The notes under the pieces: generated by a model
Databases searched by the model: none
Seen by the model: only the letters and a program-made list of their open reading frames with translations
Told to the model about the DNA's origin: nothing
Made by a program: the position numbers and the translations under genes
Shown here: positions 1-36,753 of the stretch, in pieces
Layout: the number at the start of each line of letters is the position of its first letter
Position numbering within the stretch: the stretch's first letter is position 1
Source of the DNA: a virus
Direction: 5' to 3' (one strand)
Length of the DNA stretch: 36,753 bases
Virus record (IMG/VR): IMGVR_UViG_3300042564_000835
Location: 1-36,753 of that record

Positions 1-237
1 AACCTTATCACCGGCTACAAAGACTTTTAAAAGCTGAGGGAGAGCTGACTCAATAGTATCTTGAACGTCATACGATACAACTTGTGAACGACCTTCTTCT
101 TCGTTACCGAATGGTTGTCCTAGGTAGTAGTCAATCGCTTCTGCTCTATCATTAGACAATGCACTATCATTTACACCATAGGCTATATTCTCTTGCGCCT
201 CTATCTGTGCAATTATTTCCATGTCTTCTATATTCAT
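1..237 (-). CDS. Portal protein, N-terminal fragment cut by window edge
   Basis: This is the first 79 codons of the portal gene, the same as the start of the complete copy at 34482-36485. The ATG at 237-235 shares its A with the terminase stop (TGATG), which suggests coupled translation. Differences from the complete copy are synonymous here. The rest of the gene is missing only because the window ends. Confidence 0.92.
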   Translation of the reverse strand, partial: MNIEDMEIIAQIEAQENIAYGVNDSALSNDRAEAIDYYLGQPFGNEEEGRSQVVSYDVQDTIESALPQLLKVFVAGDKV

Positions 238-505
238 CAAACAATTCCTCTATTTGTATATTGTATTTTCTCTTTGCTCCATGACTCGTTCTTCATAGAC
301 TCAATAGAGGTACATAAATATCTGAACGCATCTGCTCCATGGCTGTATTCGTCATGTAGTGGCGCACCAGGTTCGTTAGTTGCAGAGTTTATACTTCTGC
401 GATAATTCTTTAAACATTCAACAAGTCTTTGTGCTGACTTATCAAAGTATATACGGTGGAAGTTCATACGTGCTAACTTAATACCAGACTCTATGTCTGC
501 TTTAG
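1..505. repeat. Left copy of near-identical 505-bp terminal overlap
   Basis: Bases 1-505 match 36249-36753 at 492 of 505 positions without gaps. Both copies span the portal start and the terminase C-terminus in the same frame. The overlap shows that the sequence closes into a circle or concatemer of about 36,248 bp. The mismatches show that the two ends do not come from one identical molecule. Confidence 0.93.
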
Positions 506-1493
506 GTACGATACGTATATCCCATCCTAACTTCTTCATAATATCTTCTGCTGATATACCATGCTTAAAGTCTTTAGACTGTCCGTCATGTGGTAAGAAC
601 ATTGTACCCCAGTTATAGGATAAGTTCTTTAGTTGTGCAGAATAACTATCTAGTGTTCTGTGGTCATCTTCTATATAACCAATGATGCGTAAGTCTGATA
701 TACCCTTTTGGCATAGGATAACTGACATGCTGTCGTTCCATCCTAAGTCCATGACTACATGAACCTTCATCATAGGGTCATAAGGTACAGTTGTAATACG
801 GTTACCTTCTTGTGCTTCTCTTATCTCGTTAGAGTATATAGCACCATCTACAGCAGCCTTACAATCACCTAACCATATGTTTGCATAGTCAGGGTTAGTC
901 TTCTCGCTATGCTGACGTTCTATTTCAAGAACTTCGCTGAACCATGGATTATCCATGTAATTTAGCTTAACTACCTTAGCGTTCTCTGGTGGGTTTACAC
1001 AATAGCGTAAGTATGTATCGTCTGTATCTAGCCCAGGATTAAATGATACCCATATCTCTGACTCTGGTTTACGTATAGTAGGAATAAGTATATCCCACGA
1101 TTTGCGTGAAATGGTCTGAGCCTCCTCACACCATACACGGTCTATGCCTTCATAACTTTTTATTGACTCGGCTGTGTTATTAGCTAAACCTGTAAATACA
1201 AATAGACTACCGTTAAGACCACGTATCTCTGACTCTAATACTTCATAAAACTGACCTAAACCTAATGCTTGTATCTGGTCTGACAAAAGCTGGTGAACTG
1301 AGTTTTTAATACTACGTTGCACTTCTCGTGCACATAATACACGCAATGGTTTATTAGCTGCTTGCAATAATAATGCTCTAGCAAATCCCCATGACTTACC
1401 TGAACCTCTACCACCGTATGCTACTTTGTAACGGTGTGGCTCAAATAAGAAGTCTAGCTTACTCGGAAACTGGGCTATCGTCTGGCTTGACAA
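237..1493 (-). CDS. terL: Terminase large subunit (packaging ATPase/nuclease)
   Basis: This 418-residue protein is the packaging motor that translocates DNA into the prohead and cuts the concatemer. The ATPase half has a Walker A loop GGRGSGKS at residues 27-34 and a Walker B strand ending in WCEEAQ near 121-126. The C-terminal RNase H-like nuclease shows an acidic strand VVMDLGW with Asp249 and a late HGADAF motif. Length and motifs fit the PBSX/Terminase_3 type. The start is a TTG at 1493 preceded by AGGA at good spacing, and no ATG lies before the conserved region. It overlaps the end of the small subunit by 35 nt and the portal start by 1 nt. A second, partial copy of its C-terminus lies at 36485-36753. 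Confidence 0.96.
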   Translation of the reverse strand: MSSQTIAQFPSKLDFLFEPHRYKVAYGGRGSGKSWGFARALLLQAANKPLRVLCAREVQRSIKNSVHQLLSDQIQALGLGQFYEVLESEIRGLNGSLFVFTGLANNTAESIKSYEGIDRVWCEEAQTISRKSWDILIPTIRKPESEIWVSFNPGLDTDDTYLRYCVNPPENAKVVKLNYMDNPWFSEVLEIERQHSEKTNPDYANIWLGDCKAAVDGAIYSNEIREAQEGNRITTVPYDPMMKVHVVMDLGWNDSMSVILCQKGISDLRIIGYIEDDHRTLDSYSAQLKNLSYNWGTMFLPHDGQSKDFKHGISAEDIMKKLGWDIRIVPKADIESGIKLARMNFHRIYFDKSAQRLVECLKNYRRSINSATNEPGAPLHDEYSHGADAFRYLCTSIESMKNESWSKEKIQYTNRGIV

Positions 1494-1776
1494 AGCTAAT
1501 TCCTATTCCAATAGGTAAATCTTTACCATCTGCTCCGGTAATCTCTTGAATGGCTACTGCTTTACCATCTAATCTATCGCCAATCTCTTTTGCTGCACCT
1601 AAATCACCTTCTGCTGCTTTTTCAAATAGCTTTTCAGCAATAGCGTGTATGCGTCTGTAATCTTCTTGTATGGCTAATTTACGAATTGTATTTGCCCATA
1701 TCCTGTTGTTTTTATTAGAATTTGTATTACCGGCTGGGGCTCCTACTTTAGGTTCTTTATCTTCATTGTTATCCAT
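1459..1776 (-). CDS. Terminase small subunit (probable)
   Basis: This 105-residue protein sits directly upstream of terL and overlaps it by 35 nt. The N-terminus is hydrophilic (VGAPAGNTNSNK), followed by a helical segment and the phrase AKEIGDRLDGKAV, which is seen in small terminase-like proteins of many phages. It probably recognises the packaging site and feeds DNA to TerL. An AGGAG lies about 10 nt before the ATG. Identification rests on position, size and the short motif. Confidence 0.72.
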   Translation of the reverse strand: MDNNEDKEPKVGAPAGNTNSNKNNRIWANTIRKLAIQEDYRRIHAIAEKLFEKAAEGDLGAAKEIGDRLDGKAVAIQEITGADGKDLPIGIGISFVKPDDSPVSE

Positions 1777-1811
1777 TGTTATGCAACTCCTTATAGGTTG
1801 GTTGCCCTCTG

Positions 1812-2519
1812 TTATAGTTCTGAATCTTTGTTGTTACTCTTAAGTGGGTATATCATTCTATGGTAAGTCTGCCACCACTCTTTTGCGTAATCAGTATTCT
1901 GATAGTCTTTAAAGCATGGTGTTCCCAATGTGTGATGCACTAATTTAGCATCTTTGTTATATTCGTATTCTGTTTCTAGCCAGTTCCATGTTTCGTCTAG
2001 CTTACCTACTTGTTCTTCAGGATACTTTAGCCATTCAAACCTGTGTAGGTATTTACCTGTTTGTTCTTGAATAAATCTAGGTGTTAGCTGACGGTTCAAC
2101 CAATGAGAACAGTTCCAGAGCATTACTGAAGACCAATTCTTTTTAGGATAGTCTTCGTTCTTTGCACCTAGATATTTAACAGGATGCTTTGTTTTATAGT
2201 GATGCTTTACAACTTTGACTGCTTCATCATTATCAAAGTTAGCTAGTATCTCTGCTATATCTGTTCTGCAAATCATATCACCATCTACGAATAGTGCGAT
2301 ACCTTTAAAGTTATTTAGATATGGCACTAGAAAGCGTGAATAGATAAATGCGTTGCTGCCGTCTGTATGTGTTTCTTTGTAGTCTTGTAATGTGTTTAAT
2401 GCTAATGGTGTAAAGCTAACCGGTATAGATGACTTCTCTATAACTGATTGACAAAAGTTATGATAAGCAATTGGTTCTACCTTGCCGTCATATCCTACGT
2501 ATATATCTAGTTTTACCAC
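1812..2519 (-). CDS. GT-A fold glycosyltransferase (GT8-like)
   Basis: The protein begins KLDIYVGYDG, the nucleotide-sugar binding strand of GT8-like enzymes, and has the metal-binding DxD as VDGDM (Asp79-Gly-Asp81 counted from the GTG start). A region rich in Trp and Tyr follows. I start it at the GTG at 2519 (235 residues). An in-frame ATG at 2606 would add 29 basic residues that are only the antisense-frame reading of the neighbouring lysine-rich gene. It lies between small basic proteins and the terminase genes in the late operon. Substrate is unknown: virion protein, cell-surface glycan or modified DNA are all possible. The family call is good; the role is open. Confidence 0.75.
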   Translation of the reverse strand: MVKLDIYVGYDGKVEPIAYHNFCQSVIEKSSIPVSFTPLALNTLQDYKETHTDGSNAFIYSRFLVPYLNNFKGIALFVDGDMICRTDIAEILANFDNDEAVKVVKHHYKTKHPVKYLGAKNEDYPKKNWSSVMLWNCSHWLNRQLTPRFIQEQTGKYLHRFEWLKYPEEQVGKLDETWNWLETEYEYNKDAKLVHHTLGTPCFKDYQNTDYAKEWWQTYHRMIYPLKSNNKDSEL

Positions 2520-2520
2520 A

Positions 2521-2691
2521 TTATTTCTTTTTTGCTTTCTTAATAGGCTTCGCTGTTTTAGCTGCGTCCTTAAAATCTTTTGCTGATGGCGCTGCTTTAG
2601 AGCCAACCTTATTCATTTTTTCGCCAGAGCCTGCTTTAATTCTGGCTTTCTTAGCTGCAATATTTGCATAGAGTCCTGGTTTAGTAGCCAC
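2521..2691 (-). CDS. Small lysine/alanine-rich protein, 56 aa
   Basis: A GTG start at 2691 with AAGGGA 7 nt upstream opens a 56-residue protein beginning VATKPGLYANIAAKK and ending in KKAKKK. The pattern KPGLYANI...GSGEKM...KAAPSAKDF is one I recognise from small proteins beside the terminase genes of many aquatic phages. No function is known. It is strongly basic, so DNA or RNA binding is plausible. Its start overlaps the end of the next small gene (2681) by 11 nt, and its stop lies 1 nt before the glycosyltransferase start. Confidence 0.72.
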   Translation of the reverse strand: MATKPGLYANIAAKKARIKAGSGEKMNKVGSKAAPSAKDFKDAAKTAKPIKKAKKK

Positions 2692-2812
2692 TTTTTATTC
2701 CCTTTTTTACAGGTTTAGCTTTTACTGCTTTACCCGTTTTTTTAGCATAAGATTTAGCTTCTTTCTTACCTTTTTCTGTATAAGCAAACTTTATTTTTCC
2801 GACCATTGGCAT
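2681..2812 (-). CDS. Small basic protein, 43 aa
   Basis: This starts MPMVGKIKFAYTEKGKKEAK and is rich in lysine throughout. AAGGA lies about 8 nt before the ATG at 2812. It is tightly packed: 2 nt after the upstream gene stop, with its own 3' end overlapping the next start. Function is unknown. It resembles short K-rich proteins accompanying DUF6496-type genes in phage late operons. Confidence 0.65.
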   Translation of the reverse strand: MPMVGKIKFAYTEKGKKEAKSYAKKTGKAVKAKPVKKGIKSGY

Positions 2813-2814
2813 AA

Positions 2815-3117
2815 TTATTTTCCTTTTTTTGAATTACGTGTACTAATAGCTTTAGCTTTTGCTTTTGCATCCGCTTTACTTGATGCTCCCCATGCTTTTA
2901 ATGATAATAATAATCTTGTAGGTTCGCCATTAGGTTTGCGTTCTGGGCCTGGCATATTACCCATACGTGCTAAAAATGATGCGCGTCTTGGGTTATCCCC
3001 TGCTTTTACAGGCGCTTTTAAATTACCACCAGTTTCTTTATTATAAGAAGCCCTGCCTTTAGCATTTAATCCGCCCTTTGGATTTTTACCGGCTTTTTTT
3101 GTCCATGCGGCAGTCAT
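2815..3117 (-). CDS. Conserved basic phage protein (DUF6321-like), 100 aa
   Basis: It begins MTAAWTKKAGKNPKGGLNAK and has the internal phrases RRASFLARMGNMPGP and LLLSLKAWGASSKADA, typical of a widespread phage protein family of unknown function that I remember as DUF6321. The protein is Lys/Arg/Gly-rich. Its ATG overlaps the stop of the upstream gene by one base (TAATG). It is one of four adjacent small basic proteins, so a DNA-associated or virion role is possible, but that is inference. Confidence 0.75.
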   Translation of the reverse strand: MTAAWTKKAGKNPKGGLNAKGRASYNKETGGNLKAPVKAGDNPRRASFLARMGNMPGPERKPNGEPTRLLLSLKAWGASSKADAKAKAKAISTRNSKKGK

Positions 3118-3293
3118 TATTTTTTCTTCTTTTTGCTCATGCCTGCAGAGCTAAGTGCAATTGCAATTGCTTGCTTTGGTGATTTAACAATCGGACCTTT
3201 TTTAGTGCCTGTGTTTAATTTACCAGCTTTAAATTCTTTCATTACTTTGTTTACCTTTGCCATCTTGCCGGCTTTCGTTGTTGGCTTCTTCAT
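3117..3293 (-). CDS. DUF6496-like small protein, 58 aa
   Basis: The sequence KVNKVMKEFKAGKLNTG followed by KSPKQAIAIALSSAG matches the pattern of DUF6496 proteins, common in phages and some bacteria and of unknown function. The ends are basic (MKKPTTKAGK and a terminal run of five lysines). It ends TAATG, coupling it to the next gene. It overlaps the preceding zinc-ribbon gene by 65 nt. Confidence 0.75.
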   Translation of the reverse strand: MKKPTTKAGKMAKVNKVMKEFKAGKLNTGTKKGPIVKSPKQAIAIALSSAGMSKKKKK

Positions 3294-3396
3294 TTGGTAT
3301 CCTTATAAAAATATGGTCAAACTGACAATCAGGGCAAACAGGATAACCGGTTGAGTCAAAGACATTACCGCACTGTTCACACACATTAATATTCAT
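3229..3396 (-). CDS. Zinc-ribbon mini-protein, 55 aa
   Basis: Two CxxC pairs (VCEQCG and VCPDCQ, 15 residues apart) form a zinc ribbon in the first 25 residues, and the tail is hydrophilic. I start it at the ATG at 3396. A TTG at 3426 is also in frame but would translate through the terminator hairpin. The ATG lies only a few bases after the U-tract and has no clear Shine-Dalgarno, so it would be expressed only when the terminator is read through. It is the first gene of the late operon. Function is unknown. Confidence 0.55.
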   Translation of the reverse strand: MNINVCEQCGNVFDSTGYPVCPDCQFDHIFIRIPNEEANNESRQDGKGKQSNERI

Positions 3397-3399
3397 GAT

Positions 3400-3423
3400 A
3401 AAAAAAATCCCACCGAAGTGGGA
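3400..3423 (-). terminator. Intrinsic terminator with UUCG loop, downstream of Q
   Basis: On the minus strand the stem TCCCAC / GTGGGA closes a TTCG tetraloop and is followed at once by eight T residues (3407-3400). This is a textbook rho-independent terminator. It sits about 40-60 nt after a consensus promoter and before all late genes, the place of tR' in lambda. Confidence 0.9.
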
Positions 3424-3463
3424 CAATTGGAGATTATAAATGATAGAGACTACTCCTCTATCG
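3400..3463 (-). ncRNA. Predicted ~64-nt leader RNA between late promoter and terminator
   Basis: Transcription from the promoter at 3470-3498 should begin near 3463 and stop at the U-tract at 3400. The RNA would hold two hairpins: GATAGAG pairing with CTCTATC close to the 5' end, then the UUCG terminator. It has no convincing reading frame. The layout matches the short 6S-type RNA made from lambda pR' when Q is absent. Transcript ends are inferred. Confidence 0.6.
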
Positions 3464-3469
3464 CCTTGT

Positions 3470-3498
3470 ATTATACTCTAAATTTAATTATTTGTAAA
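3470..3498 (-). promoter_or_regulatory. Strong sigma70 promoter, candidate late promoter
   Basis: On the minus strand TTTACA (3498-3493) is followed after exactly 17 nt by a perfect TATAAT (3475-3470). It lies directly after the Q-like gene and drives toward the terminator at 3423 and the late genes beyond. It is the best promoter match I found in the window. Confidence 0.8.
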
Positions 3499-3503
3499 CA
3501 TAT

Positions 3504-3833
3504 TTATATATTTATTTTGCGGCTGGCTAATGTAAGCAAATTGTCTAAAGCTAATTCATGTTTATATTCAAATGCAAATGGTTTTTTAGCATTAAGATAG
3601 TTATGATATAGAGCATCTTGCTGTTCTTTTGGCAAGTTATGAATAATAGTATCTAATATTCTAATATTATTACTATCTTGTATAGCAATTAAATCATCAA
3701 ATGAATCTTCAGTTGATACTCCACCAGAACTTAATCCAATTGACTTTGATGGAAATCCTAATTTATGATTTGATTTCCGCATCCATAATGCCCATCCATC
3801 TAATATTTCAAGTAATCTAGTCATTGTTAACAT
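3504..3833 (-). CDS. Q-like late antitermination protein
   Basis: The 109-residue protein has the layout of the Phage_antitermQ family (P22 gp23 type): an N-terminal LEILDGWALWMR, then LGFPSKSIGLSSGG, an acidic SFDDL and a helical C-terminus with IIHNLPKEQQDALYHNYL. Q proteins load onto RNA polymerase paused just after the late promoter and make it ignore terminators. The position supports this: the gene is followed at once by a consensus promoter, a short untranslated leader and an intrinsic terminator. The start is ATG 3833, overlapping the upstream stop (TAATG); a second ATG is at 3824. The family call is from motif memory, so moderate on sequence but strengthened by context. Confidence 0.68.
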   Translation of the reverse strand: MLTMTRLLEILDGWALWMRKSNHKLGFPSKSIGLSSGGVSTEDSFDDLIAIQDSNNIRILDTIIHNLPKEQQDALYHNYLNAKKPFAFEYKHELALDNLLTLASRKINI

Positions 3834-4153
3834 TAGGAAAGGTCTACCTCTTTAACATGCCATCTATTATTTTTTTTATACCACCCATGTACAAGCACTG
3901 TCCAACCTGCTTTACGTAAATAACCAATTGCATTGCTATCACCTATTTTTTTAATTCGAGCGCTTGTATTGCTAAGACTAGTTGTTTGTATGGCTACTGT
4001 ATTACCTTCGTCTGAAATTGCTAACACGTCAATTATTCCAAATAAATCTACACGTACTCTACCCCAACTATTCCATTTCTCTACTACTTGGGATAACGGG
4101 TAATTCTCTTTCTGTAATTTTTTCAGAGTCAATTGAGTCGGGCTTGTTGCCAT
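3833..4153 (-). CDS. Restriction-endonuclease-like fold protein, 106 aa
   Basis: The core RVDLFGIIDVLAI followed by TVAIQTTS and SARIKKI looks like the VRR/PD-(D/E)xK-type nuclease core, with Asp42 and a QTT variant in the place of ExK. Proteins of this sort (often with IQVT or VQCT) are common in phages and may be resolvases or structure-specific nucleases. I start it at ATG 4153 (MATSPTQL) rather than five codons upstream. It overlaps the previous gene by 86 nt and ends in TAATG with the Q-like gene. Confidence 0.6.
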   Translation of the reverse strand: MATSPTQLTLKKLQKENYPLSQVVEKWNSWGRVRVDLFGIIDVLAISDEGNTVAIQTTSLSNTSARIKKIGDSNAIGYLRKAGWTVLVHGWYKKNNRWHVKEVDLS

Positions 4154-4238
4154 GTTTTTTCTTTCCAAAAATTAAATCAAAATTTTTATCAAATTCCTTA
4201 CGGTCCGCAAATGGACGTGGCGCACTACCTTTCCCCAT
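4068..4238 (-). CDS. Small phage protein beginning MGKGSAPRPF, 56 aa
   Basis: The opening MGKGSAPRPFADRKEFDKNF is a recurring start of small phage proteins found near NinB and YbcO-like genes. No function is known. Its ATG shares the A of the upstream stop (TAATG at 4238). The C-terminal third overlaps the following nuclease-like gene in another frame, so both starts are translated from one stretch of mRNA. Confidence 0.62.
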   Translation of the reverse strand: MGKGSAPRPFADRKEFDKNFDLIFGKKKHGNKPDSIDSEKITERELPVIPSSREME

Positions 4239-4519
4239 TATTTAATTCCAATCATATCATGTTCAAATAAATATTGTATTGTATTAATATAAGCACGATT
4301 CCACATGTCCCTTCTATCTTCTTTTGATAACTCTTTTCCATTATCAAGATGGAAATGACATTCATGGCATAATGCCGCTACTAATGCGTCCGATACTTTA
4401 CTCCCCATACCTTTACCTTCATTGCGATGAGCCGCGCAAACAGTTTCTGATTGAATGCCACAATGTTGGCATGGCAATTCGCGTACAAGTTTTGTTAGTT
4501 TAATATTGCGGTATATCAT
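4238..4519 (-). CDS. YbcO/DUF1364-type HNH-like nuclease
   Basis: From ATG 4519 the 93-residue protein has CQHCG (Cys17, Cys20), then AAHRNEGKGMGSK, and LCHECHFHLD (Cys51, Cys54, His57). This arrangement is characteristic of the DUF1364/YbcO family, a metal-dependent beta-beta-alpha nuclease found in lambdoid nin regions. It follows NinB, as in lambdoid phages, which suggests a shared role in recombination or resolution. The longer frame upstream of 4519 overlaps NinB and is unlikely to be used. Confidence 0.8.
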   Translation of the reverse strand: MIYRNIKLTKLVRELPCQHCGIQSETVCAAHRNEGKGMGSKVSDALVAALCHECHFHLDNGKELSKEDRRDMWNRAYINTIQYLFEHDMIGIK

Positions 4520-4871
4520 GTGGGAATTTAAATCCAAATTCATTTGCAAAACGTTCAATATTAGCATTATACTCTGAAAACTCATCTGTTGTTAATGAAC
4601 TTGTAGACTTTATTACAATTACAGATTGCCCAGCAATTTCTTTTTGCACAGATAAATATTTCCATTTTAATAAATCATGAAGTTCAATATCAGAATAACC
4701 TAAATAGTCTCCTAATTCTTTAAGCATAATCCAATATCTATCGTTTTGTGATAATGACCTTAAAGATTTACTCTCGCTAATTGTTACTTTCCAAATTTTT
4801 TTAAAATTTAGTTCTTTTAATTTGTTGATTAAAAGTGGTAAATTCGTTTGAGTTAAATTGAATTTTATCAT
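4500..4871 (-). CDS. ninB: NinB/Orf-type recombination mediator
   Basis: The protein begins MIKFNLTQTN and contains KSLRSLSQNDRYWIMLKELGDYLGY, the hallmark of the NinB (lambda Orf) family, followed by the STSSLTTDEFSEY segment. NinB binds single-stranded DNA and helps annealing-type recombination, which fits the ERF and exonuclease genes on the other strand. Start ATG 4871 has GGATGG upstream. It overlaps the previous small gene by 71 nt and the YbcO-like gene by 20 nt. Full length is 123 residues. Confidence 0.82.
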   Translation of the reverse strand: MIKFNLTQTNLPLLINKLKELNFKKIWKVTISESKSLRSLSQNDRYWIMLKELGDYLGYSDIELHDLLKWKYLSVQKEIAGQSVIVIKSTSSLTTDEFSEYNANIERFANEFGFKFPHDIPQY

Positions 4872-4983
4872 CTTTCCATCCTTTTGTTTGTTTAAATACA
4901 ATGCCATCTTTAGTTGTTACTTTATATTCTATATCATTACCAAATATTTTTTGGCATTCTTTAATAAAATCATTAATTGTCAT
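4801..4983 (-). CDS. Hypothetical 60-aa protein
   Basis: This small protein (MTINDFIKECQKIFGNDIEY) is coupled by a 4-nt ATGA overlap to the helicase stop. No domain is recognised. The C-terminal third shares DNA with the NinB start in another frame. Confidence 0.55.
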   Translation of the reverse strand: MTINDFIKECQKIFGNDIEYKVTTKDGIVFKQTKGWKDDKIQFNSNEFTTFNQQIKRTKF

Positions 4984-5891
4984 ATTGGTTTATCCATATA
5001 ACGTAAAGATTTTGGCTCAAACCATAATGGGATGCTACCTTCCCATTCAAAATGTCTTTGTTTATTAATAGACATATAAGCATCAGGTATTAATTTAATT
5101 TGCCCTTCTTCAATTTTGCCTTCTAAAATATCTTTTTCTTTACGTTTATTTCTATATACACTAACACAATTATCCGCTAAATTTGTAATTGTTGCACTTC
5201 CGGCTACATCAAATTTTCCTGGTGTATGCGAAGTTTCATCTATTGTTTTTCTACTATGGGCAACAAGATGAATATGAATATTAAGGTCTCTAGCAGCAAT
5301 ACAAAGCTGGTCTACAAACTTTTTTTGACCATTATAGTCATCTTCATTTATAGAACACTTCATTAAACTATCTACTACAAAATGCTGAATACCCATTTGC
5401 TCAGCACCATAATAAATTACTGATAATACAGCCGTTGGATTTGTAGAACCTAATTGGTCATACAAAAATAATTTTCCTGCATTAGTATTACAAAAATTAG
5501 TTATTGCGTTTTCTGTAGGTTCGTTAGTTCCTACTGACTGGCGAATATATCTAGCCAATGTACTTTTACAAGACATTTCAAATGAGCATATCATAGTTTT
5601 ATAATTTTCAAATAACTTTAATGTTATATAACTAAGTAGCATGCTTTTGCCGTGTCCTGAATAGCCGGACCAAATTGTAGTCTCCCCTAAACGAAGTCGA
5701 AAGTTTTCTGCTTTTTCAAATGGTAAATATGCTCCGCTTTGAATTTCTCCTGTAAAATATTTAATAGTATCATCTATAAATAAATCAGGACTTTTAATTT
5801 TTCTATACTCTTCACTATCACGAACAAAAAAATAATTTTTTATTTTATCTTCATTAACCATTAATTCTTTAACTTTTTCTTCTAATGACAT
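4980..5891 (-). CDS. Replicative DNA helicase (DnaB/T7 gp4 RecA-like core)
   Basis: The 303-residue protein is a ring-helicase motor. Walker A is GYSGHGKS (residues 76-83), the Walker B strand HFVVDS has Asp174, and LVAHSRK (His212) forms the nucleotide sensor. A conserved GSATITNLADN arginine-finger region follows. It is close to the T7 gp4 C-terminal helicase in size and lacks primase parts. These are encoded, in part, by the preceding gene, which it overlaps by 10 nt. It should unwind the fork for a host DNA polymerase, because no phage polymerase is present. Confidence 0.9.
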   Translation of the reverse strand: MSLEEKVKELMVNEDKIKNYFFVRDSEEYRKIKSPDLFIDDTIKYFTGEIQSGAYLPFEKAENFRLRLGETTIWSGYSGHGKSMLLSYITLKLFENYKTMICSFEMSCKSTLARYIRQSVGTNEPTENAITNFCNTNAGKLFLYDQLGSTNPTAVLSVIYYGAEQMGIQHFVVDSLMKCSINEDDYNGQKKFVDQLCIAARDLNIHIHLVAHSRKTIDETSHTPGKFDVAGSATITNLADNCVSVYRNKRKEKDILEGKIEEGQIKLIPDAYMSINKQRHFEWEGSIPLWFEPKSLRYMDKPI

Positions 5892-6295
5892 AAATCGTAA
5901 GCTCCTTTAATACGTGAGTATGCAAGTATTAATCTTTGCTTATCAGTTTCATTTAAAATTTTGCCTTTAGACAAATCCATTGCTGCTAATGTGCATAATA
6001 AAATTTCATTAGATAATGATGTTAATACAGCATAAGGATTAAAAGCACGTTTAATAGGTTTATATTCATTTTCTAATTTATCAGGAAATAAATCATCAAA
6101 TGATATTCCAACAGCATTTAATATTTCATTAGTAGGGCAGCCTGAAAAACAATGAATTAGTATTCTGCCGTCCTTAGTATATTTGATACCAACAGATGGT
6201 GATTTATCATCATGTGCAGGGCATAAACATTGCCACTGGTCAGTTCCTGATTTATATACTTTTTGAAACTTTGAAAGTATTTCATTAATTTCCAT
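5882..6295 (-). CDS. CHC2-type zinc-binding primase domain, stand-alone
   Basis: The 137-residue protein has the primase zinc finger: CPAH (Cys25, His28) then DDKSPS, a beta hairpin and HCFSGC (Cys49, Cys53). In DnaG and T7 gp4 this domain recognises the priming site. The TOPRIM catalytic domain that makes primers is absent: after the finger only about 80 helical residues remain before the stop. It overlaps the helicase start by 10 nt, so the pair looks like a split, shortened primase-helicase. It may guide host DnaG, or act in initiation. Confidence 0.82.
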   Translation of the reverse strand: MEINEILSKFQKVYKSGTDQWQCLCPAHDDKSPSVGIKYTKDGRILIHCFSGCPTNEILNAVGISFDDLFPDKLENEYKPIKRAFNPYAVLTSLSNEILLCTLAAMDLSKGKILNETDKQRLILAYSRIKGAYDLCH

Positions 6296-6416
6296 ATAAT
6301 CTCCTTTATATGTTTTAATTTAATTTAATATTATTTAATGTAATATTATCTAATATTATTTAATATTATATTATATAGCATGTAATATGTATATAATTTT
6401 TATATAATTATTATAT
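6296..6416. other. AT-rich iteron region, candidate replication origin
   Basis: This 121-bp gap is over 90 percent A+T. It holds four direct copies of TAATATTAT at 6326, 6341, 6351 and 6361, spaced 15, 10 and 10 bp, so three copies lie on one face of the helix. It lies between the initiator-like gene and the primase and helicase genes, as origins often do. No coding frame is present. Confidence 0.5.
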
Positions 6417-6695
6417 TTATTCTTCAAACCATGTCTTTAAATCATCTAAACTGCTGATTATAAAAGGAACACTTTTATGTAATCTAAATGCAATTTTTCT
6501 TGTGTCAGGTAATTGACCATCTTTACCTGTTTCAGACGCTAAACACCATAATTCAAATAAAGTTGCCTTCTGTGTGTCTGATAATTCATGCCAATCTGGG
6601 TCGTTTAATATGTCACGGCCATATACTTTAAACCAAATCATAGAGCTTTTATTTTTAAAATGTTGGAATTTACTCCAGTTACGAACTTTTTTCAT
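6417..6695 (-). CDS. Replication initiator-like winged-helix protein
   Basis: The 92-residue protein starts MKKVRNWSKFQHF and continues WFKVYGRDILNDPDWHELSD and ELWCLASET. This resembles the N-terminal winged-helix domain of phage replisome organiser proteins, which read KDRRPPWIKLYRDLLDD-like sequences. It lacks the C-terminal helicase-loading part of larger homologues. Start ATG 6695 has GGGAGA at correct spacing. It is the second gene of the leftward early unit and lies next to the iteron region, so origin binding is the natural guess. Confidence 0.65.
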   Translation of the reverse strand: MKKVRNWSKFQHFKNKSSMIWFKVYGRDILNDPDWHELSDTQKATLFELWCLASETGKDGQLPDTRKIAFRLHKSVPFIISSLDDLKTWFEE

Positions 6696-6707
6696 ATAAT
6701 CTCCCAA

Positions 6708-6872
6708 TTACATATGTTTTAATATTTGCTCTTTAATCCATTTAGAACCACCTAATTGTTTTAAAAATGTTTTTAATTCTAATGGTAATGTAATTTTAAT
6801 ACCAACAGTTTTAATAATGCTTTTTGGTCTTCCAGCACCAGGTCTCTTGCCGCCACGTTGATTTTTTTTCAT
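6708..6872 (-). CDS. Small basic DNA-binding protein (ribbon-helix-helix-like), 54 aa
   Basis: The protein opens MKKNQRGGKRPGAGRPKS, a basic arm with a GRPK AT-hook-like motif, followed by the beta strand TVGIKITLP and two short helices, as in small ribbon-helix-helix proteins. It is the first leftward gene from the divergent promoter region, with an AAGGGA ribosome site 7 nt before ATG 6872. A regulator of the divergent early promoters is a reasonable inference. Confidence 0.66.
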   Translation of the reverse strand: MKKNQRGGKRPGAGRPKSIIKTVGIKITLPLELKTFLKQLGGSKWIKEQILKHM

Positions 6873-6984
6873 AATTTCCCTTTCAAGAATAAATCTATTA
6901 TATATTATATTTTTGAAAAAAAGTACTTTCTTTTTTAAATTACTTAGTATATGATTAAGAAACTTAATAAATCAAAGGCTATAT
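6873..6984. promoter_or_regulatory. Divergent early promoter region with TTTGAAAAAAAGT box
   Basis: This region separates the leftward and rightward early genes, so it must hold promoters for both. A 13-base box TTTGAAAAAAAGT (6912-6924) recurs at 8628-8640 ahead of the next rightward gene group, with similar sequence for a further 19 bases. Candidate -10 elements (TAAATT, TATATG) are weak by eye. AAAGG before 6985 is the ribosome site. Confidence 0.55.
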
Positions 6985-7371
6985 ATGCACTCAAATTTTC
7001 ATGATGTTGTTGACTTCCATAACAAATACGGTTTAGTTTATATTGGTAAAGCAAGGCCATTAGACAAAGATACCCAAGCATATCGCGTGCATTTTTTAGA
7101 AGAAGAGCTAAAAGAATTTATTCAAAGTGCTAATTTAGATGATACGGTTGGCATGGCAGACGCATTAATTGACATTGTATATGTGGCAATGGGAACAGCA
7201 TATATGATGGGGTTGCCTTGGCAAAAATTATGGAATGAAGTACATACTACTAATATGAATAAAGTACGTGCAACAAATAGTGAACAATCAAAACGTAAAA
7301 ATTCATTAGATGTTATTAAACCGGAAGGCTGGCAACCACCAAACTTAAAAGCAATTCTTGATGAACAATAA
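6985..7371 (+). CDS. MazG-like nucleotide pyrophosphohydrolase
   Basis: The 128-residue protein has the all-alpha NTP-pyrophosphatase signature: EExxE (Glu40, Glu41, Glu44) followed by DALID (Asp59, Asp63) and VAMGTAYMMGLPW. The C-terminus KPEGWQPPNL is usual for phage members of this family. These enzymes split dNTPs to dNMP and pyrophosphate. Next to a TS-fold enzyme and a dCMP deaminase, the likely substrate is dCTP or dUTP, giving dCMP or dUMP for the next steps, but specificity cannot be read from sequence. It is the first gene of the rightward unit, with AAAGG 8 nt upstream. Confidence 0.8.
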   Translation: MHSNFHDVVDFHNKYGLVYIGKARPLDKDTQAYRVHFLEEELKEFIQSANLDDTVGMADALIDIVYVAMGTAYMMGLPWQKLWNEVHTTNMNKVRATNSEQSKRKNSLDVIKPEGWQPPNLKAILDEQ

Positions 7372-7372
7372 T

Positions 7373-8179
7373 ATGACGTATCAACAGCAATATAAAAAAT
7401 TAGTTAAAGACATATTAGCAATGCCTGATATTCCTAATGACCGTACAAAACAAACTATACAACGTTATAACGGAACTATTGTATTAAGGCATGATAATTA
7501 TGGTATACCAATTGTTGGTGGCCGCAAAGCATATTTACATAGCGGGGCTGCTGAATGTGCATGGTTTTTAATGGGAACAAAAAATTGTGATTGGTTAAAT
7601 GAGCATACAGGTATGTGGAAACAATGGCAAGTTAATAATGAAGTAACTGCTGGATATGGATATAGATGGCGTAATGCCTTAGGGTATGACCAAATAGAAG
7701 CAGCTATTAATAATTTAAAAAAAGATAAAACAACGCGTCGTATTTGGATTAGCTCATGGGACCCAAAAGATGATTGCAATTTAAATGCTATTAATGTGCC
7801 TTGTCCTGTTGGGTTTTATATTGATATAACAAATAAAAAATTAAATATGAGTGTAGTAATGCGCAGCAGTGATGTTGCTGTAGGATTAGTATATGACACT
7901 ATTACATTTAGATGTTTGCAAGCTGTTATTGCTGCTTCTTTAAAAATTGATATAGGGTTTTTAGAATTTATTTTAATTAATGCACATATATATCAAAACC
8001 AAAAAGCAACAATTACAGAATTATTAAAAACAAATAATTTAAATGTTGAAATTAATATTCCACTATTAGAATGGCCATTAGATAAAGTATTAAAAAACCC
8101 AGATAGTTTTGTAAATAATTATAAAAAAATGCAACTATTAGTTCCTTTTCCTGCTATTAAAATGGAAGTTGCTATATGA
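7373..8179 (+). CDS. Thymidylate-synthase-fold enzyme, predicted dCMP hydroxymethylase
   Basis: The 268-residue protein has the ThyA framework: NDRT phosphate loop, AECAWFL, YGYRWR, catalytic Cys144 in VPCPVGF, RSSDV with Arg at Cys+20, and HIY at Cys+61/+63. The residue at Cys+31, which is Asn177 in E. coli ThyA and reads dUMP, is Asp175 here (GLVYDT). Asp at this place marks T4 gp42 dCMP hydroxymethylase, and Asn-to-Asp changes in thymidylate synthase shift preference to dCMP. I therefore predict action on dCMP, making 5-hydroxymethyl- or 5-methyl-dCMP. Start ATG 7373 lies 1 nt after the upstream stop; ATG 7358 is an in-frame alternative. It overlaps dCMP deaminase by 4 nt. Confidence 0.85.
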   Translation: MTYQQQYKKLVKDILAMPDIPNDRTKQTIQRYNGTIVLRHDNYGIPIVGGRKAYLHSGAAECAWFLMGTKNCDWLNEHTGMWKQWQVNNEVTAGYGYRWRNALGYDQIEAAINNLKKDKTTRRIWISSWDPKDDCNLNAINVPCPVGFYIDITNKKLNMSVVMRSSDVAVGLVYDTITFRCLQAVIAASLKIDIGFLEFILINAHIYQNQKATITELLKTNNLNVEINIPLLEWPLDKVLKNPDSFVNNYKKMQLLVPFPAIKMEVAI

Positions 8180-8607
8180 CAAATTGGGATAAAAGGTTTT
8201 TAAATATTGCTAAAGAAGTTAGCACCTGGAGCAAAGACCCGGATGCCAAAGTGGGTGCTGTAATTGTATCTGAAAGTCGTAGAATATTAAGCATAGGGTA
8301 CAATGGATTACCGGCAGCAATGCCTGATACTGATGAATATTTAAATTCAGATAATAAATTAGATTATATAATTCATGCTGAAATGAATAGCATTTATAAT
8401 GCAGGACTTGCTGGGGTGTCTCTTAAAAATTCTACAATATATGTATATGGCAGGCAAGTATGCCATGAATGTATGAAGGGATTAATACAAGCAGGTATAT
8501 CTAATATTGTTACTTATTCAACAGAATCAAGCCAAAAATGGCAAAAAAGCTGGGAAATTGCTCAAAATTTAGCTAAATTTGCTAATATTTCTATTAAAAA
8601 TCAATAA
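8176..8607 (+). CDS. Deoxycytidylate (dCMP) deaminase
   Basis: A zinc-dependent deaminase of 143 residues. HAE (His67, Glu69) and CHEC (Cys96, Cys99) supply the zinc ligands and proton shuttle. SKDPDAKVGAVIV and GYNGLPAAMPD are classic for dCMP deaminases. It turns dCMP into dUMP, feeding thymidylate synthesis. It is joined to the preceding gene by an ATGA overlap. If the neighbour consumes dCMP, the two enzymes share a substrate, as dCMP deaminase and gp42 do in T4; dUMP would then be methylated by the host enzyme. Confidence 0.93.
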   Translation: MTNWDKRFLNIAKEVSTWSKDPDAKVGAVIVSESRRILSIGYNGLPAAMPDTDEYLNSDNKLDYIIHAEMNSIYNAGLAGVSLKNSTIYVYGRQVCHECMKGLIQAGISNIVTYSTESSQKWQKSWEIAQNLAKFANISIKNQ

Positions 8608-8610
8608 CTT

Positions 8611-8704
8611 ATAAAATAATTAATTATTTTGAAAAAAAGTGTTTACTTTTCATAATTACAAATGTACAATGATTCTACAGTTAATTAATACCTGGAGAAT
8701 ATAA
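8611..8704 (+). promoter_or_regulatory. Second rightward promoter region
   Basis: The gap holds the TTTGAAAAAAAGT box (8628-8640) shared with 6912-6924. Downstream, TTTACT and TACAAT with a 17-nt spacer form a fair sigma70 promoter. GGAG precedes the ATG at 8705. Box-to-start distance is similar in both places (73 and 77 nt). Confidence 0.55.
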
Positions 8705-8800
8705 ATGAAAATAAAAACTATGATTATAACGGCAATAGCATTTTGGGCTTATGTATGGCTTTGTTTACATATTATGGGTAAGTTAGCAGGGGCAATATAA
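8705..8800 (+). CDS. Small single-pass membrane peptide, 31 aa
   Basis: MKIKTMIITAIAFWAYVWL begins a short peptide with one hydrophobic segment spanning nearly its whole length. GGAGA lies 7 nt before the ATG. The stop overlaps the next ATG (TAATG). It is first after the promoter region, so early membrane action on the host is possible. Function is unknown. Confidence 0.6.
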   Translation: MKIKTMIITAIAFWAYVWLCLHIMGKLAGAI

Positions 8801-8910
8801 TGGAACGATATTTAGATTATGATGAGTATTTAGACCAACAAGAATTTTGGCGTCAAAAAGAACTTGAAGAGCAGCATCAATTAGAACAACAGGAAAAACA
8901 TGATGAATAA
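8800..8910 (+). CDS. Small acidic Gln/Glu-rich protein, 36 aa
   Basis: It starts MERYLDYDEYLDQQEF and ends in a run of Glu, Gln and His. It is coupled to both neighbours (TAATG upstream, 11-nt overlap downstream). The composition suggests one helix. Function is unknown. Confidence 0.55.
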   Translation: MERYLDYDEYLDQQEFWRQKELEEQHQLEQQEKHDE

Positions 8911-9109
8911 ATGGGGCTGGGATAAAGATAAACATTATTCCTGGTATAATCAATGGGACTTTAAAATTCCAAGAAGTTATAGGGAAAGATATGGAATTGA
9001 ATATAAAACTCAGGACTCAATGCAAGAAAAAAAACAAAAACGTAAAGAAATTTTAATTGCTATTTTATTAATTATTTTATTAAACGGGGTATCAATATGG
9101 ATGAATTAG
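8900..9109 (+). CDS. C-terminally anchored membrane protein, 69 aa
   Basis: The aromatic N-terminus (WGWDKDKHYSWYNQWDF) is followed by a basic stretch KKQKRK and a C-terminal hydrophobic segment ILIAILLIILLNGV, so the bulk would lie in the cytoplasm. AGGA lies before the ATG pair at 8900/8903. It overlaps the next gene by 13 nt. Function is unknown. Confidence 0.62.
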   Translation: MMNKWGWDKDKHYSWYNQWDFKIPRSYRERYGIEYKTQDSMQEKKQKRKEILIAILLIILLNGVSIWMN

Positions 9110-9234
9110 AAGATATTATTAGCCAATTGCAATTAATAAATCAAGAGTTAAAAGATGATAATGATAAATTTGAACATAAAGAAAAAGCATTAAAAGAATT
9201 AAATAAACAGGAGAATATAAATGACAGTCTTTAA
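9097..9234 (+). CDS. Small coiled-coil protein, 45 aa
   Basis: MDELEDIISQLQLINQELKD shows heptad-spaced hydrophobics followed by charged residues, a short coiled coil. It overlaps the ERF gene start by 14 nt, so it may mainly serve translational coupling, or act with ERF. No family is recognised. Confidence 0.55.
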   Translation: MDELEDIISQLQLINQELKDDNDKFEHKEKALKELNKQENINDSL

Positions 9235-9766
9235 AAAACTACAAGCAGCAAGAATTAAATTACAAAATACAGAACTTAAAAAATCTGGCAAAAACAAATT
9301 TGCAGGATATCAATATTTTGAATTAGGTGACTTTTTACCTGTTATTCAGACTATTTGTAATGATATTGGTTTATGTGGCACGGTAACATTTTATACAGAT
9401 ATTGCTGTTTTAACTATAACTGATATAGATGATTCTTCACAATTTATTGAATTTAAATGCCCTATGTCTTCAGCAGCTTTAAAGGGTTGTCATGAGGTGC
9501 AAAATTTAGGCGCGGTTCAAACATATCTTCGTAGGTATTTATGGACAAACGCTTTTGAAATTGTAGAGCATGACTCTATTGATTCTGCAAAACCAATTGA
9601 AGTTGAAGTTGAACAAAATATAACAGAAGAACAATTAGAAATTGCTAAAAATAACTTAGAGGAAGCCGCTAAACGTGGTGAACTTAAACAAGCATTTTTT
9701 AAATTAACGCCAATAGCGCAAGAAAAATTACGCGAATTTGCTAATGAACTTAAGAAATCTGCATGA
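9221..9766 (+). CDS. erf: ERF-family single-strand annealing protein
   Basis: A 181-residue recombinase. KLQAARIKLQNTELKKSG, then FAGYQYFELGDFLP, the beta core and GAVQTYLRRYLW are the conserved blocks of the ERF superfamily (P22 Erf). ERF proteins form rings that anneal complementary single strands, here probably for concatemer formation or repair of fork ends. The acidic C-terminal helix is variable in the family. AGGAG lies 8 nt before the ATG. It overlaps the exonuclease by 4 nt, the usual annealase-exonuclease pair. Confidence 0.9.
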   Translation: MTVFKKLQAARIKLQNTELKKSGKNKFAGYQYFELGDFLPVIQTICNDIGLCGTVTFYTDIAVLTITDIDDSSQFIEFKCPMSSAALKGCHEVQNLGAVQTYLRRYLWTNAFEIVEHDSIDSAKPIEVEVEQNITEEQLEIAKNNLEEAAKRGELKQAFFKLTPIAQEKLREFANELKKSA

Positions 9767-10317
9767 GTCATTTAAAAGATAATAGACGTCATAATATTAT
9801 TACGGCTAGTAATGCTTGGGCTGCAGTTTATGAAAGGCAAAAACTATGGCGTCAAATGACTTTACGTGAACCGCCTTTTGAAGGTAATGAAATGACTCAA
9901 TGGGGAATCGATAATGAACCATTAGCATTAAGTGCATTTGAAAAAGAAATGGATGAAATTTGTTTGCCAGGGAATAAATTAATGGTACATGATACATTAC
10001 CATTTGGGGCATCCCCTGACGCATATTTAGATAATGGCACAGTTGTAGAATTAAAATGCCCATATTCACAGGAATATTATGATGTTATGCCGCCGCGTTA
10101 TTATTTTCAAATACAAATGCAAATGCTAGTATGCAATCAAAATATGGCTTGGTTTGGTGTTTGGATACCTAATGGTATTAGGATACAAAATATTACATAT
10201 AATAAAAAATGGGAAGATTGGTATATCCCATTAGCATTAGAATTTATGCAATACGTTAATGATGACGTAGAGCCTAAACGTTGGACAAGAAAACCTATTT
10301 TTAACATAGAGGAGTAA
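9763..10317 (+). CDS. YqaJ/lambda-exonuclease-type 5'-3' exonuclease
   Basis: The 184-residue PD-(D/E)xK nuclease shows GxxxE in TQWGIDNEPLAL (Glu52), the active-site Asp86 in GASPDAYL, ELK in VVELKCPYS (Glu96, Lys98) and the QIQMQML motif. It would digest one strand of double-stranded ends to give the single strands that ERF anneals. Start overlaps the erf stop (ATGA). Confidence 0.92.
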   Translation: MSHLKDNRRHNIITASNAWAAVYERQKLWRQMTLREPPFEGNEMTQWGIDNEPLALSAFEKEMDEICLPGNKLMVHDTLPFGASPDAYLDNGTVVELKCPYSQEYYDVMPPRYYFQIQMQMLVCNQNMAWFGVWIPNGIRIQNITYNKKWEDWYIPLALEFMQYVNDDVEPKRWTRKPIFNIEE

Positions 10318-10320
10318 AGT

Positions 10321-10563
10321 ATGGCGCAATATGACAATACAAATACATTTGCATTATTTATTAATGACAAAGGAGAAAATCCTAAACGCCCGGATTGGAG
10401 TGGCACAGCAAATCTTAATGGCGTTGAATTTAGATTATCTGGATGGAAACGAGAAAGTGCTCGTGGCGAATTTATTTCTGGACAAATACAAACAAAAGAA
10501 ATAAAAAATGCAGAATATGGCAAACCTGCTGTAGAAGGTTCAGAAGAGGATGTGCCCTTTTAA
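10321..10563 (+). CDS. SSB-like protein with acidic DVPF tail, 80 aa
   Basis: The protein has a short beta-rich body (FALFINDKGENPKRPDWSG, NLNGVEFRLSGW) and ends EEDVPF, very like the DDIPF tail by which SSB proteins recruit host partners. It follows annealase and exonuclease genes, where phages often keep an SSB. It is smaller than standard SSB (about 110-180 residues). GAGGAG precedes the ATG. Confidence 0.68.
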   Translation: MAQYDNTNTFALFINDKGENPKRPDWSGTANLNGVEFRLSGWKRESARGEFISGQIQTKEIKNAEYGKPAVEGSEEDVPF

Positions 10564-10572
10564 GGCGCATCC
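10548..10572. other. Stable hairpin at the SSB / pqqA junction
   Basis: GGATGTGCC (10548-10556) pairs with GGCGCATCC (10564-10572) with one G-U, 7-nt loop. It spans the SSB stop codon. On the plus strand no U-tract follows. On the minus strand the T-run comes before it, so it is not a standard terminator; it may stabilise the 3' ends of the two convergent mRNAs. Confidence 0.5.
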
Positions 10573-10588
10573 CCAGCTAAAAAAATAA

Positions 10589-10660
10589 TTACTTATTCAT
10601 AACGTACATAGTTACTTCAAAGCCAAAACGCATTTCTGTAACTGCTGGAGTTGTCCACAT
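10589..10660 (-). CDS. pqqA: PqqA, precursor peptide of pyrroloquinoline quinone
   Basis: A 23-codon gene on the opposite strand to its neighbours encodes a peptide that starts MWTTPAVTEMR and has the PqqA core GFEVTMY. Glu15 and Tyr19, the two residues joined by the radical-SAM enzyme PqqE to build PQQ, are both present with the required three-residue spacing, and the length equals that of classical PqqA (23 residues). AAGGA lies about 8 nt before the ATG. No pqqB-E genes are in the window, so the peptide must be processed by host PqqD/PqqE/PqqF-G/B/C. It sits alone in a 218-bp gap between convergent and divergent plus-strand genes, like an independently acquired cargo gene. Confidence 0.92.
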   Translation of the reverse strand: MWTTPAVTEMRFGFEVTMYVMNK

Positions 10661-10781
10661 AGTATTTCCTTTTATAAATATATTATGCTTAATTGCACAA
10701 TATAATAAGATTATACTAAATATACATTATAAATAATAATGCAAATTTACTAATTATTACTAATAGAAATGCTTAATTATT
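10661..10781. promoter_or_regulatory. AT-rich gap with candidate promoters on both strands
   Basis: This gap lies upstream of both pqqA (minus) and the SleB-like gene (plus). TATAAT occurs on the minus strand at 10715-10710 and 10731-10726, but no good -35 is at 17 nt. On the plus strand TTGCAC is at 10693-10698 with only weak -10 matches. Promoters for both genes are expected here, but I cannot fix them. Confidence 0.35.
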
Positions 10782-11156
10782 ATGGATATTAATACATTAG
10801 ATTTATATATGAGTTGTTATGCACATGCAGCATATCATGAAGCATCAACGCAACAAGAAATTATTGGTGTATTTAATGTTATACGTAACCGTGTTAAAAG
10901 TAAAAACTATGGAAATGACCCGTGTGAAGTTGTATACGCTAATTCGCAATTCCAAGGCATAACAGATGTAAATCATGAAGAGGTTGATAATAAAAGATAT
11001 TTACAAATAAAATATACAGCAATAGATGCTATTTATCTTAATAAAATTAAAAACCCAATAGGTAATAAACTACATTTTTATGATGATAGTATTAATACTC
11101 CAGCGGGTTGGAAAAATTGCAATATTAAAATAGGAAGGTTGGTGTTTTGTGACTGA
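10782..11156 (+). CDS. SleB/Hydrolase_2-type cell-wall hydrolase
   Basis: The 124-residue protein contains AAYHEAS, with the likely catalytic Glu20, then IIGVFNVIRNRVKS and DPCEVVYANSQFQG, the conserved pattern of SleB-like lytic transglycosylases. It lacks a signal peptide and is in the early region, far from holin and endolysin, so a role other than final lysis, such as local wall remodelling, is possible. Confidence 0.82.
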   Translation: MDINTLDLYMSCYAHAAYHEASTQQEIIGVFNVIRNRVKSKNYGNDPCEVVYANSQFQGITDVNHEEVDNKRYLQIKYTAIDAIYLNKIKNPIGNKLHFYDDSINTPAGWKNCNIKIGRLVFCD

Positions 11157-11382
11157 ACCAGTAGCATGGCTTTATCAAGAATTTTGTGTTAAATCAGGCG
11201 ACCTAAAGAAGTCTTATTTATGGTCATTTCACCCAAATCAGCTTTCATATTTAAATGATTTAAAAAATACAACTCATTATATAAAGATAATTCCTTTGTT
11301 TCCTGGTGAACCTGTAGAAGAATATAAAGGATTATCTAAGTATGATAGCAAACGTCTTGTAGAGGCTAACAGTGGATTATAA
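11149..11382 (+). CDS. Hypothetical protein, 77 aa, GTG start
   Basis: MTEPVAWLYQEF and the Pro-rich VIIPLFPGEPVEEY-like region recall small phage proteins with a VAWLY opening that are common and of unknown function. The GTG at 11149 overlaps the hydrolase gene by 8 nt. AGGAAGG lies upstream. Confidence 0.6.
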   Translation: MTEPVAWLYQEFCVKSGDLKKSYLWSFHPNQLSYLNDLKNTTHYIKIIPLFPGEPVEEYKGLSKYDSKRLVEANSGL

Positions 11383-11578
11383 ATGGAAAGGCACCCCTGA
11401 ATTAATTATTGGTATTATTATTGGGGCAGTAATTACATGGGGAATTATGGAGTATAAATGTACTATTAAACAACGCAGTACAAATTTAAAATGTATTCAA
11501 GGTGAATTATACGAAGAAATTAAACCTAATATCTTTGCTAAAAGTCACCTGGAATGTTTCGAGCAAACTAGACTATAG
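11372..11578 (+). CDS. Small membrane protein, 68 aa, GTG start
   Basis: A hydrophobic segment LIIGIIIGAVITWGIM near residues 11-26 is followed by a Cys- and Lys-containing tail. GAGG lies before the GTG. It overlaps the preceding gene by 11 nt. Function is unknown; the place after a wall hydrolase may be chance. Confidence 0.58.
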   Translation: MDYKWKGTPELIIGIIIGAVITWGIMEYKCTIKQRSTNLKCIQGELYEEIKPNIFAKSHLECFEQTRL

Positions 11579-11586
11579 GAGAAATT

Positions 11587-11793
11587 ATGTATACGCAAAT
11601 TGATGATTTAAAACATGCTAATTTAATTAAAGAGTATTTAGAACAAAACCCCGCAGCAAACCGTGCGGATTTAACTACTGCTTTAAGATTGAATCATAGA
11701 AGATTAATACAATTAGATAAAATAGGGGCAATTGTATTACCTGCGGTTACCCCAATGGGACAAAGAAATAAGGTAAAAACTGATAGATTATAA
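11587..11793 (+). CDS. Small helix-turn-helix-like protein, 68 aa
   Basis: LIKEYLEQNPAANRADLTTA followed by LRLNHRRLIQL reads as a short helix-turn-helix, as in MarR/homeodomain-like small regulators. AGGAG lies before the ATG. It could be an early regulator. No family is named with confidence. Confidence 0.58.
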   Translation: MYTQIDDLKHANLIKEYLEQNPAANRADLTTALRLNHRRLIQLDKIGAIVLPAVTPMGQRNKVKTDRL

Positions 11794-11853
11794 TACACTT
11801 TTTATCATTTATATGATAATATAATTATATTACAATTAATAAAGGCTTATTTT

Positions 11854-12240
11854 ATGACAAACATTAATAATATTTTAGATGAACGTGGCAGTCGTTATGG
11901 CGACTTTTCATCTAATGCAACAACAACACAATTAATAAAACAAGCAATTAATCTTGGTGATACTACCAATAAATTATCGTTTTATCAACGTGAAGCATTA
12001 GAAATGATTGCTCATAAAATAAGTCGTATTGTAAATGGCGATGCAAATTATATGGATTCATGGATTGATATTATAGGTTATGCACAATTAGTAATTGATA
12101 AATTGCAACATGATAAAGATGAAATTCAAGAATTAGTTAATACTTTTGAAGATGATATTACATTAAGTAATAATGATGAAAATAATAATGATATGCAAAC
12201 TACTGCATTTTTAGAAAGACTTGAGGATTTAGATGACTAA
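11854..12240 (+). CDS. DUF6378-like phage protein, 128 aa
   Basis: The N-terminus ILDERGSRYGDF and the block QREALEMIAHKISRIVNG with YMDSWIDIIGYAQL match a widespread phage family that I know as DUF6378, function unknown, all-helical and distantly like MazG. The C-terminus is acidic. The preceding 60 nt contain an inverted repeat TATCAT/ATGATA and a TATAAT, possibly regulatory. Confidence 0.72.
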   Translation: MTNINNILDERGSRYGDFSSNATTTQLIKQAINLGDTTNKLSFYQREALEMIAHKISRIVNGDANYMDSWIDIIGYAQLVIDKLQHDKDEIQELVNTFEDDITLSNNDENNNDMQTTAFLERLEDLDD

Positions 12241-12388
12241 AATATATTGGATATTTATTGTAGTAATGGCTGCATTAGCTATTTTTTGGACTGAAAAAGT
12301 ATTTAGCCAAACAACCACTATATTAGCCCCGGACGGTTCTGTAACAGTTTGTCAAGTTGGTTCTAATGGAATAATTATTTGTGTCTAA
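12233..12388 (+). CDS. Small exported or membrane protein, 51 aa
   Basis: MTKIYWIFIVVMAALAIFW is a signal or anchor sequence; the rest (TTILAPDGSVTVCQVGSNG) contains two Cys and could lie in the periplasm. It overlaps both neighbours by 8 nt. Function is unknown. Confidence 0.58.
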   Translation: MTKIYWIFIVVMAALAIFWTEKVFSQTTTILAPDGSVTVCQVGSNGIIICV

Positions 12389-12752
12389 TGGAATGAGAAA
12401 CCAAATGGCCAGTCATACTGACTTTGGCTTTTTAAGAGGATTATTTGAAGATAGCCCTAAAATTATGCCATCTAATTTAGATATGATATATGGCATTAAT
12501 GATAAGTTTTTATTGGGGGAATGGAAACGTGATAATGAAGAAATTTCAGAAGGTCAAAAAATACTTCTTAAAGCTTTATCAAAAGAACCTAACTTTACTG
12601 TAATACTTATTAATGGATATTCAAATAATACGGGTATTTATATTTCAAAATATTATCAAATATCACAAACATCACTTATTTATCTTGGAAATTCAATAGA
12701 TAGCCTTAAAGATTACATTCAAACTTGGTATAAACTAGCAAAACGTATTTAA
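12381..12752 (+). CDS. PD-(D/E)xK-like nuclease, 123 aa
   Basis: The segment PSNLDMIYGINDKFLLGEWK has the spacing of a PD-(D/E)xK active site (Asp34, then Glu47-Trp-Lys49), followed by EGQKILLKAL with a helper Gln. Phage proteins of this shape are usually annotated as hypothetical, sometimes as resolvase-like. The GTG at 12381 overlaps the previous gene; an ATG at 12393 is an alternative. It is the last gene of the rightward unit. Confidence 0.6.
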   Translation: MSNGMRNQMASHTDFGFLRGLFEDSPKIMPSNLDMIYGINDKFLLGEWKRDNEEISEGQKILLKALSKEPNFTVILINGYSNNTGIYISKYYQISQTSLIYLGNSIDSLKDYIQTWYKLAKRI

Positions 12753-12822
12753 ATTCACGCAGTAAGCCATAGACAAGCTTTTATTATAAATTGATATACA
12801 TCTATAGGGCATGTTAAAATAA

Positions 12823-12835
12823 TGCCTTTAAGGCA
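12823..12835. terminator. Weak bidirectional terminator at convergent junction
   Basis: TGCCT and AGGCA form a 5-bp stem with a 3-nt loop. T-rich sequence follows on both strands. It lies between the last rightward gene and the end of the leftward late operon, 3 bp from the stop at 12838. Confidence 0.5.
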
Positions 12836-12837
12836 GT

Positions 12838-13035
12838 TTATTTTAGGTCAAATAGCATTTTTAAATAGGCTTTTAATGGTTCTAACTCAGTTTTACGTTT
12901 TTCGCCTATTTTAAATAGCCATTCACGTCTAAAATTAATATCTTTTGTTAATAACCATTTTGCTTCACAATACAACCTGTAGTTACTACTATAGTTATCT
13001 ACTACTTCACCGTTAGGTAAAATAATGTCAGTCAT
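12838..13035 (-). CDS. Hypothetical protein, 65 aa
   Basis: This opens MTDIILPNGEVVDNYSSNYR and is basic and helical toward its end. It overlaps the next upstream gene by 8 nt and is the last gene of the late operon. No family is recognised. Confidence 0.6.
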   Translation of the reverse strand: MTDIILPNGEVVDNYSSNYRLYCEAKWLLTKDINFRREWLFKIGEKRKTELEPLKAYLKMLFDLK

Positions 13036-13189
13036 CTAATGCTGGCACCTCTGAGTAAATAGCATCAACTGTAATTTCTATATATGTGTCATCAGATAAA
13101 GTAATAATTAAAACAGACGGGTCAGTATATGCTTCGGCCTCTACAATTTCTTTGCCTATAATATGCTCACATAATGCTGAGATGTCCAT
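13028..13189 (-). CDS. Small acidic protein, 53 aa
   Basis: I start it at ATG 13189 (MDISALCEHIIGKEIV), which has AGGA 6 nt upstream; the longer frame would overlap the exonuclease. It is beta-rich (SVLIITLSDDTYIEITVDAI) and acidic. Function is unknown. Confidence 0.58.
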   Translation of the reverse strand: MDISALCEHIIGKEIVEAEAYTDPSVLIITLSDDTYIEITVDAIYSEVPALDD

Positions 13190-13197
13190 GATTTTCC

Positions 13198-13935
13198 TTA
13201 TATGCTGGTAACTAAGTCGTGGTTTAATTTCTCTGATTTCACTGACTTGCTCCATTTTCCGCAGTCCTTACATTGATAACGTTGATATTTTCTAGAGCTA
13301 GTAATAAAACTACCTTGTTTAGTTAATCTTGCAGAGTTACAATTTGGGCAAACAGTACCATCAGAAAATGAATTATGATTTGGATGATTACTTATCCATC
13401 CTTTAAATTTATCATATAATTTTTCTAATAATATAACATCATTTTTATTGTATGCTTCCATACGTTTCCATGCTTGGCGGTCATTATTCATAACCTTTAG
13501 CCATAATTCATGACCTTCATGGTCTGTTTTTTTACCTAAACCTAATTTTTGAGATACGTAGTCAAGTTTATTTGATACAAACCTAAACTGACTTCTAGCA
13601 ACCCTAAGTAAATCTATATGCTTTGCTGGACTTGGTGGTGGCATGCCAGCTTGTAAAAACTCACCATTTAACATTTTAATGTCAAACTGTAGTCCATTGT
13701 AATGAACTATTGCATCTGCTTCATCCATTAATTTATGAATACTATTAAGCATATGTTTACGATTACTTTTATATACTGAATCGAACATAATTTTTGATTC
13801 ACCATACCATTTAGCAGCATAGCATAAAGTATAAGATGATTCTAATAACTGGTTAAGCGCAATATTTTGCTGCCATATTCCCCAAACTGTTGCAAGATTT
13901 GGAGCACATTCAATATCTAATAAAAGTATTTTCAT
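13198..13935 (-). CDS. DnaQ-like 3'-5' exonuclease with C-terminal zinc ribbon
   Basis: The 245-residue protein starts KILLLDIECAP (Asp7, Glu9, exo motif I), has HYNGLQFDIKML (motif II) and EAYNKNDVILLEKLY (motif III), which fits the DEDD/RNase H-like exonuclease fold. About 195-230 form a zinc ribbon (CPNC then CKDC). It may proofread for, or degrade host DNA alongside, the host polymerase. A 12-bp perfect palindrome CTCATTAATGAG (13942-13953) sits just before the start and includes the likely ribosome site, so translation could be regulated. Confidence 0.85.
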   Translation of the reverse strand: MKILLLDIECAPNLATVWGIWQQNIALNQLLESSYTLCYAAKWYGESKIMFDSVYKSNRKHMLNSIHKLMDEADAIVHYNGLQFDIKMLNGEFLQAGMPPPSPAKHIDLLRVARSQFRFVSNKLDYVSQKLGLGKKTDHEGHELWLKVMNNDRQAWKRMEAYNKNDVILLEKLYDKFKGWISNHPNHNSFSDGTVCPNCNSARLTKQGSFITSSRKYQRYQCKDCGKWSKSVKSEKLNHDLVTSI

Positions 13936-13961
13936 AGAATTCTCATTAATGAGATAATCTA

Positions 13962-14411
13962 TTATACACCTAAAAACAATTTACGTTCATCTAATCTTCT
14001 GTTTTGTAAACCTTTTAATATCTTGCCACCAGCTCTACAATATTTGACTAACGACTCCATAGCCGCTTCTTTATCGCCACGAAGCAACGCTTGACGGATG
14101 GTTGAACGCTGAAAGCATCCAAGACCCAAATTAAAGCAAAAGCTGACAAGAGCGTCAAACTCATGTTGTCTAAGAGGCACGTTAGGTAACATCTTATGTA
14201 TTCCCAACTCAAAACGGTTGAGGTCGTGTTTAAGAATTCCATCTATTTCCTCGTTAGTAAATGTTTTATTCCATGACGCTGGTAACGTTTTACCATCACC
14301 GATAAGATGACCAACACCCACAGTCCACAACCCAGCAGGACATTTGTAAGGTTTATTTTTAACACCTTCGTGATGACGTAGTAACTTGATAAGTTTATCA
14401 GATACTTTCAC
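13962..14411 (-). CDS. Endolysin, GH24 lysozyme
   Basis: The catalytic triad of phage lysozymes is visible as Glu-8 residues-Cys-5 residues-Thr: HHEG (Glu15), YKC (Cys24), LWT (Thr30), followed by VGVGH. The Cys variant of the T4 triad is common in lambdoid R-type endolysins. It cleaves peptidoglycan. I start it at GTG 14411 (VKVSDKL), giving 149 residues and a 14-nt overlap with the holin gene. A TTG at 14486 would add a hydrophobic, signal-like N-terminus read out of frame from the holin gene; that form cannot be excluded. Confidence 0.9.
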   Translation of the reverse strand: MKVSDKLIKLLRHHEGVKNKPYKCPAGLWTVGVGHLIGDGKTLPASWNKTFTNEEIDGILKHDLNRFELGIHKMLPNVPLRQHEFDALVSFCFNLGLGCFQRSTIRQALLRGDKEAAMESLVKYCRAGGKILKGLQNRRLDERKLFLGV

Positions 14412-14895
14412 GTTTCTTTTCCCATGTACGAGAGCCGAAATAGAAACCAATAATAGATGCAGTAATAGCCATTTCTTCAGAACCAAATACTTCTTGAGAT
14501 GCTACAACAAAGTCTACACCTGACCACATAGCCCATGCTAATGAGATAAGGTTGATAAGCACTAACTCACCTACAAAGATAAAGGCTACTACAGGTCTAA
14601 CCATAGCGTTCCAATTCTTAACTGTAGGGCTTGCATTTTCTACTAACTTCTTATCGTGGTCGTATAATGCTTCACGTTCTTGTGCGTATGTTTGCACTTC
14701 TATTTGGTCTAGCTTAATAGCTTCTATCTTTTCTTGAGATATAAAGCCTGCTTTAGCTAATTCTAATTCACGTTCTGTTTGTAGTTTAGCCATTTCTCTT
14801 TCATGCTTCTGGTCACCCTTTTGCTGAAAGAAACCTAAAACACTAGGTAAGCCTGAAGTAGCAAAACCTAATATACCTGATAAAATACTTAACAT
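14398..14895 (-). CDS. Holin, GTA 3TM type
   Basis: The 165-residue protein has an N-terminal hydrophobic segment, a long charged coiled-coil (EREMAKLQTERELELAKAG), then two C-terminal membrane segments (VAFIFVGELVLINLI and ITASIIGFYFGS), and ends SRTWEKKRESI. The order and the NWNAMVRPV phrase match the three-helix holin family named from gene transfer agents (GTA_holin_3TM). It would let the endolysin reach the wall or depolarise the membrane. It is directly upstream of the endolysin. Confidence 0.82.
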   Translation of the reverse strand: MLSILSGILGFATSGLPSVLGFFQQKGDQKHEREMAKLQTERELELAKAGFISQEKIEAIKLDQIEVQTYAQEREALYDHDKKLVENASPTVKNWNAMVRPVVAFIFVGELVLINLISLAWAMWSGVDFVVASQEVFGSEEMAITASIIGFYFGSRTWEKKRESI

Positions 14896-15255
14896 CTATA
14901 ACTCCTTTGGGTCAAAGCCATACATTTTGGCTACACGTTTTTGTAATTTAAGAAACAAGCCTTTATGACTTGTGTACTGCTCTGTTTTTGGTGAAACTGT
15001 ATATACCGCCATATGCAAAATTTCATGGCAAAGTGTAATTAGCACAGGATATAAATGAGAGTGTCTTGCTACAGAAATAGTAATGACATGTGGTTCACCT
15101 TGTTCTGGTGGCTGATATTCACCACAAATACTATCATCATCTACAATAACAAAGTCTACTTTACTTGCCGGTGGTAATTTGTATTCATCAAATATAGGCA
15201 TCTCTATAATTGCACTATAAAGATTCGCTATATTATTTTCGCTGATGAATGTCAT
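14896..15255 (-). CDS. SprT-like zinc metallopeptidase, 119 aa
   Basis: The motif LCHEILHMA (His77, Glu78, His81) is the HExxH zinc site of SprT/WSS1-like proteases. A downstream His/Lys segment SHKGLFLKLQKRV may add the third ligand. Its place between lysis genes is common in aquatic phages, but its substrate is not known; it might act on a virion or envelope protein. It is coupled by a 4-nt overlap to the upstream gene. Confidence 0.72.
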   Translation of the reverse strand: MTFISENNIANLYSAIIEMPIFDEYKLPPASKVDFVIVDDDSICGEYQPPEQGEPHVITISVARHSHLYPVLITLCHEILHMAVYTVSPKTEQYTSHKGLFLKLQKRVAKMYGFDPKEL

Positions 15256-15659
15256 TTTGATAATGGGTTCATTGTGCTACGTTTAACAGTATTTAGTTTA
15301 TCATCCATTGCATTTACGGTTGCTTCTAATTCTTTACGTAGTCCTGATACCATAGCAGAAGTCTCACGTGAGTTAGCAATAGCGTCTGAAGACTTTTCAC
15401 TAGCTTTCATAATAGACTCAGATAGCTGATATTGTCTTTCGTTTATTGCTTTAACCTGTATCTCTAAACCATTTAACTTAGACTCTATAGGAGCTAAGTC
15501 TAAACTCTCAACAGCCTCAATTGCCGTAACCATCTTGTTGTAAAAAGTTATGCCTGCGTATGCCGAGCCAGCCACTATTGGCAATGCTATTAAAATCAAC
15601 TTCAGAAGTGCCGAGCTGGATAAGCTCAAGTTGAAGGTTTTGATTTTTTCCGAACTCAT
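15252..15659 (-). CDS. Membrane-anchored coiled-coil protein, possible spanin subunit
   Basis: An N-terminal membrane helix (LLKLILIALPIVAGSAYAG) is followed by about 90 residues of coiled coil. Size and topology resemble an inner-membrane spanin (Rz-like), and it lies in the lysis region. GGAGA precedes the ATG at 15659. Its first 143 nt lie inside the end of the upstream gene in another frame, an arrangement also seen for Rz/Rz1 pairs. The role is inferred. Confidence 0.6.
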   Translation of the reverse strand: MSSEKIKTFNLSLSSSALLKLILIALPIVAGSAYAGITFYNKMVTAIEAVESLDLAPIESKLNGLEIQVKAINERQYQLSESIMKASEKSSDAIANSRETSAMVSGLRKELEATVNAMDDKLNTVKRSTMNPLSK

Positions 15660-16587
15660 TGTTTATCTCCGTATCAAATTTGAAAGCATCTGTTAATTCA
15701 ATTTGCTGTATAATAGGTCTGTTAAGTATTTCTAAAGAAAGGACTATCCCAAAGCCATGTACAAGCTCTTTACCCTTTGGTACGTCAAGTTTAGGACTAT
15801 CCTTGCTCTCACTCTTTTGTTCAGCCTTTGGTGGGTCTTTTGGACTGTCTTCTTTTGCTTTTGGCTCGCTTTTAGTTTCTTGTTTTGGTTGTTCAACCTT
15901 AACAGGAGCTGACTCTACTCTAGGTGGTTCAGGTGCAGCTAATGGGTTTACCTCTGGAGCAACAGCAGGTGGTGGTGCAGGAGGTGGATTATTTACAGGG
16001 TTAAGGGGTGAGCTAGGGCTAACTGGAGAACTTACGTTGGTGACGTTTGTAGCACTCTTAACACATGTATTATTTGTTTCTACCCATGCTCCCCATACAT
16101 CATTACCATAAGGGTCAGGACAAGATGAATTTCTAGTTTCTGTAACTGAACCTACATAGTCTGCTTGACAGGCTAGTTGTCTAGTTTCAGTACTTGCTTG
16201 ACACGTTGGAGGGTCTTGCGTGCAATTGTTAGAAGTTTCTGTCCAAGGTGACCAAGAGCTTGAAGAACAACTATAAGTCCTGCTTTGATTAACAGCACCG
16301 CTATAATGAGGTAACGTACAAGCTGTGGTTTGATTTTCAACCAAGTCTGAACAAGCAGGTGCTTGATACGCACCGCAAATTGGGTCACTTGGGTTATAAG
16401 ATACGCACCAATAGTCTTTAAGTGCAATTTGTGGGTCAATGCCATTACATACGAGAGAACCTGGAAGCATATAACCTTCAGGCGTTGGAGTATAGTTGCA
16501 ATACCAAGCATAAGCATTATTTCCTTGTAGGGATAGAAGTAGTAATAGGCTCGTCAAGAACAAGCGGTATCGTGTATGTATCGCCAT
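15517..16587 (-). CDS. Secreted Cys-rich and Pro/Lys-rich periplasm-spanning protein
   Basis: From ATG 16587 the 356-residue product has a signal peptide (LTSLLLLLSLQGNNAYA), then about 160 residues with paired Cys and repeated WSPWTETSNNC / WGAWVETNNTC units like thrombospondin repeats, then about 95 residues of Pro, Lys and Glu (PNPPPAPPP, KVEQPKQETKSEPKAK) like TonB-type periplasmic spacers, and a folded C-terminus. It could span the periplasm and engage the outer membrane during lysis or adsorption control. The start overlaps the upstream gene by 71 nt. Function is not known. Confidence 0.65.
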   Translation of the reverse strand: MAIHTRYRLFLTSLLLLLSLQGNNAYAWYCNYTPTPEGYMLPGSLVCNGIDPQIALKDYWCVSYNPSDPICGAYQAPACSDLVENQTTACTLPHYSGAVNQSRTYSCSSSSWSPWTETSNNCTQDPPTCQASTETRQLACQADYVGSVTETRNSSCPDPYGNDVWGAWVETNNTCVKSATNVTNVSSPVSPSSPLNPVNNPPPAPPPAVAPEVNPLAAPEPPRVESAPVKVEQPKQETKSEPKAKEDSPKDPPKAEQKSESKDSPKLDVPKGKELVHGFGIVLSLEILNRPIIQQIELTDAFKFDTEINNEFGKNQNLQLELIQLGTSEVDFNSIANSGWLGIRRHNFLQQDGYGN

Positions 16588-17029
16588 ATAGTTTCTTAAA
16601 TATAGAAGGGTTACGTTCATACCAACCACGTTTAGCAGCGTCACCTATAGAACCGTTTATAGGACATGGTGAACCTGACTGTATCATGGCTTCAAATACT
16701 CTTTCATCTTGACAAAGTATAGATACTGCTGCAACTTTAAGACCTAAGTCATTAAGAGTTTTAGCTAATTTAATACGTTCACAGTTTACGTCTTTATAGC
16801 CAGAGCCACCACTTAAGCCAAACAATGTACTAGATACAGAACCAGTAACAGGAACAATACAAACGTCTTGGCTAAAAGCACTTATAGAAGGGCTAATGGC
16901 ACTTGGTGGTGGTTGACCTTTGTAATTGATAGTAGTTGTATCTGCTGCTTTAGCATCCATAGAAAGTGCTAATAACATACCTATGGACATACCTACAAGT
17001 AATGCTATTAAGTTTCTTAATGATTGCAT
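16517..17029 (-). CDS. Exported protein of aquatic phages, 170 aa
   Basis: A signal peptide (LIALLVGMSIGMLLALSMDAKA) leads to a mature protein with four Cys (CIVPV, VNCERI, ILCQDE, SPCPIN). The block NCERIKLAKTLNDLGLKVAA and DAAKRGWYER are phrases I have seen in proteins of unknown function beside phage lysis genes. Disulfides and periplasmic placement are likely. Its ATG overlaps the upstream stop (TAATG). Confidence 0.62.
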   Translation of the reverse strand: MQSLRNLIALLVGMSIGMLLALSMDAKAADTTTINYKGQPPPSAISPSISAFSQDVCIVPVTGSVSSTLFGLSGGSGYKDVNCERIKLAKTLNDLGLKVAAVSILCQDERVFEAMIQSGSPCPINGSIGDAAKRGWYERNPSIFKKLYGDTYTIPLVLDEPITTSIPTRK

Positions 17030-17187
17030 TATTTCATTCCATTAGTTAGTAGATAAACAATAACAAAACCTGCTGTACCTAATAAGATTTGTTCTAGGCG
17101 TTTGAGTCTTGCGTTTATTTGCTCATAACGTAACGCACATACTTCTTCATGCGTACTTAAACGTGATTCTACGTCTGACTTTACCAT
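17029..17187 (-). CDS. XhlA-like small membrane protein, 52 aa
   Basis: A short N-terminal helix (HEEVCALRYEQINARLKRLEQ) with coiled-coil character is followed by one C-terminal membrane segment (LGTAGFVIVYLLTNG). This is the layout of haemolysin XhlA-type lysis helpers. It stands at the head of the lysis gene group and ends in TAATG with the next gene. Confidence 0.65.
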   Translation of the reverse strand: MVKSDVESRLSTHEEVCALRYEQINARLKRLEQILLGTAGFVIVYLLTNGMK

Positions 17188-17196
17188 TACAATTCC

Positions 17197-18276
17197 TTAT
17201 TCTTCTATATATGGAGATAAAATACTTGCACCCCTAGCTGCTTGAGGCGTATTTAAAAGCCCTTGTACTGGCTGTGATATTTTATTAAAATTATAAATAC
17301 CTCTAGCAAGTAAAGATTTAAACAACGCACTTTTATCAGCCATAAATGCAGCAAACTGTTGAGGTGATTCTGTTAATAATGCAAGACCTGCAGGATTTTT
17401 ATTAAGTTCCATTAATGCTCTACGTTCAACAACATCTAATGTGTCAATAAGCTCTGATTCTTTTTTATTAAGTCCAACAACTTCAGGTACTGCTTCACCT
17501 ACTTTTTCTTTTAATCCACGTGCTAATGTTTTTTGAGCTTCTACTTCTGTAGAACCAAGTTGACCATATTTTTTCTTTAATGCAGAATATGTACCTTGTT
17601 TTAACTCTTGAGCTAATTGCACAGGAATAGTTTGACTTGTAGTTTTAATAATAGGTTGATTGTAAGCCATAAATTCTTGTCTTACTTTGTTAATAGCAGC
17701 TATGTCATCAGATGGATTAACTTGTTTAAGTTTTTTAGCCTCTATATCATCTAAGTATTTAAGAACATCAGTTTTACTTACTGTGCCTGTAGATGAGCCA
17801 ATTTTATTTACAATCTGATTATTAATATCTGTAATCTTATTTTCTAATTTTTTAACACCTATTTGAGTTGGGTTAATACCTTCTTCTAGCATAGTTTTAA
17901 CTGCTGTTGCTGCTTTACCACTTTCCAATTGTTTTTGAGTAGGTTTTAAAGCACTTTGCATTAATTTTTCAGGTATTGTTTGACTGATAAATTTAGTTAC
18001 TCCAGGAAACATCTCAGCACCTACTTTACCAATATTACTTGTACTTAAACCTAAATAAGGGTCTTGTAAATATTCTGGCATTTGTGCATAACCAGCTCTA
18101 AATCTTTCAGCAGTAGGAAAGTTCCCTGTTCTAATTTGTTCAATTGCTGATAGTTTTTTTGTAGGTTTTGCTTTATCTTCTTGCCAATTCATTGTCCAAG
18201 GAGAAGAACCTTGCTCACCTTTAGTAACTGTAGTATCTTCTTTCCAAGACATTTCCCATGGGTTATTTGCTGCCAT
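17197..18276 (-). CDS. Putative internal virion protein, 359 aa
   Basis: The N-terminus holds a duplicated short motif, NPWEMSWKED and SPWTMNWQED, then a long mainly helical region. Proteins with such PWxMxW repeats occur as internal or ejected virion proteins in small podoviruses. It is the last of four consecutive predicted internal proteins after the tail genes. No enzymatic motif is seen. Confidence 0.55.
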   Translation of the reverse strand: MAANNPWEMSWKEDTTVTKGEQGSSPWTMNWQEDKAKPTKKLSAIEQIRTGNFPTAERFRAGYAQMPEYLQDPYLGLSTSNIGKVGAEMFPGVTKFISQTIPEKLMQSALKPTQKQLESGKAATAVKTMLEEGINPTQIGVKKLENKITDINNQIVNKIGSSTGTVSKTDVLKYLDDIEAKKLKQVNPSDDIAAINKVRQEFMAYNQPIIKTTSQTIPVQLAQELKQGTYSALKKKYGQLGSTEVEAQKTLARGLKEKVGEAVPEVVGLNKKESELIDTLDVVERRALMELNKNPAGLALLTESPQQFAAFMADKSALFKSLLARGIYNFNKISQPVQGLLNTPQAARGASILSPYIEE

Positions 18277-18278
18277 AG

Positions 18279-19010
18279 TTATTTACTCCAAGAATTTTGG
18301 TCGTTAGGGTCTCCACCTAAATACTTCCAGCCATTTACTTTTTGATTAATTTTTAACCCTTTGTAAGATGGTTGAGCTTGTAATGTTGGTTGTGCCATTT
18401 GTTCTTGCATAGGTTGTGCAGCAGATTGTGGTTTAGCTAAATACCTATCTTGTTCTTTTTCCCACAATGTATCAGCACCATTTAAGTGCCCATATTGGTC
18501 ATAATAGTCTTGTAGGTATTGTAATTTTGCTCTTGACCTATCATATTGTTTAGCAAAGTTTTCTCTGATAGATTGGTTAACATCACCTTTTTTATTTATA
18601 GATGGAACTGCTTTTACAAACATTGCAATATCTTTATCAGATGTAGTGCCAGAACCTTCTATACGTTGAGCTGGAGCTAATTTTGATGTAATAGCTTCCA
18701 TTTTTTGTTCAGCAGAACCTTGTAAAAAACTTGGTTGAATACCTGTATACCATTCACCAGTTCTAGCTTCACGATTTAATGCTCCAAACTCTTCCATATC
18801 TTTAAGAACTCTAGCTCCTTCTTGAACTACTTTTACATTTTCGTCAATTTTTTTACGAGCTTGTTCACTTGCTCTTAAACGAGCTTCATCTGCTTTTTTT
18901 GGTGGCAATCCTTGCCAAGGCACTCTTATACCTTCTGGTGCTTCTAAAGGCATATCAAATGGTTGAGAACTTCCACCAAATTGTGCTGCTAATTCATCTA
19001 AAGTAGCCAT
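18279..19010 (-). CDS. Putative internal virion protein, 243 aa
   Basis: This starts MATLDELAAQFGG and is helical and charged, with a Gln/Pro-rich linker (QPMQEQMAQPTLQAQP) before a small C-terminal domain (KINQKVNGWKYLGGD). It overlaps the upstream gene by 1 nt. Context suggests a virion or ejection protein; there is no family match I can name. Confidence 0.52.
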   Translation of the reverse strand: MATLDELAAQFGGSSQPFDMPLEAPEGIRVPWQGLPPKKADEARLRASEQARKKIDENVKVVQEGARVLKDMEEFGALNREARTGEWYTGIQPSFLQGSAEQKMEAITSKLAPAQRIEGSGTTSDKDIAMFVKAVPSINKKGDVNQSIRENFAKQYDRSRAKLQYLQDYYDQYGHLNGADTLWEKEQDRYLAKPQSAAQPMQEQMAQPTLQAQPSYKGLKINQKVNGWKYLGGDPNDQNSWSK

Positions 19011-19738
19011 TATTTAATACCTGCTTTCTGTCTAAATGCGTTTGCTGAATTTTGGTCTTTAAAGTAATATGTTTTTCCACCAGCAGTTACTGGGATTGAT
19101 TGTTGAGGTCTGCCAATATTATATGCTGCCTCTTGTTCTTGTAATGGTAATCTTGCTAATGTTCCAGCAGCAGTTAATCTTTCAACTGCATTAAACACTT
19201 GTTTTCTTTGAGCTTCAGTAAGGTCCATTGGGTCAACATTAGGAAACATATTAATTGCAACGTTTTCAAAATTTCCAGTATATTGCCTTGGTTTTTCTTC
19301 TTTAGGAACATTTAAAGGATTTGTTGCTATTACTTTAAATTTCTTCTCTATTGGGTCATATTCTTCTGTTACTTTTAGTCCATCTTTTTCATACGTTCTA
19401 AGATTATCGCTTCTTCCTGCTAACTGTTTTCTATATTGGGCAGTTAAAGCTCTGTCTATTACATCTTGAGATGCGTTCATACCACCTAAGAAGGCTTTAC
19501 CTAAATAAGGTAATGGTGAACCTACATTTAAGTTTTTAGGTGTTGCTAGATATGTAGCAGCAGTTCCTAATAAACCTTGTATTAATGCTTGATTGCGTAA
19601 CTTTTCTTCATCTTGCCCTTCTAAAATACCACCAGGTATAGTGCTACCAAAAGGTGTTATACCTTCAAACAAATTACCAATACCAGATTTAATTGGATTA
19701 GTAAGTGCTGATATTGGGTTGTTATCAAATAATGCCAT
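19010..19738 (-). CDS. Putative internal virion protein, 242 aa
   Basis: This opens MALFDNNPISALTNPI and has a short hydrophobic stretch (ALIQGLLGTAATYLA) that might interact with membrane during DNA ejection. The C-terminus ends in a small QSIPVTAGGKTYYFKDQ domain. It is placed among internal protein genes. Function is inferred from context. Confidence 0.52.
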   Translation of the reverse strand: MALFDNNPISALTNPIKSGIGNLFEGITPFGSTIPGGILEGQDEEKLRNQALIQGLLGTAATYLATPKNLNVGSPLPYLGKAFLGGMNASQDVIDRALTAQYRKQLAGRSDNLRTYEKDGLKVTEEYDPIEKKFKVIATNPLNVPKEEKPRQYTGNFENVAINMFPNVDPMDLTEAQRKQVFNAVERLTAAGTLARLPLQEQEAAYNIGRPQQSIPVTAGGKTYYFKDQNSANAFRQKAGIK

Positions 19739-19741
19739 GAT

Positions 19742-20434
19742 TTATCCTATGTAAATTGGTTTTCTTGGTAATTGTGCCATGCTGTTAAATTGTGGAACAG
19801 GAACTGGACCTTGTTGACCCATAAGTTGTTGAGAGCTTAACGTTGGAGATGGTTGTAATGGAGCTTGTGATTGATTCATAGTACTATAAGCATTAAGTGC
19901 TAAGTTTCCATATCCTACTGGGTTACTCATTAGAACATCACCTGGCATGATACCGCTTACACCACGTTTTAATCCACCTAATAATGATGTGTCATAACCT
20001 CCACCACCTGCAAATGTTGCTGGTCCTTGACCGCCTAAAAATGTTGGGTTGTACCCAAGTGTTGAGTTTTTAGCTACGTCAAACATACCCATAGAGCCTG
20101 TATATAATTCAGGATTTAAACCTTGAGCATAAGTACCTGCTTGACCTAATGTAGTTCCAGCTCCAGTATTAAACATATTAGCCATACCAATATTACCCAT
20201 ATTTGATGCACCTTCTGTAGCTATAGCATTTCCAAGATTACCTGTTGTGCCTCCTGTTGTAGCTCCTGCACCACCTGCACCACCCATAGCACCACCTAAA
20301 TAGCCTCCAGTACCACCTAATGCAGCACCTATAGCTGCATTTTTTAATGATTTACCTACGCTTTTACCTTGTAATAAAGATGTGCCACCACTTATACCTG
20401 CACCTATTGCTGCTGCTGTTATTGGGTCACTCAT
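19742..20434 (-). CDS. Gly/Ala-rich virion protein, 230 aa
   Basis: From ATG 20434 (MSDPITAAAIGAGISGGTS) the first 80 residues are Gly/Ala-rich with GxxxG helices that could insert in or cross a membrane (GAALGGTGGYLGGAMGG). Such proteins are often part of the ejectosome of podoviruses. The ATG overlaps the upstream stop (TAATG). Confidence 0.58.
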   Translation of the reverse strand: MSDPITAAAIGAGISGGTSLLQGKSVGKSLKNAAIGAALGGTGGYLGGAMGGAGGAGATTGGTTGNLGNAIATEGASNMGNIGMANMFNTGAGTTLGQAGTYAQGLNPELYTGSMGMFDVAKNSTLGYNPTFLGGQGPATFAGGGGYDTSLLGGLKRGVSGIMPGDVLMSNPVGYGNLALNAYSTMNQSQAPLQPSPTLSSQQLMGQQGPVPVPQFNSMAQLPRKPIYIG

Positions 20435-21576
20435 TATCTGCCTACCTTTCCTACTACATAGCATATTGGTTCTAAGATAGCACGATAAATCATGCCAATA
20501 TTGTCTCTAGTTTTACCTCTTTTTTGTTTCCATATATCAGCAGTACGGTGTCTTGCGATATGCTCTAAAACACCCCTTAAAATGCGTTGTAGGGCATTCT
20601 TTTCACCTGCTTTGTAAGCATAGTTTACTAATGGTAAGAATAGAGTGTGATAACCTTTTTCGTATGCTGGGTCTAAGTCTTTAGATTGAGCTAACCAGAT
20701 AGCGTTACGGAAACTACCAAAGCCATATTCAGCGTTCATAGCTGTACATACTATCTTGCCACCACCTGATGTTGTTGATGTAGTAGTTAATGGTTGACCA
20801 GCTACTGTAGAAGTAAATTGTGCAAGTCTTTGGTATGGTAAGTTTTGTTGGAAGTTAAAGCGGTCAATATCTGATTGCAATGCTTTATTAGAGTAATCTT
20901 CACGTGCTTGACCAACATTTAATAATTGTGATGAAGGTGCATAAGTTGATTGTAGAAGTTGTGGTATATATCTAGCAGTACTTTCTTGTAAACCACGTTC
21001 TGTGGCATAGTTTTGATATGCTGCATTACCTGCTTGATTAACTAAAGCATTAGCTAAATTTTCACCTGCTAATCCTTCTAATTGTACTTGTGCTCCTGAA
21101 CCTAAACGACCAGAACCAGATAAATTACTTCTTGTTTGATTAATAGCATCATAATATTGTTTTGCTGCTAAATCTTGTGCTGGTTTTAAAGCTGCTTCAA
21201 GATATGGGTTAGGTCCTAAGTATTGACCACCTAATACGTTTCTTTGTTGACCTAATAACTCACCAATTACAGGTGTAGTAGCACCAACATTAGCTTCTGC
21301 CATCTTTAATGCTGATTCTGTTTGTGCAGATGGACTAACATAAGTTTGACCTTCAAAATATTTTGGTGTATATGTTTCGTATAGTTTTTGAGCCTCTGAT
21401 AAACCTCTTTCAACATAAGGTCTCATAGACGGGTCAATACCAGTTGTTGTTTTTTGCGGTTCTGGGTCGCCTCCCCATAACATAAACCCATTGCGAGTCA
21501 TAAATCCTGTAACAAGCCAATACATTTTATCTTTTAATGAATTGTTATATCCTAAATCGTAACCAAATAATTTCAT
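20434..21576 (-). CDS. Virion structural/ejection protein with KIVCTAMN domain, 380 aa
   Basis: I start it at ATG 21576 (MKLFGYDLGY), preceded by AAGGAAAG. The middle is Gln/Ala-rich and helical (ALKPAQDLAAKQYYDAINQ). Near residue 280 a new domain begins KIVCTAMNAEYGFGSF and continues EKGYHTLFLPLVNYAY. This resembles the KIICTELH...GYH module that ends many phage tail or internal proteins, whose role is unknown. The gene lies between the fibre and internal protein genes. Confidence 0.58.
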   Translation of the reverse strand: MKLFGYDLGYNNSLKDKMYWLVTGFMTRNGFMLWGGDPEPQKTTTGIDPSMRPYVERGLSEAQKLYETYTPKYFEGQTYVSPSAQTESALKMAEANVGATTPVIGELLGQQRNVLGGQYLGPNPYLEAALKPAQDLAAKQYYDAINQTRSNLSGSGRLGSGAQVQLEGLAGENLANALVNQAGNAAYQNYATERGLQESTARYIPQLLQSTYAPSSQLLNVGQAREDYSNKALQSDIDRFNFQQNLPYQRLAQFTSTVAGQPLTTTSTTSGGGKIVCTAMNAEYGFGSFRNAIWLAQSKDLDPAYEKGYHTLFLPLVNYAYKAGEKNALQRILRGVLEHIARHRTADIWKQKRGKTRDNIGMIYRAILEPICYVVGKVGR

Positions 21577-21586
21577 GTTGCTTTCC

Positions 21587-21985
21587 TTAAAGTGTAAATT
21601 CCCATGTTGAAGGTTTAAAACCCATGTGTAGAGCTTTTTTATCCCAGCCACGTCTTTGAGATGTAAAAGTAATTCTTGTTTTACTGCCTTGTTTTGCTAT
21701 TGCTTGAATTTCTTGCCATGCTTCTTGAAGTAGTAATTCGTGATTAATTGATGACCATGCTGCCCATACATGAAGTGCATTACCCATAGGCTGTAATACT
21801 ACAAAGCCATAAGGTTTGTTATCGGCTATAGCTAGAAATGCCATAGAACGCTGTTCGTAACAATCACAATAGACATCCTCTGCTAACCACTCAGGATGAC
21901 CTTTGCTTCTGACTATTTCAAGACCATGTTTAATAAACTCCCAATGAGTCCTAAGCTGGTCTTTAGGTATGTAATGTAAAATCAT
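21587..21985 (-). CDS. GNAT-fold-like protein, 132 aa (gp13-like)
   Basis: The central strand-turn-strand MAFLAIADNKPYGFVVLQP and the end HMGFKPSTWEFTL have the outline of an acetyltransferase fold. Phage proteins of this type lie before internal virion genes, as does T7 gp13. An acetyl-CoA loop is not obvious, so it may be structural rather than enzymatic. It overlaps the fibre gene by 4 nt. Confidence 0.58.
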   Translation of the reverse strand: MILHYIPKDQLRTHWEFIKHGLEIVRSKGHPEWLAEDVYCDCYEQRSMAFLAIADNKPYGFVVLQPMGNALHVWAAWSSINHELLLQEAWQEIQAIAKQGSKTRITFTSQRRGWDKKALHMGFKPSTWEFTL

Positions 21986-22791
21986 CCTACTATTATATAA
22001 CGATATACCTTATTCGTGCCTGTATTTGCAGGGTGACTGATAGTTGCTTGTCCATTTTGTTGTGAGCTAATGTAAGGCTCTGTAAATAAGTTAGTTGTAA
22101 ATGAGTTAGCACTTAAATACTGAATAGTAACAATAGCACTAGGTGTTGCAGGTCTAGTAGGTGTTGTTTGTGCTGCTAAATGTTCTACTGTTACTAATTT
22201 AGAGCTTGTAGCCCATGCTAAACTTACATAATCATCTTTAGCAAGTTCTATGTTAAAGTTTAATGCTGCAATAACATGACCTTTAACGCTACCATGTTTA
22301 CTATCTACAGAAAACTTACTGTTAGAACCTGCAACATCTGAACCATTCTTTTTAAACCATATATCTACGTCTTGTATTTGTGAATCATCATTAGCAAGCT
22401 GAATACTAAACTGAACGTTATAAAGACCAGAATAGTCTACTTTTATCTTATAACCATCTACACGACTTGTGCCTAAAGAGTAGTCTGTAGTATCAAGTGT
22501 AATATTGCCTGTAGCTGTAATAGTTGCTAAACTTTGGTCTGTTGTATCTTGAAACGCACCGTATGGGAAGTATGTACTAGCTGACGTTTGTGTTTTAGGT
22601 TCTAGCCCAATATAAGAGTTATAACCTATACGTTCATCATAGATAGTTGTAGATGAAGCACCACCTGCAACTAATGTAATATCACCTGTATTGTTAGACT
22701 TACCTTCTACAAGGTTGTTCACAATTTCAGCTACACTTCTAGCATCACCACCTGTCCAAGGTAGTTTACGGTACATATCACTACGTGCCAT
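21982..22791 (-). CDS. Tail or head fibre protein with C1q-like domain, 269 aa
   Basis: The start MARSDMYRKLPWTGGDARS occurs in aquatic phage fibre proteins. A beta sandwich follows (DYSGLYNVQFSIQLAN, DVDIWFKKNGSDV, DDYVSLAW), like C1q/TNF-type jelly-roll domains used for receptor binding or virion decoration. It is coupled 1 nt with the tail nozzle gene. Confidence 0.68.
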   Translation of the reverse strand: MARSDMYRKLPWTGGDARSVAEIVNNLVEGKSNNTGDITLVAGGASSTTIYDERIGYNSYIGLEPKTQTSASTYFPYGAFQDTTDQSLATITATGNITLDTTDYSLGTSRVDGYKIKVDYSGLYNVQFSIQLANDDSQIQDVDIWFKKNGSDVAGSNSKFSVDSKHGSVKGHVIAALNFNIELAKDDYVSLAWATSSKLVTVEHLAAQTTPTRPATPSAIVTIQYLSANSFTTNLFTEPYISSQQNGQATISHPANTGTNKVYRYIIVG

Positions 22792-24401
22792 TATCTAGTT
22801 CCTTGTTCAGAGTAATCTATATCCATACCAATTGCAGATGACCAGTTAGCACCGGTAGGTGTTAAAGCTATTCTATGATAACGACCTGCACTTCTTACAG
22901 AGCATCTATCTTCTGCTGTAGCTGATACAGATGAACTATAAGTAATAGTATCATCTAACATTCTACGACTTGCTACTTGCACGTTTGCAGAGCCATTATC
23001 TACAGAAGGTCTAATAAGAGTTAAGACAGAGTTATAACCATATTCTAGGTCATTAGTAATGATAGAACCTGTAGCGTTAGTTCCTGTGAATGTAATAATT
23101 CTAGTATCACGAACACCACCGAATAAGAACTTACCGCCTTTATATAGTCTATCGTCTAGTGTTGTTACAAGTGTATTTTCTGTTTTAAGTCCTGCTGCTG
23201 ATGCTGCCATATCTATGGCTACACCTGTGCCTGAGCCTGCACCTGTAGCTGTAAATAATACACCTACAGTATTAGCAACTGCACCTATAGCTGTAAAACT
23301 TGTATTGCCTACTGTTCTAATTGTATAAGACTTGCCTACGACAAATGAACCTGCATTAATATTGTAAGCAGCATCAAGACCGTCTAATGTTGCACCTGGA
23401 GTAGCTAGTGTAGATAAATAGTCTACATCTGTATCTGCTTCACACCATTTTTGTGTTTCAAAGTTATAGATAAGTAGTGAACGACCACCAGAAATATTGC
23501 CATAATTCCAAATGACTAAATTACGTTCAGGGTCTACTGCTGTTGATATAGAGTCAATATCACCAATGTTAGCGTTGTTAAAGAAGTATCTGTCTACTTT
23601 TTCAGAGCCTATACCTGTTAATGTTTGACCATTGGTCGCATAAAAACCGTCATCTGATAAGAAGTAAGCTGTACCTGAGTATTGTGCTATAGAATTACCT
23701 TCTATACAACCTACGTTACGAGAGATAGTGTCAAATTGGAATATAAGCGGTGTGCCTATATATGACATTCTGACAATGGCTTTTTCTAAGAATACAATAC
23801 CAAACTCACCACCTACGACACCGGTGATATCACCACCATCAGGGATAATTTGATAGTCACTTTGAGATGTTGCTGTAGTAGTCCAAGTGCTTGCATCATT
23901 GATACCTGACCATTGCACCTTACTAGGTGATGTACCTGCACCAATATTACCTGCGACTACAAAGTCACGAACTACTGTAATGTATTTAGAAATAGGGGCA
24001 TCTGAACTTACGTCTGCAAAAGCTGTAGAACTGTTTACGTCAAAAGACTGTATCTTTTCAGAGCCATTAGATGCAATTGCAAGACTACCAAACTGTAAAA
24101 ATTGCCATCTATTTGTACCTGTATAACCACCTGACTTAGACTTGTCTACTAGAGATAAGTCATTATTGTCTACTTTAAATAGTTTAGTAGCACCACCAGC
24201 AAAGATAAATACGTCATTGTCTAGTTTAGCAGCAAAGCAATTATTCAAGTTTTCTGAAGCTGCACTTGAAAATGTTACTGCTGACTTAAATGGACCATAT
24301 CCTACAGCTAAAGGAATGACATTATTAGCTTCTGATACAGAGTCTAATATACTAGGTTGGTCAGGTAACCAGTCTTTAAAAGATATGCGTTGTACTGGCA
24401 T
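22791..24401 (-). CDS. Tail nozzle / P22 gp10-like protein, 536 aa
   Basis: Repeated propeller-like strands (FIFAGGATKLFKV, LAIASNGSEKIQSF, DFVVAGNIG, TAYFLSDDGFYATNG) and the phrase IVFLEKAIVRMSYIG are typical of the gp10-like stabilisation or nozzle protein of podoviruses, which closes the tail tube. Near residues 345-400 there is an inserted Thr/Gly-rich module (see findings). It is the largest tail protein in the window. Confidence 0.8.
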   Translation of the reverse strand: MPVQRISFKDWLPDQPSILDSVSEANNVIPLAVGYGPFKSAVTFSSAASENLNNCFAAKLDNDVFIFAGGATKLFKVDNNDLSLVDKSKSGGYTGTNRWQFLQFGSLAIASNGSEKIQSFDVNSSTAFADVSSDAPISKYITVVRDFVVAGNIGAGTSPSKVQWSGINDASTWTTTATSQSDYQIIPDGGDITGVVGGEFGIVFLEKAIVRMSYIGTPLIFQFDTISRNVGCIEGNSIAQYSGTAYFLSDDGFYATNGQTLTGIGSEKVDRYFFNNANIGDIDSISTAVDPERNLVIWNYGNISGGRSLLIYNFETQKWCEADTDVDYLSTLATPGATLDGLDAAYNINAGSFVVGKSYTIRTVGNTSFTAIGAVANTVGVLFTATGAGSGTGVAIDMAASAAGLKTENTLVTTLDDRLYKGGKFLFGGVRDTRIITFTGTNATGSIITNDLEYGYNSVLTLIRPSVDNGSANVQVASRRMLDDTITYSSSVSATAEDRCSVRSAGRYHRIALTPTGANWSSAIGMDIDYSEQGTR

Positions 24402-24402
24402 A

Positions 24403-25107
24403 TTAAGCCTTCATAATATAGCAAAGAGCATAGTAAGGAGGTAAGTTAGCATTAGTACCACTAGAGCCTGTTGTAGAGTTTGCTACTGTAATACCTGTTG
24501 TTGCAGTAGAAGTGCTAACTGTACCACTATCACGAATACCTGCATTTCCACCACCAACTGTATCTGCAGCACTATAAGGAAGTGTATGTGCATGTCCAGG
24601 GTCTGTTACAGTTGCAGTATGAGTATGAGATACGACTATAGCATCTGCACTACCACCTGTTGCACCTACAGCATAAGTAGATGTAGCACCTACTACAAAA
24701 CGGTTACGTAAGTCTGGAGTAGAACTTGAACCATCACATAATAACCATCCACTAGGAATAGTGGCTGAAGAACCTGACCATAGCATTATCATGCCAGCTA
24801 CAAAAGCAGTACCCCATGTAGGTGTTGTGCTACCGCCTGCTGATAACAATACTTGACCAGAAGCACCTGCAGTTCCATCTAGTCTAAATGCACCTGTAAT
24901 ATCAACTGTGCCTGAAGAAACTAATGTACCTGCTACTGTAAATGGGTCACCACTAGAACCTGTTTGTTGGTCTTTAAGTAATGCCATTAAACTACGAACA
25001 GCGTTGTTTAAGTTAGCTGGTGAACAACCTTCAGCAATATTGATATTAGTTATATCTGTATTATCTGCTGCTGTTGTGCTAAATTCTGAAATTTTGGTTT
25101 TTGCCAT
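24403..25107 (-). CDS. Tail fibre with phage collar domain, 234 aa
   Basis: The collar motif is clear: GMIMLWSGSSATIPSGWLLC followed by DG...TPDLRNRFVVG, then a His-rich region with HTHTATVTDPGHAHTL and the end NLPPYYALCYIMK. This is the Phage Tail Collar family seen in short tail fibres such as T4 gp12. The HxH pairs probably bind metal in the trimer. It likely binds the host surface. Confidence 0.88.
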   Translation of the reverse strand: MAKTKISEFSTTAADNTDITNINIAEGCSPANLNNAVRSLMALLKDQQTGSSGDPFTVAGTLVSSGTVDITGAFRLDGTAGASGQVLLSAGGSTTPTWGTAFVAGMIMLWSGSSATIPSGWLLCDGSSSTPDLRNRFVVGATSTYAVGATGGSADAIVVSHTHTATVTDPGHAHTLPYSAADTVGGGNAGIRDSGTVSTSTATTGITVANSTTGSSGTNANLPPYYALCYIMKA

Positions 25108-25110
25108 TTT

Positions 25111-25770
25111 TTATCCTTGTCTAAGCCATGTATCTGATGATGGTGAAATTGTTGTCCATGTGTCTGAACTTGCTGATGATGGTGTCCATGTATCTGAAGA
25201 TGGTGTGACAGGTGTCCATCCTTCACCTTGTATAATTCCGTTTGCTGTAACTGTGGCTATAGGTGTAATAGATGCACTTGCACCTGCTACAATACCACCT
25301 AAACAATAGACACTTGCATTAGCGACTATGTGTCCATTACCACTTACTACATATCCTCCTAAACAAGATACAGTTGCATTTCCTGTAATGCTTGCAGCAT
25401 TTGTTCTTATAACTACATAATTAAGTTCTACTGAACCGTTAGCAGTAATACTTGCTGAACCTGTAATCTCAAACGAACCTAGTGCAGTTACAGTAGCGTT
25501 ACCTGTAATTGAACCTGCACCATTTCTTATGCGTAAGTAAACAGCACTTACATCAGCAGTTCCATTTATAGAACCAGTATTTAATCGTATTCTTGTTGCA
25601 TCACTTGTGACAGTAGCGTCTGCTGTAATAGCAGCACTAAATGGTTTTATTGCATTAGCGTTAGCAGTAACAATTGCGTTTGCATCTACTTGAGCAGAGG
25701 CTAATACTATGCCTCCTATCTTACCTAGTGTGCTGAAGGAGGTTTCAGCAAATGCACTTATGCCAAACAT
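25111..25770 (-). CDS. Repetitive beta fibre protein, 219 aa
   Basis: The middle has imperfect repeats of about 24 residues with the consensus GSITGNATVTALG, likely a beta-helical shaft. The C-terminus has three SSDTW units (SSDTWTPSSASSDTWTTISP). The opening MFGISAFAETSFSTLG is a common start for small phage fibre proteins. Repeat number may vary between strains. Confidence 0.62.
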   Translation of the reverse strand: MFGISAFAETSFSTLGKIGGIVLASAQVDANAIVTANANAIKPFSAAITADATVTSDATRIRLNTGSINGTADVSAVYLRIRNGAGSITGNATVTALGSFEITGSASITANGSVELNYVVIRTNAASITGNATVSCLGGYVVSGNGHIVANASVYCLGGIVAGASASITPIATVTANGIIQGEGWTPVTPSSDTWTPSSASSDTWTTISPSSDTWLRQG

Positions 25771-25773
25771 TTA

Positions 25774-26139
25774 TTACACAGCCTCTTCTACTAAATCCCA
25801 AGATGTTGTTGCTTCATTCCATGTATATCTTTTATTGTCTGTAGGATAATCTACAGGAGCTTTCCATTGGCAAGTTGCTTCATTTAATAACCATGAATTA
25901 AATGGTTTAGGTGCAATAAAAGCATCTAATGTTTCATTATAAGTGTATCCTACACCAGCATAATTCTTACGAATGTTCCCGTTATAAGATGTTTGTTTCC
26001 AAGTACCACCTAAAAGATTAGAGCAAAAGTCTGTACCTATTTGTTCAATCTCAACACCTTCTTCATTGGAAGTATCTTTGTTATCTACCACTATAACTTT
26101 AGTTACAATGTTATTTTCTGTTTGTGCAAAATGTGCCAA
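25774..26139 (-). CDS. Conserved tail-region protein, 121 aa
   Basis: MAHFAQTENNIVTKVIVVDN, GGTWKQTSYNGNIRKNYAG and CQWKAPVDYP with TWNEATTSW are conserved in a protein of unknown function common among cyanophages and other aquatic phages, usually near fibres. It is probably a virion or fibre-associated protein. Confidence 0.68.
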   Translation of the reverse strand: MAHFAQTENNIVTKVIVVDNKDTSNEEGVEIEQIGTDFCSNLLGGTWKQTSYNGNIRKNYAGVGYTYNETLDAFIAPKPFNSWLLNEATCQWKAPVDYPTDNKRYTWNEATTSWDLVEEAV

Positions 26140-26154
26140 GTTACTGCTCCTTAA

Positions 26155-26997
26155 TTAACTTAATGTTCCGCTAGATGTAAATGTATGAATTGTGTTTCCA
26201 CCTGATGATGTTACAGTTCCGCCTGTAAATACTTGTGAGCCAGCGTATGAGATAATAACTACGCCTGAACCGCCTGTTCCTGCTGAGCCTTGATAAATGC
26301 TATAAGCTCCACCACCACCACCACCTGTGTTTGCAGTTCCTGAAACCGCATTTGATATTAAGTAAGCCGCACCAGCTCCACCGCCCCCAGTTCCACCTGT
26401 TCCAGCTGTATTAGTTCCAGCTCCACCACCACCGCCAGCATAGGTTACTGAGCTACCTGAAATAGAAGATGCACTTCCGTTACCACCATTACCTCCTACA
26501 CCATAAGTAACATTGGCTGCTCCTGCTGCACCAGCACCGCCTCCACCTGCGGCAGCGTTACCTCCTCCACCAGCAGTTGCACCAGCATTACCTTGTCCTG
26601 CTGTTGCTGCTCCGCCTGTTCCACCTGCATAAGGTGATACGCTAGAATTACCGCCACCACCACCTGAACCTCCATCTTTTCCGTTGTTGCCAGGTGAAGC
26701 TGCAACTCCACCTCCACCACCACCACCTACAGAGGTTACAGTAGTAAGCCCTGTGCCTGAAATAGAGGAGTCTGTTCCGTTTGTTCCTTGAAGAGATGTG
26801 CTTCCTGCACCACCACCACCAACAGTAATTGTATATGTTGTAGTTGTAGATAATGTAAATGTAGAAGCTAAATACCCACCAGCACCAGCACCACCAAAAC
26901 CACCACCACCGCCACCACCAGCCACAGAAAGATAGGATGCAGATACAGTAGTGATAGTAGGTTTTGAACCAATAAACATTTGCATTATTCCACTCAT
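26155..26997 (-). CDS. Polyglycine-rich adhesin, 280 aa
   Basis: From ATG 26997 (MSGIMQMF) the first 30 residues are ordinary, then some 200 residues are dominated by runs of five to seven Gly separated by Ser/Thr/Ala blocks. It ends GSGVVIISYAG and TIHTFTSSGTL. Gly-rich sandwiches of polyproline-II helices are known in phage receptor-binding tips (T4-like gp38, S16). A receptor-binding role is likely. Start overlaps the previous stop (TAATG). Confidence 0.72.
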   Translation of the reverse strand: MSGIMQMFIGSKPTITTVSASYLSVAGGGGGGGFGGAGAGGYLASTFTLSTTTTYTITVGGGGAGSTSLQGTNGTDSSISGTGLTTVTSVGGGGGGGVAASPGNNGKDGGSGGGGGNSSVSPYAGGTGGAATAGQGNAGATAGGGGNAAAGGGGAGAAGAANVTYGVGGNGGNGSASSISGSSVTYAGGGGGAGTNTAGTGGTGGGGAGAAYLISNAVSGTANTGGGGGGAYSIYQGSAGTGGSGVVIISYAGSQVFTGGTVTSSGGNTIHTFTSSGTLS

Positions 26998-27614
26998 TAT
27001 GTAATATTTCCTGAAATAACACAAACTGTTGAACTAATAAATAATATTGTAGCTACGCCTCTTGTTGCTAAAGTTACAGACGCTTTATCTGAATCTGTAC
27101 CTGCTATATATGCTGTAGTAATTGTACAAGTGATTGTTATATTTCCTGATGTATTATTAAATATTGAAATAGCGTCACCTTCAGCAAATGTTGCATCTGG
27201 TATAGTAATAGAACCACCTGAACCAACTTGTACATATTTACCAACATCTGCTGTAGCTAAAGTATATGAACCTGTTTTAGTTCCAACTGCTGGAATATTT
27301 AAAAATCCTAAAGTACATGTTGCGTTAGGTAGTGTATATGTTGTTGTGCCTGCTGTAGCTTGAGCATTAAGTGTAGATGTACCACTTGTAGAACCAGCTA
27401 ATTTTAAGTTTCCTGAATTAAATGTTTGAGTAGCTGTAAATGTAGCTGCTGTGCCTGGAGCTACATAGTCTGTACCAGCAGAAGCCGCAGTTAATCCAGT
27501 AGAGCCATCACCTTTTTGAAGTGCTGTACTAGAAGTTAAGCCAATAATAGTATCGCCTGACTGTAATTCTTGTATTGTTGTGCCATTAAGCACTAATCCA
27601 TAACGAGTTGCCAT
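26997..27614 (-). CDS. Fibre protein, 205 aa
   Basis: The start MATRYGLVLNGTTIQELQSG and the region AGTDYVAPGTAATFTATQTF with YTLPNATCTLGF are typical of phage fibre shafts. The C-terminus (GSITIPDATFAEGDAISIF) is a beta domain often found in tail spikes. It lies beside the Gly-rich adhesin. Confidence 0.65.
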   Translation of the reverse strand: MATRYGLVLNGTTIQELQSGDTIIGLTSSTALQKGDGSTGLTAASAGTDYVAPGTAATFTATQTFNSGNLKLAGSTSGTSTLNAQATAGTTTYTLPNATCTLGFLNIPAVGTKTGSYTLATADVGKYVQVGSGGSITIPDATFAEGDAISIFNNTSGNITITCTITTAYIAGTDSDKASVTLATRGVATILFISSTVCVISGNIT

Positions 27615-27622
27615 AATTTTCC

Positions 27623-28060
27623 TTAACTTACTGTAACATTAATTGTTGAGCCACTTCTATTTAATACAGGTAAAAAACCATTAGCCAAAGCAACGTCAGC
27701 AGTAGTTGTATCTCTTTTAGTCACTACCATTTTAGTAGGTAAATTACCTAAATAGATTGCTTTTTCAGCAGGGTAAGTAACAAAGACATCTTTTGTACCT
27801 GCACTAAAATTAACTGCACTTCCACTATTGCTAGACTCTAATATAGTATCTCTAGATAAAGTAGTGCCTGATAGTGTATATGTTCCTACACCTACTTCCC
27901 ATTCATTTGTATTGGCTAACTGTATCGTATAGAACGTAGTATTAGTATCACCAATTACAGAGAATGACTGAAATCCTGTAGTAGCACCGCCTAATGTAAT
28001 TGTGCCTGTGCCTGTGGTCGTAGTGGTTTCTCTTACCCTATCTTTAACGACTAGAGCCAT
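27623..28060 (-). CDS. Small virion/fibre protein, 145 aa
   Basis: MALVVKDRVRETTTTTGTGT and the strand ANTNEWEVGVGTYT with LSRDTILESSNSG occur in many phage structural proteins of unknown exact role, near tail fibres. It is beta-rich throughout. Confidence 0.65.
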   Translation of the reverse strand: MALVVKDRVRETTTTTGTGTITLGGATTGFQSFSVIGDTNTTFYTIQLANTNEWEVGVGTYTLSGTTLSRDTILESSNSGSAVNFSAGTKDVFVTYPAEKAIYLGNLPTKMVVTKRDTTTADVALANGFLPVLNRSGSTINVTVS

Positions 28061-28069
28061 GATTTATCC

Positions 28070-28456
28070 TTACGCTAATGTAACTGAAAGGTTACCTGTT
28101 GAAATCTTAAAGATATCGCCAGAGTCAATAGCTTTAGCTGTATCCAAAGCTGTATGGTATAAAAGATTTCCTGATGTTGCTGCGTCATTAATACCAATCC
28201 AACCTACTGTTCCCCATGAAGCTGTTGCTGTTGGGAATGTAACGTCAGCAGAGTTTGTAGATGCACCGTTAGATGGTGCACCAAATGTAACTGCTGTTCT
28301 AGCGTATGAACCACCGGATACTTCTGTACCACTACCTGCGTCTGTAGGGTCTGAAGTCCATAGTGATACATATACTGTTGCGACTGATGTATATGTTGTG
28401 TTGCGTAGAGTTGCATTGATTAATGCGTTCTCTAAAAAGTTACTCATTTCTGCCAT
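28070..28456 (-). CDS. Structural protein, 128 aa (fibre-associated)
   Basis: MSNFLENALINATLRNTTYT, VYVSLWTSDPT and SYARTAVTFGAPSNG are found in a common phage structural family (often called tail fibre-like). The second Met (MSNF) could be the real start. It is predicted all-beta and located between adaptor and fibre genes. Confidence 0.65.
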   Translation of the reverse strand: MAEMSNFLENALINATLRNTTYTSVATVYVSLWTSDPTDAGSGTEVSGGSYARTAVTFGAPSNGASTNSADVTFPTATASWGTVGWIGINDAATSGNLLYHTALDTAKAIDSGDIFKISTGNLSVTLA

Positions 28457-28466
28457 GATTTTTCCT

Positions 28467-29075
28467 TTATCTTGGTGTTACGCTTAATGTTGTGTATGGA
28501 TATGTTGCACCTAAATCACTCTTCTTAATATTCGCAATTGCTCTATCGTATAAAGCAGACCATGTAGCAATTCTTTGGTCGTTCATAAGATATGGTTCTG
28601 CCTCTGCTAGAGTTGCGTAAAGTAGAGCATCTGGATAGTATGCTAAGAACAAATTACTAGCTGTTGTGCTAGAGATAAATGTAGGTTGAGCATAATATAA
28701 AATTTGAACTGTGTAGCTTGTATCAGGACCTGGTGCAAACTTAAATTCTGTACCTAACATTGTAAAATAGTGAGGTCTGCCTGATAATGTTGTTTGACCA
28801 TCTCTAAAGAATAAGTCAGGTGACTGAAACTCTAGTAACACAGGTGGGTTACCTAACATGTGTATTTCTCTGACTTCTAAAAAGTCTGTAGGAAAGCCTA
28901 CTGTGCTATCTGTAGTGTCAGCAGTAGCGACTTTTAACATTCTTTCTGTTCTTAAATCACGAGTCATTCTAAATTGTGCCATCTGAATGAAGTCAGGTAT
29001 CTGTGATGTTAAGTCTGTTCGTGCTAAGTAGTTTTCTACCGTAGTTACAAACGAGGTATAGTTAGTAAACGCCAT
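28467..29075 (-). CDS. Head-tail adaptor (gp4/SU10-like), 202 aa
   Basis: MAFTNYTSFVTTVENYLAR and PDFIQMAQFRMTRDLR, then FPTDFLEVREIHM and YPDALLYATLAEAEPYLMND are the pattern of phage adaptor proteins that bind under the portal ring and seat the tail nozzle. Its place after the portal and capsid and before tail genes agrees. It overlaps the sugar-enzyme-like gene by 14 nt. Confidence 0.75.
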   Translation of the reverse strand: MAFTNYTSFVTTVENYLARTDLTSQIPDFIQMAQFRMTRDLRTERMLKVATADTTDSTVGFPTDFLEVREIHMLGNPPVLLEFQSPDLFFRDGQTTLSGRPHYFTMLGTEFKFAPGPDTSYTVQILYYAQPTFISSTTASNLFLAYYPDALLYATLAEAEPYLMNDQRIATWSALYDRAIANIKKSDLGATYPYTTLSVTPR

Positions 29076-29775
29076 CTAATTGTCCTTTTAGTCTATCCCA
29101 GCACTTGTCCATCTCATCTTTATGCCATTCACTAGCAGCTAATGAGCTTAACCATGCTGTTCTGTCAAAATATGTTAAGTTTTCTATGTCTTTAATGTTA
29201 TTGGATACAGGGTTTGCAGGGCTATAAGGTGAACCTATGACAGGAACACCACGAATAAGTGCTTCTACATCTGCGACACTACCAAAACTCACAATGACAT
29301 GAGCTTTTTCTAATGTTTGTTTAAAGTCACCTTCGCCTTTACGCTTAATGACAATCTTTCTTTCTGTATGTTTTCTAATCTCTTCTACCGTTCTGTCTAA
29401 CCAATTAGAAGTTTGGTAAATATAAGCTATCTTTTCTGGTGGAGGTAACACAACTACGTTTTCACCACTACGATACTCGTGAACTTTAGGTGTTTCTCTA
29501 TCTGATACACGCCAATCTGTGCAATGGTAGTTATTTACACAGAATCTAGCCCATTCTAATTCAGATGACCTGTGAAAGTAGCCATGGTCTATTAGAATAT
29601 AAGGTATGTTTTGTTCTCTACAGGCTATTTGTATCTTATCTGCACCCTGTAAATTACCTACTACAACTGGAATAGACTTACCATCCCATTCTCTTGTTAA
29701 AATACCCTTACAATGCTTTTGCAAGCGTTTTAAGACCTTATCTCTGCGTTCTATGCCACTCAGTATTAACTGCAT
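29062..29775 (-). CDS. GT-B-like / capsule-synthesis-like glycosyltransferase, 237 aa
   Basis: The C-terminal half shows a nucleotide-sugar binding pattern (VIVSFGSVADVEALIRGVPV then GSPYSPANPVS) like polysaccharide transferases of the capsule synthesis type. The N-terminal half has VVVGNLQGADK and IPYILIDHGYF. It is the third gene of a glycosyltransferase block inside the head operon and overlaps its neighbour by 38 nt, so the exact start is uncertain. Confidence 0.62.
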   Translation of the reverse strand: MQLILSGIERRDKVLKRLQKHCKGILTREWDGKSIPVVVGNLQGADKIQIACREQNIPYILIDHGYFHRSSELEWARFCVNNYHCTDWRVSDRETPKVHEYRSGENVVVLPPPEKIAYIYQTSNWLDRTVEEIRKHTERKIVIKRKGEGDFKQTLEKAHVIVSFGSVADVEALIRGVPVIGSPYSPANPVSNNIKDIENLTYFDRTAWLSSLAASEWHKDEMDKCWDRLKGQLDGVY

Positions 29776-30490
29776 CTAAAACCTGTTCTACGGTGATTGC
29801 TTTGCTTTTTAGAAGGCAATGTTGACATACGCTATCATAAGTCCCACATGGCTCTGAACCGTCATGTATATTTCTATGGGTGTCATATCCTAAGTGCCTC
29901 GGTGAAGTAAAACCTGTCCATATCACTACGGAAGGTATGCCTAATGCTGCTGCTGCATGATGTAAACCACCATCTGTGCCTACAAATAACTTTGCTTTGC
30001 TTAATACTTGTAATGCTTCTCTAAAGGTATTTGTTTCTTTCCACTTTGTATATCGTTTTACAGTAACATCACCTAACTGTAGCCATGGTAAGTCATGTTT
30101 AAATAACTCTTCCCAATCATGCCATGCTTTATTAACTGTGTGTGCATAGACTCTTTTAACATTAGGCTCTACTACTATGTAGTCCTTATCTATTTTATCT
30201 ATGACTTCTTGTTCTTGTTCACTAAAGTATATTTCGCCTACTCTAGGCTTATAGTCATCATTGAATAATAACCGACCATTCTTAGTGCCTTTGAGATATG
30301 GTCTATGACCTTGATAGTTTTTAACCCATACTACGTCTGTATCAGAGTTACTAGCCATTCTAGGATTGTTAGCAAATACTTGACCATCCCATGACATTCT
30401 AACGCCATCACCTAACTTAACCTTCTTACCGGTTCTTTCGTGAGCTTCTTTAGCATCACCTGATGCCATTAACCAATCACCAAGTCCCAT
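29738..30490 (-). CDS. GT9-like glycosyltransferase (heptosyltransferase type), 250 aa
   Basis: The opening GLGDWLMASGDAKEA and the segment LFVGTDGGLHHAAAALGIPSV are typical of the GT9 heptosyltransferase fold, followed by a Cys-rich loop (CGTYDSVCQHCLL). In cells GT9 enzymes add heptose to LPS core. Here the acceptor is unknown. It overlaps the TPR protein by 14 nt and clearly acts with it or after it. Confidence 0.76.
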   Translation of the reverse strand: MGLGDWLMASGDAKEAHERTGKKVKLGDGVRMSWDGQVFANNPRMASNSDTDVVWVKNYQGHRPYLKGTKNGRLLFNDDYKPRVGEIYFSEQEQEVIDKIDKDYIVVEPNVKRVYAHTVNKAWHDWEELFKHDLPWLQLGDVTVKRYTKWKETNTFREALQVLSKAKLFVGTDGGLHHAAAALGIPSVVIWTGFTSPRHLGYDTHRNIHDGSEPCGTYDSVCQHCLLKSKAITVEQVLDAVNTEWHRTQR

Positions 30491-31817
30491 TTAACTGTTT
30501 AGCCACTTTATTGATAACTTCTTTCCAAGTATCATTGTCTTGGTAGATAATTCTCATGTGACGATACCAAGGCATACTAGGTTGAGCATAACGCCATTGA
30601 TGCCATGTAGGAACTAGACACCATGTCTTTACTCCCATAGCTGCTGCACAATGTTGAGCAGTTGTATTTACACCTAAGACCATATCACATTCAGCTATTA
30701 ACGCTGCTGTATCATCATAGTCTTTTGCACTTGTTGCAAAATCAAAGTATTTAACACCGTCTAATTTGCGTTCTACGCTATAATCTAAACTGACTATCAC
30801 ATAGTCTTTGAGCTTTAATAATGGTTCTATATCTTCTTGTGTTAGTTCACGACCTTTAGCGTTAGTATGTTTAATACCACCTTTAGTCGTAAGACCTATA
30901 ACTTTCTTACCCCATGAGTCAAATAACCCACGCCACATAGTGCGTCTTTCAGGGTCAGCTTTTAGATAAGGTGTGCCAGGAAAGTCTTTATTCGTATGTC
31001 TAAAGAACTGTGGTAAACCACCTATGGCACATCTGTAATCAAACTTCTTATCTGCTAACCATTCAGGGCTATCTTCTTTACGAGTGCCATGAACTTCTGC
31101 TTCTGGAAAGCTACGTTTAAATAATCCTTCCAGTCTTGGGTCACAGTCTATATAGACTTGCTTACTAGAGCTAATAGCATCAGGAATACAGCTACCATAA
31201 AATATCTCATCACCTAGACCTTGTTCGCCATAGATAATAAGTGTTTTGTCTTTAGTGCCATCCCATCTTATTTCGTCACCATATACCCATTCTTTACGGA
31301 ACTTACCACCTAGTGACTTATGCCATTCTGCCCAACCTTTATCCCATTCACCTTTAGCTAAGTAAGTGTGTGCTAGGTTTAGTTGACCATGTAAGTCGTT
31401 AGGGTTACATTCTAAAGCCATCTTACAGGCTTTCTCTGCATCATCCCATTTAGATGTTTGTACTAGCGTTGCTGCTGCATTAGAATAAGCTAATGCGTAT
31501 GTAGGGTCTAATTCTGCTGACTTTAAGAAATACTTTAGAGCATCTTCATACATGTTTAGTTCATGTGCTGCACGACCTAGTGATGTCCATATAGCTTTAT
31601 TGCCTGGCATCTCTTGTAATGCTCTACGGAAGAACTGATATGCAAATGCAGGCTTATCGCCCATTAACCAGATATAACCTAAGAAGTTTAATGTAGCGGC
31701 TTCATTAGGATATTCTTCTAATACAGAATATATAAGTGGTAATGCTTCGTCATACTTTTCCTGATTGATAAGGTCATGTATGGCTAATTGTATCTTTTGT
31801 ATTTCTTGTTTATCCAT
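30477..31817 (-). CDS. TPR repeat protein fused to GT9-like glycosyltransferase, 446 aa
   Basis: Residues about 15-170 contain four to five tetratricopeptide repeats (for example ATLNFLGYIWLMGDKPAFAY and AYSNAAATLVQTSKWDDAEK). From about 190 a transferase domain begins (TLIIYGEQGLGDEIFYGSCI) and has VLGVNTTAQHCAAAMGVKTW near its end, equivalent to the GT9 sugar-nucleotide site. TPR-transferase fusions often glycosylate proteins, as O-GlcNAc transferase does. A virion protein is therefore a possible acceptor. Confidence 0.8.
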   Translation of the reverse strand: MDKQEIQKIQLAIHDLINQEKYDEALPLIYSVLEEYPNEAATLNFLGYIWLMGDKPAFAYQFFRRALQEMPGNKAIWTSLGRAAHELNMYEDALKYFLKSAELDPTYALAYSNAAATLVQTSKWDDAEKACKMALECNPNDLHGQLNLAHTYLAKGEWDKGWAEWHKSLGGKFRKEWVYGDEIRWDGTKDKTLIIYGEQGLGDEIFYGSCIPDAISSSKQVYIDCDPRLEGLFKRSFPEAEVHGTRKEDSPEWLADKKFDYRCAIGGLPQFFRHTNKDFPGTPYLKADPERRTMWRGLFDSWGKKVIGLTTKGGIKHTNAKGRELTQEDIEPLLKLKDYVIVSLDYSVERKLDGVKYFDFATSAKDYDDTAALIAECDMVLGVNTTAQHCAAAMGVKTWCLVPTWHQWRYAQPSMPWYRHMRIIYQDNDTWKEVINKVAKQLNGTW

Positions 31818-32133
31818 TCTTTGTTGTCAACTTGAGATATGGATAGTTTTCGTTTATTTCTTTTATGAGTTCTTTAGTTTGGTGTGGGTTATACATATCT
31901 ATACCCTTTTGCTTTAACTGCATTTCCACTACAGGTGGAATACTAGCAAAGTGCGCCCATTCTTCTTGAACGCCCTTATTCCAAATTTCAGGGTTATCTC
32001 TTGCTTCTTTAATCTTGTCTAACATGCCACTCAAGTCTTGAGTAGAGGTTAGGTAGTATGTATCTTTAGCTGGGTCATAGTCAAAGTACTGACTTACACC
32101 TGTTACGCTATTGTGGTCAAATAATATTGGCAT
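31810..32133 (-). CDS. Conserved protein after the capsid gene, 107 aa
   Basis: MPILFDHNSVTGVSQYFDYD and WAHFASIPPVVEMQLKQKGI resemble a small protein found directly downstream of the capsid gene in many aquatic podoviruses. Function is unknown, probably head-related. No clear ribosome site is seen; it starts just after the hairpin at 32149-32168, which could affect its translation. Confidence 0.62.
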   Translation of the reverse strand: MPILFDHNSVTGVSQYFDYDPAKDTYYLTSTQDLSGMLDKIKEARDNPEIWNKGVQEEWAHFASIPPVVEMQLKQKGIDMYNPHQTKELIKEINENYPYLKLTTKNG

Positions 32134-32148
32134 AATAAAAATACAACA

Positions 32149-32168
32149 GAGGGAAAATTAATTCCCTC
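32149..32168 (-). terminator. Hairpin after the capsid gene, probable terminator
   Basis: GAGGGAA and TTCCCTC form a perfect 7-bp stem with a 6-nt loop. On the minus strand a TATTTTTATT tract follows after six bases. It would lower expression of genes after the capsid gene, whose product is needed in great excess. Confidence 0.6.
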
Positions 32169-32188
32169 CATTATATCATATCTAATTA

Positions 32189-33142
32189 CTAAGCACCTAC
32201 GTTTTGAATCTTAGCATGTGCATCTGGGTTTTGAACCACAAGTGCGTACTCTGCTGTCAATAGGTATTTAGTTGAGTCACCAGTCTTAGCAAGTTCTTCT
32301 TTGCTTAAAGGACGTAGTGAAGCTAAACCAACATAGCCTGGGTCAATACATAGAACTGCTTGGTCACGCATGAAACGGTCAAGTTTCACAGTATGATTAC
32401 CGAAGTCAGAAACGTAAACGTCTGCTGCACCAGTAATTGAAGCCTGTGCTTTAACTTGTACGTCTACAAACTTAGTAGCAATACCAGCAAAGCCAGAGAA
32501 ACGTGACTTGTTAGTTGCTGACATAAGGATTGTTGATGGCTCGCCACCATCTGTCCAAGCTAATTGTAAAGCTGACTTTAAGTCTGCTTCAATGAATGTT
32601 ACTGAAGTACCGTCTGTAGGAGCTGCAACAATACCGTTTACGAAGCCAGGTGTTGTACCTGCTGTAGAACCTGTAGCAATTACTCGGTTAGTAATCCAAG
32701 ATTCAATACCTGCTGATGTACGAGCTGTTGCTGGTCCACCTGCTGATGATGCTTGGTTACGTACTAAAGCAAACTCCATGTCACGTTTCATTTCTTTACC
32801 AGCTTTCATAAGTTGGTAAGCAACTTCAGACTTACGACCATACTTACGTACTACGTCATATGTGTTTGAAATTTGAACTGTTTTGCGTGAGATTTGAGTA
32901 TAGTTGCCTAATACTGTTGTTGCTGCTAATGTTGAGAATGAAGCGTCATCACCTTCAACTGAAGCGTTAGTAGCTGCTGCTGCTAATGCGTCTGTTTGCC
33001 ATTGATGGTAAGTTTGACCTGCTGACATTCTTTTTGCCATTGATAACAATGGTGTGTCTTCTGGAGAAATATCAAAAATGATATCTTCAAATGACTCTGC
33101 TATACCTTTACCGGTATAACTATTGGTTGCTGATGCTGGCAT
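32189..33142 (-). CDS. Major capsid protein (SU10/DUF5309 type), 317 aa
   Basis: NSYTGKGIAESFEDIIFDIS, PEDTPLLSMAKRMSAGQTYH and EWQTD-like HQWQTDALAA form the signature of the SU10-type capsid family (DUF5309), an HK97-fold shell protein. GSTAGTTPGFVNGIVA and VDVYVSDFGNHTVKLDRF-like segments belong to the A-domain. It follows the scaffold gene and is followed by a hairpin. AAAGGA precedes the ATG. Confidence 0.9.
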   Translation of the reverse strand: MPASATNSYTGKGIAESFEDIIFDISPEDTPLLSMAKRMSAGQTYHQWQTDALAAAATNASVEGDDASFSTLAATTVLGNYTQISRKTVQISNTYDVVRKYGRKSEVAYQLMKAGKEMKRDMEFALVRNQASSAGGPATARTSAGIESWITNRVIATGSTAGTTPGFVNGIVAAPTDGTSVTFIEADLKSALQLAWTDGGEPSTILMSATNKSRFSGFAGIATKFVDVQVKAQASITGAADVYVSDFGNHTVKLDRFMRDQAVLCIDPGYVGLASLRPLSKEELAKTGDSTKYLLTAEYALVVQNPDAHAKIQNVGA

Positions 33143-33163
33143 GATTATTTTTTCCTTTGTAAA

Positions 33164-34153
33164 TTAAAGCATGTTTTCTATAAGTTTTTGAGCTGCATCT
33201 GACTTACCTGTTTTACGTAATGACTCACGTAATTGACGGTGGTTAGAATTAGCTTCCGCTTTAGTATCTTTAGAACCAGGTTTCACTACTGGTTTAGCAC
33301 TTGATACTTTTTTCTTTACAGTAGAATTCTGTTGAAGTTTTCGCCATTGCATAGCGTCATGCAATACCTTTACGTGACGAGGGTCAACAATTGAATTGAG
33401 TTCGGCATCTGAAAAACCATAATCCTTGCCAGTAGATAACAATGCTTGGTTAGTCTCAGGACTCCAATTTGGTATCTCTTTTGCTAGAATTTCTTTTCCT
33501 TTTGCTATCTTCTCAGACATCAATTGCGTTTGCTTCTGAACGACTTGTTGCTTTTTGGCTTCAAACTGTGAAACAAGTTGACTACGTTCTTGCTGTAGTT
33601 GGTTGTATGTAAAGAAAAGTTTTTGTGCTTCCACAAAGTCATTATCAGACAATTGTTGCCAATTCACGTTTGCATATTGGTTTAATTGTTGGTCTAATGA
33701 TGTGATTTTTGCTACATCTTCAATTAAGACATTGTTAAGTTGCATCTGCTCTTGAAAGGCTTGCTCTTGAGCTTTTATACTCTCAGCATAGGCTTCTAGC
33801 TCTTTGCGTTGTTCTGCTACTTGTTGTGTCTTTTGCGTGTAGTCTAAGCCTTGTTGAGCTAATGCTACTACTTCGTCTAGTGGTTTCTCAACATCTTCAC
33901 CATTGACTTTAAGTTTAAGGATAGCAGGAACTTCATCTTGCGACTGTTCTTCTTCCTCAGCTTCGTCATCTGATTCTTCTGTTGCTTCTTCTTCAGTCTC
34001 TACTTCATCAGTAGTTTCTTCAGCTTCAGCCTCTAGTGGTGTTTGTTCTTCTTCGTCTTGAAGTTCAGGTGGTTTAACATCTGACTCAACACTATCACCA
34101 AGCATAGTCTCTAACCGACTTTGTGGTGACTGTTCTGCGACTTGGTCACTCAT
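33164..34153 (-). CDS. Scaffolding protein, 329 aa
   Basis: The first 100 residues are extremely acidic (EEEATEESDDEAEEEEQSQD), followed by a long coiled coil rich in Gln (QQLNQYANVNWQQL, QLQQERSQLVSQFEAK) and a basic C-terminus (KPVVKPGSKDTKAEA, then RQLRESLRKTG). Acidic body and basic tail that touches the capsid protein is typical of scaffolds. It lies directly before the capsid gene. Confidence 0.82.
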   Translation of the reverse strand: MSDQVAEQSPQSRLETMLGDSVESDVKPPELQDEEEQTPLEAEAEETTDEVETEEEATEESDDEAEEEEQSQDEVPAILKLKVNGEDVEKPLDEVVALAQQGLDYTQKTQQVAEQRKELEAYAESIKAQEQAFQEQMQLNNVLIEDVAKITSLDQQLNQYANVNWQQLSDNDFVEAQKLFFTYNQLQQERSQLVSQFEAKKQQVVQKQTQLMSEKIAKGKEILAKEIPNWSPETNQALLSTGKDYGFSDAELNSIVDPRHVKVLHDAMQWRKLQQNSTVKKKVSSAKPVVKPGSKDTKAEANSNHRQLRESLRKTGKSDAAQKLIENML

Positions 34154-34180
34154 AGTTTTATTTCCTTGAAATTAGACAAT

Positions 34181-34205
34181 AAAAAAACCTACCGAAGTAG
34201 GCTTT
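34181..34205 (-). terminator. Intrinsic terminator with UUCG loop before scaffold gene
   Basis: Minus-strand GCCTAC TTCG GTAGGT followed by seven T is nearly the same design as the terminator at 3400-3423. It divides the packaging/portal genes from the scaffold/capsid genes in the middle of the late operon, with no clear promoter after it. Confidence 0.85.
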
Positions 34206-34219
34206 AAGTGGGCTTGTCC

Positions 34220-34492
34220 TTACCCAAATATCTTAAACTTAGGTCTGTCCGTTTGGATAGCTGCTAACTTACCTGTGTGCATCACGTCAGTAAGTTGCTT
34301 GTTAATTTGGTTTAGTAGTTGTAGTGCTATTACTAATTTGTTATGTGTCTTCTCATCACCTAGTGGACTGTTAGCCATACTAGCAATAAGACTTTCTCTT
34401 ACCTTATCCATAGCTTCTTTGTAGATAGGGTTATCTAATATCTGTGATGCTTGTTCACCACGTTTAACTTCTTCTAATGACTTATCCGCCAT
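34220..34492 (-). CDS. Small head-associated protein, 90 aa
   Basis: MADKSLEEVKRGEQASQILD, then DKVRESLIASMANSPLG and ALQLLNQINKQL are features of a small conserved helical protein found between portal and scaffold in aquatic podoviruses. Function is unknown. It overlaps the portal by 11 nt and precedes a terminator. Confidence 0.65.
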   Translation of the reverse strand: MADKSLEEVKRGEQASQILDNPIYKEAMDKVRESLIASMANSPLGDEKTHNKLVIALQLLNQINKQLTDVMHTGKLAAIQTDRPKFKIFG

Positions 34493-36485
34493 ACATCATC
34501 CCTGATTGTGCTTTGATTTGTGCGATAGCTAAATCAGTCTCAGCTTTTAATTGTGCCTTGAAGCGTTCTAGTTCTGCTTGAGCTGCTATCTTTTCACGTT
34601 CAATTATAACATCATTCTGTGAACGTACTTGCTCTTGTTGTAGTTGAGCTTGAGCTTTTTGTTGTTCAATTTGCAACTGACCTTGCACCATAATCTCTGC
34701 TTCAGAAGGCTTGTCTTGTTGACCTTCTTGCTCAGGTGTATTAGCTGGATTAACCCAGAACTCTTCAGGGTTCTTAAAGCCTGCATTCTGTGTAAGTTTA
34801 GCTAATGCGTTATATATCTTTTCAGGGTTAGTTAAGCCAACAGCAATAGCTTCTTTTTGCATATTTAAGATAGATGTTAAGTGAACCAATTGTTGGTCTT
34901 TATTACCTGCACCTAAGCCTACAGAGATAGATAAGTCTTTACGAGCTTTCCATTCTCTAGGGTCTACTTCTACCCATTTGTTACGTAGACGAATAATGTC
35001 TGGTTTAGTAAGTGTTGTTCTAACTAAATGATGCACAAGTTTAAATAACTCTTTAACGCCTGTCTCTGCAAATGTTCTAGCTACTAACTCAATACGTTGT
35101 TGAGACGCATTCATAATCTGTGCTACACCAGTAGCTGTCTTATTAAGACTGTTAGAGTCTAAGCCTTGGTTGTAAGCTGTGATACCTGTTCTCTTCTCTT
35201 TCATAGAGTCCATGTATTCAACCATACCGAATGATGATGCTGGTAGTGGTGGATGTGATAAAGGCATAATGCCTGAACCTGGGTCACCTTCTACACGAAC
35301 AATACCACCTGGACGTGACGTTAGCATATCGTCTAGGTTTACTCTGTCAGATATTGCATAACGACCATTGTTAGCTAGATACATATTATCTAACTGACCA
35401 CGAATAAGTGTTGACTTAATTAACTGAATGTCCATAGTCAAGTCAGCATAAGAACGACCAATATGTCTATGTGGCATTATCATAGGTGTGATACATGCGA
35501 AAGGTACATACTCACATTTCTCTTTATAAAGAACTGTGTTACCTAATACGACTACTCTATATCTTTCACCATCTAACTTAATGTATGTGTCTTTAACGAG
35601 TGCTTCTTGTGACTCAATAGCTCTATCATATTCTTCATCATAAATATCACGAGCATTAGACTCTTCTTCAAAAGTGTCTCGTAGGTCTGACATAATAGAC
35701 TTGATGTATTCTAATGGCTTGTCAAACGTTTCAGCAATGTCAGCTAACTGCATAACTTCTCTGTGTTGAACAAACTTAGCATCTTGTAGGTTAGGACCTG
35801 ATACCTCTACAGATATCATCATGTTTTCAGGTGCTACGTTATCAATGTATATTTCAGTCTTGCTTTCTGTAACCTTGAGCTTAACGTCATGTAACATAGG
35901 TTGCATAACTGTAGCTGGGTCTACACCATTCATAGCTGCTTGTTGATAGACAACATCCATGTTGACACTTGGGTCAGGGTAACCAGTATGCTCTAATACT
36001 TCTGTATTCTCATCTGAAGCCAACATTTGAAGTTGGGCGTCTGTCAACCCCTTGTATTCGTATTCTTCTTCTTCCTCTTCTTCTTCGGCATATACTTTTA
36101 CATAACCGTTCTTAGATAGTAATGCGTCTTTAAACCATACATAGAATACTTTGAAACCTTCGTTCTTTTCCATAACGACATGGTTTACATAATCTGTTTC
36201 TTGGTCTGCTGCTTCTTGGTCTTCAGGACCTTTAGGGTCAAACTGAACAACCTTATCACCGGCTACAAAGACTTTTAAAAGCTGAGGGAGAGCTGACTCA
36301 ATAGTATCTTGAACGTCATACGATACAACTTGTGAACGACCTTCTTCTTCGTTACCGAATGGTTGTCCTAGGTAATAGTCAATCGCTTCTGCTCTATCAT
36401 TAGACAATGCACTATCATTTACACCATAGGCTATATTCTCTTGAGCCTCTATCTGTGCAATTATTTCCATGTCTTCTATATTCAT
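34482..36485 (-). CDS. Portal protein (P22-like), 667 aa
   Basis: The 12-subunit portal ring is the gate for packaging and tail attachment. DDYYLGQPFG-like AIDYYLGQPFGNEEEGRSQV, then LPQLLKVFVAGDKVVQF and FVPCITPMIMPHRHIGRSYA-like segments are characteristic of the P22-type portal family. A run of acidic residues (Glu135-143 region) lies in the wing. The last 80 residues are a Gln/Ala coiled coil (LQIEQQKAQAQLQQEQ), like the P22 barrel. Start ATG 36485 overlaps the terL stop (TAATG). Confidence 0.92.
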   Translation of the reverse strand: MNIEDMEIIAQIEAQENIAYGVNDSALSNDRAEAIDYYLGQPFGNEEEGRSQVVSYDVQDTIESALPQLLKVFVAGDKVVQFDPKGPEDQEAADQETDYVNHVVMEKNEGFKVFYVWFKDALLSKNGYVKVYAEEEEEEEEYEYKGLTDAQLQMLASDENTEVLEHTGYPDPSVNMDVVYQQAAMNGVDPATVMQPMLHDVKLKVTESKTEIYIDNVAPENMMISVEVSGPNLQDAKFVQHREVMQLADIAETFDKPLEYIKSIMSDLRDTFEEESNARDIYDEEYDRAIESQEALVKDTYIKLDGERYRVVVLGNTVLYKEKCEYVPFACITPMIMPHRHIGRSYADLTMDIQLIKSTLIRGQLDNMYLANNGRYAISDRVNLDDMLTSRPGGIVRVEGDPGSGIMPLSHPPLPASSFGMVEYMDSMKEKRTGITAYNQGLDSNSLNKTATGVAQIMNASQQRIELVARTFAETGVKELFKLVHHLVRTTLTKPDIIRLRNKWVEVDPREWKARKDLSISVGLGAGNKDQQLVHLTSILNMQKEAIAVGLTNPEKIYNALAKLTQNAGFKNPEEFWVNPANTPEQEGQQDKPSEAEIMVQGQLQIEQQKAQAQLQQEQVRSQNDVIIEREKIAAQAELERFKAQLKAETDLAIAQIKAQSGMMYGG

Positions 36486-36753
36486 TAAACAATTCCTCTA
36501 TTTGTATATTGTATTTTCTCTTTGCTCCATGACTCGTTCTTCATAGACTCAATAGAGGTACATAAATATCTGAACGCATCTGCTCCATGAGAGAACTCAT
36601 CATGCAATGGTGCACCAGGTTCGTTGGTTGCAGAGTTTATACTTCTGCGATAATTCTTTAAACATTCAACAAGTCTTTGTGCTGACTTATCAAAGTATAT
36701 ACGGTGGAAGTTCATACGTGCTAACTTAATACCAGACTCTATGTCTGCTTTAG
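36249..36753. repeat. Right copy of near-identical 505-bp terminal overlap
   Basis: This is the partner of 1-505. Nine of the 13 mismatches lie within 22 bases (36590-36611), all but one silent. True terminal repeats of one molecule would be identical, so this is better read as an overlap between two variants. Confidence 0.93.
36485..36753 (-). CDS. terL: Terminase large subunit, C-terminal fragment (second copy)
   Basis: The last 89 codons of TerL, cut by the window edge. Compared with 237-505 the protein differs only by Phe for Tyr in HDEFSHGADAF, although there are ten base changes in this stretch including the stop codon. It is the same gene as 237-1493 on a circular map, from a slightly different variant. 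Confidence 0.92.
   Translation of the reverse strand, partial: KADIESGIKLARMNFHRIYFDKSAQRLVECLKNYRRSINSATNEPGAPLHDEFSHGADAFRYLCTSIESMKNESWSKEKIQYTNRGIV

Follow-up and report, generated by a model that had tools for sequence, protein, structure and literature searches.

The whole stretch of DNA analysed here, referred to as the window, comprises the 36,753 nt of the viral record IMGVR_UViG_3300042564_000835. On its minus strand, the gene for a small Q-like protein is directly followed by a promoter, a leader, an intrinsic terminator, and the late genes. The elements of this unit are located as follows.

3504..3833, minus strand: gene for the Q-like protein of 109 aa (ORF and predicted fold)
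3493..3498, minus strand: -35 element TTTACA, 5 nt past the end of the Q-like ORF
3470..3475, minus strand: -10 element TATAAT, separated from the -35 element by a 17-nt spacer
near 3462-3464, minus strand: predicted transcription start (inferred position)
3442..3462, minus strand: leader hairpin GATAGAGG-AGTAG-TCTCTATC, the arms of which stay paired in relatives with changes on both sides
3429..3438, minus strand: TATAATCTCC box in the interval between hairpin and terminator; CTCC is seen again in several clades
3400..3424, minus strand: intrinsic terminator with a 7-bp stem, UUCG loop, and T8 (stem 3424-3407, end of T-tract 3400)
3229..3396, minus strand: first late ORF, Zn-ribbon-like, with its ATG 3 nt beyond the T-tract

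The promoter and leader unit

The promoter agreed with the consensus at 11 of 12 positions, a score reached at only three sites in the whole window, and no site scored 12/12. From the predicted start to the end of the T-tract, the leader RNA would measure ~64 nt. The 68-nt stretch formed by hairpin and terminator folded with -20 kcal/mol compared with a mean of -10.6 kcal/mol for shuffled sequences, and 0/200 shuffles were as stable. Scanning both strands of the whole window for a promoter with a close terminator returned solely the unit at 3400-3498. A sequence-only reading of this DNA had placed TTTACA-17-TATAAT within 6 bp of a Q-like gene, followed by a leader of about 64 nt with a hairpin and a UUCG terminator with eight T. 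The 5 nt between ORF and -35 element, the positions listed above, and the comparison of the fold with 200 shuffles bear this out; the promoter-leader-terminator observation is confirmed and far from chance.

Besides the Q-like gene, the minus strand encodes replication proteins, NinB, an HNH protein, and a 111-aa ORF; the switch unit and then the late genes follow. That late genes in the same direction follow the terminator, as had also been claimed, proved correct: the Zn-ribbon-like ORF, TerL, portal, scaffold, capsid, structural genes, and lysozyme are all found there. With SU10-type portal, capsid, and adaptor proteins, the virus is an SU10-like podovirus. The main features of the late operon are the following.

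1459..1776, minus strand: late gene with a weak DUF5681 match, adjoining TerL; putative small terminase by position only
237..1493, minus strand: late gene for the large terminase (TerL)
34482..36485, minus strand: late gene for the SU10-type portal, the largest ORF of the window
33164..34153, minus strand: late gene for the scaffold
32189..33142, minus strand: late gene for the SU10-type major capsid protein
13962..14486, minus strand: late gene for the lysozyme
34184..34205, minus strand: intergenic terminator (terminator-like hairpin) within the late operon
32140..32177, minus strand: second intergenic terminator-like hairpin within the late operon, between late genes

The terminators inside the late operon call for processive readthrough. 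None of the 26 ORFs scanned in family libraries (the window has 86 ORFs of at least 60 aa) matched an RNA polymerase.

Several further features of the window were recorded. Positions 1-505 and 36249-36753 form an imperfect terminal direct repeat of ~505 nt with several mismatches, e.g. Y/F in the C terminus of TerL; thus, the record represents roughly one complete genome (~36.25 kb), and strains vary where its ends overlap. At 12823-12835, where two operons converge, the palindrome TGCCTTTAAGGCA forms a hairpin that is flanked by T-rich sequence on either strand and is probably a bidirectional terminator. The late region also contains a glycosyltransferase-family-8-like gene (1812-2606) and a TPR gene with neighboring unassigned genes (29062-31817). 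Close behind the unit, a DUF6321 protein is encoded (2815-3117), for which the PHROGs matches were confined to the ends of several profiles of far greater length.

Recurrence of the unit in related phages

A tblastn search of the Q-like protein against 50,697 phage records yielded three relatives. Two of them had been annotated by their depositors, the protein from MW202481 (52%) as 'phage antitermination protein Q' and that from Venkman MT375522 (44%) as 'antitermination-like protein'; the third was gp41 of EBPR podovirus 1 (31%), where TerS and TerL are the next genes. Alignment scans of viral contigs reported ~400 relatives each (418, 431, and 392), of which 80 per scan were kept. Together with the named records, these gave 244 loci, 138 of them distinct and 131 with enough downstream sequence. 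The 138 distinct loci fell into 18 protein clusters at 85% identity and are therefore not independent. No relative was found in a scan of genome contigs, and a further scan gave one gapped locus in a Flavobacteriaceae MAG.

A strict finder located the unit at most 200 nt from the Q-like stop codon in 102/131 loci and up to 1 kb downstream in eight more. As a control, the 3' ends of the other ORFs of these loci were scanned as well; the unit occurred at 5/1156, in each case because an inserted gene had displaced it, and Markov shuffles gave 0/2620. In the remaining 21 loci, the strict finder saw no unit. Eleven of these show the unit by eye, with an imperfect terminator stem; among the others, the unit is cut by the contig end in L035, L048 ends too early, and two EPV1-type loci carry TTGACA-17-CAGAAT plus a terminator. 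Six Venkman-type loci encode the Q-like protein, and the unit was not found nearby. The sequence diverges among related loci and the order of the elements stays, which supports the order of Q gene, promoter, short leader, terminator, and late genes proposed from the window. Six of the eight displaced units were situated directly behind the inserted gene, mostly a DNA methylase; L064 and L066 have extra spacer. Since the unit stays behind the inserted gene, it belongs to the late operon.

The search was also carried out in the opposite direction. Three leader motifs alone, searched in viral contigs, retrieved 81 loci, and a Q-like ORF was present upstream on the same strand in 77 of them. Two of the remaining four are cut at the contig edge, and in L324 a methylase precedes the contig edge. 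In the fourth, L321 (5071 nt for the whole locus), the leader unit lies behind a methylase, and no Q-like gene was recognizable in the 5 kb upstream, which points either to a diverged Q replacement or to a Q gene elsewhere.

Additional observations were made on individual loci. DNA methylase genes were repeatedly seen to be inserted precisely between the Q-like gene and the late promoter unit (L033-L036, L042, L045, L048, L049, and L079), and the methylase ahead of the leader unit in L321 is at 4208-4993 on the reverse strand of that locus. In the Venkman record (L252; 38,624 nt), the Q-like gp37 is part of an operon on the plus strand that runs toward the late genes on the minus strand, unlike the window, and the unit was not found within the record, whose end cuts a gene. 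The Q-like proteins of the EPV1-type loci L168 and L169 are 87% identical, and their promoter-leader-terminator DNA is identical over >100 nt, as if recombined or strongly constrained.

Before pause motifs, distance correlations, ATG spacing, and direct repeats were counted, seven loci that were mispicked or without unit (L033, L238, L008, L237, L236, L232, and L227) were dropped. Where TTGACA occurs at the Q stop codon (73 loci), the -35 hexamer contains the TGA of this stop. TATAAT was exact in 99 and TGn was present in 96 of 107 units. L114, L123, L135, and L181 possess two tandem terminators. Among 96 unique units with a recognizable first gene, the first late ATG followed within 20 nt of the first T-tract in 83. 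This spacing leaves no room for another sigma70 promoter, and late transcription must therefore pass the terminator.

These results bear on the idea that the unit encodes a stand-alone regulatory small RNA, in which case the protein would be an unrelated HTH regulator and transcription of the late genes would arise otherwise. A strong promoter and a compact two-hairpin RNA would agree with this, as would Rfam matches to bacterial small RNAs such as TarB; the latter, however, were far below the cut-offs and were taken as chance, and the leader matched no Rfam family at gathering score. Moreover, the clades differ in leader sequence, yet the order of promoter, hairpin, terminator, and late ATG is constant, and another promoter has no space in those 83/96 units. 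We consider a small RNA of this kind very unlikely.

The Q-like protein and its predicted fold

Q proteins known experimentally stem from a few lambdoid phages, in addition to AlpA. When searched as a single sequence, the window protein matched no Pfam family and no PHROG. The sequence-only reading had called the switch lambda-like and had suggested comparison of the protein with PF06530. Five of 19 relatives matched PF06530 weakly (best E value 1e-4; Venkman, 14.9 bits), and the curated cut-off of 26 bits was reached in no row seen, neither for the window protein, which did not match at all, nor for its relatives; the suggested relation is borne out weakly. Sigma70_r4_2 was matched by 8/19 relatives (best E value 1.4e-3), with none seen over the cut-off. 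The Q proteins of lambda, phi80, and Qin all match PF03589 (Antiterm), whereas neither the window protein nor its relatives do. By sequence, the protein does not belong to the lambda Q family, and what stands of the lambda-like designation is that arrangement, predicted fold, and weak profile matches point to Q. Lambda, HK022, phi80, and P22 yielded no PF06530 match, and a PDB-sequence profile search did not find 21 Q.

The structure of the window protein was predicted with AlphaFold2 from a 19-row alignment (pLDDT 77.7). The model consists of a helix (residues 4-19, with Trp14 and Trp17), a loop (22-44), and HTH-like, sigma-R4-like helices (51-66, 69-80, and 88-107). The loop is strongly conserved in sequence and has a pLDDT <50. 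Trp14 is kept in all family members and the second tryptophan in most. The Q protein of phage 21, which has its own pR'/tR' (PDB 6P18, 6P19, and 6JNX), has been described as possessing a sigma-R4-like HTH, a helix and loop that form a ring in the exit channel for RNA, and a tryptophan in H1 that contacts RNA polymerase (PMC6606751). The conserved tryptophan of the window family may parallel this polymerase-contacting residue.

In a Foldseek search of the PDB, sigma R4 domains were many among the best matches, with E values of 1.9 or worse. VIA-align, with 87 alignable chains, ranked 6p18_Q first (Z 7.9, rmsd 4.7, 96 residues aligned over 2..109) and 6p19_Q second (Z 7.4, rmsd 4.8, 95 aligned), compared with 6.4 for sigma R4; a Z below 8 is under the safe level of the tool and may reflect a common helical arrangement. 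The next-ranked sigma rows cover residues from ~39 on only, and the 21 Q rows include the N-terminal helix as well. For a second family member, 6p19_Q again came second (Z 6.7, rmsd 3.8, 87 aligned), tied with sigma R4 rows. The absence of lambda Q and AlpA from the VIA-align lists proves nothing. As judged from these predicted structures, the suggestion is that the closest structural relative of the window protein is phage 21 Q.

Accepting this, the window and phage 21 would share a promoter with a downstream intrinsic terminator, a sigma-R4-like HTH, and an N-terminal helix with a ring or loop segment, the latter two being predicted here. They differ in that the window protein has 109 aa, whereas for the 21 Q chains of known structure the alignment spans residues 11-151. 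With lambda and phi80, the window has in common the succession of Q, pR', short leader, terminator, and late genes; the terminator annotated for phi80 begins 53 nt beyond the -10 element. In contrast, lambda Q and phi80 Q belong to PF03589, and the window protein matches no Pfam family. As defining features were looked for and not found, the protein is not filed in the 21 Q or the lambda Q family. By its arrangement, the unit is a Q-type late switch.

The protein could instead be a sigma-R4-like activator of initiation at late promoters, with a terminator that merely ends early transcription. The Sigma70_r4_2 matches in 8/19 relatives and the sigma R4 domains among the best Foldseek matches are in line with such a role, but the promoter precedes the terminator and by itself comes close to the consensus (TATAAT 99/107, TGn 96/107), and the alignment to 21 Q extends past the sigma-R4 part to the N-terminal helix and loop. 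An activator function of this type is highly improbable.

The leader and the proposed mechanism

Conservation within the unit was analyzed for 49 unique units of the L007/L060 type, which have TTGACA at the Q stop. The upstream spacer carried 0.58 bits of mean information and the five bases at its end 1.40; the values were 0.87 for positions -6 to -1, 1.39 for +1 to +35, and 0.81 further on. In this type, the conserved first ~35 transcribed bases contain the hairpin and, in most leaders, a pause motif. Over 107 units, correlation with Q-protein distance was r 0.64 for the leader, 0.49 for the terminator, and 0.39 for the spacer. In phage 21, Q recognizes two direct repeats of TGAGCA that are located between the -35 and -10 elements (PMC6606751), whereas no such site was detected here: the best direct repeat in the window spacer was 4/6, and 6-mer direct repeats (at least 5/6) were present in 15/68 spacers, which is not above shuffles (mean 9.7, maximum 19).

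Pairing of the leader stem was assessed in alignments of 21 (A7) and 19 rows (A8), hand-chosen from 61-64 unique leaders to span clades, with near-identical ones left out. In the 21 rows, 95.2% of cells pair, one pair has changed on both sides, and the fourth pair is mismatched in 4/21 rows. In the 19 rows, the 4-bp core pairs in 88.2% of cells compared with 36-55% when slid, and three pairs have changed on both sides; the shuffle controls are moderate, with 11 to 197 of 500 shuffles reaching the values observed for these 19 rows, depending on the measure. Extension to seven pairs weakens the signal (68.4% paired).

The motif GG-N8-YG, which we take to be the spacing of the consensus pause, was found in 51/61 unique leaders compared with a shuffled mean of 5.3; one of the 51 lies elsewhere and looks like chance. 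Such a consensus pause has been described (PMC5995543). The motif is absent from the leader type of the window itself (L003 and L011) and from the L076/L081 type, and it is thus no part of the mechanism in the window as it stands. A -10-like element soon after the start is a trait of the phage 21 Q family; here, hexamers resembling -10 elements (A2/T6, at least 4 matches) occurred in 47/61 unique leaders (shuffled mean 26.7, maximum 37) in varying register. A TATAAT-like box before CTCC was considered as a second sigma pause element and rejected because its register is not constant.

From the parts present, their order and conservation, and the predicted fold of the protein, we infer that the latter very probably acts as a Q-like antiterminator, loading close to the promoter and letting host RNA polymerase pass the terminator into the late genes. 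The sigma70 polymerase of the host would start at the strong promoter directly behind the Q-like gene and, without the Q-like protein, stop at the terminator ~64 nt on, so that a short RNA but no late mRNA is made. Expressed from the early operon, the 109-aa protein would load on polymerase retained close to the promoter. With the C-terminal sigma-R4-like HTH, it would read the promoter/leader region, and the N-terminal helix with the conserved loop would form a nozzle at the RNA exit channel as in 21 Q and AlpA. The polymerase modified in this way would pass the leader terminator as well as those within the late operon.

In favor of this mechanism we count the unit behind the Q-like gene (102/131 plus eight displaced), the motif-first result (77/81), the tandem and late-operon terminators, the ATG spacing, the 21 Q chains at the head of the VIA-align list, the weak PF06530 and Sigma70_r4_2 matches, and the depositors' antitermination names. 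Against it we count the Z values below 8, the Foldseek E values of at least 1.9, the unreached PF06530 cut-off, the six Venkman-type loci without the unit nearby, the convergent Venkman layout, and the L321 unit without recognizable Q. Least probable of all is antitermination by the leader RNA itself without a protein, as by HK022 put, for which the kept hairpin with changes on both sides would speak, but the hairpin is small and varies between clades, a Q-like gene accompanies the unit in 77/81 motif-first loci, and the protein resembles 21 Q.

With HK022 put, the unit shares nascent RNA structure near the promoter (PMC9378689) and differs from it in that a dedicated protein gene travels with the unit. 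AlpA is a small HTH antiterminator that forms a nozzle in the exit channel, and terminators begin +54 and +26 after its promoters; likened by these descriptions, the window resembles it in the small HTH protein and the close terminator, but the site of Pseudomonas AlpA is in the spacer and AlpA serves a host lysis program (PMC7969949, PMC9371919). A doubtful but conceivable extension of the Q-like reading is a miniature fourth Q family. Its loading signal would have been relocated from the spacer to the first ~35 transcribed bases, and the protein would recognize the paused complex or nascent RNA instead of spacer DNA. The moved signal may be an RNA hairpin, or an open-bubble inverted repeat, that overlaps a pause.

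Titles and abstract openings in the literature gave no description of such a unit for aquatic or SU10-like phages, and PMC9004378, consulted for Venkman, did not mention 'antitermination'. That further Q-type proteins will be found is expected in the Discussion of the AlpA paper (PMC9371919). Beyond the sequence-only reading, the unit is widespread, recurring across a large group of related uncultured aquatic phages, and its conserved part, in one clade, lies in the transcribed leader. The 109-aa candidate and its many natural promoter-leader-terminator variants would allow a comparison of which bases load a Q protein, and the unit offers a candidate mechanism of late control for small phages where a phage-encoded RNA polymerase was not seen.

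Follow-up and report, generated by a model that had tools for sequence, protein, structure and literature searches.

A predicted dCMP 5-methylase with the thymidylate synthase fold in a 36-kb SU10-type phage

Phage Xp12 contains 5-methylcytosine in place of every cytosine, and infected cells make a dCMP methyltransferase (PMC8543423; PMC7653180). Xp12 has been placed in the genus Bosavirus together with DLP4 and AXL1 (PMC11946847, PMC9206674), and AXL1 resisted 26 of the 31 enzymes assayed (PMC9206674). The Xp12 deaminase is reported to turn 5-methyl-dCTP into dTTP, and its residue Trp128 was named as a possible contact of the methyl group (PMC12088426).

In thymidylate synthase (ThyA), the uracil ring is read by Asn177, and an Asp at this position marks cytosine enzymes (PMC8670742; PMC5175136). 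According to work cited in PMC8670742, changing this Asn to Asp in ThyA switches the enzyme to dCMP, with 5-methyl-dCMP as the product. In the MetaGPA analysis, contigs with modified cytosine mostly carried Asp177, and PF00303 co-occurred with PF01503, PF00383, and PF14437 on cytosine-modified contigs (PMC8670742). In the structure of the T4 dCMP hydroxymethylase (gp42) with substrate and cofactor, Asp145 is the base activating the attacking water; this residue sits three positions before the catalytic Cys, the D145N variant is inactive, and an Asp or Glu at this -3 position has been proposed as the signature of the hydroxymethylase family. Moreover, T4 gp42 has no C-terminal tail and carries Val85 in place of ThyA Trp83 (PMC6400193).

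Enzymes of this type, their Asp marker, and the cassette of genes have been described before. What is new is a deeply diverged predicted member of this group (identity of 37% or less), which keeps the ThyA-like Trp83 and tail and is found in a small SU10-type phage. The known Xp12-type system is most likely extended here to an unrelated, smaller phage.

Residues and fold of the 7373-8179 protein

The whole stretch of DNA analysed, referred to as the window, comprises the 36,753 bases of a virus record (IMG/VR record IMGVR_UViG_3300042564_000835). The sequence at 7373-8179 on the plus strand is an open frame starting from ATG and encoding 268 aa, with a match to PF00303 (Pfam, E = 8.7e-40). The protein was aligned with E. 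coli ThyA (EcThyA) and T4 gp42, the sequences of which were taken from their own genome records. The gene and its main codons are as follows:

7373..8179, plus strand: predicted dCMP 5-methylase with ThyA fold and Asp at the base-reading position (PF00303, residue table, tree, and model)
7793..7795, plus strand: codon of Asn141, the -3 residue relative to the catalytic Cys, equivalent to Asp145 in T4 gp42 and Leu143 in EcThyA (alignment; meaning of the site from PMC6400193)
7802..7804, plus strand: codon of the catalytic Cys144, equivalent to EcThyA Cys146 (alignment)
7895..7897, plus strand: codon GAC of Asp175, the Asn177-to-Asp switch (alignment)

The landmarks identified were Glu61, Trp82, Trp85, Tyr95, Asn141, Cys144, Pro145, Arg164, Ser165, Asp167, Asp175, His205, and Tyr207, and all the features of the ThyA superfamily (catalytic Cys, Arg, His, Tyr, and Glu58) were present; Glu61, Trp82, Tyr95, Ser165, and Asp167 are conserved as well. 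Counting from Cys144, Arg164 was found at +20, His205 at +61, and Tyr207 at +63, in register with EcThyA and T4 gp42, which bears out, in a full-length protein of the ThyA fold, what a sequence-only reading of this DNA had noticed. The same reading had pointed to an Asn-to-Asp change at +31: Asp175 indeed lies opposite Asn177 of EcThyA and Asp179 of T4 gp42, so that the Asn of dUMP thymidylate synthases is replaced by the Asp found at 179 (T4 numbering) in T4 gp42-type dCMP hydroxymethylases. The AlphaFold2 model of the protein had a pLDDT of 91.8, and ThyA structures superposed on it over residues 4-268 (Z about 30, rmsd 1.9-2.0).

Asp was invariant at the switch site across 49 related loci; the patterns of the viral scan included GLPY, which biased it towards Asp-type proteins, and frequencies are not readable from that scan. 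Since every protein compared in this clade of divergent phage sequences has Asp, Asp175 is, on these comparisons, neither a chance nor a sporadic change. In addition, the protein has Ser165 rather than Ala, which argues against a MilA-like enzyme acting on the ribonucleotide CMP (PMC5175136).

Relatives, tree, and gene order

The best phage matches in the protein search came from Achromobacter, Xanthomonas, Stenotrophomonas, Pseudomonas, Roseobacter, and Rhodobacter phages, with 29-35% identity. Nearly all relatives are annotated "thymidylate synthase", a label that hides the enzyme, as had been anticipated from the sequence. When viral_contigs was searched with the single protein, only near-copies of the window phage were recovered, and using the relatives' alignment as the query gave further loci; the scan of genome_contigs returned only Asn-type cellular thymidylate synthases. 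All inspected members of the clade had Asp at the switch and the NVPCP motif, or a sequence near to it, at the Cys.

A first tree that contained T4 gp42 and a presumed dUMP hydroxymethylase had long branches, and the tree was rebuilt without both and with the Asp column masked. In this masked tree, a 100/100 split set the window protein and 30 Xp12-type proteins apart from the cellular thymidylate synthases, from T2 td, and from two further Asp-type groups with Leu at -3. The clade around the window protein is made up of Bosavirus/Pamexvirus/Steinhofvirus-type phages, with DLP4 and other Bosavirus proteins standing in for Xp12, whose own sequence is outside the tree; a published Xp12 primer had no exact match in viral_contigs. 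The window protein was sister to AMA2/ART (87/87) on a long branch (1.7), and its identity to any clade member was at most 37%.

Two further large groups of Asp-type phage thymidylate synthase (TS) proteins were also observed in viral_contigs (loci L064-L100 and L018, e.g., L072 and L082), with Leu at -3 and Tyr or His at 147. No recognisable MazG or deaminase was present near these genes, and the His147 forms were ThyA-like save for the Asp.

The MazG - TS - dCMP deaminase gene order of the Xp12-type clade was also found in the window, the two neighbours being those described by the sequence-only reading:

6985..7371, plus strand: MazG/PRA-PH-like nucleotide pyrophosphohydrolase, proposed to convert dCTP (or dNTP) to dCMP (PF01503, E = 7.4e-13; phrog_671, 1.1e-27)
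8176..8607, plus strand: dCMP deaminase-family protein, overlapping the TS stop codon (PF00383, 1.9e-18; PF14437, 3.3e-13; phrog_174, 5.2e-40)
11854..12240, plus strand: DUF6378 protein, possible accessory (PF19905, 4.3e-06; tblastn 1e-9 to AMA2_21; alignment)

The three adjacent genes of the window carry exactly the domains that co-occurred in MetaGPA, namely PF01503, PF00303, and PF00383/PF14437. Among the 49 clade loci, some of which are copies of one isolate, a nearby match was found for MazG in all 49, for the deaminase in 47, and for a DHFR-like gene in 37; a need for DHFR fits methylation, because methylation yields dihydrofolate. The window MazG shares the motif KPEGWxxP with those of DLP4, AMA2, and RcSimone-Hastad, the corresponding motif being KPKGWxxP in Votkovvirus. 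Trp122 of the deaminase aligned with DLP4 Trp128, a weak sign since the same Trp is present in other aligned relatives too. In Achromobacter phage AMA2, a DUF6378 homologue sits between MazG and TS, and the DUF6378 gene of the window may be a displaced fourth part of the cassette.

Methylation, hydroxymethylation, and the proposed pathway

Taken with the switch residue, these comparisons make dCMP a well-supported candidate substrate for the 7373-8179 enzyme, and they likewise favour a MazG-like feeder and probable modification of cytosine, as the earlier reading had put forward. That reading had gone on to name the enzyme a dCMP hydroxymethylase, and here our analysis departs from it. At -3, the window protein has Asn where T4 gp42 has Asp in the same alignment, and so lacks the Asp or Glu of the hydroxymethylase signature; Asp likewise occupies this position in a putative dUMP hydroxymethylase from Pseudomonas phage Max. 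Trp85 is the equivalent of EcThyA Trp83 and is kept, whereas T4 gp42 has Val. The tail missing from T4 gp42 is kept as well: the window protein ends in KMEVAI and EcThyA in KAPVAI, and the model aligned to ThyA through the final residues, tail included. T4 dCH was not among the best 50 structural matches of the model, an absence that is no evidence by itself.

Because of Asn141 at -3, the kept Trp83 and tail, and a clade composed of Xp12-group phages, a methyl product is favoured over a hydroxymethyl one, and we consider it likely that the gene encodes an Xp12-type dCMP 5-methylase, which would act on dCMP with methylene-tetrahydrofolate by hydride transfer. Several observations count against this reading. 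The Asn at -3 also differs from the Leu of thymidylate synthase, so that hydride transfer is not guaranteed by this residue, and the low identity and long branch noted above point the same way. Moreover, no DHFR was found in the window with PF00186 (a profile that misses many divergent DHFR genes found by tblastn with phage DHFR), nor was any thymidylate-kinase family protein or family-A DNA polymerase found there, so that host enzymes would have to cope.

The strongest of the alternatives is a T4-like dCMP hydroxymethylase, in which water would attack the exocyclic methylene intermediate to give 5-hydroxymethyl-dCMP, perhaps glycosylated by a GT8-family protein. Asp175 and the MazG feeder are compatible with this, a GT8-like protein is encoded at 1812-2606 on the minus strand (PF01501, 1.2e-05), and similar cassettes were seen together with a 5hmC carbamoyltransferase in MetaGPA (PMC8670742). 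We nevertheless consider this alternative unlikely, in view of the Asn at the water-activating site, the Trp83 and the tail, and the position of the protein in a clade of 5mC phages; in addition, a search of the window and 35 related records for carbamoyltransferases (PF02543) gave no match. Phage MW202512 encodes a homologue of the GT8 protein (43% identity), which lies in a cluster of virion genes that also codes for TPR and FkbM-like proteins. A possible connection of the GT8 protein with 5hmC was weighed but dropped, since TS, MazG, and the deaminase have no match in MW202512. Of the two modified bases that the sequence-only reading had offered for the phage DNA, 5-methylcytosine is the better supported.

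No C5 DNA methyltransferase (PF00145) was found in the same 36 records, so that methylation is not obviously carried out at the DNA level. The Tet_JBP search gave no match in any record, controls included, and was uninformative.

For the 5-methylase, we propose a pathway in which the MazG-like protein would convert dCTP to dCMP, feeding the TS-fold enzyme and depleting dCTP. Judging from its residues and clade, the TS-fold enzyme would then combine dCMP with methylene-THF to form 5-methyl-dCMP. As no phage kinase or polymerase was found, host kinases would raise 5-methyl-dCMP to 5-methyl-dCTP and the host DNA polymerase would place it opposite G. By analogy with Xp12, the deaminase would turn part of the cytosine nucleotides, probably including methylated ones, into thymidine nucleotides, with 5-methyl-dCMP (or dCMP) as the proposed substrate and dTMP (or dUMP) as the product. 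The predicted outcome, in both base and extent, would be a phage DNA in which most or all cytosine is 5-methylcytosine and which resists many restriction enzymes. We put the replacement of essentially all virion cytosine at roughly an even chance. More tentative, and somewhat below even, is the complete scheme, in which a phage of ~36 kb, with no polymerase, kinase, or DHFR gene found, would swap all its cytosine for 5-methylcytosine by means of a three-gene cassette and host enzymes, the deaminase turning surplus methylated nucleotide into thymidylate.

The same genes could serve thymidylate supply only: methylation of dCMP followed by deamination to dTMP would avoid dUMP as an intermediate and leave little 5-methylcytosine in DNA. 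The deaminase that follows the TS gene in 47 of the 49 clade loci would fit this role, as would the lack of any kinase for 5-methyl-dCMP found in the window phage, and in Xp12 the methylated cytosine nucleotide is reportedly a source of thymidine nucleotides (PMC12088426; also indicated by the title of Kuo 1982). Against this, the DNA of known group members is either fully 5mC or resistant to restriction, with both outcomes occurring together in Xp12, and we regard supply alone as quite improbable. Least probable is an ordinary dUMP thymidylate synthase despite the Asp, which would agree with the full ThyA fold and tail and with a deaminase able to supply dUMP, but not with the role of position 177 in telling uracil from cytosine enzymes (PMC8670742; PMC5175136) or with the invariance of Asp in the clade.

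The phage genome and comparison with known systems

The first and last 505 bases of the window (1-505 and 36249-36753) matched with 13 differences, mostly clustered at 342-378. The genome is probably closed or terminally overlapping, of about 36.2 kb, and joined from close variants; its IMG/VR class is linear. The portal and major capsid proteins belong to SU10 families (PF23899 and PF17236), and the large terminase to PF04466. Scanned proteins included a DnaB-like helicase, a CHC2 zinc finger primase fragment, an ERF annealing protein, a YqaJ exonuclease, an SSB, and a DnaQ-type exonuclease, and no tRNA was found in the window. The GT8-like gene adjoins the small terminase region, and homologues were found in Pelagibacter phage Mosig, a Synechococcus phage, and Caulobacter phages. 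Between the capsid and tail genes, adjacent genes for a TPR protein, a GT9-like protein, and an unnamed protein (29062-31817, minus strand) resemble a gene cluster for glycans of the virion or surface, and MW202512 shares the TPR protein.

Among the phages compared, the most similar was MW202481 (41.2 kb, circular, from a freshwater spring), with identities of 91% for the lysozyme, 81% for the stabilisation protein, 70% for the exonuclease, and 69% for ERF. MazG, TS, and deaminase had no match in MW202481. In the window, the cassette is flanked by replication genes that run leftward, up to 6707, and by ERF, a rightward gene at 9221; MW202481 has small genes only at the corresponding place. The base composition of the cassette is no different from that of the neighbouring early genes. 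As the closest phage overall is without it, the cassette looks like a module gained in the window phage or lost in MW202481. Annotations of related SU10-type phages include methyltransferases acting at the DNA level, one C5-type and one MT-A70-like (MW202462, 32248-32988, locus L185; Venkman, 11091-11672, locus L181), whereas the window phage carries a nucleotide-level cassette.

If the proposed reading is correct, nucleotide-level full cytosine methylation would reach beyond the 46-65-kb Xp12 and Achromobacter groups, as a compact module that also moves into small phages of aquatic habitats with capsids of the SU10 type. Annotation would label these genomes "thymidylate synthase", and short-read metagenomes would show their DNA as ordinary, so that counts of phages with modified DNA would be too low. 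Asp-type phage enzymes could be sorted simply into methylases and hydroxymethylases by their -3 residue.

T4 gp42 shares the fold, the Cys, and the Asp at +31 with the window protein; it differs in having Asp at -3, Val at 83, and no tail, where the window has Asn, Trp, and the ThyA tail. Votkovvirus S28C10 (AP013540, 40.9 kb), a small marine phage of the Autographiviridae, resembles the window in its Asp177, MazG, and dCMP deaminase, and is a small-genome precedent for an Asp-type enzyme of another clade: it and related Asp-type TS proteins have Leu at -3, Tyr at 147, and an adjoining dTMP kinase, and form a separate clade. The suggestion that such an enzyme would be unusual for the genome size thus holds only in part, being further weakened by 46-50 kb Achromobacter phages with the same TS clade. 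The Achromobacter phages AMA2, ART, and JWX (Steinhofvirus group) are nearest in the tree, also possess the DUF6378 gene, and also gave no DHFR match; they differ in their records of 46-95 kb and in the position of DUF6378, which is inside the cassette rather than 3 kb away as in the window. Finally, DLP4, AXL1, DoCa10, PaMx28/74, and phiH1, the relatives of Xp12 (Bosavirus), resemble the window in Asp177, Pro after the Cys (NVPCP), Asn at -3, gene order, and clade. The Xp12-type clade has Phe83 and PEVxE-type ends, whereas the window protein has Trp83 and a C-terminal VAI, and the window phage, with SU10-type capsid genes, 36 kb, 30-39% GC, and no DHFR found, differs from AXL1, with about 64 kb and 67% GC.

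Follow-up and report, generated by a model that had tools for sequence, protein, structure and literature searches.

PqqA is the peptide that is consumed in making the cofactor PQQ. A general precedent for what we propose for pqqA is found in cyanophage genes of the psbA type, where the phage likewise replenishes the part of the host's energy metabolism that is lost fast; the psbA product is a protein subunit that becomes damaged, while PqqA is a peptide substrate that is turned into a cofactor. Another phage gene for C1 oxidation is pmoC of the large methanotroph phages (PMC7674155), which unlike pqqA encodes an enzyme subunit, and PQQ is not mentioned in the main text of that paper. The closest described system is the Lake Baikal virus population VP_266, assigned to Methylophilaceae, which encodes PqqA and was proposed to aid methanol oxidation (PMC7678222, 2020), so that the idea of a phage pqqA is not wholly new. 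A 2026 paper also reports pqqA among the viral genes of reservoir sediment (PMC13188868), and none of the papers describing the isolates Venkman, MEP301, MEP401/402 and Melnitz mentions PQQ genes in its main text. In the pathway itself PqqD binds PqqA and PqqE joins a Glu and a Tyr of the peptide (PMC10906245), and in the Methylophilaceae multiple pqqA accompany a single pqqBCDE (PMC4109929).

Here we describe a pqqA gene on a 36,753 bp IMG/VR virus record, the whole of which is called the window below. With portal and major capsid proteins of SU10 type, it is an SU10-like podovirus of small size (36.8 kb), whereas VP_266 is T4-like and also has a methanol dehydrogenase (PMC7678222), a gene that we found in none of the window ORFs scanned. 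Phage PqqA as a kind is already known; what appears to be new, within the literature searched, is its near-standard occurrence among methylophages, together with an operator shared with the host.

Results

The reverse strand of window positions 10589-10660 encodes MWTTPAVTEMRFGFEVTMYVMNK followed by a stop (TAA), with the ATG at the 10660 end, and is a 23-codon pqqA whose coordinates, strand and length are exactly those given in an initial annotation made from the sequence. The peptide matches the Pfam family PqqA (PF08042) at 41.6 bits against a cut-off of 21.1 (E 1.1e-10) and the NCBIfam equivalog TIGR02107 at 44.8 bits against a cut-off of 20 (E 7.2e-12), so that the proposed identity held up in both profile alignments; it is also the only PF08042 match in the whole record. 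Glu15 and Tyr19 are in place as had been claimed, four residues apart in the E-V-T-x-Y core. Phage PqqA shares its length, every core residue, Glu15, Tyr19 and the ribosome site with Methylophilaceae PqqA, and the phage copies stay within the host variation at most positions; the window peptide has Val7 where the common Methylophilaceae host form has Ala7. Unlike the gene in these hosts, pqqA of the window stands alone, with no pqqBCDE on the phage. The match goes far beyond chance because independent relatives preserve the frame with mainly synonymous change, and it is well supported that the window ORF is a complete copy of the pqqA of a methanol-eating host and functions as a coding sequence.

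The gene is flanked on one side by an Erf annealing protein, a YqaJ/RecE-like exonuclease (9763-10317, plus strand; PF09588) and a single-strand DNA-binding protein (SSB; 10321-10563, plus strand; PHROG 18154, E 3e-13), and on the other by a divergent cell-wall hydrolase (10782-11156, plus strand; PF07486). It lies on the minus strand amid plus-strand genes that extend from about 6985 to 12752, and the remaining minus-strand ORFs there look like shadows of real genes, in agreement with the earlier description of a lone minus-strand gene in a plus-strand island. The same record holds terminase, SU10 portal, major capsid protein, lysozyme, Erf and SSB genes. Host contamination was rejected, given these structural genes and the lack of pqqB, pqqC and pqqE in the fetched stretches of the viral pqqA loci. 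The locus thus has the marks of a phage auxiliary metabolic gene, namely a bona fide phage genome, homology to a host metabolic gene and maintenance under selection.

Upstream of the ATG we found the ribosome site that the initial annotation had assigned to the gene, a Shine-Dalgarno-like AAGGA at 10667-10671 (minus strand), and nearly all phage and host pqqA copies are preceded by AAGGA or AAGGAG. A TATAAT -10-like box (GTATAAT; 10710-10715, minus strand) lies about 49 nt 5' of the ATG; among 110 nonredundant phage copies, 21 have GTATAAT upstream where 2.0 would be expected. A consensus sigma-70 scan did not call any promoter on the minus strand, since it needs a -35. The stretch of leader that separates the -10 box from the ribosome site can fold into a hairpin of about 10 pairs with the loop AATTAA (10679-10704, minus strand; -10 kcal/mol), and a search of 10300-11200 against Rfam found no RNA element. 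The leaders of pqqA are modestly more structured than shuffled sequences, with a mean z of -1.1 in phages and -1.3 in hosts; short hairpins of variable sequence are seen just 5' of the ribosome site (about -60 to -13) in both, and it is possible that they act as mRNA stabilisers.

To follow the gene in relatives we retrieved loci through the neighbouring exonuclease and hydrolase genes, a search blind to PqqA in which the peptide did not pick the loci; this set replaced an earlier dN/dS set that was biased because its loci had been chosen by a protein-derived pattern. Among relatives with enough flank, pqqA was present in 25 of 27 contigs found with the exonuclease (at least 45% identity) and in all 30 newly listed loci found with the hydrolase (at least 72% identity). 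Together the retrieved set comprises 55 loci on 52 contigs with 29 distinct DNA sequences, and every 23-codon frame is intact. Nucleotide differences are 72% synonymous where 19% would be expected from the sites (pS 0.48, pN 0.044, pN/pS 0.09), and Glu15, Tyr19, Arg11, Gly13 and the FGFEVTMY core are invariant in the 29 distinct sequences. The phage gene, judged by this substitution pattern, is a translated peptide under purifying selection; the search of related phages suggested in the initial annotation gave 55 intact loci, and not the broken frames lacking a synonymous excess that it had named as counter-evidence. The gene is missing from some relatives: a related 36 kb record (L272) has no PqqA match anywhere, showing that pqqA is not essential to the lineage, and it is absent from a 5.1 kb exonuclease relative (L275) and from the distant relatives L279-L281 and L313, while three contigs (L266, L267, L293) stop before or at the pqqA slot.

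A translated search for PqqA over 50,697 phage records returned ten Methylophilales phages and one cave-spring phage, which bar two bacterial contigs are all the PqqA phages in that collection; PqqA-bearing records include the Methylophilaceae phage P19250A, MEP301, Venkman, MEP401, MEP402, four Melnitz strains and one uncultivated Manatee Spring phage. Three other PqqA types used as queries gave the same phage records or a subset of them. Every named phage with pqqA infects Methylophilales, and many phages of other PQQ-using bacteria were present among the records searched. The two set-aside contigs carry the name Acinetobacter phage MD-2021a (CAKLQF020000010 and CAKLQH020000055); they are taken as bacterial because in CAKLQF020000010, which encodes ppk, pqqB, pqqC, pqqD and related bacterial genes, pqqBCDE adjoins pqqA.

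The phages concerned differ in kind, being siphovirus-like, podovirus-like or, for Melnitz, T4-like, and when a 5.1 kb stretch of the window was compared with the DNA of P19250A, MEP301, MEP401/402, Venkman and Melnitz-1 the match covered only about 85-100 bp over pqqA; the pqqA-bearing phages are several unrelated lineages. That pqqA is found on a phage was correctly recognised at the outset, but it is not special to the window phage, as the gene is widespread and mostly unannotated. The initial annotation had expected so small a gene to be easily missed by gene callers; no feature is annotated at pqqA in P19250A, MEP301, Venkman, MEP401 or MEP402, and Melnitz was given an antisense ORF. In the Melnitz record MZ577097 this miscall is a hypothetical protein (L007:4961-5066) on the strand opposite to the real pqqA that it overlaps.

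A pattern scan of IMG/VR found at least 120 contigs with pqqA. Among the matches listed all peptides are of the Methylophilaceae type except one that is Klebsiella-like (L124), which together with two further Klebsiella-like contigs (L326, L327) was set aside as probable host flank. None of pqqB, pqqC and pqqE was seen within the fetched DNA of the 120 viral pqqA loci listed. Other PqqA types, for example MKWETPTYVDLRFGFEVTMYIHNR, occur on a further 41 contigs, some of them very large, and pqqB, pqqC and pqqE were likewise not found in the stored DNA of these contigs, whose hosts are possibly methanotrophs. The IMG/VR contig L340, at 372,016 bp, has one of these other types beside phage-like genes, and other PqqA types are also carried by the large contigs L332, L339, L349, L325 and L350.

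When the upstream regions of nonredundant phage copies were searched for motifs, T[CA]ATG[AG]TTTTC[CT]KTAK was returned with a likelihood of 618.8 bits against about 80 in shuffled controls. Of the upstream regions, 77 of 98 from phages and 63 of 85 from hosts contain the motif, with 2.8 expected by shuffling in the phage set, and its commonest distance to a -10-like (T/C)ATAAT in phages is 21 nt. Over the 120 phage loci listed there were 74 strong matches upstream of pqqA against 7 in the remaining 2 Mb, a ratio inflated by the motif having been learned from the same phage loci. An element above 9 bits precedes 108 of the 113 Methylophilaceae-type IMG/VR copies listed, and in 75 of these it exceeds 15 bits. 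A stricter palindrome, TMATGAWWWTMMTKAS, was found at 3-5 places per genome in five host genomes, with 0 for the reversed control; all three places in genome G041 are its three pqqA copies, and in the other four genomes most of the places read adjoin pqqA or pqqB, with a few sites unassigned. We read TCATGA-WWW-TCATGA as a candidate PQQ-regulon operator common to most phage and host pqqA. This sequence precedes pqqA copies and pqqB in genomes G001, G014, G041, G075 and G083 (e.g. L357, L360 and L369).

The window pqqA itself has no good copy of the element (best score 1.0 bit within 170 nt upstream); an 11.4-bit site at -180 falls inside the neighbouring gene and is probably there by chance. 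The clade of the window retains a degenerate trace of the element at most and has the TATAAT box instead. The element is absent from most contigs that carry other PqqA types, scoring above 9 bits in 7 of 35; this is what one would expect of an element that follows the host.

Discussion

The host predicted for the window phage, a PQQ-making methylotroph, fits our data, in that the closest peptides to its PqqA come from Methylophilaceae genomes and the named pqqA phages infect Methylophilales. Phage PqqA is identical or near-identical to that of Methylophilaceae, and the genomes sharing the EMRFGFEVTMY core are by title almost all Methylophilaceae (Methylotenera, Methylophilus, Methylopumilus, OM43), the others being MAGs labelled more broadly, e.g. 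Betaproteobacteria or Nitrosomonadales. All 121 Methylophilaceae genomes examined have pqqA, in 1-12 scattered copies, which agrees with the multiple copies published for the family (PMC4109929), and these extra copies suggest that the supply of precursor is important to it. In one small Methylophilaceae genome (G014, locus L360) two pqqA lie in tandem about 200 bp apart.

We consider it probable, arguing from sequence, that the phage copy is a working auxiliary metabolic gene which tops up PqqA through host PqqB-E and so sustains methanol oxidation. The phage gene would be transcribed from its own promoter during infection and translated into a 23-residue PqqA. This peptide would be bound by host PqqD and PqqE and crosslinked between Glu15 and Tyr19, after which host proteases together with PqqB and PqqC would complete PQQ. 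PqqA is expected to be the first component to run short when host transcription drops, because it is the only one in the pathway that is consumed one-for-one, and its supply could keep PQQ-dependent methanol dehydrogenases (XoxF/MxaF), and with them energy and carbon supply, running until lysis. We infer its expression, its processing by host enzymes, its limiting role and the benefit to the phage. A phage carrying pqqA alone depends on host PqqB-E and can only raise or maintain the substrate. The dosage reading, already put forward in the initial annotation, gains support from a peptide that is host-like at the positions that matter, from phages that have no other pqq genes and from hosts with 1-12 copies. 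For a PQQ producer that has five pqqA copies, PqqB and PqqC were suggested as possible rate-limiting steps (PMC9851590), and PqqA may thus not always be limiting.

The PQQ made in this way could go to a user other than methanol dehydrogenase, for instance a different PQQ enzyme, or to redox protection. PQQ has several users and the benefit considered here is a deduced one; nevertheless the gene is limited, among named phage records, to methylotroph phages despite the presence of phages of other PQQ-using bacteria, a restriction that points to methanol oxidation and makes this alternative unlikely. Phage PqqA might instead be a decoy or modulator that sequesters PqqD/PqqE, lowering PQQ or disturbing a PqqA-linked process. 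The affinity of PqqA for PqqD is sub-micromolar (PMC10906245) and excess peptide could in principle compete, but a decoy need not preserve Glu15, Tyr19 or the exact host core, and a normal substrate that floods the enzymes gets converted rather than trapped. With the crosslinked residues and the entire core unchanged across the 29 distinct copies and identical to the host peptide, we regard the decoy, which the initial annotation had kept as its alternative, as improbable. It is more doubtful still that the operator element soaks up a host pqq regulator and shifts host pqq expression, with the peptide being secondary: the element does precede 108 of the 113 listed copies at above 9 bits, yet the window clade has kept the ORF with no good operator, selection acts on the peptide, and the element stands at a preferred distance from the -10 box, as a promoter element would. 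Finally, a role at the DNA level, as a site of attachment or recombination or as a transient host insertion whose coding capacity is incidental, could explain a short, host-like stretch that stands alone, but is very hard to credit and was rejected: phage copies vary mainly at synonymous sites, both among themselves and relative to hosts, frame, start and ribosome site are kept unlike in an att core, a scan of 30 window ORFs turned up no integrase, and pqqA occurs in methylophage isolates, the T4-like Melnitz among them.

Beside the working-gene reading of the window copy we lean, taking its parts jointly, towards a broader picture in which methylotroph phages repeatedly took up a cassette of host-type PQQ operator, promoter, leader hairpin and 23-codon pqqA, so that the phage gene would answer to the host PQQ regulator. 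The gene would then be near-standard in Methylophilaceae phages of several unrelated kinds and have been missed because callers skip 23-codon ORFs, and the other PqqA types on viral contigs of up to 372 kb would extend the habit to other hosts, possibly methanotrophs.

Methanol oxidation by bacteria of the OM43/LD28 type is a considerable step in the carbon turnover of aquatic systems, and infection would prolong it if their phages routinely supply the PQQ precursor. If this is true, an auxiliary metabolic gene that is among the smallest has escaped notice in nearly all annotated methylophages. The gene offers a simple metagenome marker for phages of PQQ-dependent C1 bacteria, the shared operator is a testable lead to the regulator of PQQ synthesis, and the role of pqqA can be tested in pairs of phage and host that are in culture (Venkman, MEP301, P19250A, Melnitz). 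The OM43 medium of one isolate paper includes added PQQ (PMC9004378), which would mask an effect of the phage gene.

Two further features of the window were seen. Its ends (1-505 and 36249-36753) overlap over 505 bp with 97.4% identity, pointing to a probably near-complete genome, circularly permuted or redundant, in which strain variants are mixed. Its structural half encodes glycosyltransferases of families 8 and 9 and a TPR protein, at 1812-2606, 29738-30490 and 30477-31817 (-).
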